From contig NZ_LGLN01000045.1 of NCBI RefSeq assembly GCF_001293775.1, positions 22,747 to 86,746 of the forward strand: 64,000 bases of DNA, in the 5' to 3' direction. A program made the position numbers and the translations under genes. Positions 1 to 64,000 of the stretch are shown one piece after another. Under the pieces are notes generated by a model that searched no databases, was not told the origin of the DNA, and saw only the letters and a list, made by a program, of their open reading frames with translations. Each line of letters starts with the position of its first letter. The first letter of the stretch is position 1. This DNA is from Pseudomonas syringae pv. cilantro. Its GTDB lineage: Bacteria > Pseudomonadota > Gammaproteobacteria > Pseudomonadales > Pseudomonadaceae.

Positions 1-551
1 CCCCCCCCCCCCCCCGCCCTCCACGCTTCCCGCGTCATCTCCCAGACCTCAACCCCATACCGCCCACCGACAAACTCATCTTCATGCGTGCCCACCACAC
101 GCATGCCCTCGTTGATCGAGATGCGGCGGGACGCTTCATTCAGGACGGCCTTGGGAACTTGCATCAGCGGCATGTTCAGCACTTCAAACCAGTAACGGTT
201 GATAGCCTGGCACGCTTCCGTCATGTAGCCGTTGCGCTGCCAGTTCGGGTGCAGCCAGAAGCCGCGGTTGTTACCGGGCTGGGTCATGAGGGTGATGCTG
301 CCGATAATGTCGTCAGGAGCGCTTTGCAGACGGATCATCCAGTGCCACTCAGTGCCTCGGGCGATGGCGGGCAGTGCAACGTCCTCGATGTAACGCAGCG
401 CACCCTCTTCCGGATAAGGCCAAGGGACGCGGCTATAGAGGTAGCGCACGATGTCCCAGTGCGGGAAGCACCGCTGGACGTCGGCTGCATCCTCCAGCCG
501 AAGTGGTGTCAGCAATAGCCGATCGGTCTGCAAAGTTGGTGTGGCGCTCAC
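1..551 (-). CDS. GNAT family N-acetyltransferase (3' end outside window)
   Basis: Reading leftward from a GTG at 551 gives an open frame of about 183 codons with no stop before the window edge. The start reads V/M-SATPTLQTDRLLLTPL, the usual opening of RimJ/RimL-type acetyltransferases. It is followed by a conserved stretch with the W-H-P-N-W-Q-R-N-G-Y-M-T-E-A signature of the acetyl-CoA site. The family transfers acetyl from acetyl-CoA to an amine; the substrate here is unknown. The coding end runs into a 15-base C tract at positions 1-15, read in frame as glycines. That is either the true C-terminus region or a sequence/assembly edge. The start is judged from family alignment, not from a strong ribosome site. 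Confidence 0.8.
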   Translation of the reverse strand, partial: MSATPTLQTDRLLLTPLRLEDAADVQRCFPHWDIVRYLYSRVPWPYPEEGALRYIEDVALPAIARGTEWHWMIRLQSAPDDIIGSITLMTQPGNNRGFWLHPNWQRNGYMTEACQAINRYWFEVLNMPLMQVPKAVLNEASRRISINEGMRVVGTHEDEFVGGRYGVEVWEMTREAWRAGGGG

Positions 552-673
552 GACGAATTCCTTCTCGGTCAGTAGTCCCTACAGGATGAACGGTCTCTGT
601 ACCGGGGATTTACGCCGAACTGCACGACGCGAATCAAGGTCTATGCAACATCTTTTATACATCGGAAAGCCTA

Positions 674-1204
674 GTGCCCAGAATCATTACGGATCAGACG
701 CCTCAGACTGTGGCAGATGAGCAGCAGACCAAGCTATTTGGCTCGCCCAAGGAGCGACTGGATTTTTATCGGCGCGAGATTCATTACGAAACCACCAACC
801 TGTCCAACCGCACCAACGCGTATCTGTCGGCACAGTCGTTTCTGGTGATTGCCTATGCGTCGTCGATGGCGAACATGAACCCGGAGTGGGGCGTGATGTT
901 CACGCTCGTCGTGCCGCCCATGCTGGCCTTGTTGGGATTGCTCAGCACGCTGTTCGCCTGGCCCGGCATTCGGGCAGCGTGCGACATCATTCAGCACTGG
1001 CATCACAAGCAAGCACAACTGTTGCGCAGCGAACCGGTGATCGGACTGACCTATGATGACTCGCCACTGTTCAGCGACTGGGAATCCAGCGAGACCGGGC
1101 CGAAGAAGTCCCTGCTGTTCTCCAAGCGCACCCCTTGGCTGTTCAGCTTTTTCTGGATTTTCCTCGGCAGCTTCGCAGTGTTCGTGCAGTTGATCGCGGA
1201 CTGA
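674..1204 (+). CDS. Orphan membrane protein, 176 aa
   Basis: I do not recognise this gene. It starts at GTG 674, preceded by a weak GGAAAG. The N-terminal half contains a segment rich in charged and polar residues (RLDFYRREIHYETTNLSNR). A hydrophobic segment follows at about residues 55-65, then a strong membrane segment at about 74-98. A second membrane helix lies at about 152-174, just before the C-terminus. A cytoplasmic loop with many charged residues separates the helices. The topology resembles small two- to three-helix sensor-like membrane proteins. Its neighbours, an acetyltransferase on the opposite strand and a porin, give no functional clue. Codon usage looks normal for the region, so I consider it a real gene. 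Confidence 0.65.
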   Translation: MPRIITDQTPQTVADEQQTKLFGSPKERLDFYRREIHYETTNLSNRTNAYLSAQSFLVIAYASSMANMNPEWGVMFTLVVPPMLALLGLLSTLFAWPGIRAACDIIQHWHHKQAQLLRSEPVIGLTYDDSPLFSDWESSETGPKKSLLFSKRTPWLFSFFWIFLGSFAVFVQLIAD

Positions 1205-1254
1205 GGGCCATCGGCTCTAGAGCGGAGGTAGACGTAGCCCTGCAATCGCCGCCT

Positions 1255-1305
1255 GTGACGCAGAGCGTCACGAGAGGCATGCCCACGCTGGAGCGGTGGG
1301 CACGA
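1255..1305. repeat. REP-type palindromic element
   Basis: Two hairpins lie side by side. GTGACGC and GCGTCAC (1255-1271) enclose the loop AGA, and GCCCAC and GTGGGC (1281-1301) form the second stem. The same pattern (GACGC-AGA-GCGTC, then a CCCACG-GGAGCG stem) recurs at 5461-5579. This is the short interspersed repeat commonly seen between genes in P. syringae. It lies between a rightward gene and the end of the convergent oprD-like gene. Confidence 0.75.
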
Positions 1306-1345
1306 TCAGGACGCAGGCGACTTTTTCGTCAAGCCGCCTCCCCCA

Positions 1346-2620
1346 TCAAAAAACGCTAATCGGGTAGTCGACAAAAATACGGGTCTCGTTACCGTCGCTG
1401 TTGTAAGCCTGTGCATCGTCTGACACGCGCAAGAATGAGTTGCGCAGGCGGATCGAGAGGTCTTTGGCCGGGCCGTTCTGGACGACGTAGGTCAGCTGGC
1501 TGAAGATCTCGCGCTCGGTGCCGTCGCCGCTGCCAACGGTGCCATCATCGATGTTGTCGCCGCGCACGTAGGCGGCCTTGTAGCTCAGGCCGGGCAGGAC
1601 CAGCCCGGACAGGTCGATGCCGTAGGCTGCTTGCCACGAGCGCTCGTCCTTGCCGTTGAAGTCGGACCAGTAGGAGTTGGCGAGGTAGATGGTGTTGCCG
1701 CCATCGCCGAAACCGCCGTCATTGCGGTAGCCGCCGTAGGCGTAACCCATGTCGCCGCTGCTGCGCTGATGCGCCAGGGTGAAGGAGTGAATGCCGACCG
1801 CCCAGGTTGCCGCCAGGCTCCAGATTTTATTGTCACGCGCATCGCTGGTGGTGAAGTCTTTATCCAGCGTGGTCTTGTAGCCGTTGAAGTCGAGGGTCAG
1901 CGACTGGTCTTCCGGCAAGGCAAAAACGTAGTTCAGGTTCAGGTACTGCTTTTTGAGCACGTCTTCGTTGTCGGAGGCGTAGAACGCGGCGCTGAATTCA
2001 TCGGTGAATTTGTAGCTGGCGCCGTAGACGTTGATGCTTTTCAGGTCACCACTGTCGCGGCCTTCGGCGCTTTTGCGCGCTTCCTGCGTGAAACGTCCGG
2101 CAACCACTTCAAGCCCGTCGATCTCTTTCGAGGTGATCATCGTGCCGGTGTAGCTTTCCGGCAGCAGGCGAGAGTTGTCGTAGCTCAGCACCGGCAGTTG
2201 CGGCATCTGGTCGCCGTACTTGATGACGGTGTTCGAGAAGCGCGCTTTTACCGCAGCACCTGCGCGGGACAGGTCATCGGCTGCAGCGCCGCTGTTGCCC
2301 TGTTTGAAGAAGTCGATGCCGCCATTACCACTGCGGCCTTTGCCACCATCAAGGCGAATGCCGTACAACGCGAAGGCATCGACGCCCACGCCAACCGTGC
2401 CTTGGGTGAAGCCGGATGCGAAGGTGCCCATGAAGGCCTGTCCCCATTCGGACTTGTCTTCACGGCCATTCTTGAAGTCGCGATTGATGTAAGCGTTGCG
2501 CAGGTTGATGTTCAGACTGCTGTCTTCGACGAACCCTTTTGAATCTGCCTGTCCCTGGGCCATGGCCTGACTGGCGCTGATGATGCCCAAAGCGAGCATA
2601 CCCATACGTTTGTTAAGCAT
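1346..2620 (-). CDS. OprD family outer-membrane porin
   Basis: The product is a 424-residue outer-membrane beta-barrel of the OprD family, which carries amino acids, peptides or small carboxylates through the outer membrane. A signal peptide of about 21 residues ends at AMA. After it comes the family-typical opening GFVEDSSLNINLRNAYINRD. The family sequence blocks are present, including YGDQMPQLPVLSYDNSRLLPESYTG and YKAAYVRGDNID. The protein ends in a phenylalanine (YPISVF), the expected signal for outer-membrane assembly. Length fits the family. The ATG at 2620 is preceded by AAGGAAG. Substrate cannot be read from the sequence. It stands alone; the next gene upstream is a small protein on the same strand. 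Confidence 0.93.
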   Translation of the reverse strand: MLNKRMGMLALGIISASQAMAQGQADSKGFVEDSSLNINLRNAYINRDFKNGREDKSEWGQAFMGTFASGFTQGTVGVGVDAFALYGIRLDGGKGRSGNGGIDFFKQGNSGAAADDLSRAGAAVKARFSNTVIKYGDQMPQLPVLSYDNSRLLPESYTGTMITSKEIDGLEVVAGRFTQEARKSAEGRDSGDLKSINVYGASYKFTDEFSAAFYASDNEDVLKKQYLNLNYVFALPEDQSLTLDFNGYKTTLDKDFTTSDARDNKIWSLAATWAVGIHSFTLAHQRSSGDMGYAYGGYRNDGGFGDGGNTIYLANSYWSDFNGKDERSWQAAYGIDLSGLVLPGLSYKAAYVRGDNIDDGTVGSGDGTEREIFSQLTYVVQNGPAKDLSIRLRNSFLRVSDDAQAYNSDGNETRIFVDYPISVF

Positions 2621-2850
2621 CTTGTCTTCCTTTTTTTCTGCAAATTAACACGCACTGTGGCAACGGCACATGGCTGTCCTGGCTTCCAGCCTATGAACAA
2701 GCAGTGTAGAGAGCCGCACAAAGTCATTGCAGTGAAGGACTACTGATGCACGTACAAGGAATGGGGCCACAGGCAGTGGGGCGCGAATCCTAGTCCCGGT
2801 GCCTGGGGGTGTCAAACCCACAAGTGGCCGGTCTGAAGCCGGTGTATTGC

Positions 2851-3057
2851 CTAATCTGTCAGCACGTGAAGCAGCGCTTCAAACTCGGCGTCGTTGAACA
2901 GTCCGGCCGGGTAACGCTGCAACAGCATTGCGCGCACGTCTGGCCTGGGTTTCGCGGGCCTGGTCATCCTTAACCAATCCGCCATTACCTGGCGGGCCTC
3001 GTTACTGTGGGAAGCAGATAAACCACGAACGTACTGCGGGCTCATCACTGCGTTCAT
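2851..3057 (-). CDS. Small conserved-looking protein, 68 aa
   Basis: A short open frame on the minus strand that I do not recognise. An ATG at 3078 is possible. The internal ATG at 3057 is the better start because AAGAGG lies eight bases before it, while the first ATG has no purine-rich leader. The product is soluble and basic, with the string RPAKPRPDVRAMLLQRYP in the middle and an acidic, helix-like end. It contains no membrane segment or signal peptide. It sits alone between the porin and the agu operon. Being real rather than chance is supported by the ribosome site and ordinary codon use, but the evidence is limited. Confidence 0.5.
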   Translation of the reverse strand: MNAVMSPQYVRGLSASHSNEARQVMADWLRMTRPAKPRPDVRAMLLQRYPAGLFNDAEFEALLHVLTD

Positions 3058-3198
3058 AACGAAAACCTCTTGATTCATGAGGGGCTAAATCTACTGATGC
3101 CATGTGACAGTCAAGCTAATAAAACAGGTTTGCGCCAATCGAATTTACTGTCACCGCTGATAAATCTGACGAGGGAGGTTATACAGTAACGTATAAAA

Positions 3199-3220
3199 AA
3201 GCCCATCAGATGATGGGCTT
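3199..3220 (-). terminator. Rho-independent terminator of aguBA
   Basis: AAGCCCATCA and TGATGGGCTT form a perfect 10-base stem with a two-base loop. On the minus strand it is followed by a run of T (the A run at 3195-3200 read in reverse). It lies about 57 bases beyond the aguA stop, as expected for the end of the leftward aguB-aguA transcript. Confidence 0.85.
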
Positions 3221-3276
3221 AGTAGAGCAAGATCGAGACCATTTAGTTACTGCAAGATACAACTAGTTACGAAGTA

Positions 3277-4383
3277 TTAGCCTTTGTAGGAGGCTGGTTG
3301 TTGCTGCGTCAGGCAGTGGATATTGCCGCCACCCAGCAGCAATTCCCGGCCAGGTGCCATCACGACCTCGTGCTCTGGAAACAGCTTTTGCAGGATTTCA
3401 CGGGCTTTTTCGTCCATAGGATCATCGAAGCTCGGCGCGATAATGCCGCCATTGACGATCAGAAAGTTCACGTAGGAACCGGCCAGACGCACCGACGGGT
3501 TGCGTTCCTGACTGCCATGCACCTGATCCACGCCGGCACATTCTTCTTCTGTGGCGAACAATGGGCCAGGAATCGGCATTTTATGAACGATAAACGAGCG
3601 CCCCTGCGCATCCAGGGTGTTTTCGAAAATACTCATCGCCGCATGGCAACGCGAGTAGTTGGGGTCTTCGGGATCATCGGTCCACGCCAGTAACACTTCA
3701 CCCGGACGCACATAGCAGCAAAAGTTATCCACATGCCCGTCGGTTTCGTCGTTGAACAGGCCATCAGGCAGCCAGATGATCTTATCCACAGCCAGATAAT
3801 CGCTGAGCACCGTTTCGATCTGCTCGCGAGTCAGGTGCGGATTACGATTGCGATTGAGCAGGCACTCTTCAGTGGTGATCAGGGTGCCTTCGCCATCGAC
3901 GTGGATCGAGCCGCCTTCCAGCACGAAGCCTTCGGTGGCGTAGCGCGGGCAGCGTTCGATTTCCAGCACTTTGCTGCCCAGCTGCGAGTCCAGATTCCAC
4001 GGCGCGTACAGCCCGCCGTCGAAGCCGCCCCAGGCATTGAATTCCCAGTTCACGCCACGCACTTCGCCCCGGTCGTTGATGACGAAGGTCGGACCACTGT
4101 CACGCACCCAGGCATCGTTGCTGCTCATTTCCACAACACGAATGTTCGGCATGTCGAGACGCGCTCGGGCGTTGTCATACTGCCCGGCGGACACTGCCAC
4201 CGTAACCGGCTCGAAGCGGGCGATGGCCTTGGCGATGGCAACGTGGGCGGCCTGCGCGGGCTTACCGCCAAGGCGCCAGTTATCCGGGCGCTCCGGCCAG
4301 ACCATCCAGATCTGGGTCTGCGGCGCCCATTCAGCTGGCATGTGGAAACCGTCGGCGCGTGGCGTGCTGTTGAGCGTGGTCAT
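3277..4383 (-). CDS. aguA: Agmatine deiminase
   Basis: AguA hydrolyses agmatine to N-carbamoylputrescine and ammonia in the cytoplasm, the first step of the arginine decarboxylase route to putrescine. The 368-residue length equals the usual Pseudomonas protein. Recognised features include the opening [20 protein letters not shown], the guanidine-binding block [13 protein letters not shown], the TDGHVDNFC histidine region, and the catalytic cysteine at about residue 357 in GGGNIHC near the C-terminus. The gene begins only five bases after the aguB stop, so the two are cotranscribed. The aguB product takes the next step. Confidence 0.96.
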
Positions 4384-4388
4384 GGTGA

Positions 4389-5267
4389 TCAGGACTCCAG
4401 CGAACCGTCGAGGGTCTTGATCGCACCGTACAGGTTCGGACGGCGATCACGGAACGTGCCCCAGGCGCTGCGAATGTGCTCCAGTTCGTCCAGGTCGAAG
4501 CTGTGCACCAGCACGCCTTCTTCGGTTTCGTCGAGCTCGGCGACTTTTTCACCGAACTGGTTGGCGATGAACGACGAGCCGTAGAAGGTGATGTCGTAGC
4601 CGTCCTGTTCTTCGTTACCGATGCGGTTGCTGGCGATCAGCGGCATCAGGTTCGCGCCGGCGTGGCCTTGTTGCACGCGCTGCCAGTGGTCGCGGGAGCT
4701 GATGGTCTTGTCATGCGGCTCGCTGCCGATGGCGGTCGGATAGAACAGGATTTCTGCGCCCTGCAACGCCATGCTGCGCGCGCACTCCGGGAACCACTGA
4801 TCCCAACAGATGCCGACGCCAATTTTCGCGTAACGGGTCTGCCAGACCTTGAAGCCGGTGTCGCCCGGGTTGAAGTAGTACTTTTCGTGGTAGCCGGGGC
4901 CGTCCGGGATATGGCTCTTGCGGTAGATGCCCAGGTTGGTGCCGTCTGCGTCGATGATCGCGATGGTGTTGAAACGCGCACGACCCGCCAGCTCGAAAAA
5001 GCTGATCGGCAATACGACTTGCAGTTCTTTGGCGACTTTCTGGAAATGCTTGATCGCGACGTTGGATTCGAGGGTAGTCGCCAACTGCAGATAGTCCGGG
5101 TTCGGCTTCTGGCAGAAGTACGGAGTTTCGAACAGCTCCTGAATCAGGATGATCTGTGCGCCCTTGGCGGCAGCTTCACGCACCAGCTTTTCAGCGGTCT
5201 CGATGTTGGCTTCCAGATCCCAGGAGCAGGCCATCTGGGTAGCAGCGACAGAAACGATACGGCTCAT
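4389..5267 (-). CDS. aguB: N-carbamoylputrescine amidase
   Basis: AguB is a nitrilase-fold amidase that converts N-carbamoylputrescine to putrescine, CO2 and ammonia. The 292-residue protein starts at ATG 5267 ([17 protein letters not shown]), which has GGAG upstream. A longer reading to 5321 lacks such a site and is not family-like. The catalytic triad can be seen as Glu44 (IQELFE), Lys117 (YRKSHIPDG) and Cys154 (GICWDQWFP). It is the first gene of the aguB-aguA operon. An AT-rich leader with a short palindrome precedes it. Confidence 0.96.
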
Positions 5268-5460
5268 GAAAATTTCTCCAGGGGCGGTTGCAAAGGACTT
5301 AACACCATAGCAGACAAGCAATGACGATTATGAACGCCTTTATATCGGATATAAATCGGCATTAAAAGCTTAAACTATACAAGCAGCGTATTAATTTGTT
5401 TATTTTGCCGATATTAATCCACTTAATACTCATGGCGGCGCTCATTTCTACGAGCTGGGC
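5268..5460 (-). promoter_or_regulatory. AT-rich promoter region of aguBA
   Basis: This stretch contains no gene and is much more AT-rich than its surroundings, which suits a promoter for the leftward aguB-aguA operon. Inside it, TATATC and GATATA flank a single base at 5341-5353, a short perfect-arm palindrome that could be an operator. A related CGATAT core recurs around 5408-5414. No regulator gene lies adjacent, so any assignment to an agmatine-responsive repressor is a guess. Confidence 0.4.
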
Positions 5461-5579
5461 GTAACGCGGAGCGTCACGAGCAGCGTTCCACGCTGGAGCG
5501 TGCGGAACGATGGGTGTCGGGCTCCACCTATGGTGCCCATGCTCCGCGTGGGTATGCCGTTCTGGACGCTCTGCGTCCT
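5461..5579. repeat. Inverted pair of REP elements (REPIN-like)
   Basis: Two REP copies face each other. The left copy has the GTAACGC/GCGTCAC hairpin (5461-5477) and the GTTCC/GGAAC stem (5485-5508). The right copy is the reverse complement of the same pattern, with GTGCCCATGCTCCGCGTGGG (5533-5552) then GGACGCTCTGCGTCC (5564-5578). The right copy directly abuts the stop codon of the aminotransferase gene at 5580, so the hairpin probably doubles as its mRNA 3' end. The single copy at 1255-1305 belongs to the same family. Confidence 0.75.
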
Positions 5580-8492
5580 CTATTCCAGCTCGAGGAGCAC
5601 CTTCGACACGTTATCGACAAAAAAATCCACGCTCTGGCGGGTGGTGCACATCGGGGGTTTGATTTTCAGGATGTTCAGATGATCGCCGGTGGGCTGCATG
5701 AAGATGCCCAGTTCACGCAAGCGCTCGCAGAGTTGCGCAGTTTCTTCTGTGGCGGGTTCCAGGGTCTGGCGGTCGCGGACCAGTTCCACGCCCAGGTAGA
5801 AACCCATGCCGTGCACCGCGCCCACCAGCGGATGTTTATCGGCAAGCGCCTGTAAGCGCGCCTTGAAGTGATCACCGACAATCCGCGCGTTGTCCCGCAG
5901 CTTTTCTTCTTCCATGACATCCAGCACCGCCATGCCGATCCGGCAACTCACCGGGCTGCCACCGGAGGACGAGAAGAAATAGCCCTCGGCCTCCAGCGCC
6001 TCGGCAATCTCGCGCCGAGTGATGACCGCGCCCAGCGGATGGCCGTTGCCCATGCCTTTGGCCAGAGTGATGATGTCCGGCACCACGCCCTGCTCTTCAA
6101 AGCCCCAGAAATAATGGCCGAGGCGGCCATAACCCACCTGCACTTCATCGGCGATGCACACACCGCCGACCGCGCGAACGCTCTGATAGACCTGTTGCAG
6201 ATAGCCAGACGGTAACGAAATACCGCCTGCATTGCCGTACACCGGCTCACAGATGAACCCCGCCACCTGGCGCGCTTGCCCGGCCAGCGTTGCCAGCACC
6301 TGATCGACGCTGCGCACATATTCCGGCGCACTGTCCGCGCCACGAAACGGCCCGCGATACGTGTTGGGTGCGGTGACCGGGTGCACCCAGTCCGGCCGGG
6401 TGCTGAGCGCCTGCGGGTTGTCGGCGATTGAAGTGGAGATGGCATCGGTCGCCACCGACCAGCCGTGATAGGCCTCCAAGACACTGAGCATGTCGCGCCC
6501 GCCGCTGAAGGCCCACGCCAGCCGGATCGCCAGATCATTGGCCTCGGTGCCGCTGTTGACCAGGAACACCCGGTCCATGCCGTCAGGTGCCAGCTTGAGC
6601 AAGCGTTCTGAAAACTCGGCAATCGCCGCGTAATGAAAGCGCGAGTTGGTGTTGAGCAATGACCACTGCCGAGCCGCTTCGTGGGCCATGCGTGGATGGC
6701 CGTGGCCGAGGACCGCGACGTTATTCAGCATGTCCAGATACGAGCGGCCGTGCATGTCGATCAAATGATTGCGCCAGCCGCGCTCGATCTGCGGCGGTGC
6801 CTGGTAATAGTGCTTCTGCGAACGGGCAAAACTGGCATCACGACGCGCCAACAACAGCGCGGCATCTTCCAGTGCTGGCGCGTCGCAATCAAAGCCCAGC
6901 AAGGTCGAGGGCGATGGGCAAAACCGGCGCCAGGCAGCGGCCCATGACGGTGTGGTGAACAGCGGCGGGCTGAGCTCTGGCGCCGTACACAATTGCAGCA
7001 ACAACGAACCGCCGCCCTGCCCGATCAGCGCGCCAGCCTGAACCTGCCCAGACAACGCAGCATCCGGCAGCACGCCCCACAGTTTCAACGTGATGCCGTC
7101 GCCGACCAGCAGCAACGCGGCATCGGCGGTCAGGCGGAGCGTGCCGTTGAACGGCGCATGCAGCGCTGTCTCGGCCGGTACATGCAGTTCGACGTGCAAC
7201 GCGAATGTTTCAGGCTCCTTCGCGCTGTCAGGCAGAGTGCGTGACAGGCGGTACTCACCAAAACGGCTGACCGCCAGCCCGTCATCGCCGGCCGCTTGCG
7301 AGAGCAAATATTCATCAAACCCGCTCTGCTCCCAATTGCCTGCCACGAAATGCTCGCTGAGCACGCCCAGATCGACCTGTTTCGGCTTGAGCCCTTGCAG
7401 ACCGGGCAGTAGCGGTTGGTAAGCGGGCTGCTCGACGGAAGGTAAATTCATCCCCACGGCCTGCAGGATTGCCGCCTCCATCAACGCCATCGGCACCGAA
7501 GTGGCAACGTCAAAAATGTTCCATTCGCCCGCCAGATTGGCCTGAATATAGGTGTTGTCAGGCTCGACACTCGCCTGTTGCTCGCTGCTGAGCACCAGCA
7601 CGGCAGAGCGGGCGACGATCAGCGGCCAGAGCGCCTGCAACTCTTCGGTCTTCAGTGGATTGAGCGCGTTATAAGCAACCACCGCAGGCAGGATGTACAG
7701 CGGATCGCCGTCGGCTTGGTGCAGCAGTGCGGCGCAGGTGACCGACAGATCGGCGACTCGCCAGGTGCTGAGCAGATCACCGAAATCGATCAGCCCCTGT
7801 ATCTGCCATTGACGACGACCATCACGCTGCCAGACCACGTTGTGCTCGGTGATGTCCAGATGCACCGCCTGCATCGGCAGCGCCGCAATCAATGGCAACA
7901 AACGATGATGAGCCTGCTCTGCCGCCTCGATCACGCAGGCGCGGGCGTCGGCATCCTTGAGCACCGGCAACAGATGTTTGATCAGCGCATGGGCATGACG
8001 CGGGTCCCATTGCAGAATACGTTCGAGGCCGGGGTGTTCGAAATCGGCCAGCGCCAGATCGACCCGCGCGCACAGCTCGCCAAGCCCGACGACGACCTCG
8101 CGGCTCAGATGCCCGGCATGCCCCAACGATTGCCCGTCGATAAATTCCAGCACGCGCACATGCACCGCCTGCCCATCGATCTCGACGGACAACAACTGCT
8201 CGGTGTCATTGGCACGGATCACGCCAGGCACGTTGACGGCGCCGTGGCGGCCGAGGTGTTGCAAGGCCGCGTGCTGGGCGTTCAGTTCGGCAGTCGAATA
8301 AGCGCCATGGCAGATTTTAAGAACGTACCGCCGCGTGTCGGTTTGCAGCAAAAAGTTACGATCCTGCTGACTGCCCAAGGCGCTCAACACGCCGCTCAGC
8401 CCATAATGTTGCGCGAGCAATTGCAGCGCCTGATCCACACTGACATCGGGGCAAGGCAGGCTGGAGCGTCGGATAAGCGTGGCGAGCGGCAT
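5580..8492 (-). CDS. Three-domain protein: phosphotransferase-like, M23-like, class III aminotransferase
   Basis: The 970-residue product joins three domains. Residues about 1-330 are an aminoglycoside-phosphotransferase/homoserine-kinase fold with the catalytic string [11 protein letters not shown] and the metal motif LIDFGD. Residues about 400-520 resemble the M23 peptidase beta fold ([11 protein letters not shown]). Residues about 550-970 are a PLP-dependent class III aminotransferase with [26 protein letters not shown] and the PLP lysine at about 812 in [12 protein letters not shown]. The relatives I know are annotated only as aminotransferases, and the substrate is unknown. ATG 8492 is preferred over TTG 8504 because GAGG then sits at proper spacing. 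The gene ends directly against a REP hairpin. It lies near aguBA but has its own promoter, so a link to polyamines is not shown. Confidence 0.85.
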
Positions 8493-8719
8493 GGGAGACC
8501 TCAATTATTGTCATACCCCGATGCAATGGACAGCGCTTCACGGGCAATCGGACAACTATAGGGCGATTGACGCTCGCCACCAATCCGGCGCGGCACCTCA
8601 GGTCGGGAAACCTGCGGCAGTTCTATTCAGCGGCCCACTCAGGTTTAATGACCTCATCCTGTCATACGCGCTCAAGCGCTATGCTGCACTACTTTCAGAA
8701 CTCACAAGAAGGTCAGTTC

Positions 8720-9802
8720 ATGCGAATACTCGTCACTGGGGGCGCGGGCTTCATCGGCTCCGCACTGATCCGCCATTTGATGAACAACACCGAACACGAC
8801 GTGCTGAACTTCGACAAATTGACGTACGCTGGCAACCTTGAGTCGCTGCAGTCGATTGCGACCAACACGCGCTATGAGTTCGTACAGGCCGATATCTGCG
8901 ATCAAGCCAAGGTCAGCGCAGTGCTGGAGCGGTTCGCACCGCACGCGATCATGCACCTGGCGGCTGAATCCCACGTCGACCGTTCTATCGATGGCCCGGC
9001 AGAGTTTGTGCAAACCAACATCGTCGGCACTTACAGCCTGCTAGAGGCCACGCGCGCCTACTGGCTGAAGCTGCCGGAAGTCGAGCGTCAGGCCTTCCGC
9101 TTTCACCATATTTCCACCGATGAAGTGTATGGCGACCTGCACGGTGTCGATGATCTGTTCACCGAAACCACGCCCTATGCGCCCAGTTCGCCGTACTCGG
9201 CGAGCAAAGCCGCGTCCGATCATCTGGTTCGCGCCTGGCATCGCACTTATGGCCTGCCGGTGGTGGTGACCAACTGTTCCAATAATTACGGCCCGTTCCA
9301 TTTCCCCGAAAAACTGATCCCGCTGGTGATTCTCAACGCCCTCGCGGGCAAGCCGCTGCCGGTGTACGGCAATGGCCTGCAAGTGCGCGACTGGTTGTAC
9401 GTTGAAGACCACGCGCGGGCGCTGCTCAAAGTGGTCACCGAAGGTGAGGTCGGCGAGACCTATAACATCGGCGGCCATAACGAGCAGAAGAACATCGACG
9501 TGGTACGCGGTATCTGCACGCTGCTCGATGAACTGGCCCCGCACCATCCGGCAGGCGTTCAGCACTACAGCGACCTGATCACCTACGTGGTTGATCGGCC
9601 GGGCCACGACCAGCGTTACGCCATCGACGCCAGCAAGATCGACAAAGACCTCGGCTGGACACCTGAAGAAACTTTCGAGTCCGGGCTGCGCAAGACGGTG
9701 CAGTGGTATCTGGACAACCTGGACTGGTGCCGCAGGGTCCAGGACGGCAGTTATCAGGGCGAGCGACTGGGCTTCAGCGAAAACAAAGATCTGATTGCCT
9801 GA
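8720..9802 (+). CDS. rfbB: dTDP-glucose 4,6-dehydratase
   Basis: RfbB (RmlB) converts dTDP-glucose to dTDP-4-dehydro-6-deoxyglucose, the second step of dTDP-L-rhamnose synthesis for lipopolysaccharide. The 360-residue protein begins at ATG 8720 ([17 protein letters not shown]), which has AAGGT nearby. The upstream extension to 8567 is not family-like. Visible features are the NAD-binding GGAGFIGS, the substrate block [13 protein letters not shown], the STDEVYGDL string, and the catalytic Tyr-Lys pair in [11 protein letters not shown]. rfbC follows 80 bases later on the same strand. rfbA and rfbD are not in the window. Confidence 0.96.
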
Positions 9803-9882
9803 TCGCCGCACTTTTCGATTGGCACACCTGAGTGCAGACTGTCGAACAGCCACTATTTATCGAAGATTGCAGGGGAAGTCAC

Positions 9883-10428
9883 GTGAACGCAGTAGCCACA
9901 CAATTGCCGGAAGTCCTTATTCTGGAACCCAGGGTTTTTGGTGATGAACGAGGCTTTTTCTATGAAAGCTTCAACGCCAAAGCCTTTCAGGAAGCCACCG
10001 GCCTGACCCGGCAGTTTGTGCAGGACAACCACTCGCGCTCGCAACAAGGCGTGCTGCGCGGCCTGCATTATCAGATCGAAAACGCCCAGGGCAAACTGGT
10101 GCGCGTCACCGTCGGCAAAGTGTTGGATGTGGCTGTGGACATCCGCCGCAGTTCGCCGAACTTCGGTCAGTGGGTCGGCGTCGAGCTGTCCGCTGAAAAC
10201 GCCCGTCAGTTGTGGGTTCCGGAAGGGTTTGCGCATGGTTTCGTGGTACTCAGCGAGCATGCCGAGTTCCTCTACAAGACCACCGACTACTACACGCCTT
10301 CGGCCGAGCGCTGCATTGCCTGGGACGATCCGGACCTGGCCATCGACTGGCAGCTGGACGGCCAGCCGAGTCTGTCGGCCAAGGATCAGCAAGGCAAGCG
10401 CCTGAAAGAAGCCGATCTGTTTCCCTGA
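9883..10428 (+). CDS. rfbC: dTDP-4-dehydrorhamnose 3,5-epimerase
   Basis: RfbC (RmlC) epimerises dTDP-4-dehydro-6-deoxyglucose at carbons 3 and 5 in the rhamnose pathway, directly after the rfbB product. The chosen start is GTG 9883, preceded by GGGGAAG, giving 181 residues, the normal size. An upstream GTG at 9832 would add 17 non-conserved residues. The cupin-fold signatures FGDERGFFYESF, FVQDNHSRSQQGVLRGLHYQ and the later FAHGFVVLSEHAEFLYKTTDYY are all present, including the catalytic His and Tyr region. Confidence 0.95.
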   Translation: MNAVATQLPEVLILEPRVFGDERGFFYESFNAKAFQEATGLTRQFVQDNHSRSQQGVLRGLHYQIENAQGKLVRVTVGKVLDVAVDIRRSSPNFGQWVGVELSAENARQLWVPEGFAHGFVVLSEHAEFLYKTTDYYTPSAERCIAWDDPDLAIDWQLDGQPSLSAKDQQGKRLKEADLFP

Positions 10429-10439
10429 GCGAATGACCA

Positions 10440-10470
10440 CAGGCACCGTGGCGCAATGTCCGGGTGCCTG
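10440..10470 (+). terminator. Possible hairpin end of rfbBC transcript
   Basis: CAGGCACC (10440-10447) and GGTGCCTG (10463-10470) form an eight-base stem with a 15-base loop just past the rfbC stop. There is no T run after it, so it is a weak terminator candidate or an mRNA-stabilising hairpin. Confidence 0.35.
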
Positions 10471-10590
10471 ACACGTCGGCGGCGGGCATAATACGCGCCT
10501 GATGCCCACGTCAGGATCGACCGGGTGTTTCTGTTGCCCGTTGCGACTCCTCGCAACCGGCATCGTCAACCCTTCGGCGACGGCCAATCG

Positions 10591-12405
10591 ATGACCATGA
10601 CCCCCACTCTGCCGCCCCGCCCCCGCTGGCGCAGCCTTGCCCTGTTGGCGCTGTGCCTGGCGCCGCTGCTGTGGCCGCTGGAACATCTGGCCGAGCGCTA
10701 TTACCGCAACGTGCTGGCCAACCAGAACCGTCAGACCCTCGACCTGTACGTCGCCAACCTGCTGGGCACCCTGCACCGCTACGAAACCCTGCCGCAGATT
10801 CTAGGCGACCTGCCCGCGTTACGCGGCCTGCTGGCCGACCCCAAAGACAGCACGACGCTGGAAAACGCCAATCGCTTGCTCAGCGACATCACGCGCCAGA
10901 CCGGCGCGGACGTCATGTACCTGATGGACGCCAACGGCCTGACCCTGGCCGCTTCGAATTCGGAGCAGAAAGACAGCTTCATCGGCCGCAATTTCTCGTT
11001 CCGTCCGTATTTCATCGATGCGCTGGCGGGCCGGACTGGACGCTTCTTCGGCTTGGGCACCACGTCGGTCAAGCGCGGCTACTTCTTCGCCGCGCCAGTG
11101 CGCGACGGTGATCGGGTCATCGGCGTGCTGGTGATCAAAGTCGATCTGGACCACACCGAGACCCTGTGGGGCAAGACACCCGAACAACTGCTGCTGACCG
11201 ACCAGAATGGCGTGGTGATTCTGACCTCCAACCCCGAATGGCGCTTCCGGGCGACCCGTGACCTGTCGGAGGAAGAGAAAAAATCCATCACCGCCATCCA
11301 GCCCTATCCGACCCGTGATCCGCGACCGTTGCGAATCGATGAACATGCCTGGCTGACCCAGACCCAAGTCATCGAAGAAACCGGCTGGAACGTGAACATA
11401 CTCGCCCCGCGCGCCCTGATCGACCGGCCGGTACGCACCGTGCTGGCGATTGGCGGCGCGACACTTCTGGTGCTGATGCTGCTGTTGGGCCTGATGATGC
11501 AGCGTCGTCGCCATTACCTGGACCGTATCGCCTTCGAAGCCAAAGCACGGCGCGAGCTGGAAATGCGCGTGATCGAACGCACCAGCGATCTGGAAGGCCT
11601 CAACAGCCGCCTGCGTCAGGAAGTGCTGGAGCGCGAACAGGCGCAACAGGAACTGGTGCAGGCTCAGGACGAACTGGTCCAGACCAGCAAACTCACCGCG
11701 CTGGGCACCATGTCGGCGAGCATCAGCCATGAACTGAACCAGCCGCTGGCCGCCATCCGCAGTTACGCGGAGAACGCCGAAGTGCTGCTCGATCACCAGC
11801 GCACCGAAGAGGCGCGCGGCAACCTCAAGCTGATCAGCGAACTGACCGGGCGCATGGCCTCGATCATCGCTCACCTGCGCGCCTTCGCCCGACGCGACCG
11901 TCACGCGCCTGAAAGTGTCGCGCTGCAACCGGCGCTGGACGACGCGCTGGCACTGCTGGCCAAGCGGCGGCGGGCCATGGAAGTCGAGCTGATCCGCGAT
12001 CTGCCGGACGCGACGCTGTGGGTGCAGGCTGGCGAGACCCGTTTGCGACAAGTGCTGGGCAATCTGCTGGCCAACGCGCTGGACGCCCTTACCGAAAAAG
12101 GTCCGCCGCGCAGGCTGTGGATAAGTGCCGAGCAAACCGCCGAGGGCGTCAACCTGTACATTCGCGACAACGGCCCCGGTTTTTCTCAGGAAGCACTGGC
12201 GCGGGCCCGCGAGCCGTTCTTCACCACCAAAACGCGTACTCAGGGCCTTGGGTTGGGCCTGGCGATTTGCGATACGCTGATGCGTGCGCTGGGCGGCGAA
12301 TTGCTGTTCGCCAACCATCCCGGCGGCGGCGCGCTACTTACCCTGCGCCTGCGTGCGGGGGCTTCCGGGGCCAATCTTCAAACGCCAGAGGACCTTTCCG
12401 CATGA
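10591..12405 (+). CDS. dctB: C4-dicarboxylate sensor histidine kinase
   Basis: DctB is an inner-membrane sensor that detects succinate, fumarate or malate in the periplasm and phosphorylates DctD. The 604-residue reading from ATG 10591 gives an N-terminal membrane helix (about residues 13-31), a double-PAS/dCache periplasmic region of about 260 residues (SNSEQKDSFIGRNFSFRPYF is typical), and a second helix at about 290-310. A coiled coil and the H box SASISHELNQPLAAIRSY with the phospho-accepting His380 follow, then the ATPase boxes DNGPGF and GLGLAI. The start lacks a clear ribosome site and is chosen because it places the helix at the N-terminus. The stop overlaps the dctD start by four bases. 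Confidence 0.9.
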   Translation: MTMTPTLPPRPRWRSLALLALCLAPLLWPLEHLAERYYRNVLANQNRQTLDLYVANLLGTLHRYETLPQILGDLPALRGLLADPKDSTTLENANRLLSDITRQTGADVMYLMDANGLTLAASNSEQKDSFIGRNFSFRPYFIDALAGRTGRFFGLGTTSVKRGYFFAAPVRDGDRVIGVLVIKVDLDHTETLWGKTPEQLLLTDQNGVVILTSNPEWRFRATRDLSEEEKKSITAIQPYPTRDPRPLRIDEHAWLTQTQVIEETGWNVNILAPRALIDRPVRTVLAIGGATLLVLMLLLGLMMQRRRHYLDRIAFEAKARRELEMRVIERTSDLEGLNSRLRQEVLEREQAQQELVQAQDELVQTSKLTALGTMSASISHELNQPLAAIRSYAENAEVLLDHQRTEEARGNLKLISELTGRMASIIAHLRAFARRDRHAPESVALQPALDDALALLAKRRRAMEVELIRDLPDATLWVQAGETRLRQVLGNLLANALDALTEKGPPRRLWISAEQTAEGVNLYIRDNGPGFSQEALARAREPFFTTKTRTQGLGLGLAICDTLMRALGGELLFANHPGGGALLTLRLRAGASGANLQTPEDLSA

Positions 12406-13787
12406 GTTCGGACACAGCCATCGACAGCCAGATTCAAGTGGTGCTGATCGACGACGATTCGCACCTGCGCCAGGCATTGCGCCAGACACTGGACCTGGCC
12501 GGTCTGAACGTTCTGTCGCTGCCCCAAGCCACGGGCCTGGCCGAACGCATCGGTCGCGACTGGCCGGGCGTGGTGGTCAGTGATATCCGCATGCAGGGCA
12601 TGGACGGTCTGGAGCTGCTCGATCAACTTCACGAACAGGACCCGGACCTGCCGGTGCTGCTGATCACCGGCCATGGCGATGTGCCGCTAGCGGTGAAAGC
12701 CATGCGCGCCGGAGCTTACGACTTTCTGGAAAAACCCTTCGCCAGCGATGCCATGCTCGACAGCGTGCGCCGCGCCCTGGCATTACGCCGACTGGTGCTG
12801 GATAACCGCAGCCTGCGTCTGGCATTGAGCGACCGCCAGCAACTGAGCACCCGGTTGATCGGCCAGTCGCCGTCAATATTGCGTCTGCGCGAACAGATCG
12901 GCGCCCTGGCCGGAACGCGCGCCGATGTGCTGATTCTGGGTGAAACCGGCGCCGGCAAAGAAGTCGTCGCCCGCGCGCTGCATGATCTGTCCAACCGCCG
13001 CAGCGGCCCATTCGTGGCGATCAACGCCGGGGCGCTGGCTGAGTCGGTGGTTGAAAGCGAACTGTTCGGCCACGAGCCCGGCGCGTTTACCGGCGCGCAG
13101 AAGCGGCGTATCGGCAAGTTCGAGTTTGCCAACGGCGGCACGTTGTTTCTTGATGAAATCGAAAGCATGAGCCTGGATGTACAGGTCAAGCTGCTGCGCC
13201 TGTTGCAGGAGCGCGTGGTTGAGCGGATGGGCAGCAATCAGCAGATCCCGCTGGATATCCGTATCATCGCGGCGACCAAGGAAGACCTGCGTCAGGCGGC
13301 TGATCAGGGCCGCTTCCGGGCCGACCTGTATTACCGGCTGAACGTGGCTTCGCTGCGTATTCCACCGTTGCGCGAGCGCGGTGAAGATGCGCTGATGCTG
13401 TTCGAGCACTACGCCGATGCGGCCAGCATGCGCCACGGCATTCCCAAGCAGGAGCTCAAGCCGGGCCAGCGGGCGCTGTTGTTGCGCCATAACTGGCCGG
13501 GCAATGTCCGAGAACTGCAAAACGCCGCCGAACGCTTCGCGCTGGGGCTGGAACTGGAGCTGGAAGGCGCGGATGCCGAGCAGGCTCCGCCGCCGGGCGG
13601 AGGCTTGAGCGACCAGGTGGAAAGCTTCGAGCGAGCGTTGATCGCCGCCGAACTGGCGCGTCCGCACAGCTCGGTGCGCAGCCTGGCCGAAGCGCTGGGC
13701 GTACCACGCAAAACCCTGCACGACAAACTGCGCAAGCACGGTCTGAGTTTTGGCGACAGCAGCGGAGCCTCCGATGACACCGATTGA
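12402..13787 (+). CDS. dctD: C4-dicarboxylate transport response regulator, sigma-54 activator
   Basis: DctD activates sigma-54 promoters, classically that of the dicarboxylate carrier dctA. The 461-residue protein has a receiver domain with the phospho-accepting Asp61 (VVSDIRMQGMDG) and a linker. It then has a AAA+ domain with Walker A GETGAGKE and the sigma-54 contact loop GAFTGA at residues 227-232. A Fis-type helix-turn-helix lies at the C-terminus (VRSLAEALGVPRKTLHDKL). Its start overlaps the dctB stop in ATGA, so translation is coupled. dctA is not in this window. Confidence 0.92.
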   Translation: MSSDTAIDSQIQVVLIDDDSHLRQALRQTLDLAGLNVLSLPQATGLAERIGRDWPGVVVSDIRMQGMDGLELLDQLHEQDPDLPVLLITGHGDVPLAVKAMRAGAYDFLEKPFASDAMLDSVRRALALRRLVLDNRSLRLALSDRQQLSTRLIGQSPSILRLREQIGALAGTRADVLILGETGAGKEVVARALHDLSNRRSGPFVAINAGALAESVVESELFGHEPGAFTGAQKRRIGKFEFANGGTLFLDEIESMSLDVQVKLLRLLQERVVERMGSNQQIPLDIRIIAATKEDLRQAADQGRFRADLYYRLNVASLRIPPLRERGEDALMLFEHYADAASMRHGIPKQELKPGQRALLLRHNWPGNVRELQNAAERFALGLELELEGADAEQAPPPGGGLSDQVESFERALIAAELARPHSSVRSLAEALGVPRKTLHDKLRKHGLSFGDSSGASDDTD

Positions 13788-14247
13788 GTCCGAAGACAAA
13801 GCAGCCCGCGAGCTGGAACGGGTGCTGCACCACGACATTCCGCTGACCCGCGACATGGGCATGCGGGTGATCGACTGGCGCAACCATACGCTGCGCTTGC
13901 ACCTGCCGCTGGCCCCCAACGTCAATCACAAGAGCACGCTGTTCGGCGGCAGCCTGTATTGCGGCGCAGTGCTGGCAGGCTGGGGCTGGTTACACCTGAG
14001 GCTGCACGAAGTGGGGATCACCGATGGGCATATCGTAATTCAGGACGGGCAGATCAGTTATCCACTGCCGGTGCGCAGCGATGCGATTGCCCGGTGCGAT
14101 GCGCCGGAGGTGGCCCAGTGGGAGAAATTCATCACCACCTACCAACGCCGAGGTCGCGCCCGCCTGACGCTGCACACCGGCATTACAGCGCAGGACAGCG
14201 ACGAACAGGCCGTGCGGTTTGTGGGGCAGTTTGTGTTGCACAGGTGA
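13774..14247 (+). CDS. YiiD C-terminal-type putative thioesterase
   Basis: A 157-residue protein resembling the hot-dog thioesterase domain found at the C-terminus of YiiD (MnaT-like proteins). The recognisable part is PNVNHKSTLFGGSLYCGAVLAGWG followed by VIQDGQISYPLPVRSDA, which fits a 4HBT-type fold with the NHxxTxFGG motif. It presumably hydrolyses an acyl-CoA, but the substrate is unknown. The ATG at 13774 has GGAG upstream and lies inside the end of dctD, overlapping by 14 bases. It is therefore likely cotranscribed with dctBD, although no metabolic link is apparent. Confidence 0.8.
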   Translation: MTPIESEDKAARELERVLHHDIPLTRDMGMRVIDWRNHTLRLHLPLAPNVNHKSTLFGGSLYCGAVLAGWGWLHLRLHEVGITDGHIVIQDGQISYPLPVRSDAIARCDAPEVAQWEKFITTYQRRGRARLTLHTGITAQDSDEQAVRFVGQFVLHR

Positions 14248-14346
14248 GGCCAGCGCACGAAAGCTCATCGTCTGAACCATAGTCTTCGCGATCCGCATGG
14301 TTGACGAAGCTGATGTGGGAGTGAGCTTACCCCGGCGTGAACGGCT

Positions 14347-15189
14347 TCAGGACTGTGCCAGTACCAGCAGTTTCTCGCGCCAGGCGGCGTTGGCGGGCAG
14401 GGCCAGGAAGAACGGGTTGAGCAGCGATTCGCGGGGTGGGTAGCTGAAAGGTTTGCCGTCCAGTTGCAACACCGCACCTCCAGCGCCTTCAAGCACGCCT
14501 TGTGCCGCCGCGGTGTCCCACTGCGAGGTCGGGGCCAGCCTTGGATAGCAGTCGGCAGCGCCTTCGGCCAGCAGGCAGAACTTCAGTGAACTGCCGATAT
14601 TAGTCAATTGCAGCGGTCCAAGCCCGTTCGCCAGGCCGGCCAGCAAATGCTCTTGCTCGGGGCTGGAATGGCGGCGGCTGGCGACAACGGTAAACGTCTG
14701 CCCGTTGCCGATCTCATTGCGCACCGCAATCGGCTCAACGTGATCACTATCATCGCTGCGCCAGGCGCCCAGCCCGGCACCGCCGAAATAACAACGGTTG
14801 TTGGTCGGCATCGAGACCACACCGAACACCACGCGACCGTTCTCTATCAGTGCGACGTTGACGGTGAACTCTTCACTGCCGGAAATGAATTCCTTGGTGC
14901 CGTCCAGCGGATCGACCAGCCACCAGCGCTCCCACGTCGCCCGCTCACTGAGCGGGATGTCGGCGTCCTCTTCGGACAGCACGTGAATGCTTGGATCAAG
15001 CGCTTGCAAGCCCTCGACCAGCACCTGATGGGCGGCCAGATCGGCGGCGGTTACCGGGGAATCGTCCGTTTTGGTGGTCACGGTGACGTTGGCGCGCCAG
15101 AACGGCAGGATCACGTCCCCGGCCAGTCGTGCCAGCTCTATCACCGGGGCGAGCAGCGGATGGGGCAGGTTTTTCAGCGAATCGGTCAT
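14347..15189 (-). CDS. cysQ: 3'(2'),5'-bisphosphate nucleotidase
   Basis: CysQ removes the 3' phosphate from PAP or PAPS, a by-product of sulphate assimilation, at the inner face of the membrane. It is an inositol-monophosphatase-fold enzyme needing magnesium. The 280-residue protein shows the metal-binding motifs LSEEDAD, WLVDPLDGTKEF and WDTAAAQGVLEGAGG, and the early DDSPVTAADLAAH. It overlaps the stop of nudE by four bases (ATGA), so the two are translated together; the nudE-cysQ arrangement is common in Pseudomonas. Confidence 0.95.
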   Translation of the reverse strand: MTDSLKNLPHPLLAPVIELARLAGDVILPFWRANVTVTTKTDDSPVTAADLAAHQVLVEGLQALDPSIHVLSEEDADIPLSERATWERWWLVDPLDGTKEFISGSEEFTVNVALIENGRVVFGVVSMPTNNRCYFGGAGLGAWRSDDSDHVEPIAVRNEIGNGQTFTVVASRRHSSPEQEHLLAGLANGLGPLQLTNIGSSLKFCLLAEGAADCYPRLAPTSQWDTAAAQGVLEGAGGAVLQLDGKPFSYPPRESLLNPFFLALPANAAWREKLLVLAQS

Positions 15190-15749
15190 GGCTGGAACAG
15201 TCCACGCTGGGTCAACAGGTCACGGGTGAGGTACAGCGCCGCCAGCGCGCGGCCTTCGCTGAACTGGGCATTCTGCGCCAGGCTCGACAGTTCCCGAAGG
15301 TTGATCCGGTCGACCCGAATCGGCTCGGGCTCGTCACCTTCCAGCCGCTCCTCGTAAAGGTCGGTCGCCAGCACCACCTTGATTTTCTGGCTCATGTAGC
15401 CCGGGGACAGCGACAGCTCGGTAAGCAACTCCAGATGGCGCGCACCAAACCCGGCTTCTTCCTTGAGTTCACGGTTGGCGGCGTCCAGCACGTCTTCGCC
15501 CGGCTCGATCAAGCCCTTGGGCAAAGACAACTCGTACTCATCGGTGCCACCGCAATATTCTTCGATCAATACAGCGTGGTCGGCATCCAGCATGGCCACG
15601 ATCATCACTGCGCCGGGGCCGCCTTTGCTGGCCAGACGCTCGTAGGTCCGCTCGACGCCGTTGGTAAAGCGCAGTTGCAGCTCTTCAACGCGGAACAGAC
15701 GACTGCTGGCAACGATTGCACGAGCAAGTACGGTAGGTTTCTGACGCAT
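15186..15749 (-). CDS. nudE: ADP compounds hydrolase, Nudix family
   Basis: NudE hydrolyses ADP-ribose, NADH and diadenosine polyphosphates to mononucleotides, a housekeeping role in nucleotide clearance. The 187-residue protein carries the full Nudix box beginning at GLIEPGEDVLDAANRELKEE and closing AGFGA, with its glutamates in place. The N-terminus (FRVEELQLRFTNGVERTYER) matches the family. Located first in a two-gene operon with cysQ. Confidence 0.94.
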   Translation of the reverse strand: MRQKPTVLARAIVASSRLFRVEELQLRFTNGVERTYERLASKGGPGAVMIVAMLDADHAVLIEEYCGGTDEYELSLPKGLIEPGEDVLDAANRELKEEAGFGARHLELLTELSLSPGYMSQKIKVVLATDLYEERLEGDEPEPIRVDRINLRELSSLAQNAQFSEGRALAALYLTRDLLTQRGLFQP

Positions 15750-15847
15750 GACAGGCTCCTTTACATGAGCGAGGTACTATACCGAGCTTTTCCTGAAGTC
15801 TGTGTCGGATATGCTTGCCCGACACCCACCCCCCTGACGAGGCCAGA

Positions 15848-16510
15848 ATGCTTTCCATGCCCTGGAGCGAAATCGATACCGTCCTGCTGGATATGGACGG
15901 CACGTTGCTCGACCTGCATTACGACGAACACTTCTGGATGCAACACCTTCCGCAGCGTTACGCCGAATTACATGGCGTCAGCTTCGCCATGGCCTGGCTG
16001 GAACTGAAACCATTGTTCGAAAACAACGCGGGCACGCTCAACTGGTATTGCCTGGATTTCTGGAGCACCGAGCTGAAATTATCGGTGCGCGACCTGAAAC
16101 GTGAAATCGCGCACATGATTGCTCTGCGCCCCGATGCAGAAACCTTTCTGGCCGCCATCAAGGACGCCGGCAAGCGCGTGATCATGATCACCAACGCGCA
16201 TCGAGATTCATTGTCGCTGAAAATGGAGCGCATAGAACTGGCGCCCTACTTCGAGCGCATGATCAGCTCCCATGACTACGGTTTCCCGAAGGAAAACCAG
16301 CAATTCTGGGACGCCTTGCAGGCCGAAACCGATTTTGATCCGGCACGCAGCCTGTTTATCGACGACACGCTGCCCGTCTTGCGCAGCGCTCAGAAATTCG
16401 GCGTTGCTCACTTGTTGGCCGTCAGCCAGCCGAACAGCCAGAAAGGCCCGAAAGACACCGAAGAGTTTGCCGCAGTGGACGACTACCGCGAGCTGATCAA
16501 GGGGTTGTGA
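15848..16510 (+). CDS. yrfG: GMP/IMP nucleotidase, HAD family
   Basis: A haloacid-dehalogenase-fold phosphatase similar to E. coli YrfG, which dephosphorylates GMP and IMP. The 220-residue product has HAD motif I as LLDMDGTLLDL, motif II as MITNAH, and motif III/IV near FIDDTLPVL. The reading from ATG 15848 has GAGG upstream; an earlier start at 15815 would add non-conserved residues. It is transcribed away from nudE and ends at a shared terminator with the convergent LysM gene. Confidence 0.9.
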   Translation: MLSMPWSEIDTVLLDMDGTLLDLHYDEHFWMQHLPQRYAELHGVSFAMAWLELKPLFENNAGTLNWYCLDFWSTELKLSVRDLKREIAHMIALRPDAETFLAAIKDAGKRVIMITNAHRDSLSLKMERIELAPYFERMISSHDYGFPKENQQFWDALQAETDFDPARSLFIDDTLPVLRSAQKFGVAHLLAVSQPNSQKGPKDTEEFAAVDDYRELIKGL

Positions 16511-16515
16511 CACTG

Positions 16516-16544
16516 ACAGGTGCCCGCCTGAAAGTGGGCACCTG
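16516..16544. terminator. Hairpin between convergent genes
   Basis: ACAGGTGCCC and GGGCACCTGT form a perfect ten-base stem with a nine-base loop just after the yrfG stop, with TTT following on the plus strand. It lies between two convergent genes and may end both transcripts. Confidence 0.7.
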
Positions 16545-16551
16545 TTTAAGA

Positions 16552-16989
16552 TCACCTGGGAATACGAAGCTTCTGACCCGGATAAATCTTGTTTACGTCC
16601 TTGAGCATCGGCTTGTTGGCTTCGAATATTTTCTGGTACTGGTTGGCATCGCCATACACGCGCTTGGAAATAGCGCTGAGGGTGTCGCCCGACTTCACTT
16701 CGACGTATTGAGGTTCAGCAGTCTCGCCGCCCGCAACAGTCATTTGGTCGTCGACTTTATCCACGCCATGAATATTGCCCAGCGTCACGACAATCTTTTC
16801 CCTTTCCTCCTGATTGGCGACCTGGCCTTTGACGATCACAGTGCTGCCGTTGACTTCGGTCTGCACATTGGGATTGCCCAGACCGACTTTGAAAATATGC
16901 TCTTTCAGCACTTCGTCGGTAGCCTTGTCTGACGTCAGCACGTCCAGAATTTTCTCGCCTGCTTCTTTGATAAAACTGATAAGGCCCAT
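16552..16989 (-). CDS. kbp: BON and LysM domain protein (Kbp/YgaU-like)
   Basis: A 145-residue protein with an N-terminal BON domain (about residues 20-85, with NVQTEVNGSTVIVKGQVANQ) and a C-terminal LysM domain (about 95-144, YVEVKSGDTLSAISKRVYGD). The E. coli counterpart YgaU/Kbp binds potassium in the cytoplasm. There is no signal peptide, in agreement with a cytoplasmic protein despite the peptidoglycan-type LysM module. Length and domain order match the family. It is monocistronic. Confidence 0.9.
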   Translation of the reverse strand: MGLISFIKEAGEKILDVLTSDKATDEVLKEHIFKVGLGNPNVQTEVNGSTVIVKGQVANQEEREKIVVTLGNIHGVDKVDDQMTVAGGETAEPQYVEVKSGDTLSAISKRVYGDANQYQKIFEANKPMLKDVNKIYPGQKLRIPR

Positions 16990-17140
16990 TCTCTAGATCT
17001 CCCATAGTGTGGTTCAAGGAATGCCGCTATAACTGTAGCCCTTATAAATCAAGGCCTGCAGGCTTCCGACCAACGTTGCTCGACCATGGTTCAGCCTGAA
17101 CGCGTAGAATCGGCGGCCTGGACTGCCCACCGGAGAGAAT

Positions 17141-18022
17141 ATGGACATCAAGCAACTCAAATTTCTGATCGCCCTCGATGAAACGAGACACTTCGGCCAG
17201 GCGGCTGCGCGCTGCAATATCACCCAGCCGACGCTGTCGATGCGTTTGCGCAATCTGGAAGAAGAGCTTGGCTTGCCGCTGGTCAATCGCGGCCAGCGCT
17301 TTGAAGGTTTCACGGCGCCCGGCGAACGGGTGCTGGCGTGGGCGCGCACGGTACTGGCCGCTTACGACGGCTTGCAGGCCGAAGCCGCCGCGTGCCGAGG
17401 CCATCTGGTCGGCACCCTGCGCCTGGGCGTGGTGCCACTGTCGAGTTTCGATCCGTTGCCGCTGTTGCACCGGCTGCATCAGATGCACCCCAACCTGCGC
17501 TTCGAGCTGTCATCACTCAGTTCCGAACAAGTGCTTGAGCAATTGGCGAGCAATCGCATCGATCTGGGCGTGTCTTATCTGGAGCGACTGGACAACGAGC
17601 GTTTCGATTCGCTGACCCTGGACGACACGCGCATGGGGTTGCTGTACGACCAGCGGCATTTTTCGTTTGGCGAAAAACCGCTGAGCTGGGCGGATCTGGT
17701 CGAGCTGCCCTTGGGCATGCTGACCAGCGGCATGCATTTTCGCCAATCGATCGACCATAACTTCCACAGTCGCAATCTGCAGCCTCATCCGCTGATCCAG
17801 ACCGATGCCGTTCATCAGTTGCTGCAAGCGGTGCATGGCGGGTTCTGTTGCGCAATCATGCCGCTGGACGGTGGCCTGGAAACGCTCACTGAACATTTGC
17901 GCCTGCATCCGATTGCCGATGCGCGCACGTTGGCGCGGCTCGGGCTGATCATGCGCCGCAGTGCGCCGCGTTCTGCGCTGGCTGAAGCATGTTTTGCGCT
18001 GGTCGCGGAAATACCCCGTTAA
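17141..18022 (+). CDS. LysR family transcriptional regulator
   Basis: A 293-residue LysR-type regulator. The helix-turn-helix lies at about residues 1-60 (MDIKQLKFLIALDETRHFGQ, then AAARCNITQPTLSMRLRNLE), followed by the effector-binding domain. It is just upstream of, and on the same strand as, fdhD and a molybdopterin oxidoreductase, so it may regulate those genes. That is inferred from position only. The GAGAGAATATG context at the start gives a plausible ribosome site. Confidence 0.88.
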   Translation: MDIKQLKFLIALDETRHFGQAAARCNITQPTLSMRLRNLEEELGLPLVNRGQRFEGFTAPGERVLAWARTVLAAYDGLQAEAAACRGHLVGTLRLGVVPLSSFDPLPLLHRLHQMHPNLRFELSSLSSEQVLEQLASNRIDLGVSYLERLDNERFDSLTLDDTRMGLLYDQRHFSFGEKPLSWADLVELPLGMLTSGMHFRQSIDHNFHSRNLQPHPLIQTDAVHQLLQAVHGGFCCAIMPLDGGLETLTEHLRLHPIADARTLARLGLIMRRSAPRSALAEACFALVAEIPR

Positions 18023-18125
18023 AACGCTGATCGACGTTATCTATCGAGGCATCAGCACTAGCGATTAGACGATATGCAATAAGACGCCTAGTCTTGCAGA
18101 TGTCAATCTGCCGGTACTTAAGCCC

Positions 18126-18962
18126 ATGCCCGTTACGCGCAAGGTCAGCTCGGCGCCCGTTCCTGCGCCCGCCCCCGACGCAAGTCAGTCTTACAGCTAC
18201 TCGAATCTCGAGGGCAAGGACGCTGCACGCAACGCGCTTGCCGAAGAAGTGGCGTTGGCCATCGCTTACAACGGCATCAGCCAGGCCGTCATGCTGGTCA
18301 GCCCGACCGACCTGGAAGACTTCATCGTCGGCTTCAGCCTGGGCAGCGGCATCATTGCATCGCCCGATGAAATCTACGACTTCAAACTCAGCGGTTGCGG
18401 CTCGGCGATGCAGGCCGAGGTCGAAATCGCCAGCCGCGCGTTCTGGGAGCTCAAGCAGCAGCGCCGACAAATGGCCGGCACCAGCGGCTGCGGATTGTGC
18501 GGTGTTGAAGCGGTCGAACAGGCGCTGCCGAAACTGAACGTCCTGCCCGGCGCGCCCTTGCCGCCGATTGAATGGCTGGAAGGCCTGCGCCAGCGCATCG
18601 GCGAATTCCAGCCCCTCGGCCGCCATTGCGGCGCCGTACACGCGGCGGTGTTCATGGACGGCAATGGCCAGTTGCTGCTGGGCCGTGAAGACATCGGCCG
18701 CCACAACGCGCTGGACAAGCTGATCGGCGCACTGGTGCGCCAAGGCATTTCGACTGTCGGCGGCGCGGCTATCGTGACCAGCCGCTGCAGCCTGGAACTG
18801 ATTCAGAAAGTATTGCGCGCCGGCATCCAGACCCTGGTCAGCCTGTCTTCGCCCACCGGACTTGCCCTGCAATGGGCTCGCCGTCACAACCTCAATTTAA
18901 TTCACCTGCCGCAGCACAGTGCGCCGCGGGTTTATAGCCCTGCGATGGAGATTCAACCGTGA
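18126..18962 (+). CDS. fdhD: Formate dehydrogenase accessory sulfurtransferase
   Basis: FdhD carries sulfur from IscS to the bis-MGD molybdenum cofactor, which formate dehydrogenase-type enzymes need. The 278-residue protein contains the catalytic CGxC pair at Cys122 and Cys125 (TSGCGLCGVEA), the GSGII and GCGSAM glycine stretches, and the end block GREDIGRHNALDKLIG typical of the family. The stop overlaps the start of the downstream oxidoreductase by four bases (GTGA), consistent with FdhD maturing that enzyme. Confidence 0.94.
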   Translation: MPVTRKVSSAPVPAPAPDASQSYSYSNLEGKDAARNALAEEVALAIAYNGISQAVMLVSPTDLEDFIVGFSLGSGIIASPDEIYDFKLSGCGSAMQAEVEIASRAFWELKQQRRQMAGTSGCGLCGVEAVEQALPKLNVLPGAPLPPIEWLEGLRQRIGEFQPLGRHCGAVHAAVFMDGNGQLLLGREDIGRHNALDKLIGALVRQGISTVGGAAIVTSRCSLELIQKVLRAGIQTLVSLSSPTGLALQWARRHNLNLIHLPQHSAPRVYSPAMEIQP

Positions 18963-21295
18963 GCACTCATCATCAAGCCGACAAGACACCTACCCCCCGC
19001 TACAAGCCGTACAAAGGCGCGGCAGGCGGCTGGGGCGCACTGATCAGCGTGACTCAGGCCTGGCTGGGCAGTGACAACGCGCTGAAAAACCTGCGCATGA
19101 TGCTCAAGACCAACCAGAACGGCGGCTTCGACTGCCCGGGCTGCGCGTGGGGTGATTCGCCGGAAAGCGGCATGGTCAAGTTTTGCGAGAACGGTGCCAA
19201 GGCGGTCAACTGGGAGGCCACCAAGCGCCGCGTCGACCCGGCCTTTTTTGCGCGCTACAGCGTCAGCTCGCTGCTGGAGCAGAGCGATTACTGGCTCGAA
19301 TATCAGGGTCGTCTGACCGAGCCGATGGTTTACGACGCAGAAACCGACCGTTACAAGCCGATCAGCTGGGATAACGCGTATGCGCTGATCGCCAAACACC
19401 TGAACAACCTGCCCAGCCCGAACATGGCCGAGTTCTACACCTCGGGCCGCGCCAGCAACGAAGCGGCTTATCTGTATCAGCTGTTCGTTCGCGCCTACGG
19501 CACCAACAACTTCCCTGACTGCTCGAACATGTGCCACGAAGCCAGTGGCGTTGCGCTGTCGCAAAGCGTCGGCGTCGGCAAAGGCACCGTGACCTTCGAT
19601 GATTTCGAACACGCTGATGCCATCTTCGTCCTCGGCCAGAACCCCGGCACCAACCACCCGCGCATGCTGGAGCCGTTGCGTGAAGCGGTACAGCGCGGCG
19701 CTCAGGTGGTCTGCGTCAACCCGCTCAAAGAGCGTGGTCTGGAGCGTTTCCAGCACCCGCAGCACCCGGTTGAAATGCTCACCAACGGCGACCGCCCGAC
19801 CAATACCGCTTATTTCCGCCCTGCATTGGGCGGTGACATGGCACTGCTGCGCGGCATGGCCAAGTTCCTGCTGCAATGGGAACGTGATGCACAATTGGCG
19901 AATGAACCGTCGGTTTTTGACCACGCGTTCCTTAACGAACACACCGAAGGCGTGCTGGATTACCTGGCGGCCATTGATGAAACATCGTGGGACGAGATCG
20001 TTGAGCAGTCCGGCCTGCCGCTGACTGACATCGAGCAGTCGGCGCGCATGTATGCCAAAGGCAAGAACGTCATCATGTGCTGGGCGATGGGGATCACCCA
20101 GCATCGTCACTCGGTGGCGACCATTCAGGAAATCGCCAACCTGATGCTGCTGCGCGGCAACATTGGCCGCCCTGGCGCAGGTCTATGCCCGGTGCGCGGT
20201 CACAGTAACGTGCAGGGTGACCGCACCATGGGCATCAACGAGCGCCCACCGGTGTTCTTCCTCGATGCGCTGGAAAAACGCTTTCAGTTCCAGGTGCCGC
20301 GTGACAACGGGCACAACGTGGTCGAAGCGATTCATGCCATGGCCGAAGGCCGTGCCAAGGTGTTCATCGCGCTGGGCGGCAACTTCGCGCAGGCAACCCC
20401 GGACAGCCATCGCACCGCCGAAGCCCTCAGCAATTGTGATTTGACGGTGCAGATCAGCACCAAGCTCAACCGCAGCCACCTGTTCCACGGTAAGGACGCA
20501 TTGATCCTGCCGTGCTTTGGTCGTACCGATATCGACATTCAGGCTAACGGCCCGCAAGCCGTCACCGTGGAAGATTCGTTCAGCATGGTGCACGCCTCCA
20601 ACGGTCAGTTGCAGCCGCTGTCGAAGCAGATGCGCTCGGAGCCTTCCATCATTGCCGGTATCGCCAACGCGACACTGGGCAAAAAACCGGTGGACTGGTT
20701 GTGGCTGGTGGAAGACTACAACCGTATTCGTGAGCTGATCGCCGACACCATTCCTGGCTTCAAGGACTTCAACGAGCGCATCAAGCATCCTGGCGGGTTT
20801 TATCTGGGCAATGCCGCCGGTGCGCGGCGCTGGAATACCGCATCGACCCGCGCCAACTTCAAGTCCAACGCGCTGCCGCTCAAGCTTATCCATGAAGGCA
20901 TCAGCTCGACCGGTGAAGTTCCGGACCTGATCATGCAGTCGATGCGCTCCCACGACCAGTACAACACCACGATTTATGGCCTGGACGACCGTTATCGCGG
21001 CGTGAAAGGTCAGCGCGACGTGCTGTTCGTCAACGAGGCGGACATCATTCGCCTGGGCTTCCAGCCGGGTCAGAAAGCCGACCTGATCTCGATCTGGGGC
21101 GACAACCGCGAACGCCGCGTCAAAGGCTTCACGCTGCTGCCGTTCGATATCCCGGCAGGTCAGGCTGCGGCTTACTATCCCGAGGTCAACCCGCTGGTGC
21201 CGCTGGAAAGCGTCGGTGAAGGCAGCAGCACGCCGACGTCGAAGTTCGTGGCGATCCGCCTTGAGCGCTCGGCAGAATCGGCGCGGATTGTCTGA
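18959..21295 (+). CDS. FdhF/YdeP family molybdopterin oxidoreductase
   Basis: A 778-residue bis-MGD-dependent oxidoreductase of the YdeP type, related to formate dehydrogenase alpha chains. It has an early CPGCAWGD motif (Cys59, Cys62) and the cofactor-binding blocks NFPDCSNMCHEASGVALSQS and GITQHRHSVATIQEIANLML. The C-terminal cofactor domain is also present. No Sec codon is seen; a cysteine is likely the molybdenum ligand region. The natural substrate is unproven; E. coli YdeP is tied to acid resistance. Starts at GTG 18959 with GGAG upstream, overlapping fdhD, and ends before a strong terminator. Confidence 0.9.
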   Translation: MSTHHQADKTPTPRYKPYKGAAGGWGALISVTQAWLGSDNALKNLRMMLKTNQNGGFDCPGCAWGDSPESGMVKFCENGAKAVNWEATKRRVDPAFFARYSVSSLLEQSDYWLEYQGRLTEPMVYDAETDRYKPISWDNAYALIAKHLNNLPSPNMAEFYTSGRASNEAAYLYQLFVRAYGTNNFPDCSNMCHEASGVALSQSVGVGKGTVTFDDFEHADAIFVLGQNPGTNHPRMLEPLREAVQRGAQVVCVNPLKERGLERFQHPQHPVEMLTNGDRPTNTAYFRPALGGDMALLRGMAKFLLQWERDAQLANEPSVFDHAFLNEHTEGVLDYLAAIDETSWDEIVEQSGLPLTDIEQSARMYAKGKNVIMCWAMGITQHRHSVATIQEIANLMLLRGNIGRPGAGLCPVRGHSNVQGDRTMGINERPPVFFLDALEKRFQFQVPRDNGHNVVEAIHAMAEGRAKVFIALGGNFAQATPDSHRTAEALSNCDLTVQISTKLNRSHLFHGKDALILPCFGRTDIDIQANGPQAVTVEDSFSMVHASNGQLQPLSKQMRSEPSIIAGIANATLGKKPVDWLWLVEDYNRIRELIADTIPGFKDFNERIKHPGGFYLGNAAGARRWNTASTRANFKSNALPLKLIHEGISSTGEVPDLIMQSMRSHDQYNTTIYGLDDRYRGVKGQRDVLFVNEADIIRLGFQPGQKADLISIWGDNRERRVKGFTLLPFDIPAGQAAAYYPEVNPLVPLESVGEGSSTPTSKFVAIRLERSAESARIV

Positions 21296-21322
21296 CGCTC
21301 AGAGTAATTTTGAGTCGCCCAT

Positions 21323-21358
21323 GCAAAAGGCCCGTTTCATTTGAAACGGGCCTTTTGC
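21323..21358 (+). terminator. Strong terminator after fdhD operon
   Basis: GCAAAAGGCCCGTTTCA and its complement form a perfect 17-base stem with a two-base loop, 28 bases past the oxidoreductase stop. The AAAA/TTTT arms make it work in both directions. Confidence 0.9.
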
Positions 21359-21511
21359 AAGTAACCTGAGACTGTGTTTTTGAATTTAAGTTCCTTATTT
21401 AAAACAGTAACTTAGGCTTATTTGTGGCAAACGTGTTACTCGTCGGATTTGAATTGCTACATTCTTAACTTGACACCAATATCGCATCGTCATCCCTATG
21501 AGATTCCACAC

Positions 21512-21958
21512 ATGAAGTATTCCTCGATACTGTTGTTGTCTCTTGCTCTGGCAAGTGGTGTCGCATCAGCAGGCGGAACACTCGAATCAGGCTTGGGCGG
21601 CGCGGCTGGCGGTGCAATCGGTGCAGCAGTTGGCCAGCAGCTCGGCGGCACTGGAGCTTCGGCGATCGGTGCAGGTCTGGGCGGCGCAGCAGGTGGCGCC
21701 CTCGGCGCTGACCGCCGCAACCGTACAGAAGCGGCCCTTGGCGGCGGTCTGGGTGCAGCAGGCGGTAACGTTCTAGGCGGCGGGAGCGGTACAAGCGGCC
21801 TGGTAGGCGCAGCCGCGGGTGGTGGCGGTGGCGCAGCACTCGGTAGCTATCTTGGCAACAAGAGCCAGAGCGCTGATCGCCGGGATCGTGGAGGCCGCGA
21901 ATATCGGGGTAATAAACGTAACAAGCACCACGGCCATCGCCGTCACGATCGCGACTGA
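21512..21958 (+). CDS. Exported glycine-zipper protein, 148 aa
   Basis: A secreted or outer-membrane-associated protein. A signal peptide of about 19 residues ends at ASA. The mature part consists of repeated glycine zippers (for example GLGGAAGGAIGAAVGQQLGG), which suggests membrane insertion or oligomer packing. The last about 30 residues are strongly basic with a histidine cluster (HHGHRRHD), a possible metal- or surface-binding tail. Family function is unknown; glycine-zipper YMGG-like proteins are common in Pseudomonas. ATG 21512 is chosen over the upstream reading at 21422 because the signal peptide begins there. A terminator follows. Confidence 0.75.
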   Translation: MKYSSILLLSLALASGVASAGGTLESGLGGAAGGAIGAAVGQQLGGTGASAIGAGLGGAAGGALGADRRNRTEAALGGGLGAAGGNVLGGGSGTSGLVGAAAGGGGGAALGSYLGNKSQSADRRDRGGREYRGNKRNKHHGHRRHDRD

Positions 21959-21986
21959 TTTGATCGTTGAGTGTTGATACGTCCAG

Positions 21987-22012
21987 AACCGGCCGCTCTT
22001 GAGCGGCCGGTT
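21987..22012 (+). terminator. Terminator between convergent genes
   Basis: AACCGGCCGCTC and GAGCGGCCGGTT form a perfect 12-base stem with a two-base loop, followed by TTCTTTTT. It lies between the glycine-zipper gene and the end of the convergent recQ-like gene. Confidence 0.9.
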
Positions 22013-22017
22013 TCTTT

Positions 22018-23946
22018 TTACAGCATCCCCTGCACCCACACCCTCACCTGCGCATACGGATAATCCTCCAGCACAGCGAACCCTGCGGTCGCGCGGGCCT
22101 TGAGTTTGGTGAACAATGGCACGCTGATGCCGCACAGGAAGCGGGTCAGGCATTCAGCGCTTGGCGGCTGGCCAGTATAGTCCTGATGCTTGTGGATAAA
22201 GTCGCCACACAGTTGCTGAAAGTCCCGATTCGCCAGCGGTTCCAGAGCCGGCGGTTCTGGCAGGTGCGCGACTTCGCCATGGCAGACCGAACAATGCCCG
22301 CACTGCTCAGGTGCATGATGATCGCCAAAGTAGCGGGCCAGACGATGGGTCAGGCACTGATCGCTGGAGAACACTTCCAGCATCGCGTGAATGCGTGCCA
22401 CCTCAGTGGCTTCGTGGTGAGCAAAATAGTCATGCAGTTCAGTGCTCAGCGCCTGCGGGTCAAAATCGCTGCGCAGCAGGCTGTACACCTCGGTCATCTG
22501 CTTGCTTTCAAGCTCGATCCAGCCCTTTTCCTGAAAGTAATCCAGCGCCTTGACCACGCGCCCACGCTCGGCGCCGTATTGCTGGTACATCGCATCGAAA
22601 TCGACGGTGGCCCAGGTCCTTGCCCGGCTGGACGTGTTGATCAGCGCCTGCACGAATTGCTGTCGCTCGCCTTCGAAACGCGCCATCAGGTCAGCGGGCT
22701 GTAGCAGGAACTTGAAACGATATTCCGCAAAATACGCGTAACGCGGCGCGATGATGCCGCGCAGTTCCAGTTGCACCAACAGGGTTTTCAATGGCAGCTG
22801 GCGAATGTTGCTCAGATCGGCCAGCGGCCCGAGCAAAAACTCCCATTGGCCGTCATGCCGTGCGTTGAGCAAATCGTCCAGCACACGTGCGATGCCCTCG
22901 CGTTCAGGCGTGTCGCCATACACGAAGTTCTCCAGCACGTTGAGGCTGTCGCGGTTGGCCAGCACCAGGCAGTCGGATGCAGCCCCGTCGCGCCCTGCCC
23001 GGCCGATTTCCTGGCTGTAGTTCTCGATGGACTTGGGCAGGTCGAAATGCACCACGTTACGAATGTCGCTCTTGTCGATGCCCATCCCGAACGCGATGGT
23101 CGCCACAATGCAGTTCAGGCTGCCGCCCATGAAGCGCTTCTGGATCGACTCGCGCTGATCATTAGGCAGCCCGGCGTGATAAGCGCTGGCCGGCAGACCG
23201 TTTTGCTCAAGGTGCGCGGCAATGTATTCGGCGGTCTTTTGCAACGTCACGTACACAATGGTCGGCTGCCCGCGCTTGCCATCGAGCCACTCGACCAGCC
23301 GTCGCCGCTTGTCACGCCCGCTGACCGGTTTGACCCACAGGTGCAGATTGGCGCGATAAAACCCGGTGGTGATCACATCCTCGGGGGCGATGGCGAACTT
23401 GTCCTGCATGTCGATAATGACTTGCGGCGTGGCGGTCGCCGTCAGCAGCAAGGCCTGGGGGATGTTGAACTCGCGCTGGTAGTCCGGCAGCTTCAGGTAG
23501 TCGGGCCGAAAGTTATGCCCCCATTCCGAGATGCAGTGCGCCTCGTCGACCACCAGCAAGGAAATCGGCACTTGCGCAATGAAGTTACGGAAGCGCTCGT
23601 TCTTAAGGCGCTCGACCGAGATCATCAGGATCTTCAGCTCGCCGGAACGCGCCCTGGCCATGACGTCTGCGACATCCTCGCGGCTTTGCGCCGAATCGAT
23701 GCTCGCCGCCGAAATGCCATGGCGGTGCAGAAAGGCCAGTTGATCCTGAATCAGCGCCAGCAACGGCGAAACCACCAGCGTCAAATGCGGCAACATCAAC
23801 GCAGGCAATTGGTAACATAGCGACTTGCCAGAACCCGTCGGAAAGATCGCCGCAGCCGAACGCCCGGCCAGCACAGCGCTGATCGCAGCCTCCTGCCCGG
23901 GCCGGAACTGTGTGTAACCGAATACGTGTTCGAGACGCTGGTGCAT
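22018..23946 (-). CDS. recQ: RecQ family ATP-dependent DNA helicase
   Basis: A superfamily 2 helicase that unwinds DNA 3' to 5', used in recombination and repair. The 642-residue protein shows motif I FPTGSGKSLCYQLPAL, motif II VVDEAHCISEWGHNFRPDY, and the helicase C block TIAFGMGIDKSDIRNVVHFD with QEIGRAGRDG. A cysteine cluster (CGHCSVCHG) near residue 570 could be the zinc site or its remnant. The classical RecQ HRDC domain is not evident, so this may be a second RecQ paralogue rather than the main one. ATG 23946 has GGAAGG upstream. Confidence 0.88.
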   Translation of the reverse strand: MHQRLEHVFGYTQFRPGQEAAISAVLAGRSAAAIFPTGSGKSLCYQLPALMLPHLTLVVSPLLALIQDQLAFLHRHGISAASIDSAQSREDVADVMARARSGELKILMISVERLKNERFRNFIAQVPISLLVVDEAHCISEWGHNFRPDYLKLPDYQREFNIPQALLLTATATPQVIIDMQDKFAIAPEDVITTGFYRANLHLWVKPVSGRDKRRRLVEWLDGKRGQPTIVYVTLQKTAEYIAAHLEQNGLPASAYHAGLPNDQRESIQKRFMGGSLNCIVATIAFGMGIDKSDIRNVVHFDLPKSIENYSQEIGRAGRDGAASDCLVLANRDSLNVLENFVYGDTPEREGIARVLDDLLNARHDGQWEFLLGPLADLSNIRQLPLKTLLVQLELRGIIAPRYAYFAEYRFKFLLQPADLMARFEGERQQFVQALINTSSRARTWATVDFDAMYQQYGAERGRVVKALDYFQEKGWIELESKQMTEVYSLLRSDFDPQALSTELHDYFAHHEATEVARIHAMLEVFSSDQCLTHRLARYFGDHHAPEQCGHCSVCHGEVAHLPEPPALEPLANRDFQQLCGDFIHKHQDYTGQPPSAECLTRFLCGISVPLFTKLKARATAGFAVLEDYPYAQVRVWVQGML

Positions 23947-24091
23947 GGGCGATCCTTCCGTAGCAATCAAAACGGCCACAACCTTAGCGCGCCAAGTTCA
24001 ATGCACCTAGCACCAAAGCGTTGCAGAAACCCGATACCCAGCCGATAGCATTGTAATATCATGCACGGACAACGCTTGATCAGGAGCAGGA

Positions 24092-24910
24092 ATGGAATCC
24101 CTACAGCAACCCGAGGACGACGGGATTATTCGCATCCAGCGCCTCGTGCCAGGTCAGGTCGACGTTGTGCTGGGCTCGCATCCACGTCGAAAGCGCGTTG
24201 CTGCGCCTCGCCGTTCAAAACCCTACGGGCTGTGGCTGGCAGGCTTGATCGTTACCTTATGTCTCGCCGGGCTGATCGCTTCACACCTGAAAGGTCCCAA
24301 AGCGGTACCCCTTCCCCCTGTCGAACAGCCAGCACCTGACGCCACGACAATCGATATCCAGCCGCAACCCGCGCCAGCCGCCGCAGCCCCTGCGCAATTG
24401 CGTAAGACGGCAGAGCTTTTGCCTGTCGCAGCAACCACGCAACACCCCGCCGCCGTGCAGCCGCTGGACAACTGCATGAAAAACGGCAATGTCATCGATG
24501 AGAGTGTGGCCAACTGCCGATTCGGCCAGGTGCCGCGCCCCGTTCAGGCGGAAGCAGCCAAAGGCATGGTCTCTGCGAGCTACATGGCCGACTTCAAAAC
24601 CAATGCAACGCGTAACCCTGCGCGGTCATCCAGGCCTTACAGCGTCGCAACCGTTTCGATCCGCGAATGGAATGGCCGCAATCGCTATAGCGCGCAATGG
24701 CGCGTGTACGGCAACACCATCGACGGCGACAGCGTCTGTGAAAACTTCGCCAGCCATTCATTGGAAAGAAGCGAATGCCGCAAGTCGGCACAGGTCAATT
24801 TCAAAGAACAGTGCCGTGAGTGGAGCAAGCGTTCGGCGCGAGATCGTGATGAAGCGAGTAAAAATGCCAAGCAGCGTTATTGCGAGGTAGCAGCGACGTT
24901 CTTGCCCTGA
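24092..24910 (+). CDS. Membrane-anchored protein of unknown function, 272 aa
   Basis: I do not recognise this gene. The N-terminal about 45 residues are cytoplasmic and basic (RRKRVAAPRRSKPYG), followed by one membrane helix (GLWLAGLIVTLCLAGLIAS, about 49-67). A proline/alanine-rich linker runs to about residue 125. The C-terminal domain (about 125-272) carries at least six cysteines that could pair in the periplasm. Topology suggests an anchored periplasmic domain. AGGAGCAGGA just before the ATG supports the start. It is followed by the two rsmX-like RNA genes, which have their own promoters. Confidence 0.65.
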   Translation: MESLQQPEDDGIIRIQRLVPGQVDVVLGSHPRRKRVAAPRRSKPYGLWLAGLIVTLCLAGLIASHLKGPKAVPLPPVEQPAPDATTIDIQPQPAPAAAAPAQLRKTAELLPVAATTQHPAAVQPLDNCMKNGNVIDESVANCRFGQVPRPVQAEAAKGMVSASYMADFKTNATRNPARSSRPYSVATVSIREWNGRNRYSAQWRVYGNTIDGDSVCENFASHSLERSECRKSAQVNFKEQCREWSKRSARDRDEASKNAKQRYCEVAATFLP

Positions 24911-24997
24911 ACCGGCGTTAACGCCTTGTTTTCTATGGCCTGCAGGCTTTATGCGTGTGCATGGGCAAAGCCGGAAATCGATTATTTCCCACACGCA

Positions 24998-25015
24998 TGT
25001 AAGCTAAGGCTTACA
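24998..25015 (+). promoter_or_regulatory. GacA upstream activating site (rsmX copy 1)
   Basis: TGTAAGCTAAGGCTTACA matches the GacA-dependent consensus TGTAAG-N6-CTTACA exactly. It lies about 65 bases before the proposed transcription start, the usual distance for Pseudomonas rsm sRNA promoters. A -10-like TAATAT at 25060-25065 completes the promoter. Confidence 0.85.
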
Positions 25016-25071
25016 CGTAATCGAGGAAATTGGCTATTTTGCAATGTCAGCGTGCCCCGTAATATTGGATC

Positions 25072-25187
25072 CAACAACTGGTGAACAAGGAGTTCACCAG
25101 GATCAGGGACGATCGACCATCGCCGGGAAGGCAGCCGACAGGGAGTTGGAATGGTCTTGGTACAAACCCGCTTCGGCGGGTTTTTTA
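25072..25187 (+). ncRNA. rsmX: RsmX-type regulatory sRNA, copy 1
   Basis: A predicted RNA of about 115 nt that binds RsmA/CsrA and relieves translational repression. The start is inferred from TAATAT at 25060-25065. The RNA carries about seven GGA motifs; one sits in the loop of a perfect hairpin whose arms are GGTGAAC and GTTCACC (about 25080-25098), with GGA exposed. It ends in a GC-rich terminator with T run (AAACCCGC, loop, GCGGG, then TTTTTT, 25164-25187). Control by GacA is indicated by the site at 24998-25015. Naming as rsmX is by structure and promoter, not by search. Confidence 0.8.
25164..25187 (+). terminator. Terminator of rsmX copy 1
   Basis: AAACCCGC, a four-base TTCG loop and GCGGGTTTTTT form a typical Rho-independent terminator at the RNA 3' end. 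Confidence 0.9.
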
Positions 25188-25287
25188 TTGCCTGCATTTT
25201 GCCGTCGGCTAATCGATACGATTCAATAAATACCTGACGCCAGAATAACCGCCCTCTCACTTCACGCTCAGACGTGGAAAAGTCAGG

Positions 25288-25305
25288 TATAGCGAAAGGC
25301 TTACA
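25288..25305 (+). promoter_or_regulatory. Degenerate GacA site (rsmX copy 2)
   Basis: The right half CTTACA (25300-25305) and the six-base spacer GAAAGG match the consensus. The left half reads TATAGC and fits only about three of six positions. The spacing to the -10-like TAATAT at 25350-25355 is the same as in copy 1. Activation by GacA may be weaker than for copy 1. Confidence 0.5.
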
Positions 25306-25361
25306 CGCACTGGAGTCAGTTGGCTATTTCTGAGCCGCTGCACACGCCGTAATATTGGATC

Positions 25362-25474
25362 CATCAAGTGGTGAACAGGAGTTCACCACGATCAAGGATG
25401 ATCGACCATCGCCTGGGAGGCGGCCGACAGGGAGTCGGGATGGTCTTGGAAAAACCCGCTTCGGCGGGTTTTTT
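25362..25474 (+). ncRNA. rsmX: RsmX-type regulatory sRNA, copy 2
   Basis: A second RNA of about 113 nt, clearly homologous to copy 1 and 290 bases downstream. It shares the TAATATTGGATCCA promoter/5' block, the hairpin GGTGAAC-AGGA-GTTCACC with AGGA as a perfect tetraloop, and the GATCGACCATCGCC block. It also shares the GGGAG motifs and the terminator. It holds about seven GGA motifs. It ends 20 bases from the stop codon of the convergent 168-residue gene, whose transcript probably uses the same bidirectional hairpin. Confidence 0.8.
25451..25474. terminator. Terminator shared by rsmX copy 2 and convergent operon
   Basis: AAAACCCGC, a TTCG loop and GCGGGTTTTTT. Because an A run precedes and a T run follows the stem, it can also stop the leftward T6SS operon ending at 25494. 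Confidence 0.85.
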
Positions 25475-25493
25475 GTTGGCTGCGGGAAATTGC

Positions 25494-26000
25494 CTACTTG
25501 TGTCGCGCCTTGTTCCTGCGCAGCCTCTCACGGTTTTTTTCCAGCATGTCCTGACGACGCGCGTCAACACTGCTTTCCTTGCGCTCGAACCGCAAAGCCA
25601 CGAACTCCGCACGCATTTCCCTGTGCAACTTGCTGTTGAGCAGCAACAGACCCAGCAGCGGAAAAATCAGACCCAGCACGTAGATGAACACGAGCCCCCC
25701 CGGACCATTCGACGGATACGCAGTCAGCACCGCCAACAGACTCGCCACCATCATCGCCACCAGCCCCCAAACGCCCCAACTACGTCCACGACTGATCAAC
25801 AAGCCTGCGAGCGCGAGCAGCATTGATGCGCCAATCAGAAACACGACCTGATACATGCCAATGTCGGCAACGTCGCCAAACCAGACATGGCTGACCTGCG
25901 AAGTGGCGATGACCACCGCAAAAAGAGTCAGGAACATCGATCCCAGGAACGACGGAAAGTAGCGCGCGCGAAAGGCGTAGTAATTGTGGCGGTCGGTCAT
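25494..26000 (-). CDS. Four-helix membrane protein, candidate immunity protein
   Basis: A 168-residue protein with about four membrane helices (about residues 14-34, 47-69, 75-95 and 103-122) and a basic C-terminal tail rich in R, K and E that should be cytoplasmic. No family is recognised from the sequence. The ATG overlaps the stop of the 301-residue gene upstream in ATGA, so the two are translationally coupled. A membrane-embedded partner coupled to a glycine-rich, helix-inserting protein at the end of a T6SS operon is what is expected of an immunity protein to a pore-forming effector (Tsi4-like). This is inference from position and topology. Confidence 0.6.
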   Translation of the reverse strand: MTDRHNYYAFRARYFPSFLGSMFLTLFAVVIATSQVSHVWFGDVADIGMYQVVFLIGASMLLALAGLLISRGRSWGVWGLVAMMVASLLAVLTAYPSNGPGGLVFIYVLGLIFPLLGLLLLNSKLHREMRAEFVALRFERKESSVDARRQDMLEKNRERLRRNKARHK

Positions 26001-26902
26001 TCGGTGATTTCCTCATACAGACCCACCGCGAAGGTTTGCACATAATTGCTTCCGACCAACCCGACGCCCATGCTCAAGACATCCTGAAACTGAATGACGG
26101 TAGCGGCTTTAAGCTGGGTTGACGTCAAACGCGTAGGCAATTCGCCACTTCGTTGTTTGAGTTTCAGTAGCCTGGCAGTCAACTTCGGATTCTGAAGTGT
26201 CAGCAACTCGTCGGTCAGCTGTTTGCGCTGCTGCCGATTGAGCTCTTTAGTGAGGTCGTACCAACTGCGTCCCGTTGCAGCCTTCTTCGCTTGCATCAGT
26301 TTGTACGTCGTCAGGCCGGTGGCGCCAACCCCTGCCAGGGACGCAATATCCAGCACCGAGCTGATGGTGTTGTACAACTCGGAATCGCTTAGCCGATCAT
26401 TCGCTTCGGGGCTTTGTATTTCGTTGATGGTTCTCGCCAGACCGATGCCACATTGTGCCGTACTGGCTGCGGTGGAAGCATAGCCGATGGCCGTGATGAC
26501 CAGACTGGTGCCGCCTGTAAACGGTACGGCAGCCCCACTGCCAAACACCGCGATCCAGCCCAGAATCGCGCCGCCACAAGACATCGTGGCGCTGAACGCC
26601 TCGTAGAGCAGACGCGATTCACGAGGGTTGGTCTGCACGTCTCTGGCGAACTGTTGGGGTGCTATGTATTTTTTCGCCTCCCGCAAAATAACCCGCTTGG
26701 GTTTGATGCTGCAGATCGGCGTGAATTCTCGAAGGGTTACCACGTTGAAATCGGCGTCGACGTAGACAACACCGGCACCGACGATGCCAGGGTCGGAATC
26801 GATGGCGGCGAAAAGCCGCTGAGTATTGATTTTGCCCGCAATCTGCTGGCGAGCCAGCACCTGCGAAGGGCTGTTGGTCAGCCCGATCATTGCTTGAGAC
26901 AT
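25997..26902 (-). CDS. Candidate T6SS pore-forming effector (Tse4-like)
   Basis: A 301-residue protein starting at ATG 26902 with AAGGAAG before it; the longer reading to 26962 is not preferred. The N-terminal about 105 residues look soluble. Residues about 110-160 form hydrophobic, glycine-rich segments (CGGAILGWIAVFGSGAAV, then FTGGTSLVITAIGYASTAAS) resembling glycine zippers that could insert into a membrane. Another hydrophobic patch lies around SVLDIASLAGVGATG. There is no signal peptide. The arrangement recalls H1 effector Tse4 of P. aeruginosa, but homology is proposed from pattern only. It follows tagQ in the leftward T6SS operon and is coupled to a membrane protein. Confidence 0.55.
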   Translation of the reverse strand: MSQAMIGLTNSPSQVLARQQIAGKINTQRLFAAIDSDPGIVGAGVVYVDADFNVVTLREFTPICSIKPKRVILREAKKYIAPQQFARDVQTNPRESRLLYEAFSATMSCGGAILGWIAVFGSGAAVPFTGGTSLVITAIGYASTAASTAQCGIGLARTINEIQSPEANDRLSDSELYNTISSVLDIASLAGVGATGLTTYKLMQAKKAATGRSWYDLTKELNRQQRKQLTDELLTLQNPKLTARLLKLKQRSGELPTRLTSTQLKAATVIQFQDVLSMGVGLVGSNYVQTFAVGLYEEITE

Positions 26903-26974
26903 TGATCTTCCTTGAATCCCGGAAAACTTCACCGACCTCCCGCAGGAGATCGGCGAATCCATACGTCAAAACAC

Positions 26975-27916
26975 TCAGACGTTAGGGCAAGGCACTGGAG
27001 CCCAGTCGCTTACATCAGGGCTTTTGCACATTTTTTCGACTTCGCTCTTACCGGCGGTAACCACCTGCTGGCTTTCAGCCTGTTTGACCTTGGCCTGTTG
27101 CAGTTCTTTCTCGGTACCCACCGCTTCTTTCGGCACGGCTGGCAGTTTCACCTTGGCCGGTTGCTTGGCTTTGCCGTTCTTTTTGGTCGAAGTGGCGGCA
27201 ACCGGCGCAGTCTCGGCATTGGCAACAACGACGACGTCATTGCGTTTCACACCAACCTGCTGCAGGTCTTTCTCGTAAGCCTGGGTGTAGCTGCTCAGGT
27301 CTTCGGTGGCGCGACCGTTGACGGCGGCGATCAGGTCGTTGGACTCTTTGAGCCCGGCCACGATCTCGGCCAGGCGCTTGCGGCCTTCGTCGGCGTTGAT
27401 CTTGTTCGATTTGCGACCTGAAATCAGGTTGCTGAACTCACGCTGGTAGCAGGTCTGCGAAGCCTTGGCATAAGCAGTGCTGCGGTCGATATCGGCAGCG
27501 CTTTTGCTGATGTCGGTGGAGTAGGAAGCGATGCGCGCCTTGTCATCGGTGATCTGCTTCTGACGCTCGGTGTAGTAACCCGCTGCGCCGCCCACCAGAG
27601 CACCGCCTGCTGCGCCAATCGCCACATTCCGTGCGCGCTTGTCCGAGTCACCTGTCAACGCACCGGCAAGCGCACCACCGACCGCGCCCAACGCGGCGCC
27701 GGTAGCAACCGATTTGGTCGTGTCCGAGTCTGTCTGACGCAGATGCTGCACCGGCTCGTAGCAAGAAGGGTAATACTCGACCTTGGTGGTCGCGCCGACT
27801 CTGGATACCGGCGAACTCGCGCAACCGGTCAGCAGAACAGCACTGAAACCGGCAGTGGCCAGCAGCAGAGAACGGCTTTTGGAGGCCGAGACAAACGGTT
27901 TACGGGACAAAAGCAT
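26975..27916 (-). CDS. tagQ: T6SS-associated outer-membrane lipoprotein TagQ
   Basis: TagQ anchors TagR at the outer membrane in the threonine-phosphorylation pathway that switches on H1-type T6SS. The 313-residue protein from ATG 27916 has a lipoprotein signal with lipobox LLTGC. A glycine-zipper segment follows (GAALGAVGGALAGALTG, GAAGGALVGGAAGYYTERQ), then a long coiled-coil-like region and a lysine-rich tail. The upstream extension to 28006 lacks the signal peptide start. Identification rests on lipobox, size and position next to tagR, as in P. aeruginosa H1. Confidence 0.82.
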   Translation of the reverse strand: MLLSRKPFVSASKSRSLLLATAGFSAVLLTGCASSPVSRVGATTKVEYYPSCYEPVQHLRQTDSDTTKSVATGAALGAVGGALAGALTGDSDKRARNVAIGAAGGALVGGAAGYYTERQKQITDDKARIASYSTDISKSAADIDRSTAYAKASQTCYQREFSNLISGRKSNKINADEGRKRLAEIVAGLKESNDLIAAVNGRATEDLSSYTQAYEKDLQQVGVKRNDVVVVANAETAPVAATSTKKNGKAKQPAKVKLPAVPKEAVGTEKELQQAKVKQAESQQVVTAGKSEVEKMCKSPDVSDWAPVPCPNV

Positions 27917-28002
27917 ATTGGCATTCTCTTCGTTGGTATTGACTAGCCCGGCGCAGCTTGATGCCACCCGAGTCCCTTCTTTGCTTCCCACACCCCGGCC
28001 AG

Positions 28003-29727
28003 TCATTGCTGACTGGCCGACGCAAGCAATTGCTTCAAGATCGTTTCCGGGTCGGCCCGCTTTTGCTGGCGGTACTCACCGACATGGCGAACGAACAACG
28101 TTGCCCTGGACACCAGACTCCTGCCGATGACCGGTTTGCGATTAAGCTCTTCTTTGATCCGCTGAAACTGCGCCTGAATCACCGCATCGGTGTAACGCGT
28201 GCCGGTCGCCAGGTTGTCGATATAGATCGCCACCGCACCGTCCAGCGCGCTGCGGCCATTGTCGATTGCAATGGCATACAGCCTGGCGCCGGTTTCGTCC
28301 TTTGCCGCAGCGGCCTGTTGCTGGCTTTTCTTCAGATTGGTCAGGCGAATGTTGTAGTTACTGATGGTCTCGGCCACCAGCGCAGCGGACTGGATCAGGT
28401 TGCCAGCGGCTTCCTCGCGCTGCCGGGCGATGAGCGAGACGTTGCGTTTCAGTTCTTCGTTGACCAGCCCCAATTCGGCTTGCAGACGAGGATCGGCACT
28501 GGCGGCAATGATGCTGTCCAGACGTTTGGTCGGATCATCGGTATCGGTGATGTCATCGGTCAGCGCCGCCAGACGGCCTTCCTTCTGCCATTGTTCGAAC
28601 AATTCCTTGTAGCGTGAGCGCGGCGCGGACAGCGCCCCGATGGCGACCCGAAAGCCGGTGGTTTCGTTGTTTTGCTCGGTACCGTCGGCGGCGAACAGCG
28701 GGTACTCGCGACGCATGCCGGTAAACAGCGTGCCCTCGCCCTCCAGGTAATTCCCGCCCTTGGCCACAAAACCGCCATAGGCCCCCTGACGACGTCCGGC
28801 ATGCACCAGCTGGAATGACTCTTGGACCATTTCCGCCGCATTGCCTATCACGTCGAACATGCCGATGGGGTTGGGCAGCTTCGTACCGACAGGCATCAGC
28901 CGCGCCGCCTGCCCGGTGCCGCCAGCGACCTGGTTGAACACCGCCCAATCGGCCAGAGGACCATCGCCCTCGCTGCCCTCGATGCGCCGTGGAAACAGAC
29001 GCCCGTCCATGTCCTGACGACTGACGGCTTGCGCTCCGCGTGCCGCAAACTCCCACTCGACCTCGGTCGGCAGGCGGACAAAGCCGACCCCGCCGTCTTC
29101 TGTGTCGCTACCGCGCCCGCTGACCGGCAGCAGATCCCGGTGATTTTTCAACAGCCAGGCGCTGTATACCGCGCCAAAGCGCTCGGCCTCGAAGCGCGAC
29201 AACTTGACCTTGGGCAAGCGCCCTGCCATGCCGGTCGGCGCGTCACAGGCGGGTGCTGCTTCGCCGTTGGCGAGGGACTGCGCTTGCGACATGACCTGCG
29301 CATACTGCCGCGCGGTGACCTCGTATTTGCCGATGAAATACATCATCGGTTTGAGCGGTGTTCCGGCATCGGTTTTCGGCAGCAGCGGGCCGATCACCTT
29401 GCGCCAGTCACCGGGCAAATCCTTCAGCGTGAACTGGCCGTTGATGAAGTCGCGGCGATAACCGGAAATGAACGACTGCTTATAGCCCGCCTCGCCTTCG
29501 CTGAACGGATAGCCGAGGTTGATCTCGCGGTCGTCCAGGCTGCCCTGAGCCAGCACGTAAACGTAACGAAACACCATTTCGCCGTCACACGGCAGCGGCA
29601 GGCTGATGTCATCCGCCAAGGGCTTGGGGTTATCCAGCGTGCCGTTGTCATCCGCAAAAGCGCTGAACGACGACACGCACAGCGAAGCGATCACCAGCCT
29701 CAGGGCAGCTCTGCGCAACTCAAACAT
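28003..29727 (-). CDS. tagR: T6SS sensor component TagR, SUMF1/FGE-like
   Basis: A 574-residue periplasmic protein with a signal peptide ending about AFA. A formylglycine-generating-enzyme-like (SUMF1) domain (about residues 105-380) follows. Typical blocks are GKYEVTARQYAQVM, RLPTEVEWEFAARG and GMFDVIGNAAEMVQES. TagR stimulates PpkA autophosphorylation and works with the lipoprotein TagQ; it is not thought to be a catalytic FGE. ATG 29727 has AAGGAA upstream. It overlaps tagS by eight bases. Confidence 0.88.
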   Translation of the reverse strand: MFELRRAALRLVIASLCVSSFSAFADDNGTLDNPKPLADDISLPLPCDGEMVFRYVYVLAQGSLDDREINLGYPFSEGEAGYKQSFISGYRRDFINGQFTLKDLPGDWRKVIGPLLPKTDAGTPLKPMMYFIGKYEVTARQYAQVMSQAQSLANGEAAPACDAPTGMAGRLPKVKLSRFEAERFGAVYSAWLLKNHRDLLPVSGRGSDTEDGGVGFVRLPTEVEWEFAARGAQAVSRQDMDGRLFPRRIEGSEGDGPLADWAVFNQVAGGTGQAARLMPVGTKLPNPIGMFDVIGNAAEMVQESFQLVHAGRRQGAYGGFVAKGGNYLEGEGTLFTGMRREYPLFAADGTEQNNETTGFRVAIGALSAPRSRYKELFEQWQKEGRLAALTDDITDTDDPTKRLDSIIAASADPRLQAELGLVNEELKRNVSLIARQREEAAGNLIQSAALVAETISNYNIRLTNLKKSQQQAAAAKDETGARLYAIAIDNGRSALDGAVAIYIDNLATGTRYTDAVIQAQFQRIKEELNRKPVIGRSLVSRATLFVRHVGEYRQQKRADPETILKQLLASASQQ

Positions 29728-30913
29728 CTCTGATTCCTTCCGAAGCTTCGATTCGGGCCACGCGCAGGCCGCCCAGCGCCGCAGCAACAGCGCTGGCACC
29801 CAGCACGGCCAACAGGGCCACGAGGTAATGACGAGCGAGCAGATGGCTGGCGTATTCGCCGGACACCTGCACGAACAGACGATTCAGGCCCAGTTCGGCC
29901 ACGCCGTACAACGCGGCGGAAGTCAGAGCCGCCAATGCGCCGCTGTAAATGGCCTGCAATACCACGAACAACAGCAATGCGCCGGTACTGAAACCCAGCA
30001 GGCGCAGCACTGAAAGCTCACGGCGTTTGCGCTCGACAGAGGCCAGAGCCCCTGCAAAGATTGCTGCGCAGGCGCCGCACAGGGCCAGACCGGAGATGAT
30101 CCAGAACACGATTGAAAGATTGCGGCTCAGCGACTGAACCTGGGCGATGGCTTGCGACTGAGTCGACACCAGCAGGCCGTTTTCGGCGAAGTAGTGGCGC
30201 AACGTTTCGACATCATTCAGGTTGCGCGCATACAACCGGAAGGCCGGATAGATGCGCTGCGCTTGCGGCGCTGACTCGCCCGGCCAGCCCAATACAGGCA
30301 CAGCGCGGCCGTCACGATAATCTTCAGCGGCCTGCAACAGCCCCAACGATGCAAATAACGCATCACGCTGAAACGCTTCAAGCGGCAGCACCGCCGAGAC
30401 ACGCAGCCGAGTACGTTGCGTCTGAAGCACACCTGACACCTGACGGGTGAACGCGGCATCAAGCCAGTCGCCGGCCCGTGCATTGAGCTTTTCTGCGGCG
30501 GTTCTGCTCAGCACAACGCTGTCCAGCCCCGGAGGCGGAAGCAGGCCACTCAACAGCGGGTCGCCCTGTGCAGTCGGAATCATCTCGACGTTAAGCAGCT
30601 GGTTGTTCAGCGACAGATCAGCGGTTGCGGCTATCTGCCGGGTTCTGGGCAGTGCAAAGCTGACGTCCGGGCGCGCGGCCAGGCTGTCGATGAATTGCGC
30701 CGTGAAACGACCGCCGCCTAGCGGAATGACTTCGCGCACGGCCGGGTCTTGCTCCAGACGTTCGGTGAGGCTGCCGACCAGGCCGAACTTGAGGCCGAAC
30801 AACACCAGCAAAGGTGCGATCACCGCGACCAGAGCCAATACGTTACAGGCGGACAGTCGGCTTTCGCTGCGATAGTCCTGCCAGGCCAGACTGGCGATGA
30901 GAGGCACGCGCAT
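29720..30913 (-). CDS. tagS: T6SS ABC transporter permease TagS
   Basis: A 397-residue FtsX/MacB-type permease with an N-terminal helix (NVLALVAVIAPLLVLFGLKF), a large periplasmic domain of about 230 residues, and three C-terminal helices. It pairs with the TagT ATPase in the TagQRST relay that signals to PpkA. The start codon shares a base with the tagT stop (TGATG). Family assignment is from topology and the neighbouring ATPase and tagR. Confidence 0.86.
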   Translation of the reverse strand: MRVPLIASLAWQDYRSESRLSACNVLALVAVIAPLLVLFGLKFGLVGSLTERLEQDPAVREVIPLGGGRFTAQFIDSLAARPDVSFALPRTRQIAATADLSLNNQLLNVEMIPTAQGDPLLSGLLPPPGLDSVVLSRTAAEKLNARAGDWLDAAFTRQVSGVLQTQRTRLRVSAVLPLEAFQRDALFASLGLLQAAEDYRDGRAVPVLGWPGESAPQAQRIYPAFRLYARNLNDVETLRHYFAENGLLVSTQSQAIAQVQSLSRNLSIVFWIISGLALCGACAAIFAGALASVERKRRELSVLRLLGFSTGALLLFVVLQAIYSGALAALTSAALYGVAELGLNRLFVQVSGEYASHLLARHYLVALLAVLGASAVAAALGGLRVARIEASEGIRDV

Positions 30914-31629
30914 CAGTTCGGCTCTCCCAGCGTTGCGGTCACGCCACCGTCGGCATCACGCCGACATTCAATGCGCAACACTGCAAGCCCGGCGCTGCGG
31001 GCAAGCGTTTCATCGTGAGTTGCAATCAGGCAGCAGGCGTTCTGTTTCTTTGCCTGGGTGAGCAGTAATTGCATAACCCGGCCGGCATTGAGCGGGTCCA
31101 GCGCTGCGGTCGGCTCGTCAGCCAGCAGCAACTGCGGCGAATGCGCGAGCGCCCTTGCACAACTGACCCGCTGGCGTTGCCCGACCGAAAGGGCAGCAGG
31201 CTTCTTGCGCAGTTGATCGCCAATTTCCAACTGCTCGGCCAGTTGCCCGACCGTGCCGTCGTCGGCCAGCCCCAACAGCTTGCGCGACAGTCCGATATTG
31301 CTCTGCACATCCAGATAACCCAGCAGCCCGCCCGTTTGAAGTACGTAGCCGAGGTGTCGACTGCGCAAATCCGCCAGCTGCTTCTGCAGACCTTCGCGCC
31401 ACAGCTCAGCGATATCGTACTCGCCTGCAGAGGTCGCGAAATCGAAGCGCTGCACCCGGTCGGGGACCGACACCAGCGCCAGAATATCCAGCAGGGTACT
31501 TTTGCCACAGCCGCTGGGTCCGACCAGTGCATATTGCTGCCCGGCACGCAGTTCCAGACGCGGGATCACCAGGCTGTAGCGCTGACTGCCCTGCCCTCGG
31601 GCCTTGTGTACCTCGCGCAGACTCAGCAT
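30913..31629 (-). CDS. tagT: T6SS ABC transporter ATPase TagT
   Basis: A 238-residue ABC ATPase with Walker A GPSGCGKST, a signature near LSVGQRQRVSCARAL and Walker B LLLADEPTAALDP. It is the ATPase partner of TagS. The ATG at 31629 overlaps the last base of the ppkA stop codon; a GTG three bases earlier is also possible. Part of the tagQRST-ppkA-pppA regulatory block. Confidence 0.93.
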   Translation of the reverse strand: MLSLREVHKARGQGSQRYSLVIPRLELRAGQQYALVGPSGCGKSTLLDILALVSVPDRVQRFDFATSAGEYDIAELWREGLQKQLADLRSRHLGYVLQTGGLLGYLDVQSNIGLSRKLLGLADDGTVGQLAEQLEIGDQLRKKPAALSVGQRQRVSCARALAHSPQLLLADEPTAALDPLNAGRVMQLLLTQAKKQNACCLIATHDETLARSAGLAVLRIECRRDADGGVTATLGEPN

Positions 31630-34600
31630 CACGGCAGCGTCGACAATGGAACGCGGTACAACGCATCACCCGGCTCGGCATCGCCAAAGCGTACCCAGTT
31701 GGCCAGATCGTTATGAAAGGTTTCATAGAGGCGGATTTTCGAATCCAGCTCATCGATGAAATCTTCCTGCTCAGCCACGCTCAGGGACAGCCACAGATCC
31801 TGGGTCATGTTCAGCGATTTGCTGCGGTACGGCAGCCCCTCCAGATATTCGCCCAGGATGCCGCCTTCAGTCAGATTCCCGCCCTTGCGCAAGGCTGACG
31901 GATCACGACTCATGTAAGCACTGGCGCTGGCGATTTCCTGAAAGAAGTCCTTGGGCGAGGTTTTGGTCTTGCGGGCAGCGTCCACGATCAGTTTGAGCGA
32001 CTGCTGCAAGTCGTTAAGCTGCAATTTGGTTAGCATCACACACACCTGAAACGCCGGAAGCTTCAGATTGGTGACGTCCCGGTCGGCCGTCCAGGCGCTG
32101 ACCAGTTGGGGGGCCTGGCTGGCCGACTTGCGGCCCAGAAAATCCATGTGCATGGCATAACCGACTGCCGCAGTTTTTTCGGCGATACTCGGTGCTGCGG
32201 TCAGGACCGGCACGGCTTGCGACGGATTACTGCGGACCTGATGCACAAGGTCGGCAAACACCGAACCTATCTCGTCGACGCGCGCGCCAAACTGGCGGAC
32301 ATCGCCGCCCGCCACCGGGATGTAAAGGTTGCCGATCTGCGGGTTCGCATCGGCAGTCAGCGTGCGGTATTGCTGCTCGGCCGAGGCATGATTTTTCTTG
32401 CCCGCATCGGTACGCAGATGCAGGGCAAAAATCTTGATCTGCTTGCCAAGCGCCGCCTGACGCACCTCGGCCTCGTTCATCTGGGTACTGCTCAGCGGAT
32501 CGCTTTTGCGCAGCGATCCGGCATCGCTGACCAACAGGATCAGCCGGCCACCATAGCCCGACCAGTCCATCTCGTTGACCGCCTGCATCACCCCGGCAAA
32601 GGAGTCCTCGTTGAACGCATGGCTGGAGACTGACGTGGCCTTGACCTGCCCGGCCAGTTCCATGAAGCGCTGCGGGTCACGGCCCTGATCCAGAGTGACC
32701 AGGGTTTTGGTCAGATACTCGAGACCCGGGGTTTTACTGATGTTGTTACGAAAACCCACCAGACCGAAACTGACGCTGTCCAGCTCGCCGCGCTGGGCGA
32801 TTTTTTCCTGCAAGCCATGCACCACCTCGCGGACCTGATCGATGTAGGGCTGCATCGACACCGAGGTGTCCACGACCAGCACCACCGCTGTGCGGAAGGC
32901 ATCGGCACTTTGAGCGGCCCTGACTTCATTGCCCGCCGTCTTTTGCGGCAGGTTGCCTGGATCGATCGAGGCCACGTTCAACAGTTGAACCGGCTGGCCG
33001 TTTTCATCGAAGCTCTCTTGCGACTCGAAAATCGGCAGCAGGTAAAACTGATCCTGAGGCACTGCGCTGGCGGCAGGCTCCAGGGCCAGCACCTGAGTAT
33101 TGTCTTCGGCATGCTTCTGAGCATCGAGCAGCAGCTTTTTGGCTGCCGCAGGATCAGCAATCAGTTTTTCCAGTTGCTCGGGCTGGCGCACGAACATCAC
33201 TGGCGCACGTCCGGAGCGTTCGGTGAATTTCAAGACCAGGCTCTGTTTCCAATCACTGACCTGCTCGGCAGGCAACCAGCCCTCGCTGCGCCCGTCGCTG
33301 GCAGCGCCGACCCTTAGCCACTGGCTGCCATTGACCGTCTGGCGTTGATAAACGTACAGCACGGAAAATGCGGGCAGTTCCTCCCCGGCGGAAGCGCCAG
33401 GTTCACTGGCATAGCGCGTACCTGGCTTGCTCAGGACGCGCTGAAACAGAGTTTTCTTGCCCGGCATCAGCAACGGGCGCTGGCCACCGTCGCTGTCGGA
33501 CGATACGGAGGAAGGCTGTGTCTGCGCCGCAACCGGTGTTGGAGCAGTCTCCGGTGGCTTGGTCTGCGCCTTGGCATCGCGCACGTCAGCATCATGCACG
33601 TCGCCCCGCAAAAACCAGTAACCGCCGGCTCCAATCGCCGCAGCAATGGCCACGGTGAGCAAGGCCAGCGGCAGCACCCGACGTTTCTCAGGCGGCGCGG
33701 TTTTGCTCAGGATCAGCTCGGGTGGCGGCATCAAAAGAGGCGCGCTCACCGGCGGCGGGCCGCTCGGAATGTCGATGGACACCGGCGTCATACCGGCAAG
33801 CTCGTCGCGTGGCGCTTCGGGCTTGAGCAACGGCTGAAACACCGTGCGCTCAGTATCGTCGAGCCCGAGCGTGTCCAGCGCGGCCAGCAAGGCCTTGGCG
33901 TCAGGAAAGCGCTCGGCCGGGTTCTTGGCCAGCAGACGCGTGAGAATGTCCTGATAGCGGCCGTGATGCACCGGCAGCTCGGGCAACGGTTCGGTGAGAT
34001 GCGCCAGCGCCGTGGAAAGCGCATCGACACCGTTGTACGGCAGCTTGCCGACCAGAATTTCATACAACACTACGCCCAGCGCATACAGGTCCGCACGCCC
34101 ATCGATATCCTGGCCGCGAGCCTGCTCCGGGCTCATGTAACTGGGCGTACCGACCGCGAAACCGGCCTGCGTGAATTGCGTGCGGTCATCCAGCGACTTG
34201 GCGATGCCGAAGTCCGACAGTACAGCATTGCCATCGGCGCGAAACAGAATGTTGGCCGGCTTGACGTCCCGGTGCACCAGCCCCTGATCATGGGCGTAAC
34301 CCAGTGCAGAGGCGATCTGCCGGATGTACAGCAAACCCTGCTCGGCACTCAGGCCAGACGCAATGCGCTCTTTGAGCGTGCCGTTGGGCAAGAACTCCAT
34401 GGCCATGTAATACAGGTCGTCGACATTGCCGATGTCATGGATGGTCACGGTGTGCGGGTGTGACAGACGCGCCAGCGTGCGGCCCTCACGCAGAAAGCGC
34501 TCGCAGAAGCTCGGATCGGCGGCCAGCGTGGCGGCCATCACCTTGAGCGCCACCTTGCGTTCGAGCGAGCGCTGGGTGGCCAGGTAGACCGTCGCCATGG

Positions 34601-34652
34601 CGCCTTCGCCAATCTCGCCTTCTATGTCAAATCCAGAAATCCGTATGTCCAT
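31629..34652 (-). CDS. ppkA: T6SS threonine kinase PpkA
   Basis: PpkA phosphorylates the FHA protein Fha1 and thereby triggers T6SS firing. The 1007-residue protein has an N-terminal kinase (about 1-270) with GEGAMATVYLA, Lys37, HRD at 127-129 with KPAN, and DFG at 147-149. A single membrane helix lies around residues 325-350 (LALLTVAIAAAIGAGGYWFL). In the periplasm there is a von Willebrand A domain (about 600-780, VVLVVDTSVSMQ). It matches the roughly 1030-residue P. aeruginosa protein in layout. ATG 34652 is preferred to the TTG at 34667. It lies 11 bases after pppA. Confidence 0.95.
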   Translation of the reverse strand: MDIRISGFDIEGEIGEGAMATVYLATQRSLERKVALKVMAATLAADPSFCERFLREGRTLARLSHPHTVTIHDIGNVDDLYYMAMEFLPNGTLKERIASGLSAEQGLLYIRQIASALGYAHDQGLVHRDVKPANILFRADGNAVLSDFGIAKSLDDRTQFTQAGFAVGTPSYMSPEQARGQDIDGRADLYALGVVLYEILVGKLPYNGVDALSTALAHLTEPLPELPVHHGRYQDILTRLLAKNPAERFPDAKALLAALDTLGLDDTERTVFQPLLKPEAPRDELAGMTPVSIDIPSGPPPVSAPLLMPPPELILSKTAPPEKRRVLPLALLTVAIAAAIGAGGYWFLRGDVHDADVRDAKAQTKPPETAPTPVAAQTQPSSVSSDSDGGQRPLLMPGKKTLFQRVLSKPGTRYASEPGASAGEELPAFSVLYVYQRQTVNGSQWLRVGAASDGRSEGWLPAEQVSDWKQSLVLKFTERSGRAPVMFVRQPEQLEKLIADPAAAKKLLLDAQKHAEDNTQVLALEPAASAVPQDQFYLLPIFESQESFDENGQPVQLLNVASIDPGNLPQKTAGNEVRAAQSADAFRTAVVLVVDTSVSMQPYIDQVREVVHGLQEKIAQRGELDSVSFGLVGFRNNISKTPGLEYLTKTLVTLDQGRDPQRFMELAGQVKATSVSSHAFNEDSFAGVMQAVNEMDWSGYGGRLILLVSDAGSLRKSDPLSSTQMNEAEVRQAALGKQIKIFALHLRTDAGKKNHASAEQQYRTLTADANPQIGNLYIPVAGGDVRQFGARVDEIGSVFADLVHQVRSNPSQAVPVLTAAPSIAEKTAAVGYAMHMDFLGRKSASQAPQLVSAWTADRDVTNLKLPAFQVCVMLTKLQLNDLQQSLKLIVDAARKTKTSPKDFFQEIASASAYMSRDPSALRKGGNLTEGGILGEYLEGLPYRSKSLNMTQDLWLSLSVAEQEDFIDELDSKIRLYETFHNDLANWVRFGDAEPGDALYRVPLSTLP

Positions 34653-34663
34653 GTGTATGTTCT

Positions 34664-35392
34664 TCAACCGGCTTTGACGACGATGGCAGTAATGTTGTCG
34701 GGTGCGCCCCGTGTCAGCCCGAGGTGCACCAGGCTGCGCACGATTTCGTACGGGTCCTTGTGACTCAGTACGTCACGAATCTCATGGTCTTCGGCGGTCT
34801 TGTTCAAGCCGTCGCTGCACAGCAGGTAGGTGTCGCCGGGCAGGATCTGGAGTTGCACCTGCGACAGTTCGAGCCGGTCCTGAACCCCGATTGCCCGGGT
34901 GACGATGTTCGAGCGCGGATGCACTCGCGCTTGCGCTTCGTTGAGCAAGCCGCTGTCCATCAAGTCCTGCACATAGCTGTGATCGCGTGAAATACCTTGC
35001 AGCTCGCCGTCGCGCAGGCGATACAGGCGGCTGTCACCGGCCCACAGACAAATGCCCTGATTTCCCCGTACCGCCAGCAACACCACGGTGCTGCCCATCA
35101 TGCTCACATTGCGTTGATGGGTTTCCTTGCGCACTGCCGCGTTCACTTCATCCAGGCGTTCGCGCAACAGCTCGACGCAGGCATCCAGCGCGGAGGCAGA
35201 AGGCGAATTGCGCAGGGTGTCGACGATCAGACTGCTCACGTAGTCGCCCGCCGCGTGCCCGCCCATGCCATCCGCCACGACCCACAAGCCCTCGGCGGAC
35301 CTCTCCAGAAAGGCGTCTTCGTTGATCTGACGGACCATACCGACATGGCTGTAGCTGGCCGACGTGTAATTCATGCTTGAGGGTGCGCTCAT
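34664..35392 (-). CDS. pppA: T6SS PP2C phosphatase PppA
   Basis: PppA removes phosphate from Fha1 and opposes PpkA, shutting off T6SS. The 242-residue protein shows the PP2C motifs VRQINEDAFL, VVADGMGGHAAGD, WAGDSRLYRL and APDNITAIVV, with the metal-binding aspartates. The ATG immediately follows the tagF stop (TAGATG), so translation is probably coupled. Confidence 0.95.
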   Translation of the reverse strand: MSAPSSMNYTSASYSHVGMVRQINEDAFLERSAEGLWVVADGMGGHAAGDYVSSLIVDTLRNSPSASALDACVELLRERLDEVNAAVRKETHQRNVSMMGSTVVLLAVRGNQGICLWAGDSRLYRLRDGELQGISRDHSYVQDLMDSGLLNEAQARVHPRSNIVTRAIGVQDRLELSQVQLQILPGDTYLLCSDGLNKTAEDHEIRDVLSHKDPYEIVRSLVHLGLTRGAPDNITAIVVKAG

Positions 35393-36046
35393 CTAGACCT
35401 CTGCCCCATTGCCCAACAGGAAACTGCCGAAATCCGCCGCAGCCGGTAGCCCTTCACAACGCAGCATGCCCGGTGCAATGCTTTCCGACCCGTTGCCCCA
35501 CCAGACGCTGGCACCTTCGCAAGCGCGCTCGACCAGCGCGGTACTCCGCTCCTGAGGTGTAACGGCAGAAAAGCGTTGCAGCCCGGCAAAAGCGTGCACC
35601 GGCTGACGTGGCGCCAATAGCGGCGCGCCCAGCGCCTGCAGCCCGGCTTCGAACAACTCGAACGTCGCCTGCGGTTCAAGCGTCGCCAGCAGCAGCTCTT
35701 CCGCCTGCTCGAACCAGCCATCCGCGCCACTGAGCAGTGAACCCGGTGCCTGTCCGGCTTCGATGGGCACCGCGACTGTCATCGGGAAATAGCGACCGAC
35801 CCGATCAATGCTCGGCATCAATACGCCAGTGACCGCCTGTGGGCCGCACACGCCCGAGGCCAGCACGAACCGCCACAGCGGGCTGATCAGATAGGCATCG
35901 AGCCAGGCACCACCGAGCTGTCTCTGGCTCGCGAGCAAGCCGGCCGCCAGCCAGGCGTCCCACGGCTGAATGAAGCTCTGCGGCAAATCGCGGCTGACGA
36001 AATCGCCACGGCTGGCCAGTTTTCCGTAGAAGCCCACCGCTGTCAT
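35393..36046 (-). CDS. tagF: T6SS-associated protein TagF
   Basis: TagF is a cytoplasmic negative regulator that holds T6SS in the off state independently of PpkA by binding Fha1. The 217-residue protein opens with the family-typical GFYGKLASRGDFVSRDLP and contains the block GVLMPSIDRVGRYFPMTVAV. It is between tssM (four-base overlap) and pppA, the same position as in P. aeruginosa H1. Confidence 0.93.
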   Translation of the reverse strand: MTAVGFYGKLASRGDFVSRDLPQSFIQPWDAWLAAGLLASQRQLGGAWLDAYLISPLWRFVLASGVCGPQAVTGVLMPSIDRVGRYFPMTVAVPIEAGQAPGSLLSGADGWFEQAEELLLATLEPQATFELFEAGLQALGAPLLAPRQPVHAFAGLQRFSAVTPQERSTALVERACEGASVWWGNGSESIAPGMLRCEGLPAAADFGSFLLGNGAEV

Positions 36047-39000
36047 AACCGCTCCGGCAGACTGAAGCCGCTCAACACGCGACTTTTGAACGGGTTGAAT
36101 GCGCTATTGGCGCGCAGTTCGTAAGAGATACTGGCGCCGTCAACGCGCAGTCGCAGATTGAAACGATCTGGCGCATTGCCTGCGGTCAGATCTGACTGTT
36201 CCAGCAGACGAAACCAGGCCCAGGGCCCATCTAGCGTTACACCTGAACGGCCACTGGCAGACGGTGGCGAAATCGACAACCGCACGACGCCGATACTGCC
36301 CGGGTTCGGCCACTGCATGGCGACCGGGCGGCTGGGGCCGTGGTCATAACCGATCTGCTGACCATCCAGATCCAGCAGAAATTGGGTGATGGAGGCGTCC
36401 ATGGCGATCGGTTTCAGCTCGAAACGAACCGTCGGCTGAGTGCCTCCGGAGCGAAAGAACGCATCGCGAATCGCACTCGCACGCTGGAATGTCTGCAGCA
36501 CGCCCGCATTGATCCCCAGCTTTTGCGCGGCACCGGACTGCCAGCGCCAGGTGCTGGCAGACGTGTCGACATAAGGCTGCAGGTATTTGCGGAAGTAGCT
36601 GTCCATCACGCCGCCGACACCGAAGAACTGACCGAAATCGTCCAGCGTCGCATCACGCGTGCTGCCGGGGGACATCGGGTAGCGGCCGCTGAGTGACTGG
36701 CGATAGACGTTCACCACCTCGCTGACCCAAGCGGCATTGAGCTGATTGCGCACCCCGCCCATCATCGTGTTGGTCGTGGAGCTGACAACCGACTTGACCA
36801 GCCCCTGCACCAGAGGCGGCTGACGCTCCGCGGTAAGGCTGACCCGTGCAGCGGCGGCCGTGGCCTGGTTTTTCGCTTCACCGAGCAACGCATCGCCACT
36901 GGCCCCGACCATAGCGCTGACCTGCACATAAAGCGCGTTCATGTCGGACAGCAACGCATCGATTGCCGCAGGCTCACCTTCGCCTTTAGTGACCAGACCC
37001 TTGAGATCGGCAAAATGCGCGCTCACCGGGTCCTCCACTGCCACCGGCGCAGTGCTGGCGGCCGCCTGCTGCTGGCCCAACAACGAACCGAGGCGCTGCT
37101 TGAGCTGATCAACGTTGCCATCGACCTTCTTGCCTTGTTCCGCGAGGAGTTTCTCTTCTTCCTGCAAGTCGGTTTCTCTGGCCACTGCCGACAGCAGTTT
37201 TTTCAAGGGCGAAGCAGGCCCCGAGATGACCCGCAGCACATCGGCAGCTTGCGCCACGCTGGTAATCGGCACAAAGTCGATGTCCGCCAGCAACGCATCC
37301 CACTGGCGCACGTAATCCTGGAAGTACAGGCGACGCACTTCGGCAGCCAGGCTGGCCACGTCCAGTTGTTCGGCCTGATCACGGCCCAGTACCCACTGTT
37401 CTTCTGCCAGCGTTGAAGCCTGATTGAGGCTGCTCAGCAGAAAGCCCTGGCGATAGCCCTTGGCGGTGAACAGGCCACTGAGCGGTTCAGTCAGAGGCTT
37501 GCCACTCTTGCGACTGAACACCAGTGCCGCGTCACGGCCACCGGCTTCGCTCAAGCGAAAATCCGGCACGCCTTCAGGCAGCTTCTGCCGTTTGACCCGG
37601 TCATAGACGCGCTGCGCCACCGGCAATTGCTGCAACTGGCGGCGCAGGTCATCGATCAGGCGCTGATCCAGACGGGCTTTGGGCGGGTGCCGCTCGAACA
37701 GCGCCTGCAAGTGCTCGCCCAGTGCCAGCCGCTGTTCCGGCGGCAGATCGCGGGGCAGGCTGCTGTCCCAGTCCAGAGCAATCCAGGCCTTGATGAAATC
37801 CGGGTCGTAATGCTCCGTATCGGCAAGCATCAGATAAGCCTTCAGGCCCTCGTACAGAAAGTCCGAAGAACCCCCGTTGTGCAATTGCTCTTCCAGCCTT
37901 GTCACCAGGCGCGGCGCGAATACGGCGATCAGCAGCTTGCGGTAGACGCTGGACGACTCCGCCTCGAGCATGTCGCCCTGATACAGGCCCAGCCCTTGCG
38001 CCCAGTCCGGCGGTTCACTGGCCAGATGACGGACCGCGTTGAGCAACGGCAGTACCGCCAATACATCACGCTGAGCGGGGCTGAGGTTCTGGACGGTCTG
38101 GCCAAGTGGCGCGACTTTCTGATCGACCTGCGCGATGTAGCGCTGGTTGGCGTTGTAACTGATCAGCCACAGTGCGCCAACCAGCAACACCACCGCGACC
38201 GTTGCAGCCAGCACAGCGCGGGCGATCCACTTGCGGCGGCGCTCCACTTTGGGATCGACCCCCATCAACCCCTGCTCGGCAAACGCTACGGCGGTAAACA
38301 ATCGCTCGATGAAATAACTGCGTCCGGTGCCGGATTGCCGCGCCAGTTGCTGTCGGTCCAGGTTCATGCTCTGGGCCATGCTGCCGATCAGACGATCGAT
38401 CGGGCTGCCTTCCTGAGTGCCGCTGGTGAAATAAACGCCACGCAACAGCGCGCGCGCCTCGAACGCATTGGGCTTGAAGACGCCGTCCAGAAAGCCTTGC
38501 AGCGTTTGTCTGAGCGCAGCGAACTGCTGCGGGAAGCCATAAATCAGGTCGCGCCGCGCCGGGTCACGCTCTTGCTGCAAGCGCTCCACCAACCGTTCAT
38601 TGAGACGCCGTTCCAGCGCCGAAAACTCTTTCTGGAAGTCCTGCAGCGGGTCTTCGGCACTCTTGCCGTCGTCCAGCGCAAATGTCATGCCCCAGACCTG
38701 AGCGCGCTCTTCCTTGCTCAGCGCATCGAAGAACTCCATGAAGCCCGGCACCAGATCGAGCTTGGTCAGCATCAGATAGATCGGGAAACGCACGCCCAGT
38801 CGAGTGTGCAGCTCCTGAATCCGCAGGCGAATCGCGGCGGCATGATCAGCCCGCTCGGTATCGCTGCCAAGCAGCAGATCGGAAAGACTGATGGCAATGA
38901 ACGCACCGTCGATGGGCCGACGCGCGCGCTGGGTCTTGAGCAGGTCGAGAAAGCCCAGCCATGCTGCCTTGTCGACTTGCGCGTGGCTGTCCTGAGTGGT

Positions 39001-39546
39001 GTAGCGACCTGCGGTGTCGAGCAGCACCGCCTGATCGGTGAACCACCAGTCGCAGTTGCGTGTCCCCCCCACGCCACGAACGGCACCCGCGCCAAGCTGG
39101 GCTGCGAGTGGAAAATGCAGACCCGAGTTGACCAGCGCTGTGGTTTTGCCCGAACCGGGCGGCCCGATGATCACATACCACGGCAGCTCATACAGATTGC
39201 GCCGCTGATCACCGCCCAGACGGGCCTTTTTCAGCAGGGTGAGCGCTTCGTCCATGCGTTGCCGCAAGGTCGCCAGTTCCTCGGCGGTGGCGACGCTGGC
39301 AGGGTCCGGCGCGGTCTCGGCGGCCAGGCTCTGCATGACGGCTGCCGCCTGGCGACGGGCCTGAATGATGCGAAACACCCGGTAACCGATCCAGATCGCG
39401 AACAATAGAATGATCAACGCCCAACGGCGACCTTCCGGGACCAGGATGTCCAGCAGCGGACCGACAAACCAGATGATCAGGCTGAGCGCGATCAAGCCCA
39501 GCAGCGGGACGAGCCAGCGAATGACAAAACCGAAAAAAACCTTCAC
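36043..39546 (-). CDS. tssM: T6SS membrane complex component TssM (IcmF)
   Basis: TssM is the large inner-membrane protein that spans to the outer membrane and joins TssL and TssJ in the T6SS membrane complex. At 1167 residues it has two N-terminal helices (about 8-34 and 41-58), a cytoplasmic domain with Walker A GPPGSGKTT at residues 128-136, and a third helix at about 440-465. A long periplasmic region for TssJ binding follows. The Walker A motif is intact. It overlaps tssL and tagF by four bases each. Confidence 0.97.
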   Translation of the reverse strand: MKVFFGFVIRWLVPLLGLIALSLIIWFVGPLLDILVPEGRRWALIILLFAIWIGYRVFRIIQARRQAAAVMQSLAAETAPDPASVATAEELATLRQRMDEALTLLKKARLGGDQRRNLYELPWYVIIGPPGSGKTTALVNSGLHFPLAAQLGAGAVRGVGGTRNCDWWFTDQAVLLDTAGRYTTQDSHAQVDKAAWLGFLDLLKTQRARRPIDGAFIAISLSDLLLGSDTERADHAAAIRLRIQELHTRLGVRFPIYLMLTKLDLVPGFMEFFDALSKEERAQVWGMTFALDDGKSAEDPLQDFQKEFSALERRLNERLVERLQQERDPARRDLIYGFPQQFAALRQTLQGFLDGVFKPNAFEARALLRGVYFTSGTQEGSPIDRLIGSMAQSMNLDRQQLARQSGTGRSYFIERLFTAVAFAEQGLMGVDPKVERRRKWIARAVLAATVAVVLLVGALWLISYNANQRYIAQVDQKVAPLGQTVQNLSPAQRDVLAVLPLLNAVRHLASEPPDWAQGLGLYQGDMLEAESSSVYRKLLIAVFAPRLVTRLEEQLHNGGSSDFLYEGLKAYLMLADTEHYDPDFIKAWIALDWDSSLPRDLPPEQRLALGEHLQALFERHPPKARLDQRLIDDLRRQLQQLPVAQRVYDRVKRQKLPEGVPDFRLSEAGGRDAALVFSRKSGKPLTEPLSGLFTAKGYRQGFLLSSLNQASTLAEEQWVLGRDQAEQLDVASLAAEVRRLYFQDYVRQWDALLADIDFVPITSVAQAADVLRVISGPASPLKKLLSAVARETDLQEEEKLLAEQGKKVDGNVDQLKQRLGSLLGQQQAAASTAPVAVEDPVSAHFADLKGLVTKGEGEPAAIDALLSDMNALYVQVSAMVGASGDALLGEAKNQATAAAARVSLTAERQPPLVQGLVKSVVSSTTNTMMGGVRNQLNAAWVSEVVNVYRQSLSGRYPMSPGSTRDATLDDFGQFFGVGGVMDSYFRKYLQPYVDTSASTWRWQSGAAQKLGINAGVLQTFQRASAIRDAFFRSGGTQPTVRFELKPIAMDASITQFLLDLDGQQIGYDHGPSRPVAMQWPNPGSIGVVRLSISPPSASGRSGVTLDGPWAWFRLLEQSDLTAGNAPDRFNLRLRVDGASISYELRANSAFNPFKSRVLSGFSLPERL

Positions 39547-40856
39547 TCGACCCCCTCCGCCAATACAGTGATTTCAACCCGGCGATTCTTCGCTCGGCCC
39601 TCAGCGGTCGCGTTGGAACCCAGCGGCTCGGTATCGCTGCGCCCTTCTGCGGTGAAACGTTGCGGCTGGCCAGTCTTGGCGGCGAGGATTTGCAACACTT
39701 GTTCGGCACGAGCCTGCGACAGCGCCCAGTTGGACGGAAAGCGCAGGGTCGCAATGGGACGGTTGTCGCTGTGCCCGGTGATGCGCACGTCACCCTTGAC
39801 CTTGCGGATGGCATCGGCAATGCGCAGCATCAGTGGCTGGAAGTCGTCCACGATGGTGGCGCTGCCCGACGCAAACAGCTCGTCACCGCGAATAGTCACC
39901 ACCGAGCGATCCACGGCGTCTTCAACCGCCACCTTGCCGGCCTTGATGTCGTCGGCCAGAAAGCCTGCAAGACGCGGGCGTTCGATCAGTTTCGGCTGCA
40001 CCACGGGACGATCGATGGACTGCACCGGAATCTCGCCCAACGCATGAATATTCCTGAACACCGGCTCGGCGTCAGACGCCAGTTTCAGTCTCAGCACCAA
40101 CAGCAACAGCAGCAACAGCGCCAGCCCGATGGCGACACCGACCCACGGCGGCATGAACTGGGTCAGGCGATCACGGGCCAGAGTCAGACCGCGCCAGTGT
40201 GGCGAGAGCTCACGTTCATGCTCGCCGCGGGCACTGCGGATCGCTGCACTGGTCCGCTCGCGAAGGGCTTCAAGTTCGCTGCGACCGTTGTTCATCACCC
40301 GATAGCGGCCCTCGAAGCCCAGGCACATGCACAGGTACAAAAGCTCTAGCAGGTACAACCGCTCGCGCGGGCTTTGCAGGCAGTGGTCAAGCAACTGGAA
40401 AACCTTTTCACCTCCCCAGGCTTCGTTGTGCACCGTGATCAGCAGGCTTTGTTTGCCCCATTCGCTGGTGCTGCCCCACGGTGTACTCATGACCGCTTCA
40501 TCAAGCGCGGTGCACAGTACGTAACGCCCCAGCAGCACATCGTTGCGGGCGACCCCGGCCGCTTCGGCGCGCTCCTCGAACTGGCGCAGCCAGGCCAGCA
40601 ATTGCGCCCGCAGGCTGGCCGGTGCCGGGTGGGCAATGGTGCTGCGCAGGCGGGCCAGCAAGGCCAGCAGCGGACCTGCGGCACTTTCCAGCGGATTGAG
40701 CCCCTGCGCTTGACCGGTTGCCAGCGGCGCCGATGGCACATTGAGCGGCGGAGTAGGCTCCGGAGCGCCACTGGACCCGCTGCGACCGCCGGGACGCGGC
40801 ATGAACTGGGTGCGGTCGCTGGCGGGCGGGGATGAACCGTCGTCGTTGGAATGCAT
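39543..40856 (-). CDS. tssL: T6SS membrane complex component TssL with OmpA-like domain
   Basis: TssL (DotU) anchors the baseplate to the membrane. The 437-residue protein has a DotU cytoplasmic domain (about 55-225, with CTALDEAVMSTPWG), one membrane helix (WVGVAIGLALLLLLLLVL, about 235-255) and a C-terminal OmpA/MotB peptidoglycan-binding domain (about 300-437, ITGHSDNRPIATLRFPSNWA). The extended form with the peptidoglycan domain is usual for H1-type systems. Next to tssK with a six-base gap. Confidence 0.96.
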   Translation of the reverse strand: MHSNDDGSSPPASDRTQFMPRPGGRSGSSGAPEPTPPLNVPSAPLATGQAQGLNPLESAAGPLLALLARLRSTIAHPAPASLRAQLLAWLRQFEERAEAAGVARNDVLLGRYVLCTALDEAVMSTPWGSTSEWGKQSLLITVHNEAWGGEKVFQLLDHCLQSPRERLYLLELLYLCMCLGFEGRYRVMNNGRSELEALRERTSAAIRSARGEHERELSPHWRGLTLARDRLTQFMPPWVGVAIGLALLLLLLLVLRLKLASDAEPVFRNIHALGEIPVQSIDRPVVQPKLIERPRLAGFLADDIKAGKVAVEDAVDRSVVTIRGDELFASGSATIVDDFQPLMLRIADAIRKVKGDVRITGHSDNRPIATLRFPSNWALSQARAEQVLQILAAKTGQPQRFTAEGRSDTEPLGSNATAEGRAKNRRVEITVLAEGVE

Positions 40857-40862
40857 CGCGGT

Positions 40863-42197
40863 TTATCCTCGAATGGCCCAGAAGGCCAGGTTCAGCCCCG
40901 GGAATTCACCCGCGACATGAAAGGCAAAGCCACCGGAGTGCATCAGCTGTTTCCAGTGCTCGCTGCCGCGGTCCAGTTCGTAGTAGGTCGAGCCCGCGTG
41001 GTACGGAATCTGTCTCGGCGCCACGGGAAGTGGCAACAGGCCGATGCCGGGCAGTTGCAGGTTGACCAGATCACGGATGTGCTCCACCGAGCCGATTTTG
41101 CTCTGCTGGCTGAAACGCCCGCGCAGGGTTTCGCTCGGGATATCAGCACGCACCACGAGGATGAAGCTTGCAGTGTCGATCAGGGTCTTGTCTGCCAGCA
41201 TCGCGACATGCACGCCGTAGGCTTTTTCAACGATTGGAATAGGCGTGGCCTTGCTGTCGATCAGCATCGACAGCGCCTCGCGCAGCGCATGCATGACCGG
41301 CGTGAAACTCAATGTCAGGTCGTCATGCTGATAACGAGGGAAATCCTCAGGGCGACGGCTGCTCGACGAAAAGGTCGCAAACTCCCCGGCCAGCGCGACC
41401 AGTACGCTGTAGAAACGCTCGGGGTGCACAGGGCTCAACTGACTCAGGTGGTTGATCAGCGGCTCGGCGCGATTGACCAGTTGCAGCAACATGAAATCAG
41501 CGATTTCCGAAGCGCCGCCCGCGCCAGACGCCACAACCCGCCCGGCCAGCGCCTCGCCACGCTGGCGCAACAGGCCCTGTAGCTCGCTGCGAAACGCCGA
41601 CAGCGGCCGGCTTGCGGTAACGTCGAGCACTGGCGGTATGTAACTGTCATCCAGCACCAGCGCGCGGTCGGCGCGCTTTTCCTTGATACGCACCACGCCT
41701 ATGGCAGCGTAATCGCCCAAGCCGTCCTCAGCCGTCAGCAAGCGCAGAGCTCTGGAACCGACGGCCACTGGCGCTCGGTTTTCGAACGGAGCGTTGTCAT
41801 CGCGCACCTCGCGCACCTGGCTGAGGTAACGTGCGCCACCCAATGCTTCGCCTTCGTCCACGGTATCGCGTGCACCGGCGCGCTTGAGCGGCAAGGCCAG
41901 GTACACCACGCCGTCACGCAGGTTGTCATCAATGCTCAACGGGCTGGGTGCCAGATCATCCTGCGGAATGCTGAAAGGTGTGCCGTCGGGCAGCAAACCC
42001 CGGGCCGAAATGATTGCCAGTTTGCCTTGGGCCAACAGACCCTGATCGATCAACAGCTCGGAAAACCCCCACGCGCCTGCCGACAGTGGCCGATTGCGGG
42101 CATCGATCAGGTTTTCCAGGTATCGGTCATGCTGCTGAAAGTGCTGGGTTCCGATGAACATGCCTTCCGACCAGACCACTCGATTGTTCCAGGACAT
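40863..42197 (-). CDS. tssK: T6SS baseplate component TssK
   Basis: TssK links the T6SS baseplate to the membrane complex through TssL and TssM. The 444-residue protein begins with the conserved NRVVWSEGMFIGTQHFQQHD and carries later blocks such as FPRYQHDDLTLSFTPVMHAL. Length is typical. It is flanked by tssL and tssJ in one operon. Confidence 0.96.
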   Translation of the reverse strand: MSWNNRVVWSEGMFIGTQHFQQHDRYLENLIDARNRPLSAGAWGFSELLIDQGLLAQGKLAIISARGLLPDGTPFSIPQDDLAPSPLSIDDNLRDGVVYLALPLKRAGARDTVDEGEALGGARYLSQVREVRDDNAPFENRAPVAVGSRALRLLTAEDGLGDYAAIGVVRIKEKRADRALVLDDSYIPPVLDVTASRPLSAFRSELQGLLRQRGEALAGRVVASGAGGASEIADFMLLQLVNRAEPLINHLSQLSPVHPERFYSVLVALAGEFATFSSSSRRPEDFPRYQHDDLTLSFTPVMHALREALSMLIDSKATPIPIVEKAYGVHVAMLADKTLIDTASFILVVRADIPSETLRGRFSQQSKIGSVEHIRDLVNLQLPGIGLLPLPVAPRQIPYHAGSTYYELDRGSEHWKQLMHSGGFAFHVAGEFPGLNLAFWAIRG

Positions 42198-42211
42198 GGG
42201 TACTCCGTTTG

Positions 42212-42715
42212 CTATTGAGCCGGGCGGGTTGGGGTGGCGACGTCAGTGCGTACGGCCTGCACATCGAGGCTGATCCGGTGTTCGCTGGACTGTCGCGGCG
42301 AGACGTCGATGACGGCACGCCACTGCGCACGATCTATTGCGCGATAGCCGACCACCAGGCCGATATGACGGGTCGCCGGATCAAGATGGCGAACGACACG
42401 CTGCTGCGCACCGGGCTGGACCAGCACTTCATCCTGATCAAGCAGATCGGGTCCCAGCGTGGCGGGAGCGCGCTCGGCCAGGGCGAAATAGTCCGCACGC
42501 AGGAAAGACGCTGTGTTTTTCAATTCGTAGAGGCGCACCCGGACGGGCGCAGCCTGACCGGTCGCGCCGGGGTTGAGCCCTGCGGCAGCCTGAAAGTCGA
42601 GCGTGACGGCGGCTTCCGAAGAGGACGCAGACGCATCCTTCGGAGTTTGCACATCCTTGGCACAGGCACCCAGCAGCAATACAATGAGAGCGGCCGAAAC
42701 AACGCTGCGAAACAT
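42212..42715 (-). CDS. tssJ: T6SS outer-membrane lipoprotein TssJ
   Basis: TssJ tethers TssM to the outer membrane. A lipoprotein signal with lipobox LLGAC is present. The mature part contains VRVRLYELKNTASFLRADYFAL, the recognised TssJ fold. The length, 167 residues, is normal. In the leftward operon downstream of fha1. Confidence 0.94.
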   Translation of the reverse strand: MFRSVVSAALIVLLLGACAKDVQTPKDASASSSEAAVTLDFQAAAGLNPGATGQAAPVRVRLYELKNTASFLRADYFALAERAPATLGPDLLDQDEVLVQPGAQQRVVRHLDPATRHIGLVVGYRAIDRAQWRAVIDVSPRQSSEHRISLDVQAVRTDVATPTRPAQ

Positions 42716-42758
42716 CCTTGATCCTTAAGTTCTGGCTAGTGGTGGTTGATCCTGCAAC

Positions 42759-44174
42759 TCAGGGGCGGCGCAAACGGGCGCTGTGCTCCTCATAGGCGCG
42801 GCTGAACTCACGCCCGAAAAGCTCTTGGAAATCGTCTTCCGCTTCGCGCGAAATATTGCTGTAGAGCTCGGTGAACTGCTGCCAGTAACGGGCTTGTCGG
42901 GAACCGCCCAGCAGGCTCGATAAAGCACCTGACGGTGCGCTCATACGCGCCTCAAGCTCGGCAGGTTCAAAGCGTTTGAGCAGATGCTTGATCGCTGCCT
43001 GCACACCGGCCATCACGGCCAGCTGGTGAGCGCGTAAATCATCAAAACTGTCGGTCACCGCCTGTTCCGGTGCCATGAATGCCTGATTGCCGTGACGCAG
43101 CAGCAGCAGCAACAGGGCCTCATCGGCATTCGGGGCGAATTTCAACGGGTTGTTTTCCACCGGGCCTATCACGGTCTGCTGCATGCGGAACTCGCCCTTG
43201 AGGCTGGTGCGCGCCCGCAATACGTCGATCAGCCCTTCAACCATCAGCCGATAGCTGCGCCCTATCGCCTCCATCTGGGCCTCGGCCTGAGCGGTGTCGA
43301 TGCGCAGCTGATCAAGGCCTGCGCCGCGCAGAAAGGCTTGAAGCAGATCGGGCGTATGAGCGGAGGCAGTTTCGGCTGGCGACGGCGTAGCGACTGGCGC
43401 TACGGCTGGAGCGACTGGGACAGCGACGGGTTCAGGCCTCGTCAGCTCAGGCTCAGGCTCAGGCAGAGTATCGGCCCGCGGTTGCGTCGGTGTCGGGGCG
43501 GGCGTATCGGCTAACAGGTCCCAGTCTTCGGGAATGAGTCCGACAGCGGGCGCGGACTCAGGCATTTTCAACGCCGGGGCCGGTCTCGAGGGCACCGGGG
43601 CTCGAAAGTCATGTTGCTCGGCAGGAACATGATCAGGCTGTGTCGGCGGCGTGATGCTCGACGGCGTCAGAAAGTCGAACAGATCAGGAAAGGTATCGTG
43701 TGCCGATCCGCCCTGAAAATGAGCGGTAGCCGGCACGCTGCTTACTGGCGCAGCACCGGGTTGCGCTGCGCCGCTCTGGCGCCCCATCAGCGCTTCGAAA
43801 CTGTTGGGGGAGTCGATCCCGCTCGCTGGCATGACGTCCGCAAAATTCAGACCCGCGTCGATGCGTGCCTGTATTTCGTATTCACCAATACGGATGATTT
43901 CGCCATCCTGAAGCGGTTCGCTGTTGCCGCGCCGCAGACGAATACCGGCATTGATCAGCTCGACGCCATTGGTGCTGTAGTCGGTGAGGTAGTAACGACC
44001 ATCTTTGTACTGGACAACGCAATGCTTCTGGGAAACCAAGCGCTCGGGATCAGGCAGCACCCAGTCATTCTCCGGGCCACGACCGATCGCCATCACCCCA
44101 TTATCCATTGATTTTTCAGGACATTGGCCAGGGGTTATCTTGTGATAACTAGTGATCGTCAGACACAGCGTCAT
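42759..44174 (-). CDS. fha1: T6SS FHA-domain protein Fha1 (TagH)
   Basis: Fha1 is the PpkA substrate whose phosphorylated form promotes T6SS assembly. The 471-residue protein has an N-terminal FHA domain (about 1-110, with AIGRGPENDWVLPDPERLVSQK and TDYSTNGVELINAG), a proline-rich linker and a C-terminal T6SS FHA domain (about 300-460). ATG 44174 has AAGGAGG at ideal spacing; the longer reading to 44255 is rejected. It is the first gene of the leftward operon. The leader contains a GGA overlapping the ribosome site, a possible RsmA target. Confidence 0.94.
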   Translation of the reverse strand: MTLCLTITSYHKITPGQCPEKSMDNGVMAIGRGPENDWVLPDPERLVSQKHCVVQYKDGRYYLTDYSTNGVELINAGIRLRRGNSEPLQDGEIIRIGEYEIQARIDAGLNFADVMPASGIDSPNSFEALMGRQSGAAQPGAAPVSSVPATAHFQGGSAHDTFPDLFDFLTPSSITPPTQPDHVPAEQHDFRAPVPSRPAPALKMPESAPAVGLIPEDWDLLADTPAPTPTQPRADTLPEPEPELTRPEPVAVPVAPAVAPVATPSPAETASAHTPDLLQAFLRGAGLDQLRIDTAQAEAQMEAIGRSYRLMVEGLIDVLRARTSLKGEFRMQQTVIGPVENNPLKFAPNADEALLLLLLRHGNQAFMAPEQAVTDSFDDLRAHQLAVMAGVQAAIKHLLKRFEPAELEARMSAPSGALSSLLGGSRQARYWQQFTELYSNISREAEDDFQELFGREFSRAYEEHSARLRRP

Positions 44175-44561
44175 TGCGCCTCCTTGCTTACAACGCGCAT
44201 GAGCAACAATAACGAAAAACCTGAAACGATGAGCGCAGCAGCCTGAATGAGGCAAAAAAGCTCAAAGAACGATTTTAAAAATTATTGGTGAACATGAAAG
44301 CACGCGACTTTATACACAATTCCATGGCAGTGACACAGGCGACGGCAAAACAACATTTCGGTTGCCACCCCCGTCACACCCGCGCAAAGCCGGCATAGCT
44401 TAACCTTGACAAGCCATCTGTACTACACCAAAAATGCACAACGCCCATGCCCCAGTGAGTTCATAGTGGCATCACTGCGAGTAACCGCTACCCATGGAAG
44501 TTGTTCAGGGAACGTCCTGACTAGCCGCGCGACAACAACTGATTTGATAAGGAGATCGATC
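44175..44561. promoter_or_regulatory. Divergent T6SS operon intergenic region
   Basis: No gene is seen here. It holds the promoters of both T6SS operons. The fha1-side part (about 44210-44310) is AT-rich, and a consensus-like TTGACA occurs at 44407-44412 on the rightward side without a clear partner at -10. I looked for a sigma-54 -24/-12 pair and found none with correct spacing on either strand. The ribosome sites at each end (AAGGAGG before fha1, AAGGAG before tssA) contain GGA that could be bound by RsmA. Confidence 0.5.
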
Positions 44562-45572
44562 TTGGTGGATGTACCGTTGCTGCTCGCTGCAGTGTCCGCC
44601 AATTTTCCTTGCGGCGATGATCTGGAATACGACCCGGATTTTCTGCAATTGGAGCGCGATGCGCTAGGCCGTCCTGAACGCGTCATGGGCGATTCGATAC
44701 AACCTGCCGAGCCCCCCCAATGGCGCGCCATCGAGCAATCGAGCGTTGCGCTGCTGCAGCGCAGCAAAGACCTGCGCATCACCCATTTCCTTCTGCAAAG
44801 TGCCCTGGCGCTCGACGGCGTTGCTGGCCTGGGCAACGTGCTCACGCTCATCAGCGAACTTCTCAAGCAGTACTGGGCCGATATCTACCCGCAGCTTGAT
44901 GCAGATGACGATAACGATCCTACCGTGCGTATCAATGCGCTTTCAGGTCTGACCTGCGACACCAATATCCGCCTGTTGCGCGAAAGCGTTCTGATCCGTT
45001 CCCGGGCTTTCGGCACTGTCAGCCTGCGCGCCGCGCTCAGTGCCAGCGGCCTGCAGAGCTGTGCCGATGAGACGCTGACCGCCGATACCTTGTCTGCCGC
45101 TCTGCGCGACAGTGATCCCGAGCAACTGGACGCCACCCGAAGCGCGCTGAGCGAAGCACGCTCGGCCGTCGAATTTATCGAGCGTTTCGTGTCAGAGCAG
45201 GTCGGTTCGGCACAGGGTGTCGACCTGTCCCCGCTGAAACAGCTGCTCAGGCAAGCCATGCAGATTCTGGGCGAACAGAGCGTCGCCAGCGCTGACAACG
45301 AGTCGGTCGACGAAGCGCCAGGGTCTGCCGCGCAAGCGCCCGCCTCCATCACGCCAAGCGCGTCCGGCGACATCGCCACTCGCGACGACGTACTGCGCAG
45401 CCTTGATCGAATTCTGAGTTATTACACCCGCCACGAGCCCTCGAGCCCGCTGCCGGTGCTGTTGAACCGAGCAAAGAATCTGGTGCACGCCGATTTCGAA
45501 GCCATCGTGCGTAACCTGATTCCAGACGGTATGTCGCAGTTCGAAAACTTGCGCGGACCCGAGGCTGACTGA
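44562..45572 (+). CDS. tssA: T6SS baseplate/tail assembly protein TssA
   Basis: TssA primes tail sheath and tube polymerisation. The 336-residue reading begins at TTG 44562, seven bases after AAGGAG; GTG 44565 is an alternative start. Typical content is SANFPCGDDLEYDPDFLQLE, an ImpA-type N-terminal domain (about 1-130), and a C-terminal part ending in IVRNLIPDGMSQFENLRG. The GDDLEYDP block is the best marker. The longer frame to 44406 extends through non-conserved sequence and is rejected. First gene of the rightward operon. Confidence 0.92.
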   Translation: MVDVPLLLAAVSANFPCGDDLEYDPDFLQLERDALGRPERVMGDSIQPAEPPQWRAIEQSSVALLQRSKDLRITHFLLQSALALDGVAGLGNVLTLISELLKQYWADIYPQLDADDDNDPTVRINALSGLTCDTNIRLLRESVLIRSRAFGTVSLRAALSASGLQSCADETLTADTLSAALRDSDPEQLDATRSALSEARSAVEFIERFVSEQVGSAQGVDLSPLKQLLRQAMQILGEQSVASADNESVDEAPGSAAQAPASITPSASGDIATRDDVLRSLDRILSYYTRHEPSSPLPVLLNRAKNLVHADFEAIVRNLIPDGMSQFENLRGPEAD

Positions 45573-45667
45573 CTCCCTGATGGGGTCTGTGTCCGGATCA
45601 CGCAATCCCGTTACCGGCAACGACCGATGACGCCAACACCGTCGCAGCAGCGACCAGGAGGAGCAAC

Positions 45668-46183
45668 GTGGCGAAAACCAGTTCTCAGAAATTCATTGCG
45701 CGCAATCGCGCGCCGCGAGTTCAGATCGAATACGACGTAGAGCTTTATGGCGCCGAGAAAAAGGTCCAGTTGCCCTTTGTCATGGGGGTCATGGCAGACC
45801 TTGCCGGCAAGCCGGCAGAGCCTCTGGCAGCGGTGGCCGATCGCAAGTTTCTGGAAATCGATGTCGACAATTTCGACTCGCGCCTCAAGGCCATGCAGCC
45901 ACGTGTGGCGTTCAACGTGCCCAATGAGCTGACGGGCGAAGGCAACCTGAGCCTGGACATCACGTTCGAGAGCATGGATGACTTCAGCCCTGCGGCGGTT
46001 GCGCGCAATGTCGACTCACTGAAAAAACTCCTCGAAGCGCGGACGCAGCTGGCAAACCTGCTGACCTACATGGACGGCAAGACCGGCGCTGAAGAAATCA
46101 TCATGAAGGCTATCAAGGATCCTGCGTTGCTCCAGGCCCTGGCGAGTGCGCCAAAGCCTCAGGACTCCGAGCCCAACGCGTAA
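45668..46183 (+). CDS. tssB: T6SS sheath small subunit TssB
   Basis: TssB and TssC build the contractile sheath. The 171-residue protein opens MAKTSSQKFIARNRAPRVQI and contains the conserved LPFVMGVMADLAG and LTGEGNLSLDITFESMDDF. It begins at GTG 45668 with AGGAGGAG upstream. Length and neighbours match. Confidence 0.97.
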   Translation: MAKTSSQKFIARNRAPRVQIEYDVELYGAEKKVQLPFVMGVMADLAGKPAEPLAAVADRKFLEIDVDNFDSRLKAMQPRVAFNVPNELTGEGNLSLDITFESMDDFSPAAVARNVDSLKKLLEARTQLANLLTYMDGKTGAEEIIMKAIKDPALLQALASAPKPQDSEPNA

Positions 46184-46198
46184 TCAGGACCAGACATC

Positions 46199-47695
46199 AT
46201 GACCGAATCGAGTCGCGAAAATCAGCCACAAGCCGCCGTTGCCACCGAGCAGACCAGCGAGTTTGCGTCGTTGCTGCTGCAAGAGTTCAAACCCAAGACC
46301 GAGCGTGCCCGCGAAGCGGTCGAAACTGCCGTACGCACCCTCGCTGAACAGGCGTTGGCGCAAACCGATCTGGTGTCCAACGACGCCATCAAGTCGATCG
46401 AGTCGATCATTGCAGCGATCGACGCCAAGCTGACGGCGCAAGTCAATCAGATCATCCACCATCCGGATTTCCAGCAAGTGGAAAGCGCCTGGCGTGGCCT
46501 GCACTATCTGGTCAGCAACACCGAAAGCGACGAGCAACTGAAGATTCGTGTCCTGAATATCTCCAAGCCGGAGCTGCACAAGACCCTGAAGAAATTCAAG
46601 GGCACGGCGTGGGACCAGAGCCCGATTTTCAAGAAGATGTACGAAGAAGAATACGGCCAGTTCGGCGGCGAGCCTTACGGGTGCCTGGTGGGTGACTACT
46701 ACTTCGACCAGTCGCCACCGGACGTCGAACTGCTCGGCGAGCTGTCCAAGGTCTGTGCCGCCATGCATGCACCGTTCATTGCGGCCGCCTCGCCCACCGT
46801 GATGGGCATGGGCTCCTGGCAGGAGCTGTCCAACCCGCGCGACCTGACCAAAATCTTCACCACCCCGGAATACGCAGGCTGGCGTTCGCTGCGTGAATCG
46901 GAAGACGCACGTTACATCGGCCTGACCATGCCGCGTTTCCTGGCTCGCCTGCCTTACGGGGCCAAGACTGATCCGGTGGAAGCGTTCGCGTTTGAAGAGA
47001 ACACCGACGGTGCCGACAGCGCCAAGTACACCTGGGCCAATGCGGCCTACGCCATGGCGGTGAACATCAACCGTTCGTTCAAGCACTACGGCTGGTGCTC
47101 GCGGATTCGCGGTGTCGAATCGGGCGGCGAAGTGGAAAATCTGCCTGCTCACACCTTCCCGACCGATGATGGCGGCGTGGACATGAAATGTCCGACCGAA
47201 ATCGCTATTTCGGACCGTCGTGAAGCCGAGCTGGCCAAGAACGGTTTCATGCCGCTGCTGCACAAGAAAAACACTGATTTTGCAGCGTTCATCGGCGCGC
47301 AGTCCTTGCAGAAGCCTGCCGAATACGATGACCCGGACGCCACCGCCAACGCCAACCTGGCCGCGCGCCTGCCGTACCTGTTCGCCACCTGCCGCTTCGC
47401 GCACTACCTCAAGTGCATCGTGCGCGACAAGATCGGCTCGTTCAAAGAGAAGGACGAAATGCAGCGCTGGTTGCAGGACTGGATTCTCAACTACGTCGAC
47501 GGCGACCCGGCGCACTCCACAGAAACCACCAAGGCTCAGCATCCGCTGGCGGCAGCAGAGGTGGTGGTCGAAGACGTCGAAGGCAATCCGGGGTACTACA
47601 ACTCCAGGTTCTACCTGCGCCCGCATTATCAGCTCGAAGGCCTGACCGTATCACTGCGTCTGGTTTCCAAGCTGCCGTCGGCCAAGGGTGCCTGA
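46199..47695 (+). CDS. tssC: T6SS sheath large subunit TssC
   Basis: TssC forms the sheath with TssB and carries the surface that ClpV disassembles. The 498-residue protein has the recognised string HHPDFQQVESAWRGLHYLVS and ends DGDPAHSTETTKAQHPLAAA and later LRPHYQLEGLTVSLRLVSKL. Starts 15 bases after the tssB stop. Confidence 0.97.
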   Translation: MTESSRENQPQAAVATEQTSEFASLLLQEFKPKTERAREAVETAVRTLAEQALAQTDLVSNDAIKSIESIIAAIDAKLTAQVNQIIHHPDFQQVESAWRGLHYLVSNTESDEQLKIRVLNISKPELHKTLKKFKGTAWDQSPIFKKMYEEEYGQFGGEPYGCLVGDYYFDQSPPDVELLGELSKVCAAMHAPFIAAASPTVMGMGSWQELSNPRDLTKIFTTPEYAGWRSLRESEDARYIGLTMPRFLARLPYGAKTDPVEAFAFEENTDGADSAKYTWANAAYAMAVNINRSFKHYGWCSRIRGVESGGEVENLPAHTFPTDDGGVDMKCPTEIAISDRREAELAKNGFMPLLHKKNTDFAAFIGAQSLQKPAEYDDPDATANANLAARLPYLFATCRFAHYLKCIVRDKIGSFKEKDEMQRWLQDWILNYVDGDPAHSTETTKAQHPLAAAEVVVEDVEGNPGYYNSRFYLRPHYQLEGLTVSLRLVSKLPSAKGA

Positions 47696-47702
47696 CCACG
47701 TC

Positions 47703-47769
47703 CGCAGCTAAAGCTGCGAGCGGTTTTGCGCAATGCGAACAGGCTGCACGTCCAGACCGGCGTGCAGCC
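47703..47769 (+). other. Two hairpins in the tssC-hcp spacer
   Basis: CGCAGCT and AGCTGCG (47703-47718) and GGCTGCACG and CGTGCAGCC (47742-47769) form strong stems before hcp. No T run follows, so they are not ordinary terminators. Such stems may protect a processed hcp 5' end or terminate partially. Confidence 0.6.
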
Positions 47770-47809
47770 AATCAACACATGAGTGGTCCACGCCACATCA
47801 GGAGAGAAC

Positions 47810-48298
47810 ATGGCAGTCGATATCTTTATCAAGATCGGTGACATCAAGGGCGAGTCCATGGACAAGGCCCACAAGGAAGAGATCGATGTGTTGAACTGGA
47901 GCTGGGGCATGTCCCAGACCGGCAACATGCACACCGGCACAGGCGGTGGTGCAGGCAAGGTCAATATTCAGGACCTGTCGATTACCAAGTATGTCGACAA
48001 ATCCACGCCGAACCTGATGATGCATTGCTCCAGCGGCAAGCACATCGACAAGGTCAAGCTGACCGTGCGCAAGGCTGGCGGCGAAAGCCAGGTCGAGTAC
48101 CTGATCATCAATCTGGAAGAAGTGCTCATCACTTCACTGAGCACCGGCGGCTCGGGCAGCGATGATCGCCTGATCGAAAACGTCACCCTCAATTTCGCCC
48201 AGGTGCTGGTGGACTATCAGCCACAGAAAGCCGACGGCACCAAGGAAGGTGGCCCGGTCAAATACGGCTGGAACATCCGCTCCAACACCAAGCGCTGA
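47810..48298 (+). CDS. hcp: T6SS tube protein Hcp
   Basis: Hcp hexamers make the inner tube and carry small effectors. The 162-residue protein starts at ATG 47810 (MAVDIFIKIGDIKGESMDKA) after AGGAG; the longer reading to 47783 is not preferred. The sequence contains the family block SGKHIDKVKLTVRKAGG and ends KYGWNIRSNTKR. Directly upstream of the Tae4 gene. A hairpin follows the stop. Confidence 0.97.
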   Translation: MAVDIFIKIGDIKGESMDKAHKEEIDVLNWSWGMSQTGNMHTGTGGGAGKVNIQDLSITKYVDKSTPNLMMHCSSGKHIDKVKLTVRKAGGESQVEYLIINLEEVLITSLSTGGSGSDDRLIENVTLNFAQVLVDYQPQKADGTKEGGPVKYGWNIRSNTKR

Positions 48299-48306
48299 GT
48301 GCATGC

Positions 48307-48331
48307 GGCCCCGTCAGCAGATGCCGGGGCC
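48307..48331 (+). other. Hairpin downstream of hcp
   Basis: GGCCCCG and CGGGGCC (48307-48313 and 48325-48331) form a seven-base GC stem right after the hcp stop, with no T run. It could be a partial terminator or stabiliser that lets hcp mRNA outnumber downstream transcripts. Confidence 0.55.
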
Positions 48332-48373
48332 ATCGGTATCCGGAAGCTCCGATCCATGCCGTTTCGAGATTGA

Positions 48374-48832
48374 ATGATGGCCAAGCCAGCTTTTATCAAT
48401 TTGTGGAAAGCGTACAACGACATGATGGGGACTTCGCCCAGCGGCAAGCCCTGCGATGGTCCTTGGGACAATCAGTGTGCGATCCGCCTGAGCATAGCGC
48501 TGTGCAATGAGCGTTCGCTTGCGGTTAACAGTTCTACCTACAGCGAGCCTCGATGTGCTCACGGGCATGCCCGAGGTGCCGAATCTCTGGCCAACTGGCT
48601 GTGGAAAAAGAAACAACTCGGCGCGCCGAAAATCTACAGCAACAGTTCGGCAGACCGAAACAGCCTGATCGACAAGACAGGCATTATTTTCTACAAGGAT
48701 TTCTACGCGCAGCCGAACGATGCCGAGGGCCATCCCACCGGCGACCATATCGACCTGTGGAATCGCGGCCAGACCCAGACCGGCGATTATTTTCACCGGG
48801 CCAAGGCTGTCTGGTTCTGGGAGCTGACGTGA
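48374..48832 (+). CDS. tae4: T6SS amidase effector Tae4
   Basis: A 152-residue predicted peptidoglycan amidase of the Tae4 family, which cuts the gamma-D-Glu-mDAP peptide bond in rivals' walls. The catalytic Cys35 lies in WDNQCAIRLSIAL and the catalytic His125 in HPTGDHIDLWN, the two hallmark blocks; Asp138 (GDY) is a plausible third residue. There is no signal peptide, as expected for Hcp-loaded effectors. It lies 75 bases after hcp, and its stop shares a base with the following gene's start. That gene is the expected immunity partner. Confidence 0.9.
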   Translation: MMAKPAFINLWKAYNDMMGTSPSGKPCDGPWDNQCAIRLSIALCNERSLAVNSSTYSEPRCAHGHARGAESLANWLWKKKQLGAPKIYSNSSADRNSLIDKTGIIFYKDFYAQPNDAEGHPTGDHIDLWNRGQTQTGDYFHRAKAVWFWELT

Positions 48833-49269
48833 TGCGCAAATCGGTCGTTATTCCCGTGCTGACTGCCACTCTGATCAGCCTCAACGCGTGTGCCGAACAG
48901 ACAGACCCGCCCCCCATTGGCCTGATCCAGGCCGAAGTCGGTGGCCAGCAACTCAGCCTGAGCAACGAGCAGGGTCGTTGTACCCTGAACCGCACGGGAA
49001 ACGCGCCCCTGACGCTGGAGATGCAGTGGCCCTGCCGCTTCAGCGAGGACCTGCAAAAAAAAGTGCGCGTAGAAACCTATCGCAAGGCTCTTATCGTTAT
49101 GGTCGAGCGCAGCGATCGGTTGCCCGCGCCAAGCAAGAACTGCGTCACTGACCTTCAGCCAGTGCGCCTGTTCAACGGCAAACTTGAGGCATCGCCCGTT
49201 AGCCGGGTCGCCGCATGCGGACCAGCCCACTGGGATCAGAAAGCGTTTGTCTGGCAGTTCGACTGGTGA
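48832..49269 (+). CDS. Candidate lipoprotein immunity protein to Tae4
   Basis: A 145-residue protein starting at ATG 48832, one base inside the Tae4 stop. It has an export signal ([17 protein letters not shown]) whose end fits a lipobox-like LNAC, giving Cys20 as a possible lipid anchor. Four further cysteines could form two periplasmic disulfides. I do not see similarity to the usual alpha-helical Tai4 proteins. Placement in an effector pair and periplasmic export make immunity the best guess, since the amidase acts in the periplasm. Its stop overlaps the tssE start by four bases. Confidence 0.65.
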
Positions 49270-49778
49270 ACGACATCACTCTGCGCGAGCGCCTGCAGCC
49301 GTCGCTGCTTGATCGGCTGACCGACGAAGACCCTAGCAATCCGCAGGAAAGTGCGGACAGGCGCGTGTTGTCTCTCAGTCAGCTCAAGGCCTCGGTACTG
49401 CGTGATCTGGCCTGGCTGCTGAACACTACGTCCTTGCTGGACGCCGATGCCACGCTGCACACCCCGGCCGGTACTTCGGTCGTCAATTACGGATTGCCGG
49501 CGCTGGCAGGCAACAGTGCATCGAGTATCGATATAAGCCTGCTGGAAAGCCTGATTCACCGTGCGATTGTGACGTACGAGCCGCGCATTCTGCCCCAGAC
49601 ATTGCAAGTGAGGGCCCGAGTGGGGCGTGACGAAATGAATCACAACGCATTGAGCTTCGAAATCCAGGGCGACCTGTGGGCTCAACCAGTCGCCCTGCCC
49701 TTGCTGCTGCGCACCGAACTGGATCTGGAATCCGGCCATGTCTACGTGATGCCTGCCGAACAACGGAGGCGCTCATGA
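49266..49778 (+). CDS. tssE: T6SS baseplate component TssE
   Basis: TssE is the gp25-like baseplate wedge protein that starts sheath polymerisation. The 170-residue protein starts at GTG 49266 ([20 protein letters not shown]), overlapping the immunity-like gene in GTGA. Conserved blocks are [24 protein letters not shown]. It is followed by tssF with a four-base overlap. Confidence 0.93.
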
Positions 49779-51634
49779 ATCCCCGCCTGTTGGGGCTGTA
49801 CAACCAGGAATTGCAGCACATCCGCGAAAGCGCCGCCGAGTTCGCCAGGGAATACCCGAAAATCGCCGGGCGTCTGACCTTGTCGGGCCTCGATTGCGCA
49901 GATCCGTATGTCGAGCGCCTGCTGGAAGGGTTCGCTTACCTGACCGCTCGCGTACAACTCAAACTGGACGCCGAATACCCGACCTTCACCCATAACCTGC
50001 TGGAAATCGCCTATCCGCACTACCTGGCGCCCACACCCTCGATGACCGTCGTGCAGCTGCAGACGGACCCGAACGAGGGTTCGTTGAGCAGCGGCTTTAC
50101 CCTGCCCCGCGACAGCGTGATGCGTGCCGCACTGGGTCGCGACTCGCAAACACCCTGTGAGTATCGAAGCGCGCATGACGTGACGTTGTGGCCTTTGCAG
50201 GTGACCCAGGCGGAGTACTTCGGCAATCCGGCAGCCGTGCTCGGACGCCTGGCCGCCAGCGAACCCAAAGCCAAGGCCGGGCTGCGCATTACCTTGCGCA
50301 CGGGCGCAGAGCTGACCTTTGACAAGCTGGCGCTGGATAACCTGCCGTTGTTTCTGCATGGCGCAGACGAACAACCCTTTCGCCTTTACGAACAACTGCT
50401 CGGCAACGCCTGTGCCGTGTTTGCCCGCCAGCCCGGCGGCGACTGGGTAGAGCGCCTGCCTGCCGACGCCTTGCGCCCCTGCGGGTTCGATGACCGTGAA
50501 GCGGCATTGCCCGTGGTGCCACAAGCCTTTCAGGGCTACCGCCTGTTGCAGGAATATTTTGCCCTGCCGCAACGCTTTCTGTTTGTCGATTTCAGCCAGC
50601 TGACCCGTGCCGTGCAGCGCTGCTCCGGGCAGGAGCTGGAACTGATCGTGCTGTTCAACAGTTTCGAGCAAAGCCTGGAAAGCAGCATCGGCGCCGAGCA
50701 ATTCGTGCCGTTTTGCACGCCCGCCATCAATCTTTTCCCACGCCGTCTTGACCGCATTCACCTGACCGATCGCGTCCATGAGCACCATGCGATTGCCGAC
50801 CGTACGCGACCGATGGATTTCGAGATTCATTCGCTCAAGAGCGTGACCGGGCACGGCACCGGTCCAGATCAGCCATTCCTGCCGTTCTATGCGGTGCGCG
50901 ACCCGTCGCGTTACGGCCGTGACAAGGCGTACTACGTGCTGCGCCGGGAGCCGCGGGTGCTGTCCAGCGAGCAGCGACGCAATGGAACACGCTCGAACTA
51001 TGTGGGCAGCGAGACGTTCATCAGCCTGGTCGACAGCCAGCAGGCACCTTATGGACATGATTTGCGCCAATTGGGTCTGACTGCATTATGCACCAATCGT
51101 GATCTGCCCCTGTTCATGAGCGTCGGCAGCGGCAAGACCGACTTCACACTGGCCGACAGCGCGCCGGTGTCCGCCGTGCGCTGCCTGGCCGGCCCGAGCC
51201 GCCCGCGCGCCAGCCATGCCCACGACAACAAGGCCTGGCGCCTGATCAGCCAATTGTCGCTGAATTACCTGTCATTGAGCGAACAGGGTCAGGGCGCAGC
51301 GGCATTGCGCGAACTGCTCCGGTTATACGGCGACGACAACGACGTTGCCCTGCAATTGCAGATTGAAGGCCTGCGCGAGGTCAGCAGCAAACCCTGCACC
51401 CGCCGCCTGCCGATGCCGGGACCGATCGTATTTGGCCGAGGCCTGGAAATTACCCTGGAGTTTGACGAGAACGCCTTTCGCGGTACCGGAGTGTTTTTGC
51501 TCGGCACGGTGTTCGAGCGTTTCCTGGCACGTTACGTGTCGATCAACAGCTTTACCGAGACCGTGTTACGTACCACCGAACGCGGCGAGATCATGCGATG
51601 GAAAGCCCGACCCGGACGCCGTCCGACCCTTTGA
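49775..51634 (+). CDS. tssF: T6SS baseplate component TssF
   Basis: TssF forms the baseplate wedge with TssG. The 619-residue protein begins [20 protein letters not shown] at ATG 49775, overlapping the tssE stop; the reading to 49676 is rejected. Family markers include [20 protein letters not shown] and [20 protein letters not shown]. The end of the gene overlaps the start of tssG by about 37 bases. Confidence 0.96.
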
Positions 51635-52650
51635 ATACTGTGACGGCCATGCACGAGCAGCCCTGGGAATTCGATTTCTTCCAGGCGCTGCGGCGTCTCG
51701 AGTGCGAATCGCCGGATTTGCCCAGAATCGGCCATTCCGTGCGGCTGGCCGACGACCCGTTACGGATGGGTCAACAACCGGACAGCGCGTTCGCCCCGTC
51801 GACACTCGCCTCCATGACGCCGGCGAGCGAAAACAGCCCGGCACGCCTGGAGCAGTTCTTCTTCGGCCTCGGCGGCCCTAACGGCCCGCTGCCGCTGCAC
51901 ATCACCGAGTACGTGCGCGAACGTCAGCGCAACAACGCCGACAGCACCAGCAAACGCTTTCTGGACGTGTTCCATCATCGGTTGCTGAGCCTGTTCTACC
52001 GCGCCTGGGCGGAAGCCCGTCCGACCGTCAGCCATGACCGCCCGGATGATGATTACTGGTCGGCCCGGCTCGCTGCACTCAGCGGACGCGGGATGCAGAG
52101 CCTGCTTGAACAGGGCCTGATTCCGGACACGGCCAAATTGCATTTCAGCGGCCATCTGGCGGCGCAGACGCGCTACCCGGATGGCCTGCGCGCGATTCTG
52201 TCCGAGTACTTCGGCCTGCCGGTAGAGATCGAAGAATACGTCGGCCAATGGCTTGAACTGCCTGAGCGCAGCCGCGTCGGTGTCCGTTCGAATCAACTGG
52301 GGGTGGACTTCTGTCTGGGCAGCCACGTCTGGGATCGTCAGCACAAGTTTCGTATACGGCTCGGGCCGCTCAAGTTCGCTGATTACATGGGCATGTTGCC
52401 TGATGGCCAGCCGTTCAAGGAGCTGGTGGCCTGGGTTGCCGAGTATCTGGGCCACGAACTGGACTGGGATCTGAACCTGATCCTGGAACAACCCGAGGTC
52501 CCGGCTTTTCAACTCAACGGCCGTCAGCGGCTGGGTTTCAACACTTGGCTCGGCACGCCCGAAGAGGACGCCAAGGATTTGATTCTGGCTCGGCACTACG
52601 CCGACCAGGCAACGTCAGCACACCTTTCAAGGAGCAGGAAACATGGGTGA
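51598..52650 (+). CDS. tssG: T6SS baseplate component TssG
   Basis: TssG makes the baseplate with TssF and TssK. The 350-residue protein contains the conserved WEFDFFQALRRLE, FHHRLLSLFYRAWAEAR and later LAGxGLIPDTAKLHFSG-like region. Two starts are possible: ATG 51598 (chosen) or ATG 51649. Its end overlaps the clpV start by eight bases. Confidence 0.94.
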   Translation: MESPTRTPSDPLNTVTAMHEQPWEFDFFQALRRLECESPDLPRIGHSVRLADDPLRMGQQPDSAFAPSTLASMTPASENSPARLEQFFFGLGGPNGPLPLHITEYVRERQRNNADSTSKRFLDVFHHRLLSLFYRAWAEARPTVSHDRPDDDYWSARLAALSGRGMQSLLEQGLIPDTAKLHFSGHLAAQTRYPDGLRAILSEYFGLPVEIEEYVGQWLELPERSRVGVRSNQLGVDFCLGSHVWDRQHKFRIRLGPLKFADYMGMLPDGQPFKELVAWVAEYLGHELDWDLNLILEQPEVPAFQLNGRQRLGFNTWLGTPEEDAKDLILARHYADQATSAHLSRSRKHG

Positions 52651-55330
52651 AATCAGTCGCGCCGCGCTGTTCGGCAAACTCAACAGCGTCGCCTACAAAA
52701 CCATCGAGGCGGCTACGGTGTTCTGCAAATTACGTGGCAACCCGTATGTCGAACTGGCGCACTGGTTTCATCAGTTGTTGCAGCTCCAGGACTCGGACCT
52801 GCACCGCATCATCCGTCAGTTCAACGTAGAACCGGCGCGCCTGGCCCGCGACCTGACCGAAGCGCTGGATCGCCTGCCACGCGGTTCGACATCAATCACC
52901 GATCTGTCTTCCCACGTCGAAGAAGCGGTCGAGCGCGGCTGGGTGTACGGCAGCCTGATGTTTGGTGAAAGTCAGGTGCGCACCGGCTATCTGGTGATCG
53001 GTATCCTCAAGACGCCGAGCCTGCGCCATGCCCTGTTGGGCCTGTCGGCAGAATTCGACAAGATCAAGGTCGAAGCCCTGAGCGAGCGTTTTGACGAGTA
53101 CATTGGTGACTCCCCGGAAAACGCCTTGAGCGCTAGCGACGGTTTCAATGCAGGTGCCGTCCCGGGCGAAGCCAGCGGCGCCATGTCACCCAGCGCGCTG
53201 GGCAAGCAGGAGGCGCTGAACAAATTTACCGTCGACCTGACCGAGCAGGCGCGCAGCGGCAAGCTGGACCCCATTGTCGGTCGTGATGAAGAGATTCGTC
53301 AGATGGTCGACATCCTGATGCGCCGCCGCCAGAACAATCCGATCCTGACCGGCGAAGCCGGTGTCGGCAAGACCGCCGTCGTCGAAGGTTTCGCCCTGCG
53401 CATCGTTGCCGGTGATGTGCCGCCCGCGCTCAAGGATGTCGAGTTGCGCAGTCTGGATGTCGGCCTGCTGCAGGCCGGCGCCAGCATGAAAGGCGAGTTC
53501 GAACAGCGCCTGCGTCAGGTCATCGAAGATGTTCAGGCCTCGCCCAAACCGATCATTCTTTTCATCGACGAAGCCCACACGCTGGTCGGTGCGGGCGGCG
53601 CAGCAGGTACGGGCGATGCTGCCAACCTGCTCAAACCGGCACTCGCACGCGGCACGTTGCGTACCGTCGCGGCGACCACTTGGGCCGAGTACAAGAAACA
53701 CATCGAAAAAGACCCCGCCCTGACCCGCCGCTTTCAGGTCGTGCAGGTCGCCGAGCCGTCGGAAGACAAGGCGCTGCTGATGATGCGCGGTGTGGCTTCG
53801 ACCATGGAGCAGCACCATCAGGTGCAAATCCTCGACGAGGCGCTGGAAGCGTCGGTGAAACTGTCCCACCGGTATATCCCGGCGCGTCAGTTGCCGGACA
53901 AGTCCGTCAGCCTGCTGGACACCGCGTGTGCGCGCGTTGCGATCAGCCTGCATGCGGTTCCGGCCGAAGTGGACGACAGCCGTCGTCGCATCGAGGCACT
54001 GGAAACCGAGTTGCAGATCATCGCCCGTGAACACGCCATCGGCATTGTCACAGCGACTCGCCAGAGCCACAGCGAAACCTTGCTCAACGCCGAGCGCGAA
54101 CGCCTGGCCGTACTGGAAACCCGCTGGGCCGATGAAAAGGCGCTGGTCGACGAGTTGCTGGCGCTGCGTGCGCAGTTGCGTGACAGCGCTGGCACTGTCG
54201 ATGCGATTGCCGACCCGGATAACCACGAGCAAAAGGCGCTGCGCGAACAGCTGGTCGATTTGCAGCAGCGTCTAAGCGCGTTGCAAGGCGAAAATCCGCT
54301 GATTCTGCCGACGGTGGACTATCAGGCCGTGGCCTCGGTGGTTGCCGACTGGACCGGCATCCCGGTGGGCCGTATGGCGCGCAACGAGCTGGAAACCGTG
54401 CTCAATCTGGATCAGCACCTGAAGAAGCGCATCATCGGCCAGGACCACGCCCTGCAAATGATCGCCAAGCGTATCCAGACCTCACGCGCCGGGCTGGACA
54501 ACCCGAGCAAACCGATTGGCGTGTTCATGCTGGCCGGTACGTCTGGTGTGGGCAAGACCGAAACAGCGCTGGCACTGGCCGAGGCCATGTACGGTGGCGA
54601 GCAGAACGTCATCACCATCAACATGAGCGAGTTTCAGGAAGCGCACACCGTTTCGACACTCAAGGGCGCTCCGCCGGGCTACGTCGGTTATGGAGAAGGC
54701 GGTGTGCTGACCGAGGCGGTTCGCCGCAAACCCTACAGCGTGGTGCTGCTGGATGAAGTCGAAAAAGCCCACCCGGACGTACACGAAATCTTCTTTCAGG
54801 TGTTCGACAAAGGCGTGATGGAGGACGGCGAAGGTCGGGTGATCGACTTCAAGAACACCCTGATTCTGCTGACCACCAACGCCGGCACCGAACTGATCTC
54901 GCACCTGTGCAAAGACGCGCTGAACGTCCCGGACCCGGAAGCCATCGCCAAGGCGCTGCGCCAACCACTGCTGGAGATCTTCCCGCCCGCGCTGCTCGGT
55001 CGACTGGTGACCATCCCGTATTACCCGCTCAGCGACAGCATGCTCAAGGCCATCACTCGCTTGCAGCTTGACCGTATCAAAAAGCGTGTCGAGAGCACCC
55101 ACAAGGTTGCGTTCGATTACAACGATGACGTAATCGACCTGATCGTGTCGCGCTGCACCGAAACCGAAAGCGGCGGGCGCATGATCGACACGATTCTGAC
55201 CAACACGCTGCTGCCGGACATGAGCCGCGAGTTTCTGACCCGCATGCTGGAAGGCAAGGCGCTGGCCGGGGTTCGCATCAGCCAGCGCGATAACGAACTG
55301 CATTATGAGTTCAGTGATGCAACGGCCTGA
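52643..55330 (+). CDS. clpV: T6SS AAA+ ATPase ClpV
   Basis: ClpV disassembles the contracted sheath for reuse. The 895-residue protein has an N domain (about 1-150), a first AAA+ module with Walker A GEAGVGKT near 237-244, a coiled middle domain, and a second module with Walker A GTSGVGKT at about 632-639. Two intact ATPase sites indicate an active enzyme. AAGGAGCAGG precedes the ATG. Confidence 0.97.
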
Positions 55331-55375
55331 CACGCTCGGCGTAATGCAGCCGTTGAACGCTGAACGGGACAACCC

Positions 55376-57310
55376 ATGAACTTCCAGCAACTCACGCGTC
55401 TGGCACAAGTCAGCAGCCCGCTCGGTCCGGATGTGCTGCTGCTCAAGGAAATGAGCGGCGGCGATGAGCTGGGGCGGCTGTTCAGTTACGACCTGCAACT
55501 GACCTCGGTCGACGGCGCGCTGGACCTCAACCAATTGCTGGGCAAGCCGATGAGCCTGTCCGTGCAACTGGCGGGCGGTGCGCAGCGTTATTTTCATGGC
55601 ATTGCGGCGCGCTGCAGCCAGAACGTGACCCGCGATCAATTCGCCAGTTACCAGGTCACGCTGCGCCCATGGCTGTGGCTGTTGACCCGCACGTCCGACT
55701 GCCGGATTTTCCAGAACCTGACCATTCCGCAGATCATCAAGCAGGTGTTCCGCGACCTGGGTTTTTCCGACTTCGAAGACGCCCTGAGCAAACCGTATCG
55801 CGAGTGGGAATACTGCGTGCAGTATCGCGAGAGCAGTTTCGACTTCGTCAGTCGGTTGATGGAACAGGAAGGGATTTATTACTTTTTCCGTCACGAAAAG
55901 GATCGTCACGTACTGGTGCTGGCCGATGCCTACGGCGCTCATCAACCGGCGGCCGGTTACGAGTCGGTGCCCTACTTTCCGCCCGACGGCCAGCATCGCG
56001 AACGTGATCATATCAATGACTGGCGTCTGGCTCAGGAAGTGCAGCCAGGTTCGCTAGAACTGAATGACTACGACTTCCAGCGACCGAGCGCGAGCATCGA
56101 CGTGCGCTCGGCCATGCCGCGTCCGCACACCGCCGGCGATTATCCGCTTTACGACTACCCCGGCACCTACGTGCAGAGCCAGGACGGCGAGCACTACGCA
56201 CGCACTCGCCTGGAAGCACTGCAAAGCCTGCACGAACGGGTCGAGCTCAGCGGCAACGCGCGAGGCCTGGGTGCCGGGCACCTGTTCAGCCTGACCGGTT
56301 TCGGCCGTCAGGATCAGAACCGCGAATACCTGATCGTCGGCGCGCGCTATTACCTGGCGCAGGAAAGCCTGGAAAGTGGCGCTTCCGGGGGCAGCGTGCA
56401 ATTTGAACTCGGCCTGAGCTGCATTGATGCCCAGCAGAGCTTTCGGCCACTGGCCACGACCCAGCGCCCGATCGTCAAAGGCCCGCAGACCGCCGTGGTG
56501 GTAGGCCCCGCTGGCGAAGAAATCTGGACCGATCAGTTTGGCCGGGTGAAGGTGCATTTCCACTGGGACCGCCACGATCAGTCCAACGAAAACAGCTCAT
56601 GCTGGATTCGCGTCTCGCAAGCCTGGGCCGGTAAGAACTGGGGATCGATGCAGATTCCGCGCATCGGTCAGGAAGTGATCGTCAGTTTTCTGGAAGGTGA
56701 TCCCGACCGACCGATCATTACTGGCCGCGTCTACAACGCCGAACAGACGGTGCCTTACGACCTGCCCGCCAATGCCACGCAGAGCGGCATGAAAAGCCGT
56801 TCCAGCAAAGGCGGCACGCCGGCGAATTTCAACGAGATCCGCATGGAGGACAAGAAAGGCGCGGAGCAGTTGTACATCCATGCGGAGCGGAATCAGGACG
56901 TGATCGTCGAGGTGGATGAAAGCCACTCGGTGGGCCACGACCGGTTCAAGGGCATCGGCCATGACGAGACCGTGTTGATCGGCAACAACCGCGTGCGCAT
57001 CGTCAAACAGGACGATGTGGTGGCCGTCGGCGCGAGCAAGACCGACAGCGTCAGCCAGAGCTACATCATAGAAGTGGGGGAAAACCTGCGGCTGGTGTGT
57101 GGCAAAAGCGTGCTTGAGCTCAACGCCAGCGGCCAGATCAATATCTGCGGTGTGCAGATCAGCCTGCACGCCAGCGGCGACGCGCAGTTCAACACCGGCG
57201 GCGTGCTGCACCTGAACAACGGCAAGGGTGCCGATGCAGCGCCTGACGGTCAGGGCATCAAAGCCACCATCGACGCCAATATCGCCAGCGCTTTTCCCAA
57301 GCCTCAATAA
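55376..57310 (+). CDS. vgrG: T6SS spike protein VgrG (TssI)
   Basis: VgrG trimers form the spike that carries the PAAR tip and effectors. The 644-residue protein has a gp27-like domain (about 1-370), a gp5 OB-fold region (about 385-465, IWTDQFGRVKVHFHWDRHDQ) and a C-terminal DUF2345-type beta region ending in about 30 residues without a toxin domain. It therefore carries no fused effector; the Rhs protein downstream is the likely cargo. Confidence 0.96.
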   Translation: MNFQQLTRLAQVSSPLGPDVLLLKEMSGGDELGRLFSYDLQLTSVDGALDLNQLLGKPMSLSVQLAGGAQRYFHGIAARCSQNVTRDQFASYQVTLRPWLWLLTRTSDCRIFQNLTIPQIIKQVFRDLGFSDFEDALSKPYREWEYCVQYRESSFDFVSRLMEQEGIYYFFRHEKDRHVLVLADAYGAHQPAAGYESVPYFPPDGQHRERDHINDWRLAQEVQPGSLELNDYDFQRPSASIDVRSAMPRPHTAGDYPLYDYPGTYVQSQDGEHYARTRLEALQSLHERVELSGNARGLGAGHLFSLTGFGRQDQNREYLIVGARYYLAQESLESGASGGSVQFELGLSCIDAQQSFRPLATTQRPIVKGPQTAVVVGPAGEEIWTDQFGRVKVHFHWDRHDQSNENSSCWIRVSQAWAGKNWGSMQIPRIGQEVIVSFLEGDPDRPIITGRVYNAEQTVPYDLPANATQSGMKSRSSKGGTPANFNEIRMEDKKGAEQLYIHAERNQDVIVEVDESHSVGHDRFKGIGHDETVLIGNNRVRIVKQDDVVAVGASKTDSVSQSYIIEVGENLRLVCGKSVLELNASGQINICGVQISLHASGDAQFNTGGVLHLNNGKGADAAPDGQGIKATIDANIASAFPKPQ

Positions 57311-57325
57311 CGAGAAATCAGCCCC

Positions 57326-57751
57326 ATGGTTTACCGCCTCAATGAGTTCCAGCTGCAACTGCCCGACAGCGAACTGCTGGACGCATCGATCAACATTCTC
57401 AAGTTCCCGGCGCTGGGCACGTCGCTGATTGTCAGCCGCAGCCAACTGGCCGACGGCGAAACCTTGCACAGCAACTTCGACGCGCAATTGCAGCGTCTGG
57501 AGCAGCAGGTTCAGGATCTTCGCTACCAGCCGGCGCACAGCACACGCCTGGGTGCCGACCAGTCGATTGAAGGGATCGAGCTGCGCAGCCAGTTCAGCAA
57601 AGGCACTGAAAAAGTCTTTCAGTTCCAGCTGGCGCTGGTGCTGCCGGGCACACGCAAGATGATCGCGCTCAGCTACGTCAAGGCTCAGCCGCTGGGCGAT
57701 GCGGAGGTCGCCCATTGGGCAACGCTCAAGCAGACGCTGACCCCCGCATGA
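57326..57751 (+). CDS. Eag-type effector chaperone (DUF1795/DcrB)
   Basis: A 141-residue protein matching the DUF1795 chaperone family (EagR/EagT6). These bind the N-terminal transmembrane segments of PAAR effectors before loading on VgrG. Blocks typical of the family are YRLNEFQLQLPDSELLDASI and FQFQLALVLPGTRKMIALSY. It sits between vgrG and rhs, 15 bases after vgrG and 12 before rhs. This agrees with a role as chaperone for the Rhs protein, whose N-terminus has helices. Confidence 0.92.
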   Translation: MVYRLNEFQLQLPDSELLDASINILKFPALGTSLIVSRSQLADGETLHSNFDAQLQRLEQQVQDLRYQPAHSTRLGADQSIEGIELRSQFSKGTEKVFQFQLALVLPGTRKMIALSYVKAQPLGDAEVAHWATLKQTLTPA

Positions 57752-57763
57752 AGAGCGCCCTGA

Positions 57764-60700
57764 ATGTCTGACGCGTTATGGGCTGCCCGCCTGGGCGACG
57801 GTCTCGAACACAGCTCGATGATGGCCGACATCCTCGGTGGCGTGCTCGAGGTCGCTGCTTATGCGGCCATCGGTTCGCTGGCCACGATGGCCGTGGTCGC
57901 GGCGACCGGCATTACGGTTGCCACCGGCGGGCTGGGGGCCTGTGTGCTCGGTGCGGTCGTGGGGGTGATCGTCGGTCTGGCGATGAGCAGGACGGGGGCG
58001 GACAGAGGGCTCACCGATTTATGCGAATCGATTGCCAACGGCCTGTTCCCGCCCACGGTACAGGCCACGATTCTCACCGGCTCTACCGACACGCTGATCA
58101 ACTCGATCCCGGCTGCTCGCGCGGCGGGTGCCGTACCGTCGCAGATGAACCCGTTGCGGTCACTGGACAGCGAAGAGGCCGAGGACAGCGCTGAAAGCGA
58201 AGAAGCGCCGCAAACCGGGCCCGCTCTGATGAGCGTCGGCAAGGCGGAAGAATCCGGCTTTCTGGACATGGCCAAAGGTTTTTTCTCGCAGCTCTGGCAA
58301 CCCACCGTCGCAGAGCCAGTGCCCGGCGCGGTGCCCAAGCCGCTGGACTTGGTCACCTGCATGAAGCATCCGCCGATGCCACCGCAGTTTCTCGCCGAAG
58401 GTTCGGAAAAGGTCAGTATCAACGGTCAGCCCGCCGTCCGTAGCGGCGACCGCAGCACCTGCGAGGCCAAGGTGGTTTCGTCGGGTATGGTCTCTTCCAA
58501 CGTGACCATCGGCGGCGATTCGGTGGTCGTGCGCGAGATCCGCAGCGGCAAAACGCCTGGCGTCGGTTTGGCGCTGACCGTCCTGATGATGCTCAAGGGC
58601 GGCAAGGGTAAGTTTCGTGCCAACCTGCCCTGCATGCTGCTGTCGGCCGTGAACGGTTATGTCGTCAGCCAGGTCACGGGGGCGCTGAACAACGCGATGT
58701 CCGGCTCGCCCAATCCGGTGCATGCCGCCACTGGAGCCAAGGTACTGGGGGGCGACGACGAACTCGACTTCGTACTGCCGGGCGTCTTGCTCATCGACTG
58801 GCAGCGCTTTTACAACAGTCGCGATGAGCGACGTCACAGCCTGCTGGGTGCTGGCTGGAGCGTCCCCTATGAAATCAGCGTACAGATCGAGCCGCATCCT
58901 GATGGCGGCGAGCGGCTGATTTACACCGATGAGCAGGCCCGACGCATCGACATGGGCTCAATCGCTCTGGGCGGTGCAGTTTTCAGCGCTGGCGAGGGGC
59001 TGGCGGTACGCCGCAACGACAACGGCCAGTTGCTGATAGAGAGTGATGACGGGCTGTACCGGTTGTTCGAACCGACACTCGCAGACCCCGCCCTCCTGCG
59101 CCTCAGCCAACTGGGTGACCGAAACGACAACCGGATTTACCTGGATTACGACGCCGCAGGAAAACTGATTCGTCTGCGCGACACGCTGGACTTGGTGCAG
59201 GTTGAACTGACCTACAGCGCGCAATGGCCTGACCGTGTGCAGCACGTTGAGCGGCTGTTTGCCAATCAGCAACGTGAAGTATTGGTCAGCTACGATTACG
59301 ACGCTCTCGGCAATCTGGCCGAAGTTCGCGATGCACTCGGGCAGGTCCAGCGGCGCTTTGCGTATGACGCGGGCCAGCGCATGGTCGAACACCAACTGCC
59401 CACCGGCATGCGCTGTTTCTATGAGTGGGCGCAGGTGGACAGCGTCGAGTGGCGCGTGGTCCGGCACTGGACCGACGAAGGCGACAGCTACACATTCGAT
59501 TACGATTTGCGCAACGGCATCACCCGCGTCATCGACGGCCTGCAACGTATCAGTGTTCGCCACTGGAATGCGCAGCAACAGATCACCGAATACACTGACA
59601 CGCTGGGCAACACCTGGCGCTTCAGCTGGAGTGACGAGCGCCAGTTGCTGAGCGCAACCGATCCGCTGGGCGGGCAGTATCAGTACAGTTACGACGAAGC
59701 AGGCAATCTGAGCGAAACGCTTGACCCGCTCGGCCGTCGCGAATCGGTTCTGTGGCTGGAACTCTGGTCACTGCCGCTGGTGGAAACCGATGCGGCCGGC
59801 AACCACTCGAGCTATCGCTATGACCAGCGCGGCAATTGCATTGCCGAGACAGACCCGCTGGGTCAGGTGACACAGTACCGCTACGACGAACGCGGCCAGA
59901 CCATCGAGATCATTGATGCCACTGGCAAGCACAAAACCCTTGAATGGAACGACCTTGGGCAACTGATCGAACACGTTGACTGCTCGGGTTATCCGACCCG
60001 TTTCAGTTACGACCGGCACGGTTATTTGCAGGTTGTGACAGATGCCCTTGGTGAACGCACGCGCTATGAGCATGATCGCCAGGGTCGTCTGCTGCACTGT
60101 CAGTTACCTGATGAGCGCATCGAACAATACCTGCGCGATGACAGCGGCCAGCTCATCGGCTATATCGACCCCGCAGGGCACACCACTCGCTATCAATACG
60201 ACCGGCTGGGCCGGGTGCTTCAGCGCGTGGACGCGGTTGGGCGCTCGGTGCAATTCAGCTACGACGCGTATGGCCGCCTGCTGGCACTGACCAACGAGAA
60301 CGCTGAAAGCTATCAGTTTGCGTGGGACGCAGGCGACCGGCTGATGCAACAGCAGGATCTGGACGGCAGCGGTCGGCGCTACACCTACGACGCACTGGAC
60401 AGCGTGATACGCCTGGAATATATCCCCGCTCCCTTCGGCAATGGGCTGGCCGTGGTTCCGGACGAGCCGGTTGCGCCCATCGTTCACGCGCTGGAGCGCG
60501 ATGCGGTCGGGCGACTGATGGCCAAAGTCACCGACGACGGCAGAACGGCGTACCAGTACAACCCGGTTGATCAACTGACCGGCGTGACGTTCACAAACCA
60601 GGCGGGCGAGGCACAGCGCCTGAGTTTCAGCTACGACGCGCTCGGCCAGTTGCTGGAAGAGCAAAGCGCGGCAGGCAGCCTGAAATACCATTACGACGAA

Positions 60701-62209
60701 TTGGGCAATCTGCTCCAGACACACCTGCCTGACGGCCGCTGGCTCAATCAGTTGTATTACGGCAGCGGGCATCTACACCAGATCAATCTGGACGGCCAGG
60801 TCATCAGCGATTTCGAGCGCGACCGCTTGCATCGCGAAGTGCTGCGCACGCAGGGTCAGATCATTACCCGCAGCGAATACGACCGCAGCGGCCGACTGCG
60901 CTCGCGCAAACGAAGGCTCGCAAGCCAGTCACCGATTCTCCCGGCAACCGTGCAGAAACACTTCGACTTCGACCCGGCAGACAACCTGATTGGCCGCCTG
61001 GACCAGCAGCCGCGCGGCGACCATCGCCAGTTGCTGCATTACGACGCCACCGGCCGCATCATCGCCAGCCAGGACAACGTTCAGGGTCAGAACGAAACCT
61101 TCGCTTACGACGCCGCAGCCAACCTCCTCGACGGACCGCCGAAAAGCGCGGGGCTGGTGGTGCATAACAAACTGCTGACCTATCAGGACAAACGCTACCG
61201 CTACGACGCCTTCGGCCGGATGATCGAAAAGCGCAGCGGCAGCCAGCGGGTGCAGCGCTTTATCTACGACGCGGAACATCAGTTGATCGAAGTGCGCAAC
61301 CAAGGCGGCGCGCGCAACACCGTGGTGAAAATGGCCTACGACCCGCTAGGGCGGCGAATCGCCAAGACCGAGCATGACGAGCATGGCTTCCCGCTCGGCG
61401 AAACGCACTTCACCTGGGACGGCATGCGCCTGCTGCAAGAACAGAAACACAGTCAGACCAGCCTCTACGTATACCCCGACGGCGGCTACGAACCTCTCGC
61501 CCGCGTCGATGGCACTGGCGCGCTGCAAAAAATCCGCTACTACCACAACGACCTCAACGGCCTGCCCGAACAACTGACCGAAAACGACGGCCAGACCGTC
61601 TGGCAAGCACGCTACCGGGTGTGGGGCAACACCGTCGAAGAAATTCGCGAACCGTATTACATCGAAGAACAGAACCTGAGGTTTCAGGGCCAGTATCTTG
61701 ATCGCGAAACGGGGCTGCATTACAACACCTTCAGGTTTTATGATCCGGATATCGGCCGGTTTACCACGCCGGACCCGATTGGGTTGGCGGGGGGGTTGAA
61801 TCTTTACCAGTACGCGCCGAATCCGATTGGGTGGGTGGATCCGTGGGGGTGGATAAAGTGTGGCACTGGCGAGTATAAGGATGTAGGGGGCCATCACGTT
61901 CACGCAAAGGCCGGCTTTAAAGCCAGTGTTAAATACGACCCCAAAAAAGGATTCTCGCTGAGCCAGAAGTATATGGATGATCTGGGACTTGACCACCAAG
62001 CGATGACCACCTATCAACGCCAAGCGTTTAAACAGCTGCATCTTAGCGGAAAACCCAATACACTGGCTGCGCACACTAAAATAGCAGTGGGAGCGCTTCA
62101 AGCTGGCGGAGCAACTGCATCACAGGCGAGACAGCTGACCGCTCAATCGCTCTGGAATCTACGCCAGCAAGGCGCAATAAAACCAACTAATATTCCTTGG
62201 TATCGATAG
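57764..62209 (+). CDS. Rhs/PAAR effector with C-terminal toxin domain
   Basis: A 1481-residue Rhs polymorphic toxin. Residues about 19-75 form two membrane helices with the N-terminal prePAAR-like ARLGDGLEHSS. PAAR-like sequence follows in two parts: ITGSTDTLINSIPAAR near 105-120, and residues about 195-258 with CMKHPPMP and INGQPAVRSGD. From about residue 316 come Rhs repeats (many YD-type). The core ends DPIGLAGGLNLYQYAPNPIG then WVDPWGW. The variable tip (about 1364-1481) contains GHH (residues 1376-1378), compatible with an HNH/Endo VII-like nuclease, but this is tentative. Tip and downstream gene are AT-richer than the core. Confidence 0.92.
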   Translation: MSDALWAARLGDGLEHSSMMADILGGVLEVAAYAAIGSLATMAVVAATGITVATGGLGACVLGAVVGVIVGLAMSRTGADRGLTDLCESIANGLFPPTVQATILTGSTDTLINSIPAARAAGAVPSQMNPLRSLDSEEAEDSAESEEAPQTGPALMSVGKAEESGFLDMAKGFFSQLWQPTVAEPVPGAVPKPLDLVTCMKHPPMPPQFLAEGSEKVSINGQPAVRSGDRSTCEAKVVSSGMVSSNVTIGGDSVVVREIRSGKTPGVGLALTVLMMLKGGKGKFRANLPCMLLSAVNGYVVSQVTGALNNAMSGSPNPVHAATGAKVLGGDDELDFVLPGVLLIDWQRFYNSRDERRHSLLGAGWSVPYEISVQIEPHPDGGERLIYTDEQARRIDMGSIALGGAVFSAGEGLAVRRNDNGQLLIESDDGLYRLFEPTLADPALLRLSQLGDRNDNRIYLDYDAAGKLIRLRDTLDLVQVELTYSAQWPDRVQHVERLFANQQREVLVSYDYDALGNLAEVRDALGQVQRRFAYDAGQRMVEHQLPTGMRCFYEWAQVDSVEWRVVRHWTDEGDSYTFDYDLRNGITRVIDGLQRISVRHWNAQQQITEYTDTLGNTWRFSWSDERQLLSATDPLGGQYQYSYDEAGNLSETLDPLGRRESVLWLELWSLPLVETDAAGNHSSYRYDQRGNCIAETDPLGQVTQYRYDERGQTIEIIDATGKHKTLEWNDLGQLIEHVDCSGYPTRFSYDRHGYLQVVTDALGERTRYEHDRQGRLLHCQLPDERIEQYLRDDSGQLIGYIDPAGHTTRYQYDRLGRVLQRVDAVGRSVQFSYDAYGRLLALTNENAESYQFAWDAGDRLMQQQDLDGSGRRYTYDALDSVIRLEYIPAPFGNGLAVVPDEPVAPIVHALERDAVGRLMAKVTDDGRTAYQYNPVDQLTGVTFTNQAGEAQRLSFSYDALGQLLEEQSAAGSLKYHYDELGNLLQTHLPDGRWLNQLYYGSGHLHQINLDGQVISDFERDRLHREVLRTQGQIITRSEYDRSGRLRSRKRRLASQSPILPATVQKHFDFDPADNLIGRLDQQPRGDHRQLLHYDATGRIIASQDNVQGQNETFAYDAAANLLDGPPKSAGLVVHNKLLTYQDKRYRYDAFGRMIEKRSGSQRVQRFIYDAEHQLIEVRNQGGARNTVVKMAYDPLGRRIAKTEHDEHGFPLGETHFTWDGMRLLQEQKHSQTSLYVYPDGGYEPLARVDGTGALQKIRYYHNDLNGLPEQLTENDGQTVWQARYRVWGNTVEEIREPYYIEEQNLRFQGQYLDRETGLHYNTFRFYDPDIGRFTTPDPIGLAGGLNLYQYAPNPIGWVDPWGWIKCGTGEYKDVGGHHVHAKAGFKASVKYDPKKGFSLSQKYMDDLGLDHQAMTTYQRQAFKQLHLSGKPNTLAAHTKIAVGALQAGGATASQARQLTAQSLWNLRQQGAIKPTNIPWYR

Positions 62210-62217
62210 GTTAAGAA

Positions 62218-62571
62218 ATGTCAAACGCACAAATACTTGATGCATTTGGTGAGATGCTCGTTTTACTTGTAAGAGATCGCACTATTGAAAAATTTGAAAA
62301 AATTGAAAACGGCTCACTTAAGTCTCAAAAAGGCCAAGAGCTTCATGGCACGCTTAGAAAATTTAATGAAGAACAGAAAATAGCCATAAAAAACTTAATT
62401 GTTGAAACTGTAGACAATTCCCTATTCAACTTACTCGACATGCTCGAGCAAAACGCTGAAAAAATAGAGCTAAACCTTAACAAAAAAAATATTAATTTGC
62501 TTAGCGACGGACTATCAGGCGAGCTATTTACAGATGATGGCTGGATCAAAAAGTTTAGCAAAAAAAAATGA
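62218..62571 (+). CDS. Candidate immunity protein for the Rhs toxin
   Basis: A 117-residue acidic-to-neutral cytoplasmic protein with no signal peptide, starting eight bases after the rhs stop. Its codon use is strongly AT-rich compared with the rest of the window, a common sign of a swapped toxin-immunity module. A cytoplasmic immunity protein fits a nuclease toxin. No family was recognised with certainty. The gene ends with a run of nine A that encodes the terminal lysines and stop. Confidence 0.78.
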   Translation: MSNAQILDAFGEMLVLLVRDRTIEKFEKIENGSLKSQKGQELHGTLRKFNEEQKIAIKNLIVETVDNSLFNLLDMLEQNAEKIELNLNKKNINLLSDGLSGELFTDDGWIKKFSKKK

Positions 62572-62641
62572 TTGAGGTTCATCCTGAAAAAGCAAAGAAG
62601 GTTGGCCAGAGGGGCGCGCTTGAGTCCATCACTTCAGGGCT

Positions 62642-63097
62642 TTAGAAGATACGAGCACGACGATCAAACCAACACAACCAAACCAACGGCGGCAACAATG
62701 CCAGCAGCGCCGCCAGATCCAGCCACACATGCGACCAGACACCGCCGTGCACCGAAATCATTATGTCCTGAGGCGCCCAGAGCAGAAGCCCGGCCATCAG
62801 CCAGCACCACGGCGCTGGGCTTTTCAGGCGGTTGCCCAGGTGCACGAGCGCCAGCATGTACACGGAATACGTTTGCAGGGTGGCACCGAACAAGGCCATC
62901 CACCAGACCTGTTGCGTGCGGGCAGCGGCGGGAACGGCTTCGGTCCAGAACGCCTGTTCGAGCGTGGTCAGGTAGCCGTCGAGCAAACCGGCATAGCCCG
63001 CCCAGGTGAACACGAGACTGCCGAGCACATGCGCCCCTGCAACGGCGTATAACCAAGTCACCAGCGTGCGGCGAAGAGTGTCGGAAGAAAGCGGCAT
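62642..63097 (-). CDS. Four-helix membrane protein, 151 aa
   Basis: I do not recognise this gene. It has about four membrane helices (about 10-32, 64-84, 95-113 and 118-140) and a short basic tail (DRRARIF). It runs opposite to the T6SS operon and ends close to it. It is probably a chromosomal gene unrelated to T6SS that marks the right boundary of the insertion site of Rhs modules. ATG 63097 is chosen as the family-plausible start; no strong ribosome site was checked. Confidence 0.65.
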   Translation of the reverse strand: MPLSSDTLRRTLVTWLYAVAGAHVLGSLVFTWAGYAGLLDGYLTTLEQAFWTEAVPAAARTQQVWWMALFGATLQTYSVYMLALVHLGNRLKSPAPWCWLMAGLLLWAPQDIMISVHGGVWSHVWLDLAALLALLPPLVWLCWFDRRARIF

Positions 63098-63396
63098 GCC
63101 AGGTCCTTGCGTTATCTGTACGAGGTGCCGAGTCTAGCGATTTCTGGCGGGCACAACATCGAAGTTCTGGCCTTGTGCGTTGGCTCTGGTGCCAAAGTGG
63201 CCCGCCCATCGTTATCACAGGCCTGCTTTGACTCTGAACGAAGTTCGGGACCGTCAAGACCAAGCCATATCGTGGCCGCAGGCCTTTTGCCTCCAGTCAA
63301 AACTACCAGTAGTCAGCATCGCGTTCTTCCGGGCAATGTACGGCTCCGCTTTGCAGGCCATCTGCCGGGCGAGCCTTACGTTCAGGAGTTGCGTTT
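63098..63396. other. Intergenic region before mscS, no gene seen
   Basis: This divergent spacer should contain promoters for the four-helix protein (leftward) and the mechanosensitive channel (rightward). I see no RNA gene, repeat or terminator in it. A ribosome site AGGAG lies close to the mscS ATG. Confidence 0.5.
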
Positions 63397-64000
63397 ATGG
63401 ATGCGCTGAATGTTATCAATATTGGCACTGACCGAATCAATTCGTTGCTCAACATTGTCCTGCAATACGGGGTAGCGATTGTCCTGAAGCTGGTGATCGC
63501 GGCGTTGCTGTGGATCGTGGGGCGCTGGCTGATCGGTGTTGTGGTGAGGATGGCGCAACGCTCACTGACGCGGCAGCGGTTCGATCCGACGGTGTTGCGC
63601 TATGTAGGCTCGTTCATCACGGTGACGCTGAATATCATTCTGGTGATCGCGATTCTGAGTTACTGCGGTATCGAGACCACCAGTTTCGCGGCGTTGCTGG
63701 CGGCCGTGGCGCTGGCGATCGGCATGGCGTGGTCGGGGTTGCTGTCCAACCTGGCGGCTGGCGGCTTTATCATCGTGCTGCGGCCGTTCAAGGTCGGCGA
63801 TTTGATTTCAGCAGCGGATGTGACGGGGACCGTGGTGGAAATCGGGCTGTTCGTGACGTCGATCAACACGGCGGATAACGTGTTGAGCCTGGTGGGTAAC
63901 AACAAGATCTTCGCCGATACGATCGTCAACTTCTCAAGCAATGACTTCCGCAGCGTAGAGTTGACCGCAACGCTACCCGCCACAGCGGACGAACAAACGA
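63397..64000 (+). CDS. mscS: Small-conductance mechanosensitive channel MscS (5' part)
   Basis: About 201 residues are visible before the window ends; no stop is reached. MscS opens under membrane tension and releases solutes during osmotic downshock. Visible parts are the N-terminal helix (VLKLVIAALLWIVGRWLIGV), the second helix and the pore-lining TM3 (LLAAVALAIGMAWSGLLSNL then AAGGFIIVLRPFKVGDLI). The beta domain with NNKIFADTIVNFS follows. The ATG at 63397 has AGGAG upstream. Confidence 0.93.
   Translation, partial: MDALNVINIGTDRINSLLNIVLQYGVAIVLKLVIAALLWIVGRWLIGVVVRMAQRSLTRQRFDPTVLRYVGSFITVTLNIILVIAILSYCGIETTSFAALLAAVALAIGMAWSGLLSNLAAGGFIIVLRPFKVGDLISAADVTGTVVEIGLFVTSINTADNVLSLVGNNKIFADTIVNFSSNDFRSVELTATLPATADEQT

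Follow-up and report, generated by a model that had tools for sequence, protein, structure and literature searches.

A tandem pair of rsmX genes in Pseudomonas syringae pv. cilantro and the form of their GacA sites

Tandem copies of the small RNA gene rsmX have been described in Pseudomonas syringae and in P. brassicacearum. Five rsmX genes in P. syringae strains were first reported by Moll et al. 2010 (cited by PMC7911923), and Table 1 of the citing paper, 'Tandem copy of rsmX gene in Pseudomonas', lists rsmX-3 and rsmX-4 of strains 1448A, B728a and DC3000. Within the literature searched, this paper alone treats tandem rsmX copies. In P. brassicacearum it names TATAGCGAAACGCTTACA as the site recognised by GacA and reports rsmX-1 and rsmX-2 to be exclusively GacA-dependent; its authors raise the possibility that the eight-fold lower expression of rsmX-2 stems from a few changes in its site (PMC7911923).

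An 18-bp site is reported to be essential for rsmX, rsmY and rsmZ, its position being given as -75 in rsmY and -196 in rsmZ (PMC4950607). The consensus for RsmX/Y/Z has been given as TGTAAGN6CTTACA, and diverse palindromes have been suggested to explain the differing GacA dependence of rsmY and rsmZ (PMC11837529). The sites of the three genes are aligned in a figure referred to by PMC3684763. No statement that the usual rsmX site is of the TATAGC type was found in the literature text searched, though Moll et al. 2010 or Humair et al. 2010 may show these sites.

The DNA analysed here, termed the window, is a stretch of 64,000 nucleotides from P. syringae pv. cilantro. It carries two rsmX genes on the forward strand, copy 1 at 25073-25186 (114 nt) and copy 2 at 25363-25474 (112 nt). 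The covariance search that the original prediction had proposed as a check, made with Rfam model RF02144, returned 124.4 bits for copy 1 and 125.3 bits for copy 2, more than twice the gathering cut-off of 56 bits, with E-values of 3.2e-23 and 2e-23 over the window and matches covering the full model length (1-114). A short-stretch Rfam scan gave no further family beyond rsmX's own clan. The starts lie 290 bases apart and 101 of 114 aligned columns are identical (88.6%, own alignment), which bears out the original prediction of a unit of about 115 nt present twice at this spacing; its identification of the units as rsmX genes in tandem, belonging to the Gac/Rsm system, agrees with both the Rfam scores and Table 1 of PMC7911923. 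Over the 80-base promoters, 59 of 83 aligned columns are identical.

A -10-like TAATAT precedes each RNA, at 25060-25065 and 25350-25355. Both copies are predicted to fold closely along the lines of the rsmX consensus, the first loop displaying GGA (z-scores of -3.85 for copy 1 and -6.21 for copy 2; none of 200 shuffles was as stable in either case). A hairpin GGTGAAC..GTTCACC presents GGA in a loop of AAGGA or AGGA in both, and each RNA ends in a terminator formed by a CCCGC-TTCG-GCGGG stem and six T. The TAATAT, the hairpin and the terminator had been anticipated from the letters. The expected count of about seven GGA motifs per unit needs division: six lie inside each predicted RNA, while the seventh belongs to TTGGATCC, on the promoter side between the -10 and the start.

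The pair occupies a gap of 583 bases (24911-25493) between a 272-aa forward-strand ORF ending at 24910 and a 168-aa reverse-strand ORF ending at 25494. Six ORFs of 61-152 aa overlap the gap; the four of them that were searched against Pfam gave no match. The two flanking ORFs are equally without a Pfam match, so that the gap is to be called protein-free mainly because RNA genes fill it. No counterpart of the 168-aa ORF on the downstream side was found in a search of viral_contigs. Elsewhere in the window, Rfam places Pseudomonas sRNA P34 (RF02405; 77.6 bits, cut-off 44) at 21190-21612 on the reverse strand. The match covers the end of a molybdopterin oxidoreductase ORF (18959-21295) and some of the ORF at 21422-21958, both on the opposite, forward strand.

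The pair is almost certainly the rsmX3-rsmX4 tandem of the P. syringae group, which has already been published. Copy 1 is assigned as the rsmX3 orthologue and copy 2 as the rsmX4 orthologue on Rfam score, fold, tree and published position, the names being transferred by order and spacing and not by sequence comparison with the genes of DC3000, B728a and 1448A. A search of 398 genus genomes with the 561-base region gave matches at 1e-30 in 19. In 11 of these, the cilantro genome included, a single match covers both copies; the remaining eight do not match as one, though G018 holds two further rsmX pairs of close spacing. All 11 pair genomes, chosen because they match the pair, contain two rsmX genes 289-314 bases apart according to Rfam. 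More widely, in a sample of 149 genus genomes, rsmX matches with E ≤0.001 occur in 130 and matches above the cut-off in 89, and at least 17 genomes (again including this one) carry two same-strand rsmX genes with starts within 800 bases of each other.

In a tree of 37 chosen rows, the copy 1 and copy 2 rows of the 11 genomes are split by a branch with support of 98/89; the 15 rows that represent other rsmX copies stand outside this comparison. The split is consistent with a duplication older than the pair species sampled. Concerted evolution of the two copies was considered and is not seen, given this supported separation.

A relative of the upstream ORF lies beside the pair in eight of the 11 pair genomes, the cilantro genome included, and none was found in the examined stretches of the other three (G066, G355 and G316). 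Six named loci have a relative of the upstream gene, and five of them carry the pair: those of P. amygdali, P. tremae, P. cerasi, P. caricapapayae and Pseudomonas sp. KUIN-1. The sixth lies on a short MAG contig (L039) and lacks rsmX. On the downstream side, a relative of the 168-aa ORF with 38-41% identity comes after a further rsmX at loci L044, L041 and L153 (genomes G094, G056 and G233), which suggests that rsmX and its neighbouring ORF were duplicated together; in G094 this further rsmX lies about 46 kb from the pair in the opposite orientation. The cilantro genome, G404 and G334 have four rsmX genes each, and no copy with that ORF relative.

The sites presumed to be recognised by GacA begin at -75 in both copies, and the right half CTTACA is intact in both. 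For copy 1 the site is TGTAAGCTAAGGCTTACA at 24998-25015, the perfect TGTAAG-N6-CTTACA that had been predicted and the sole perfect site in the window. This palindrome occurs at four places in the 5.92-Mb genome (none in a backwards control): before rsmY, before copy 1 and twice on contig C42. Around the latter two (C42:24362-24379 and C42:158214-158231), no Rfam family was found in the two 3-kb loci. For copy 2 the site is TATAGCGAAAGGCTTACA at 25288-25305. Scored as a palindrome with three mismatches it does not stand out, the window holding nine such matches or better against 8.9 expected, and because the palindrome match alone is not above chance the site is recognised by its position and by the rsmX site consensus. 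The form TATRGC-N6-CTTACA is found at three places in the cilantro genome, each before one of the rsmX copies other than copy 1, with one occurrence in the backwards control.

The rsmX site consensus comes from 139 distinct promoters, reduced from 256 profile matches by removing one with too little upstream sequence and 116 repeats of counted sequences, mostly the same place retrieved twice but also identical sequences from different genomes. The sample is not random, being weighted to the best-scoring matches listed for the genus and to genomes resembling the window. A right half with at least five of six bases is present in 138 of the 139, with site starts from -76 to -71; it reads CTTACA in 129, CCTACA in seven and CTTACG in two. 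The left halves of these 138 sites are more varied, with TATAGC commonest (79), then TATGGC (27), AATGGT (7), AATAGC (6), CATAGC (5), TGTAAG (3), AATGGC (3), TGTAGG (2) and six others once each. Beyond copy 1, TGTAAG was seen in this sample only at L150 (G407) and L087 (G051).

Two further features of these promoters were noted. A linker element with the consensus TT.GCTATTT stands at -43 to -34 in the 43 promoters that have TTGGATCC before the start, and falls at 25030-25039 and 25320-25329 for copies 1 and 2. The motif TTGGCYVTY begins at -44 to -42 in 25 of 138 promoters (200 letter shuffles gave a mean of 0.4 and a maximum of 3), and rsmY of the cilantro genome has a similar linker, TTGGCCTCTTC. 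The one promoter of the 139 without a recognisable GacA site belongs to an rsmX of 120.3 bits (L146 1506-1617, reverse strand; genome G203). About 60 bases 5' of this gene lies the end of a group II intron match by Rfam (1677-1750, same strand; 40.9 bits against a cut-off of 40), and insertion of the intron may have separated the site from rsmX.

The orthologous copies, going by published values, differ in output. In 1448A, FPKM at 18/28 C are 54830.1/51529.8 for rsmX3 and 338.7/737.1 for rsmX4, a ratio of about 162 and 70 times (PMC7600136 Table 2); the text of the same paper gives a two- to eight-fold excess of rsmX1-3 and rsmY over the others, which is hard to reconcile with these FPKM. All five rsmX genes are lower in the gacA::IS mutant, with log2 changes against wild type of -8.9/-7.0 for rsmX3 and -2.3/-2.9 for rsmX4 (PMC7600136 Table 2); the insertion also nearly abolishes uvrC expression (PMC7600136). 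P. savastanoi NCPPB 3335 has FPKM of 194.87/354.95 for rsmX3 and 3.54/55.45 for rsmX4, and no clear fall in its gacA mutant (log2 -0.99/-0.30 and 2.73/-0.50; PMC10875052 Table 1). In a DC3000 rsmA2/rsmA3 mutant, rsmX4 is down 14.47-/60.09-fold and rsmX3 1.43-/1.97-fold (PMC7952654 Table 1). Comparison across these papers assumes that the genes are numbered alike in them.

The original prediction had called the left half-site of copy 2 decayed and proposed that the two copies may differ in Gac response. That copy 2 lost its half-site and in consequence responds to GacA more weakly than copy 1 draws on several observations: three of its six left-half bases differ from the palindrome, rsmX4 of 1448A lies far below rsmX3 and falls less in gacA::IS, rsmX3 also exceeds rsmX4 in NCPPB 3335, and the changes in the P. 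brassicacearum rsmX-2 site leave room for site changes to matter generally. Set against this, TATAGC is the commonest left half among rsmX sites, TGTAAG is rare, and every one of the 11 pair genomes has TATAGC before copy 2. Apart from copy 1, all rsmX copies of the cilantro genome carry TATRGC, and the site named as GacA-recognised in P. brassicacearum is itself of the TATAGC type (PMC7911923). In G233, which agrees with a named P. amygdali contig (L035) over the stretches that were compared, TATAGC is present at both copies, with TATAGCCAAAGG and TATAGCGTAAGG before CTTACA; the left half is thus unlikely to cause the rsmX3/rsmX4 gap in the species of 1448A. A weaker response through loss of the half-site is therefore improbable, and decay as such is rejected by the left-half counts among the 138 sites. 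The proposed difference in Gac response stays plausible from the orthologues (PMC7600136 Table 2), with the half-site probably not its cause.

A further alternative is that duplication left one of the units, or both, as an untranscribed remnant. Promoter sites can indeed be lost, as at the G203 locus with its intron match just upstream. Both copies here, however, keep the site, the -10, six GGA motifs, the fold and the terminator at more than twice the family cut-off, and the two remain distinct and intact across the 11 pair genomes, so that this explanation is very hard to credit.

The reading preferred here is that the TATAGC of copy 2 is the ordinary rsmX form and that the perfect palindrome of copy 1, judged by its distribution, is the derived exception. 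The left half of copy 1 in the ten other pair genomes is TATAGC in eight, CATGGC in one (G316) and TGTAGG in one, G404, the nearest relative sampled (94% identity over the region). By parsimony, the palindrome would have arisen stepwise on the cilantro lineage. The three left-half changes all run toward the palindrome, a direction that is only suggestive as a sign of selection. A lineage-specific palindrome at copy 1 was not found in the literature text searched.

TGTAAG-N6-CTTACA is thus not carried by most rsmX genes in the sample, and for this reason annotation of GacA targets should not count a TATAGC left half as a sign of decay. The natural variants before orthologous copies (TATAGC, TGTAGG and TGTAAG) provide material on site symmetry and GacA response. 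An improbable extension starts from the course from TATAGC through TGTAGG, the state of G404, to the TGTAAG also found before the genome's own rsmY: if affinity for GacA rises along it, less active GacA would be needed to turn on copy 1 than copy 2, and the one tandem locus would titrate RsmA in two steps.

The way in which the pair might act can be proposed from its sequence, predicted fold and family membership, its relatedness to other pairs and its conserved promoter sites. Phosphorylated GacA would bind an 18-bp site whose centre lies about 66 bases upstream of each start, switching on the two promoters separately. Each RNA of about 112-114 nt, closed by its intrinsic terminator, would display GGA motifs in hairpin loops and bind dimers of the RsmA/CsrA family, relieving target mRNAs of their control. 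Activation by GacA, titration of RsmA and termination at an intrinsic terminator follow from established work on the rsmX family, and transcription, GacA control and RsmA binding of this pair are inferred from the orthologues. RsmX1 and RsmX5 of DC3000 bind RsmA proteins (PMC6715622).

Besides the pair, the cilantro genome (window on contig C21) has rsmX at C100:44329 and C71:5754, making four above the cut-off, together with one rsmY (C10:34499) and one rsmZ (C11:124467). RsmY and RsmZ serve the same regulon and the genome's own rsmY has a perfect palindrome 75 bases 5' of the model start, but they belong to other RNA families, with one of each above the cut-off here. The rsmX-1/rsmX-2 genes of P. 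brassicacearum NFM421 are likewise in tandem, with a TATAGC-type site and six GGA per RNA, and are GacA-dependent there; they differ in species, in being 75% identical and in their eight-fold difference in expression (PMC7911923). The closest counterparts are rsmX-3/rsmX-4 of P. syringae pv. tomato DC3000, pv. syringae B728a and pv. phaseolicola 1448A, which show the same tandem order on the same strand. Their starts are 292 bases apart, compared with 290 here, their lengths 113 and 111-113 nt, compared with 114 and 112 nt by the Rfam model, and their copies 84-87% identical, compared with 88.6%. These strains have five rsmX genes, whereas four are found in this draft genome, and relative to the ten other pair genomes the perfect palindrome at copy 1 is present here only.
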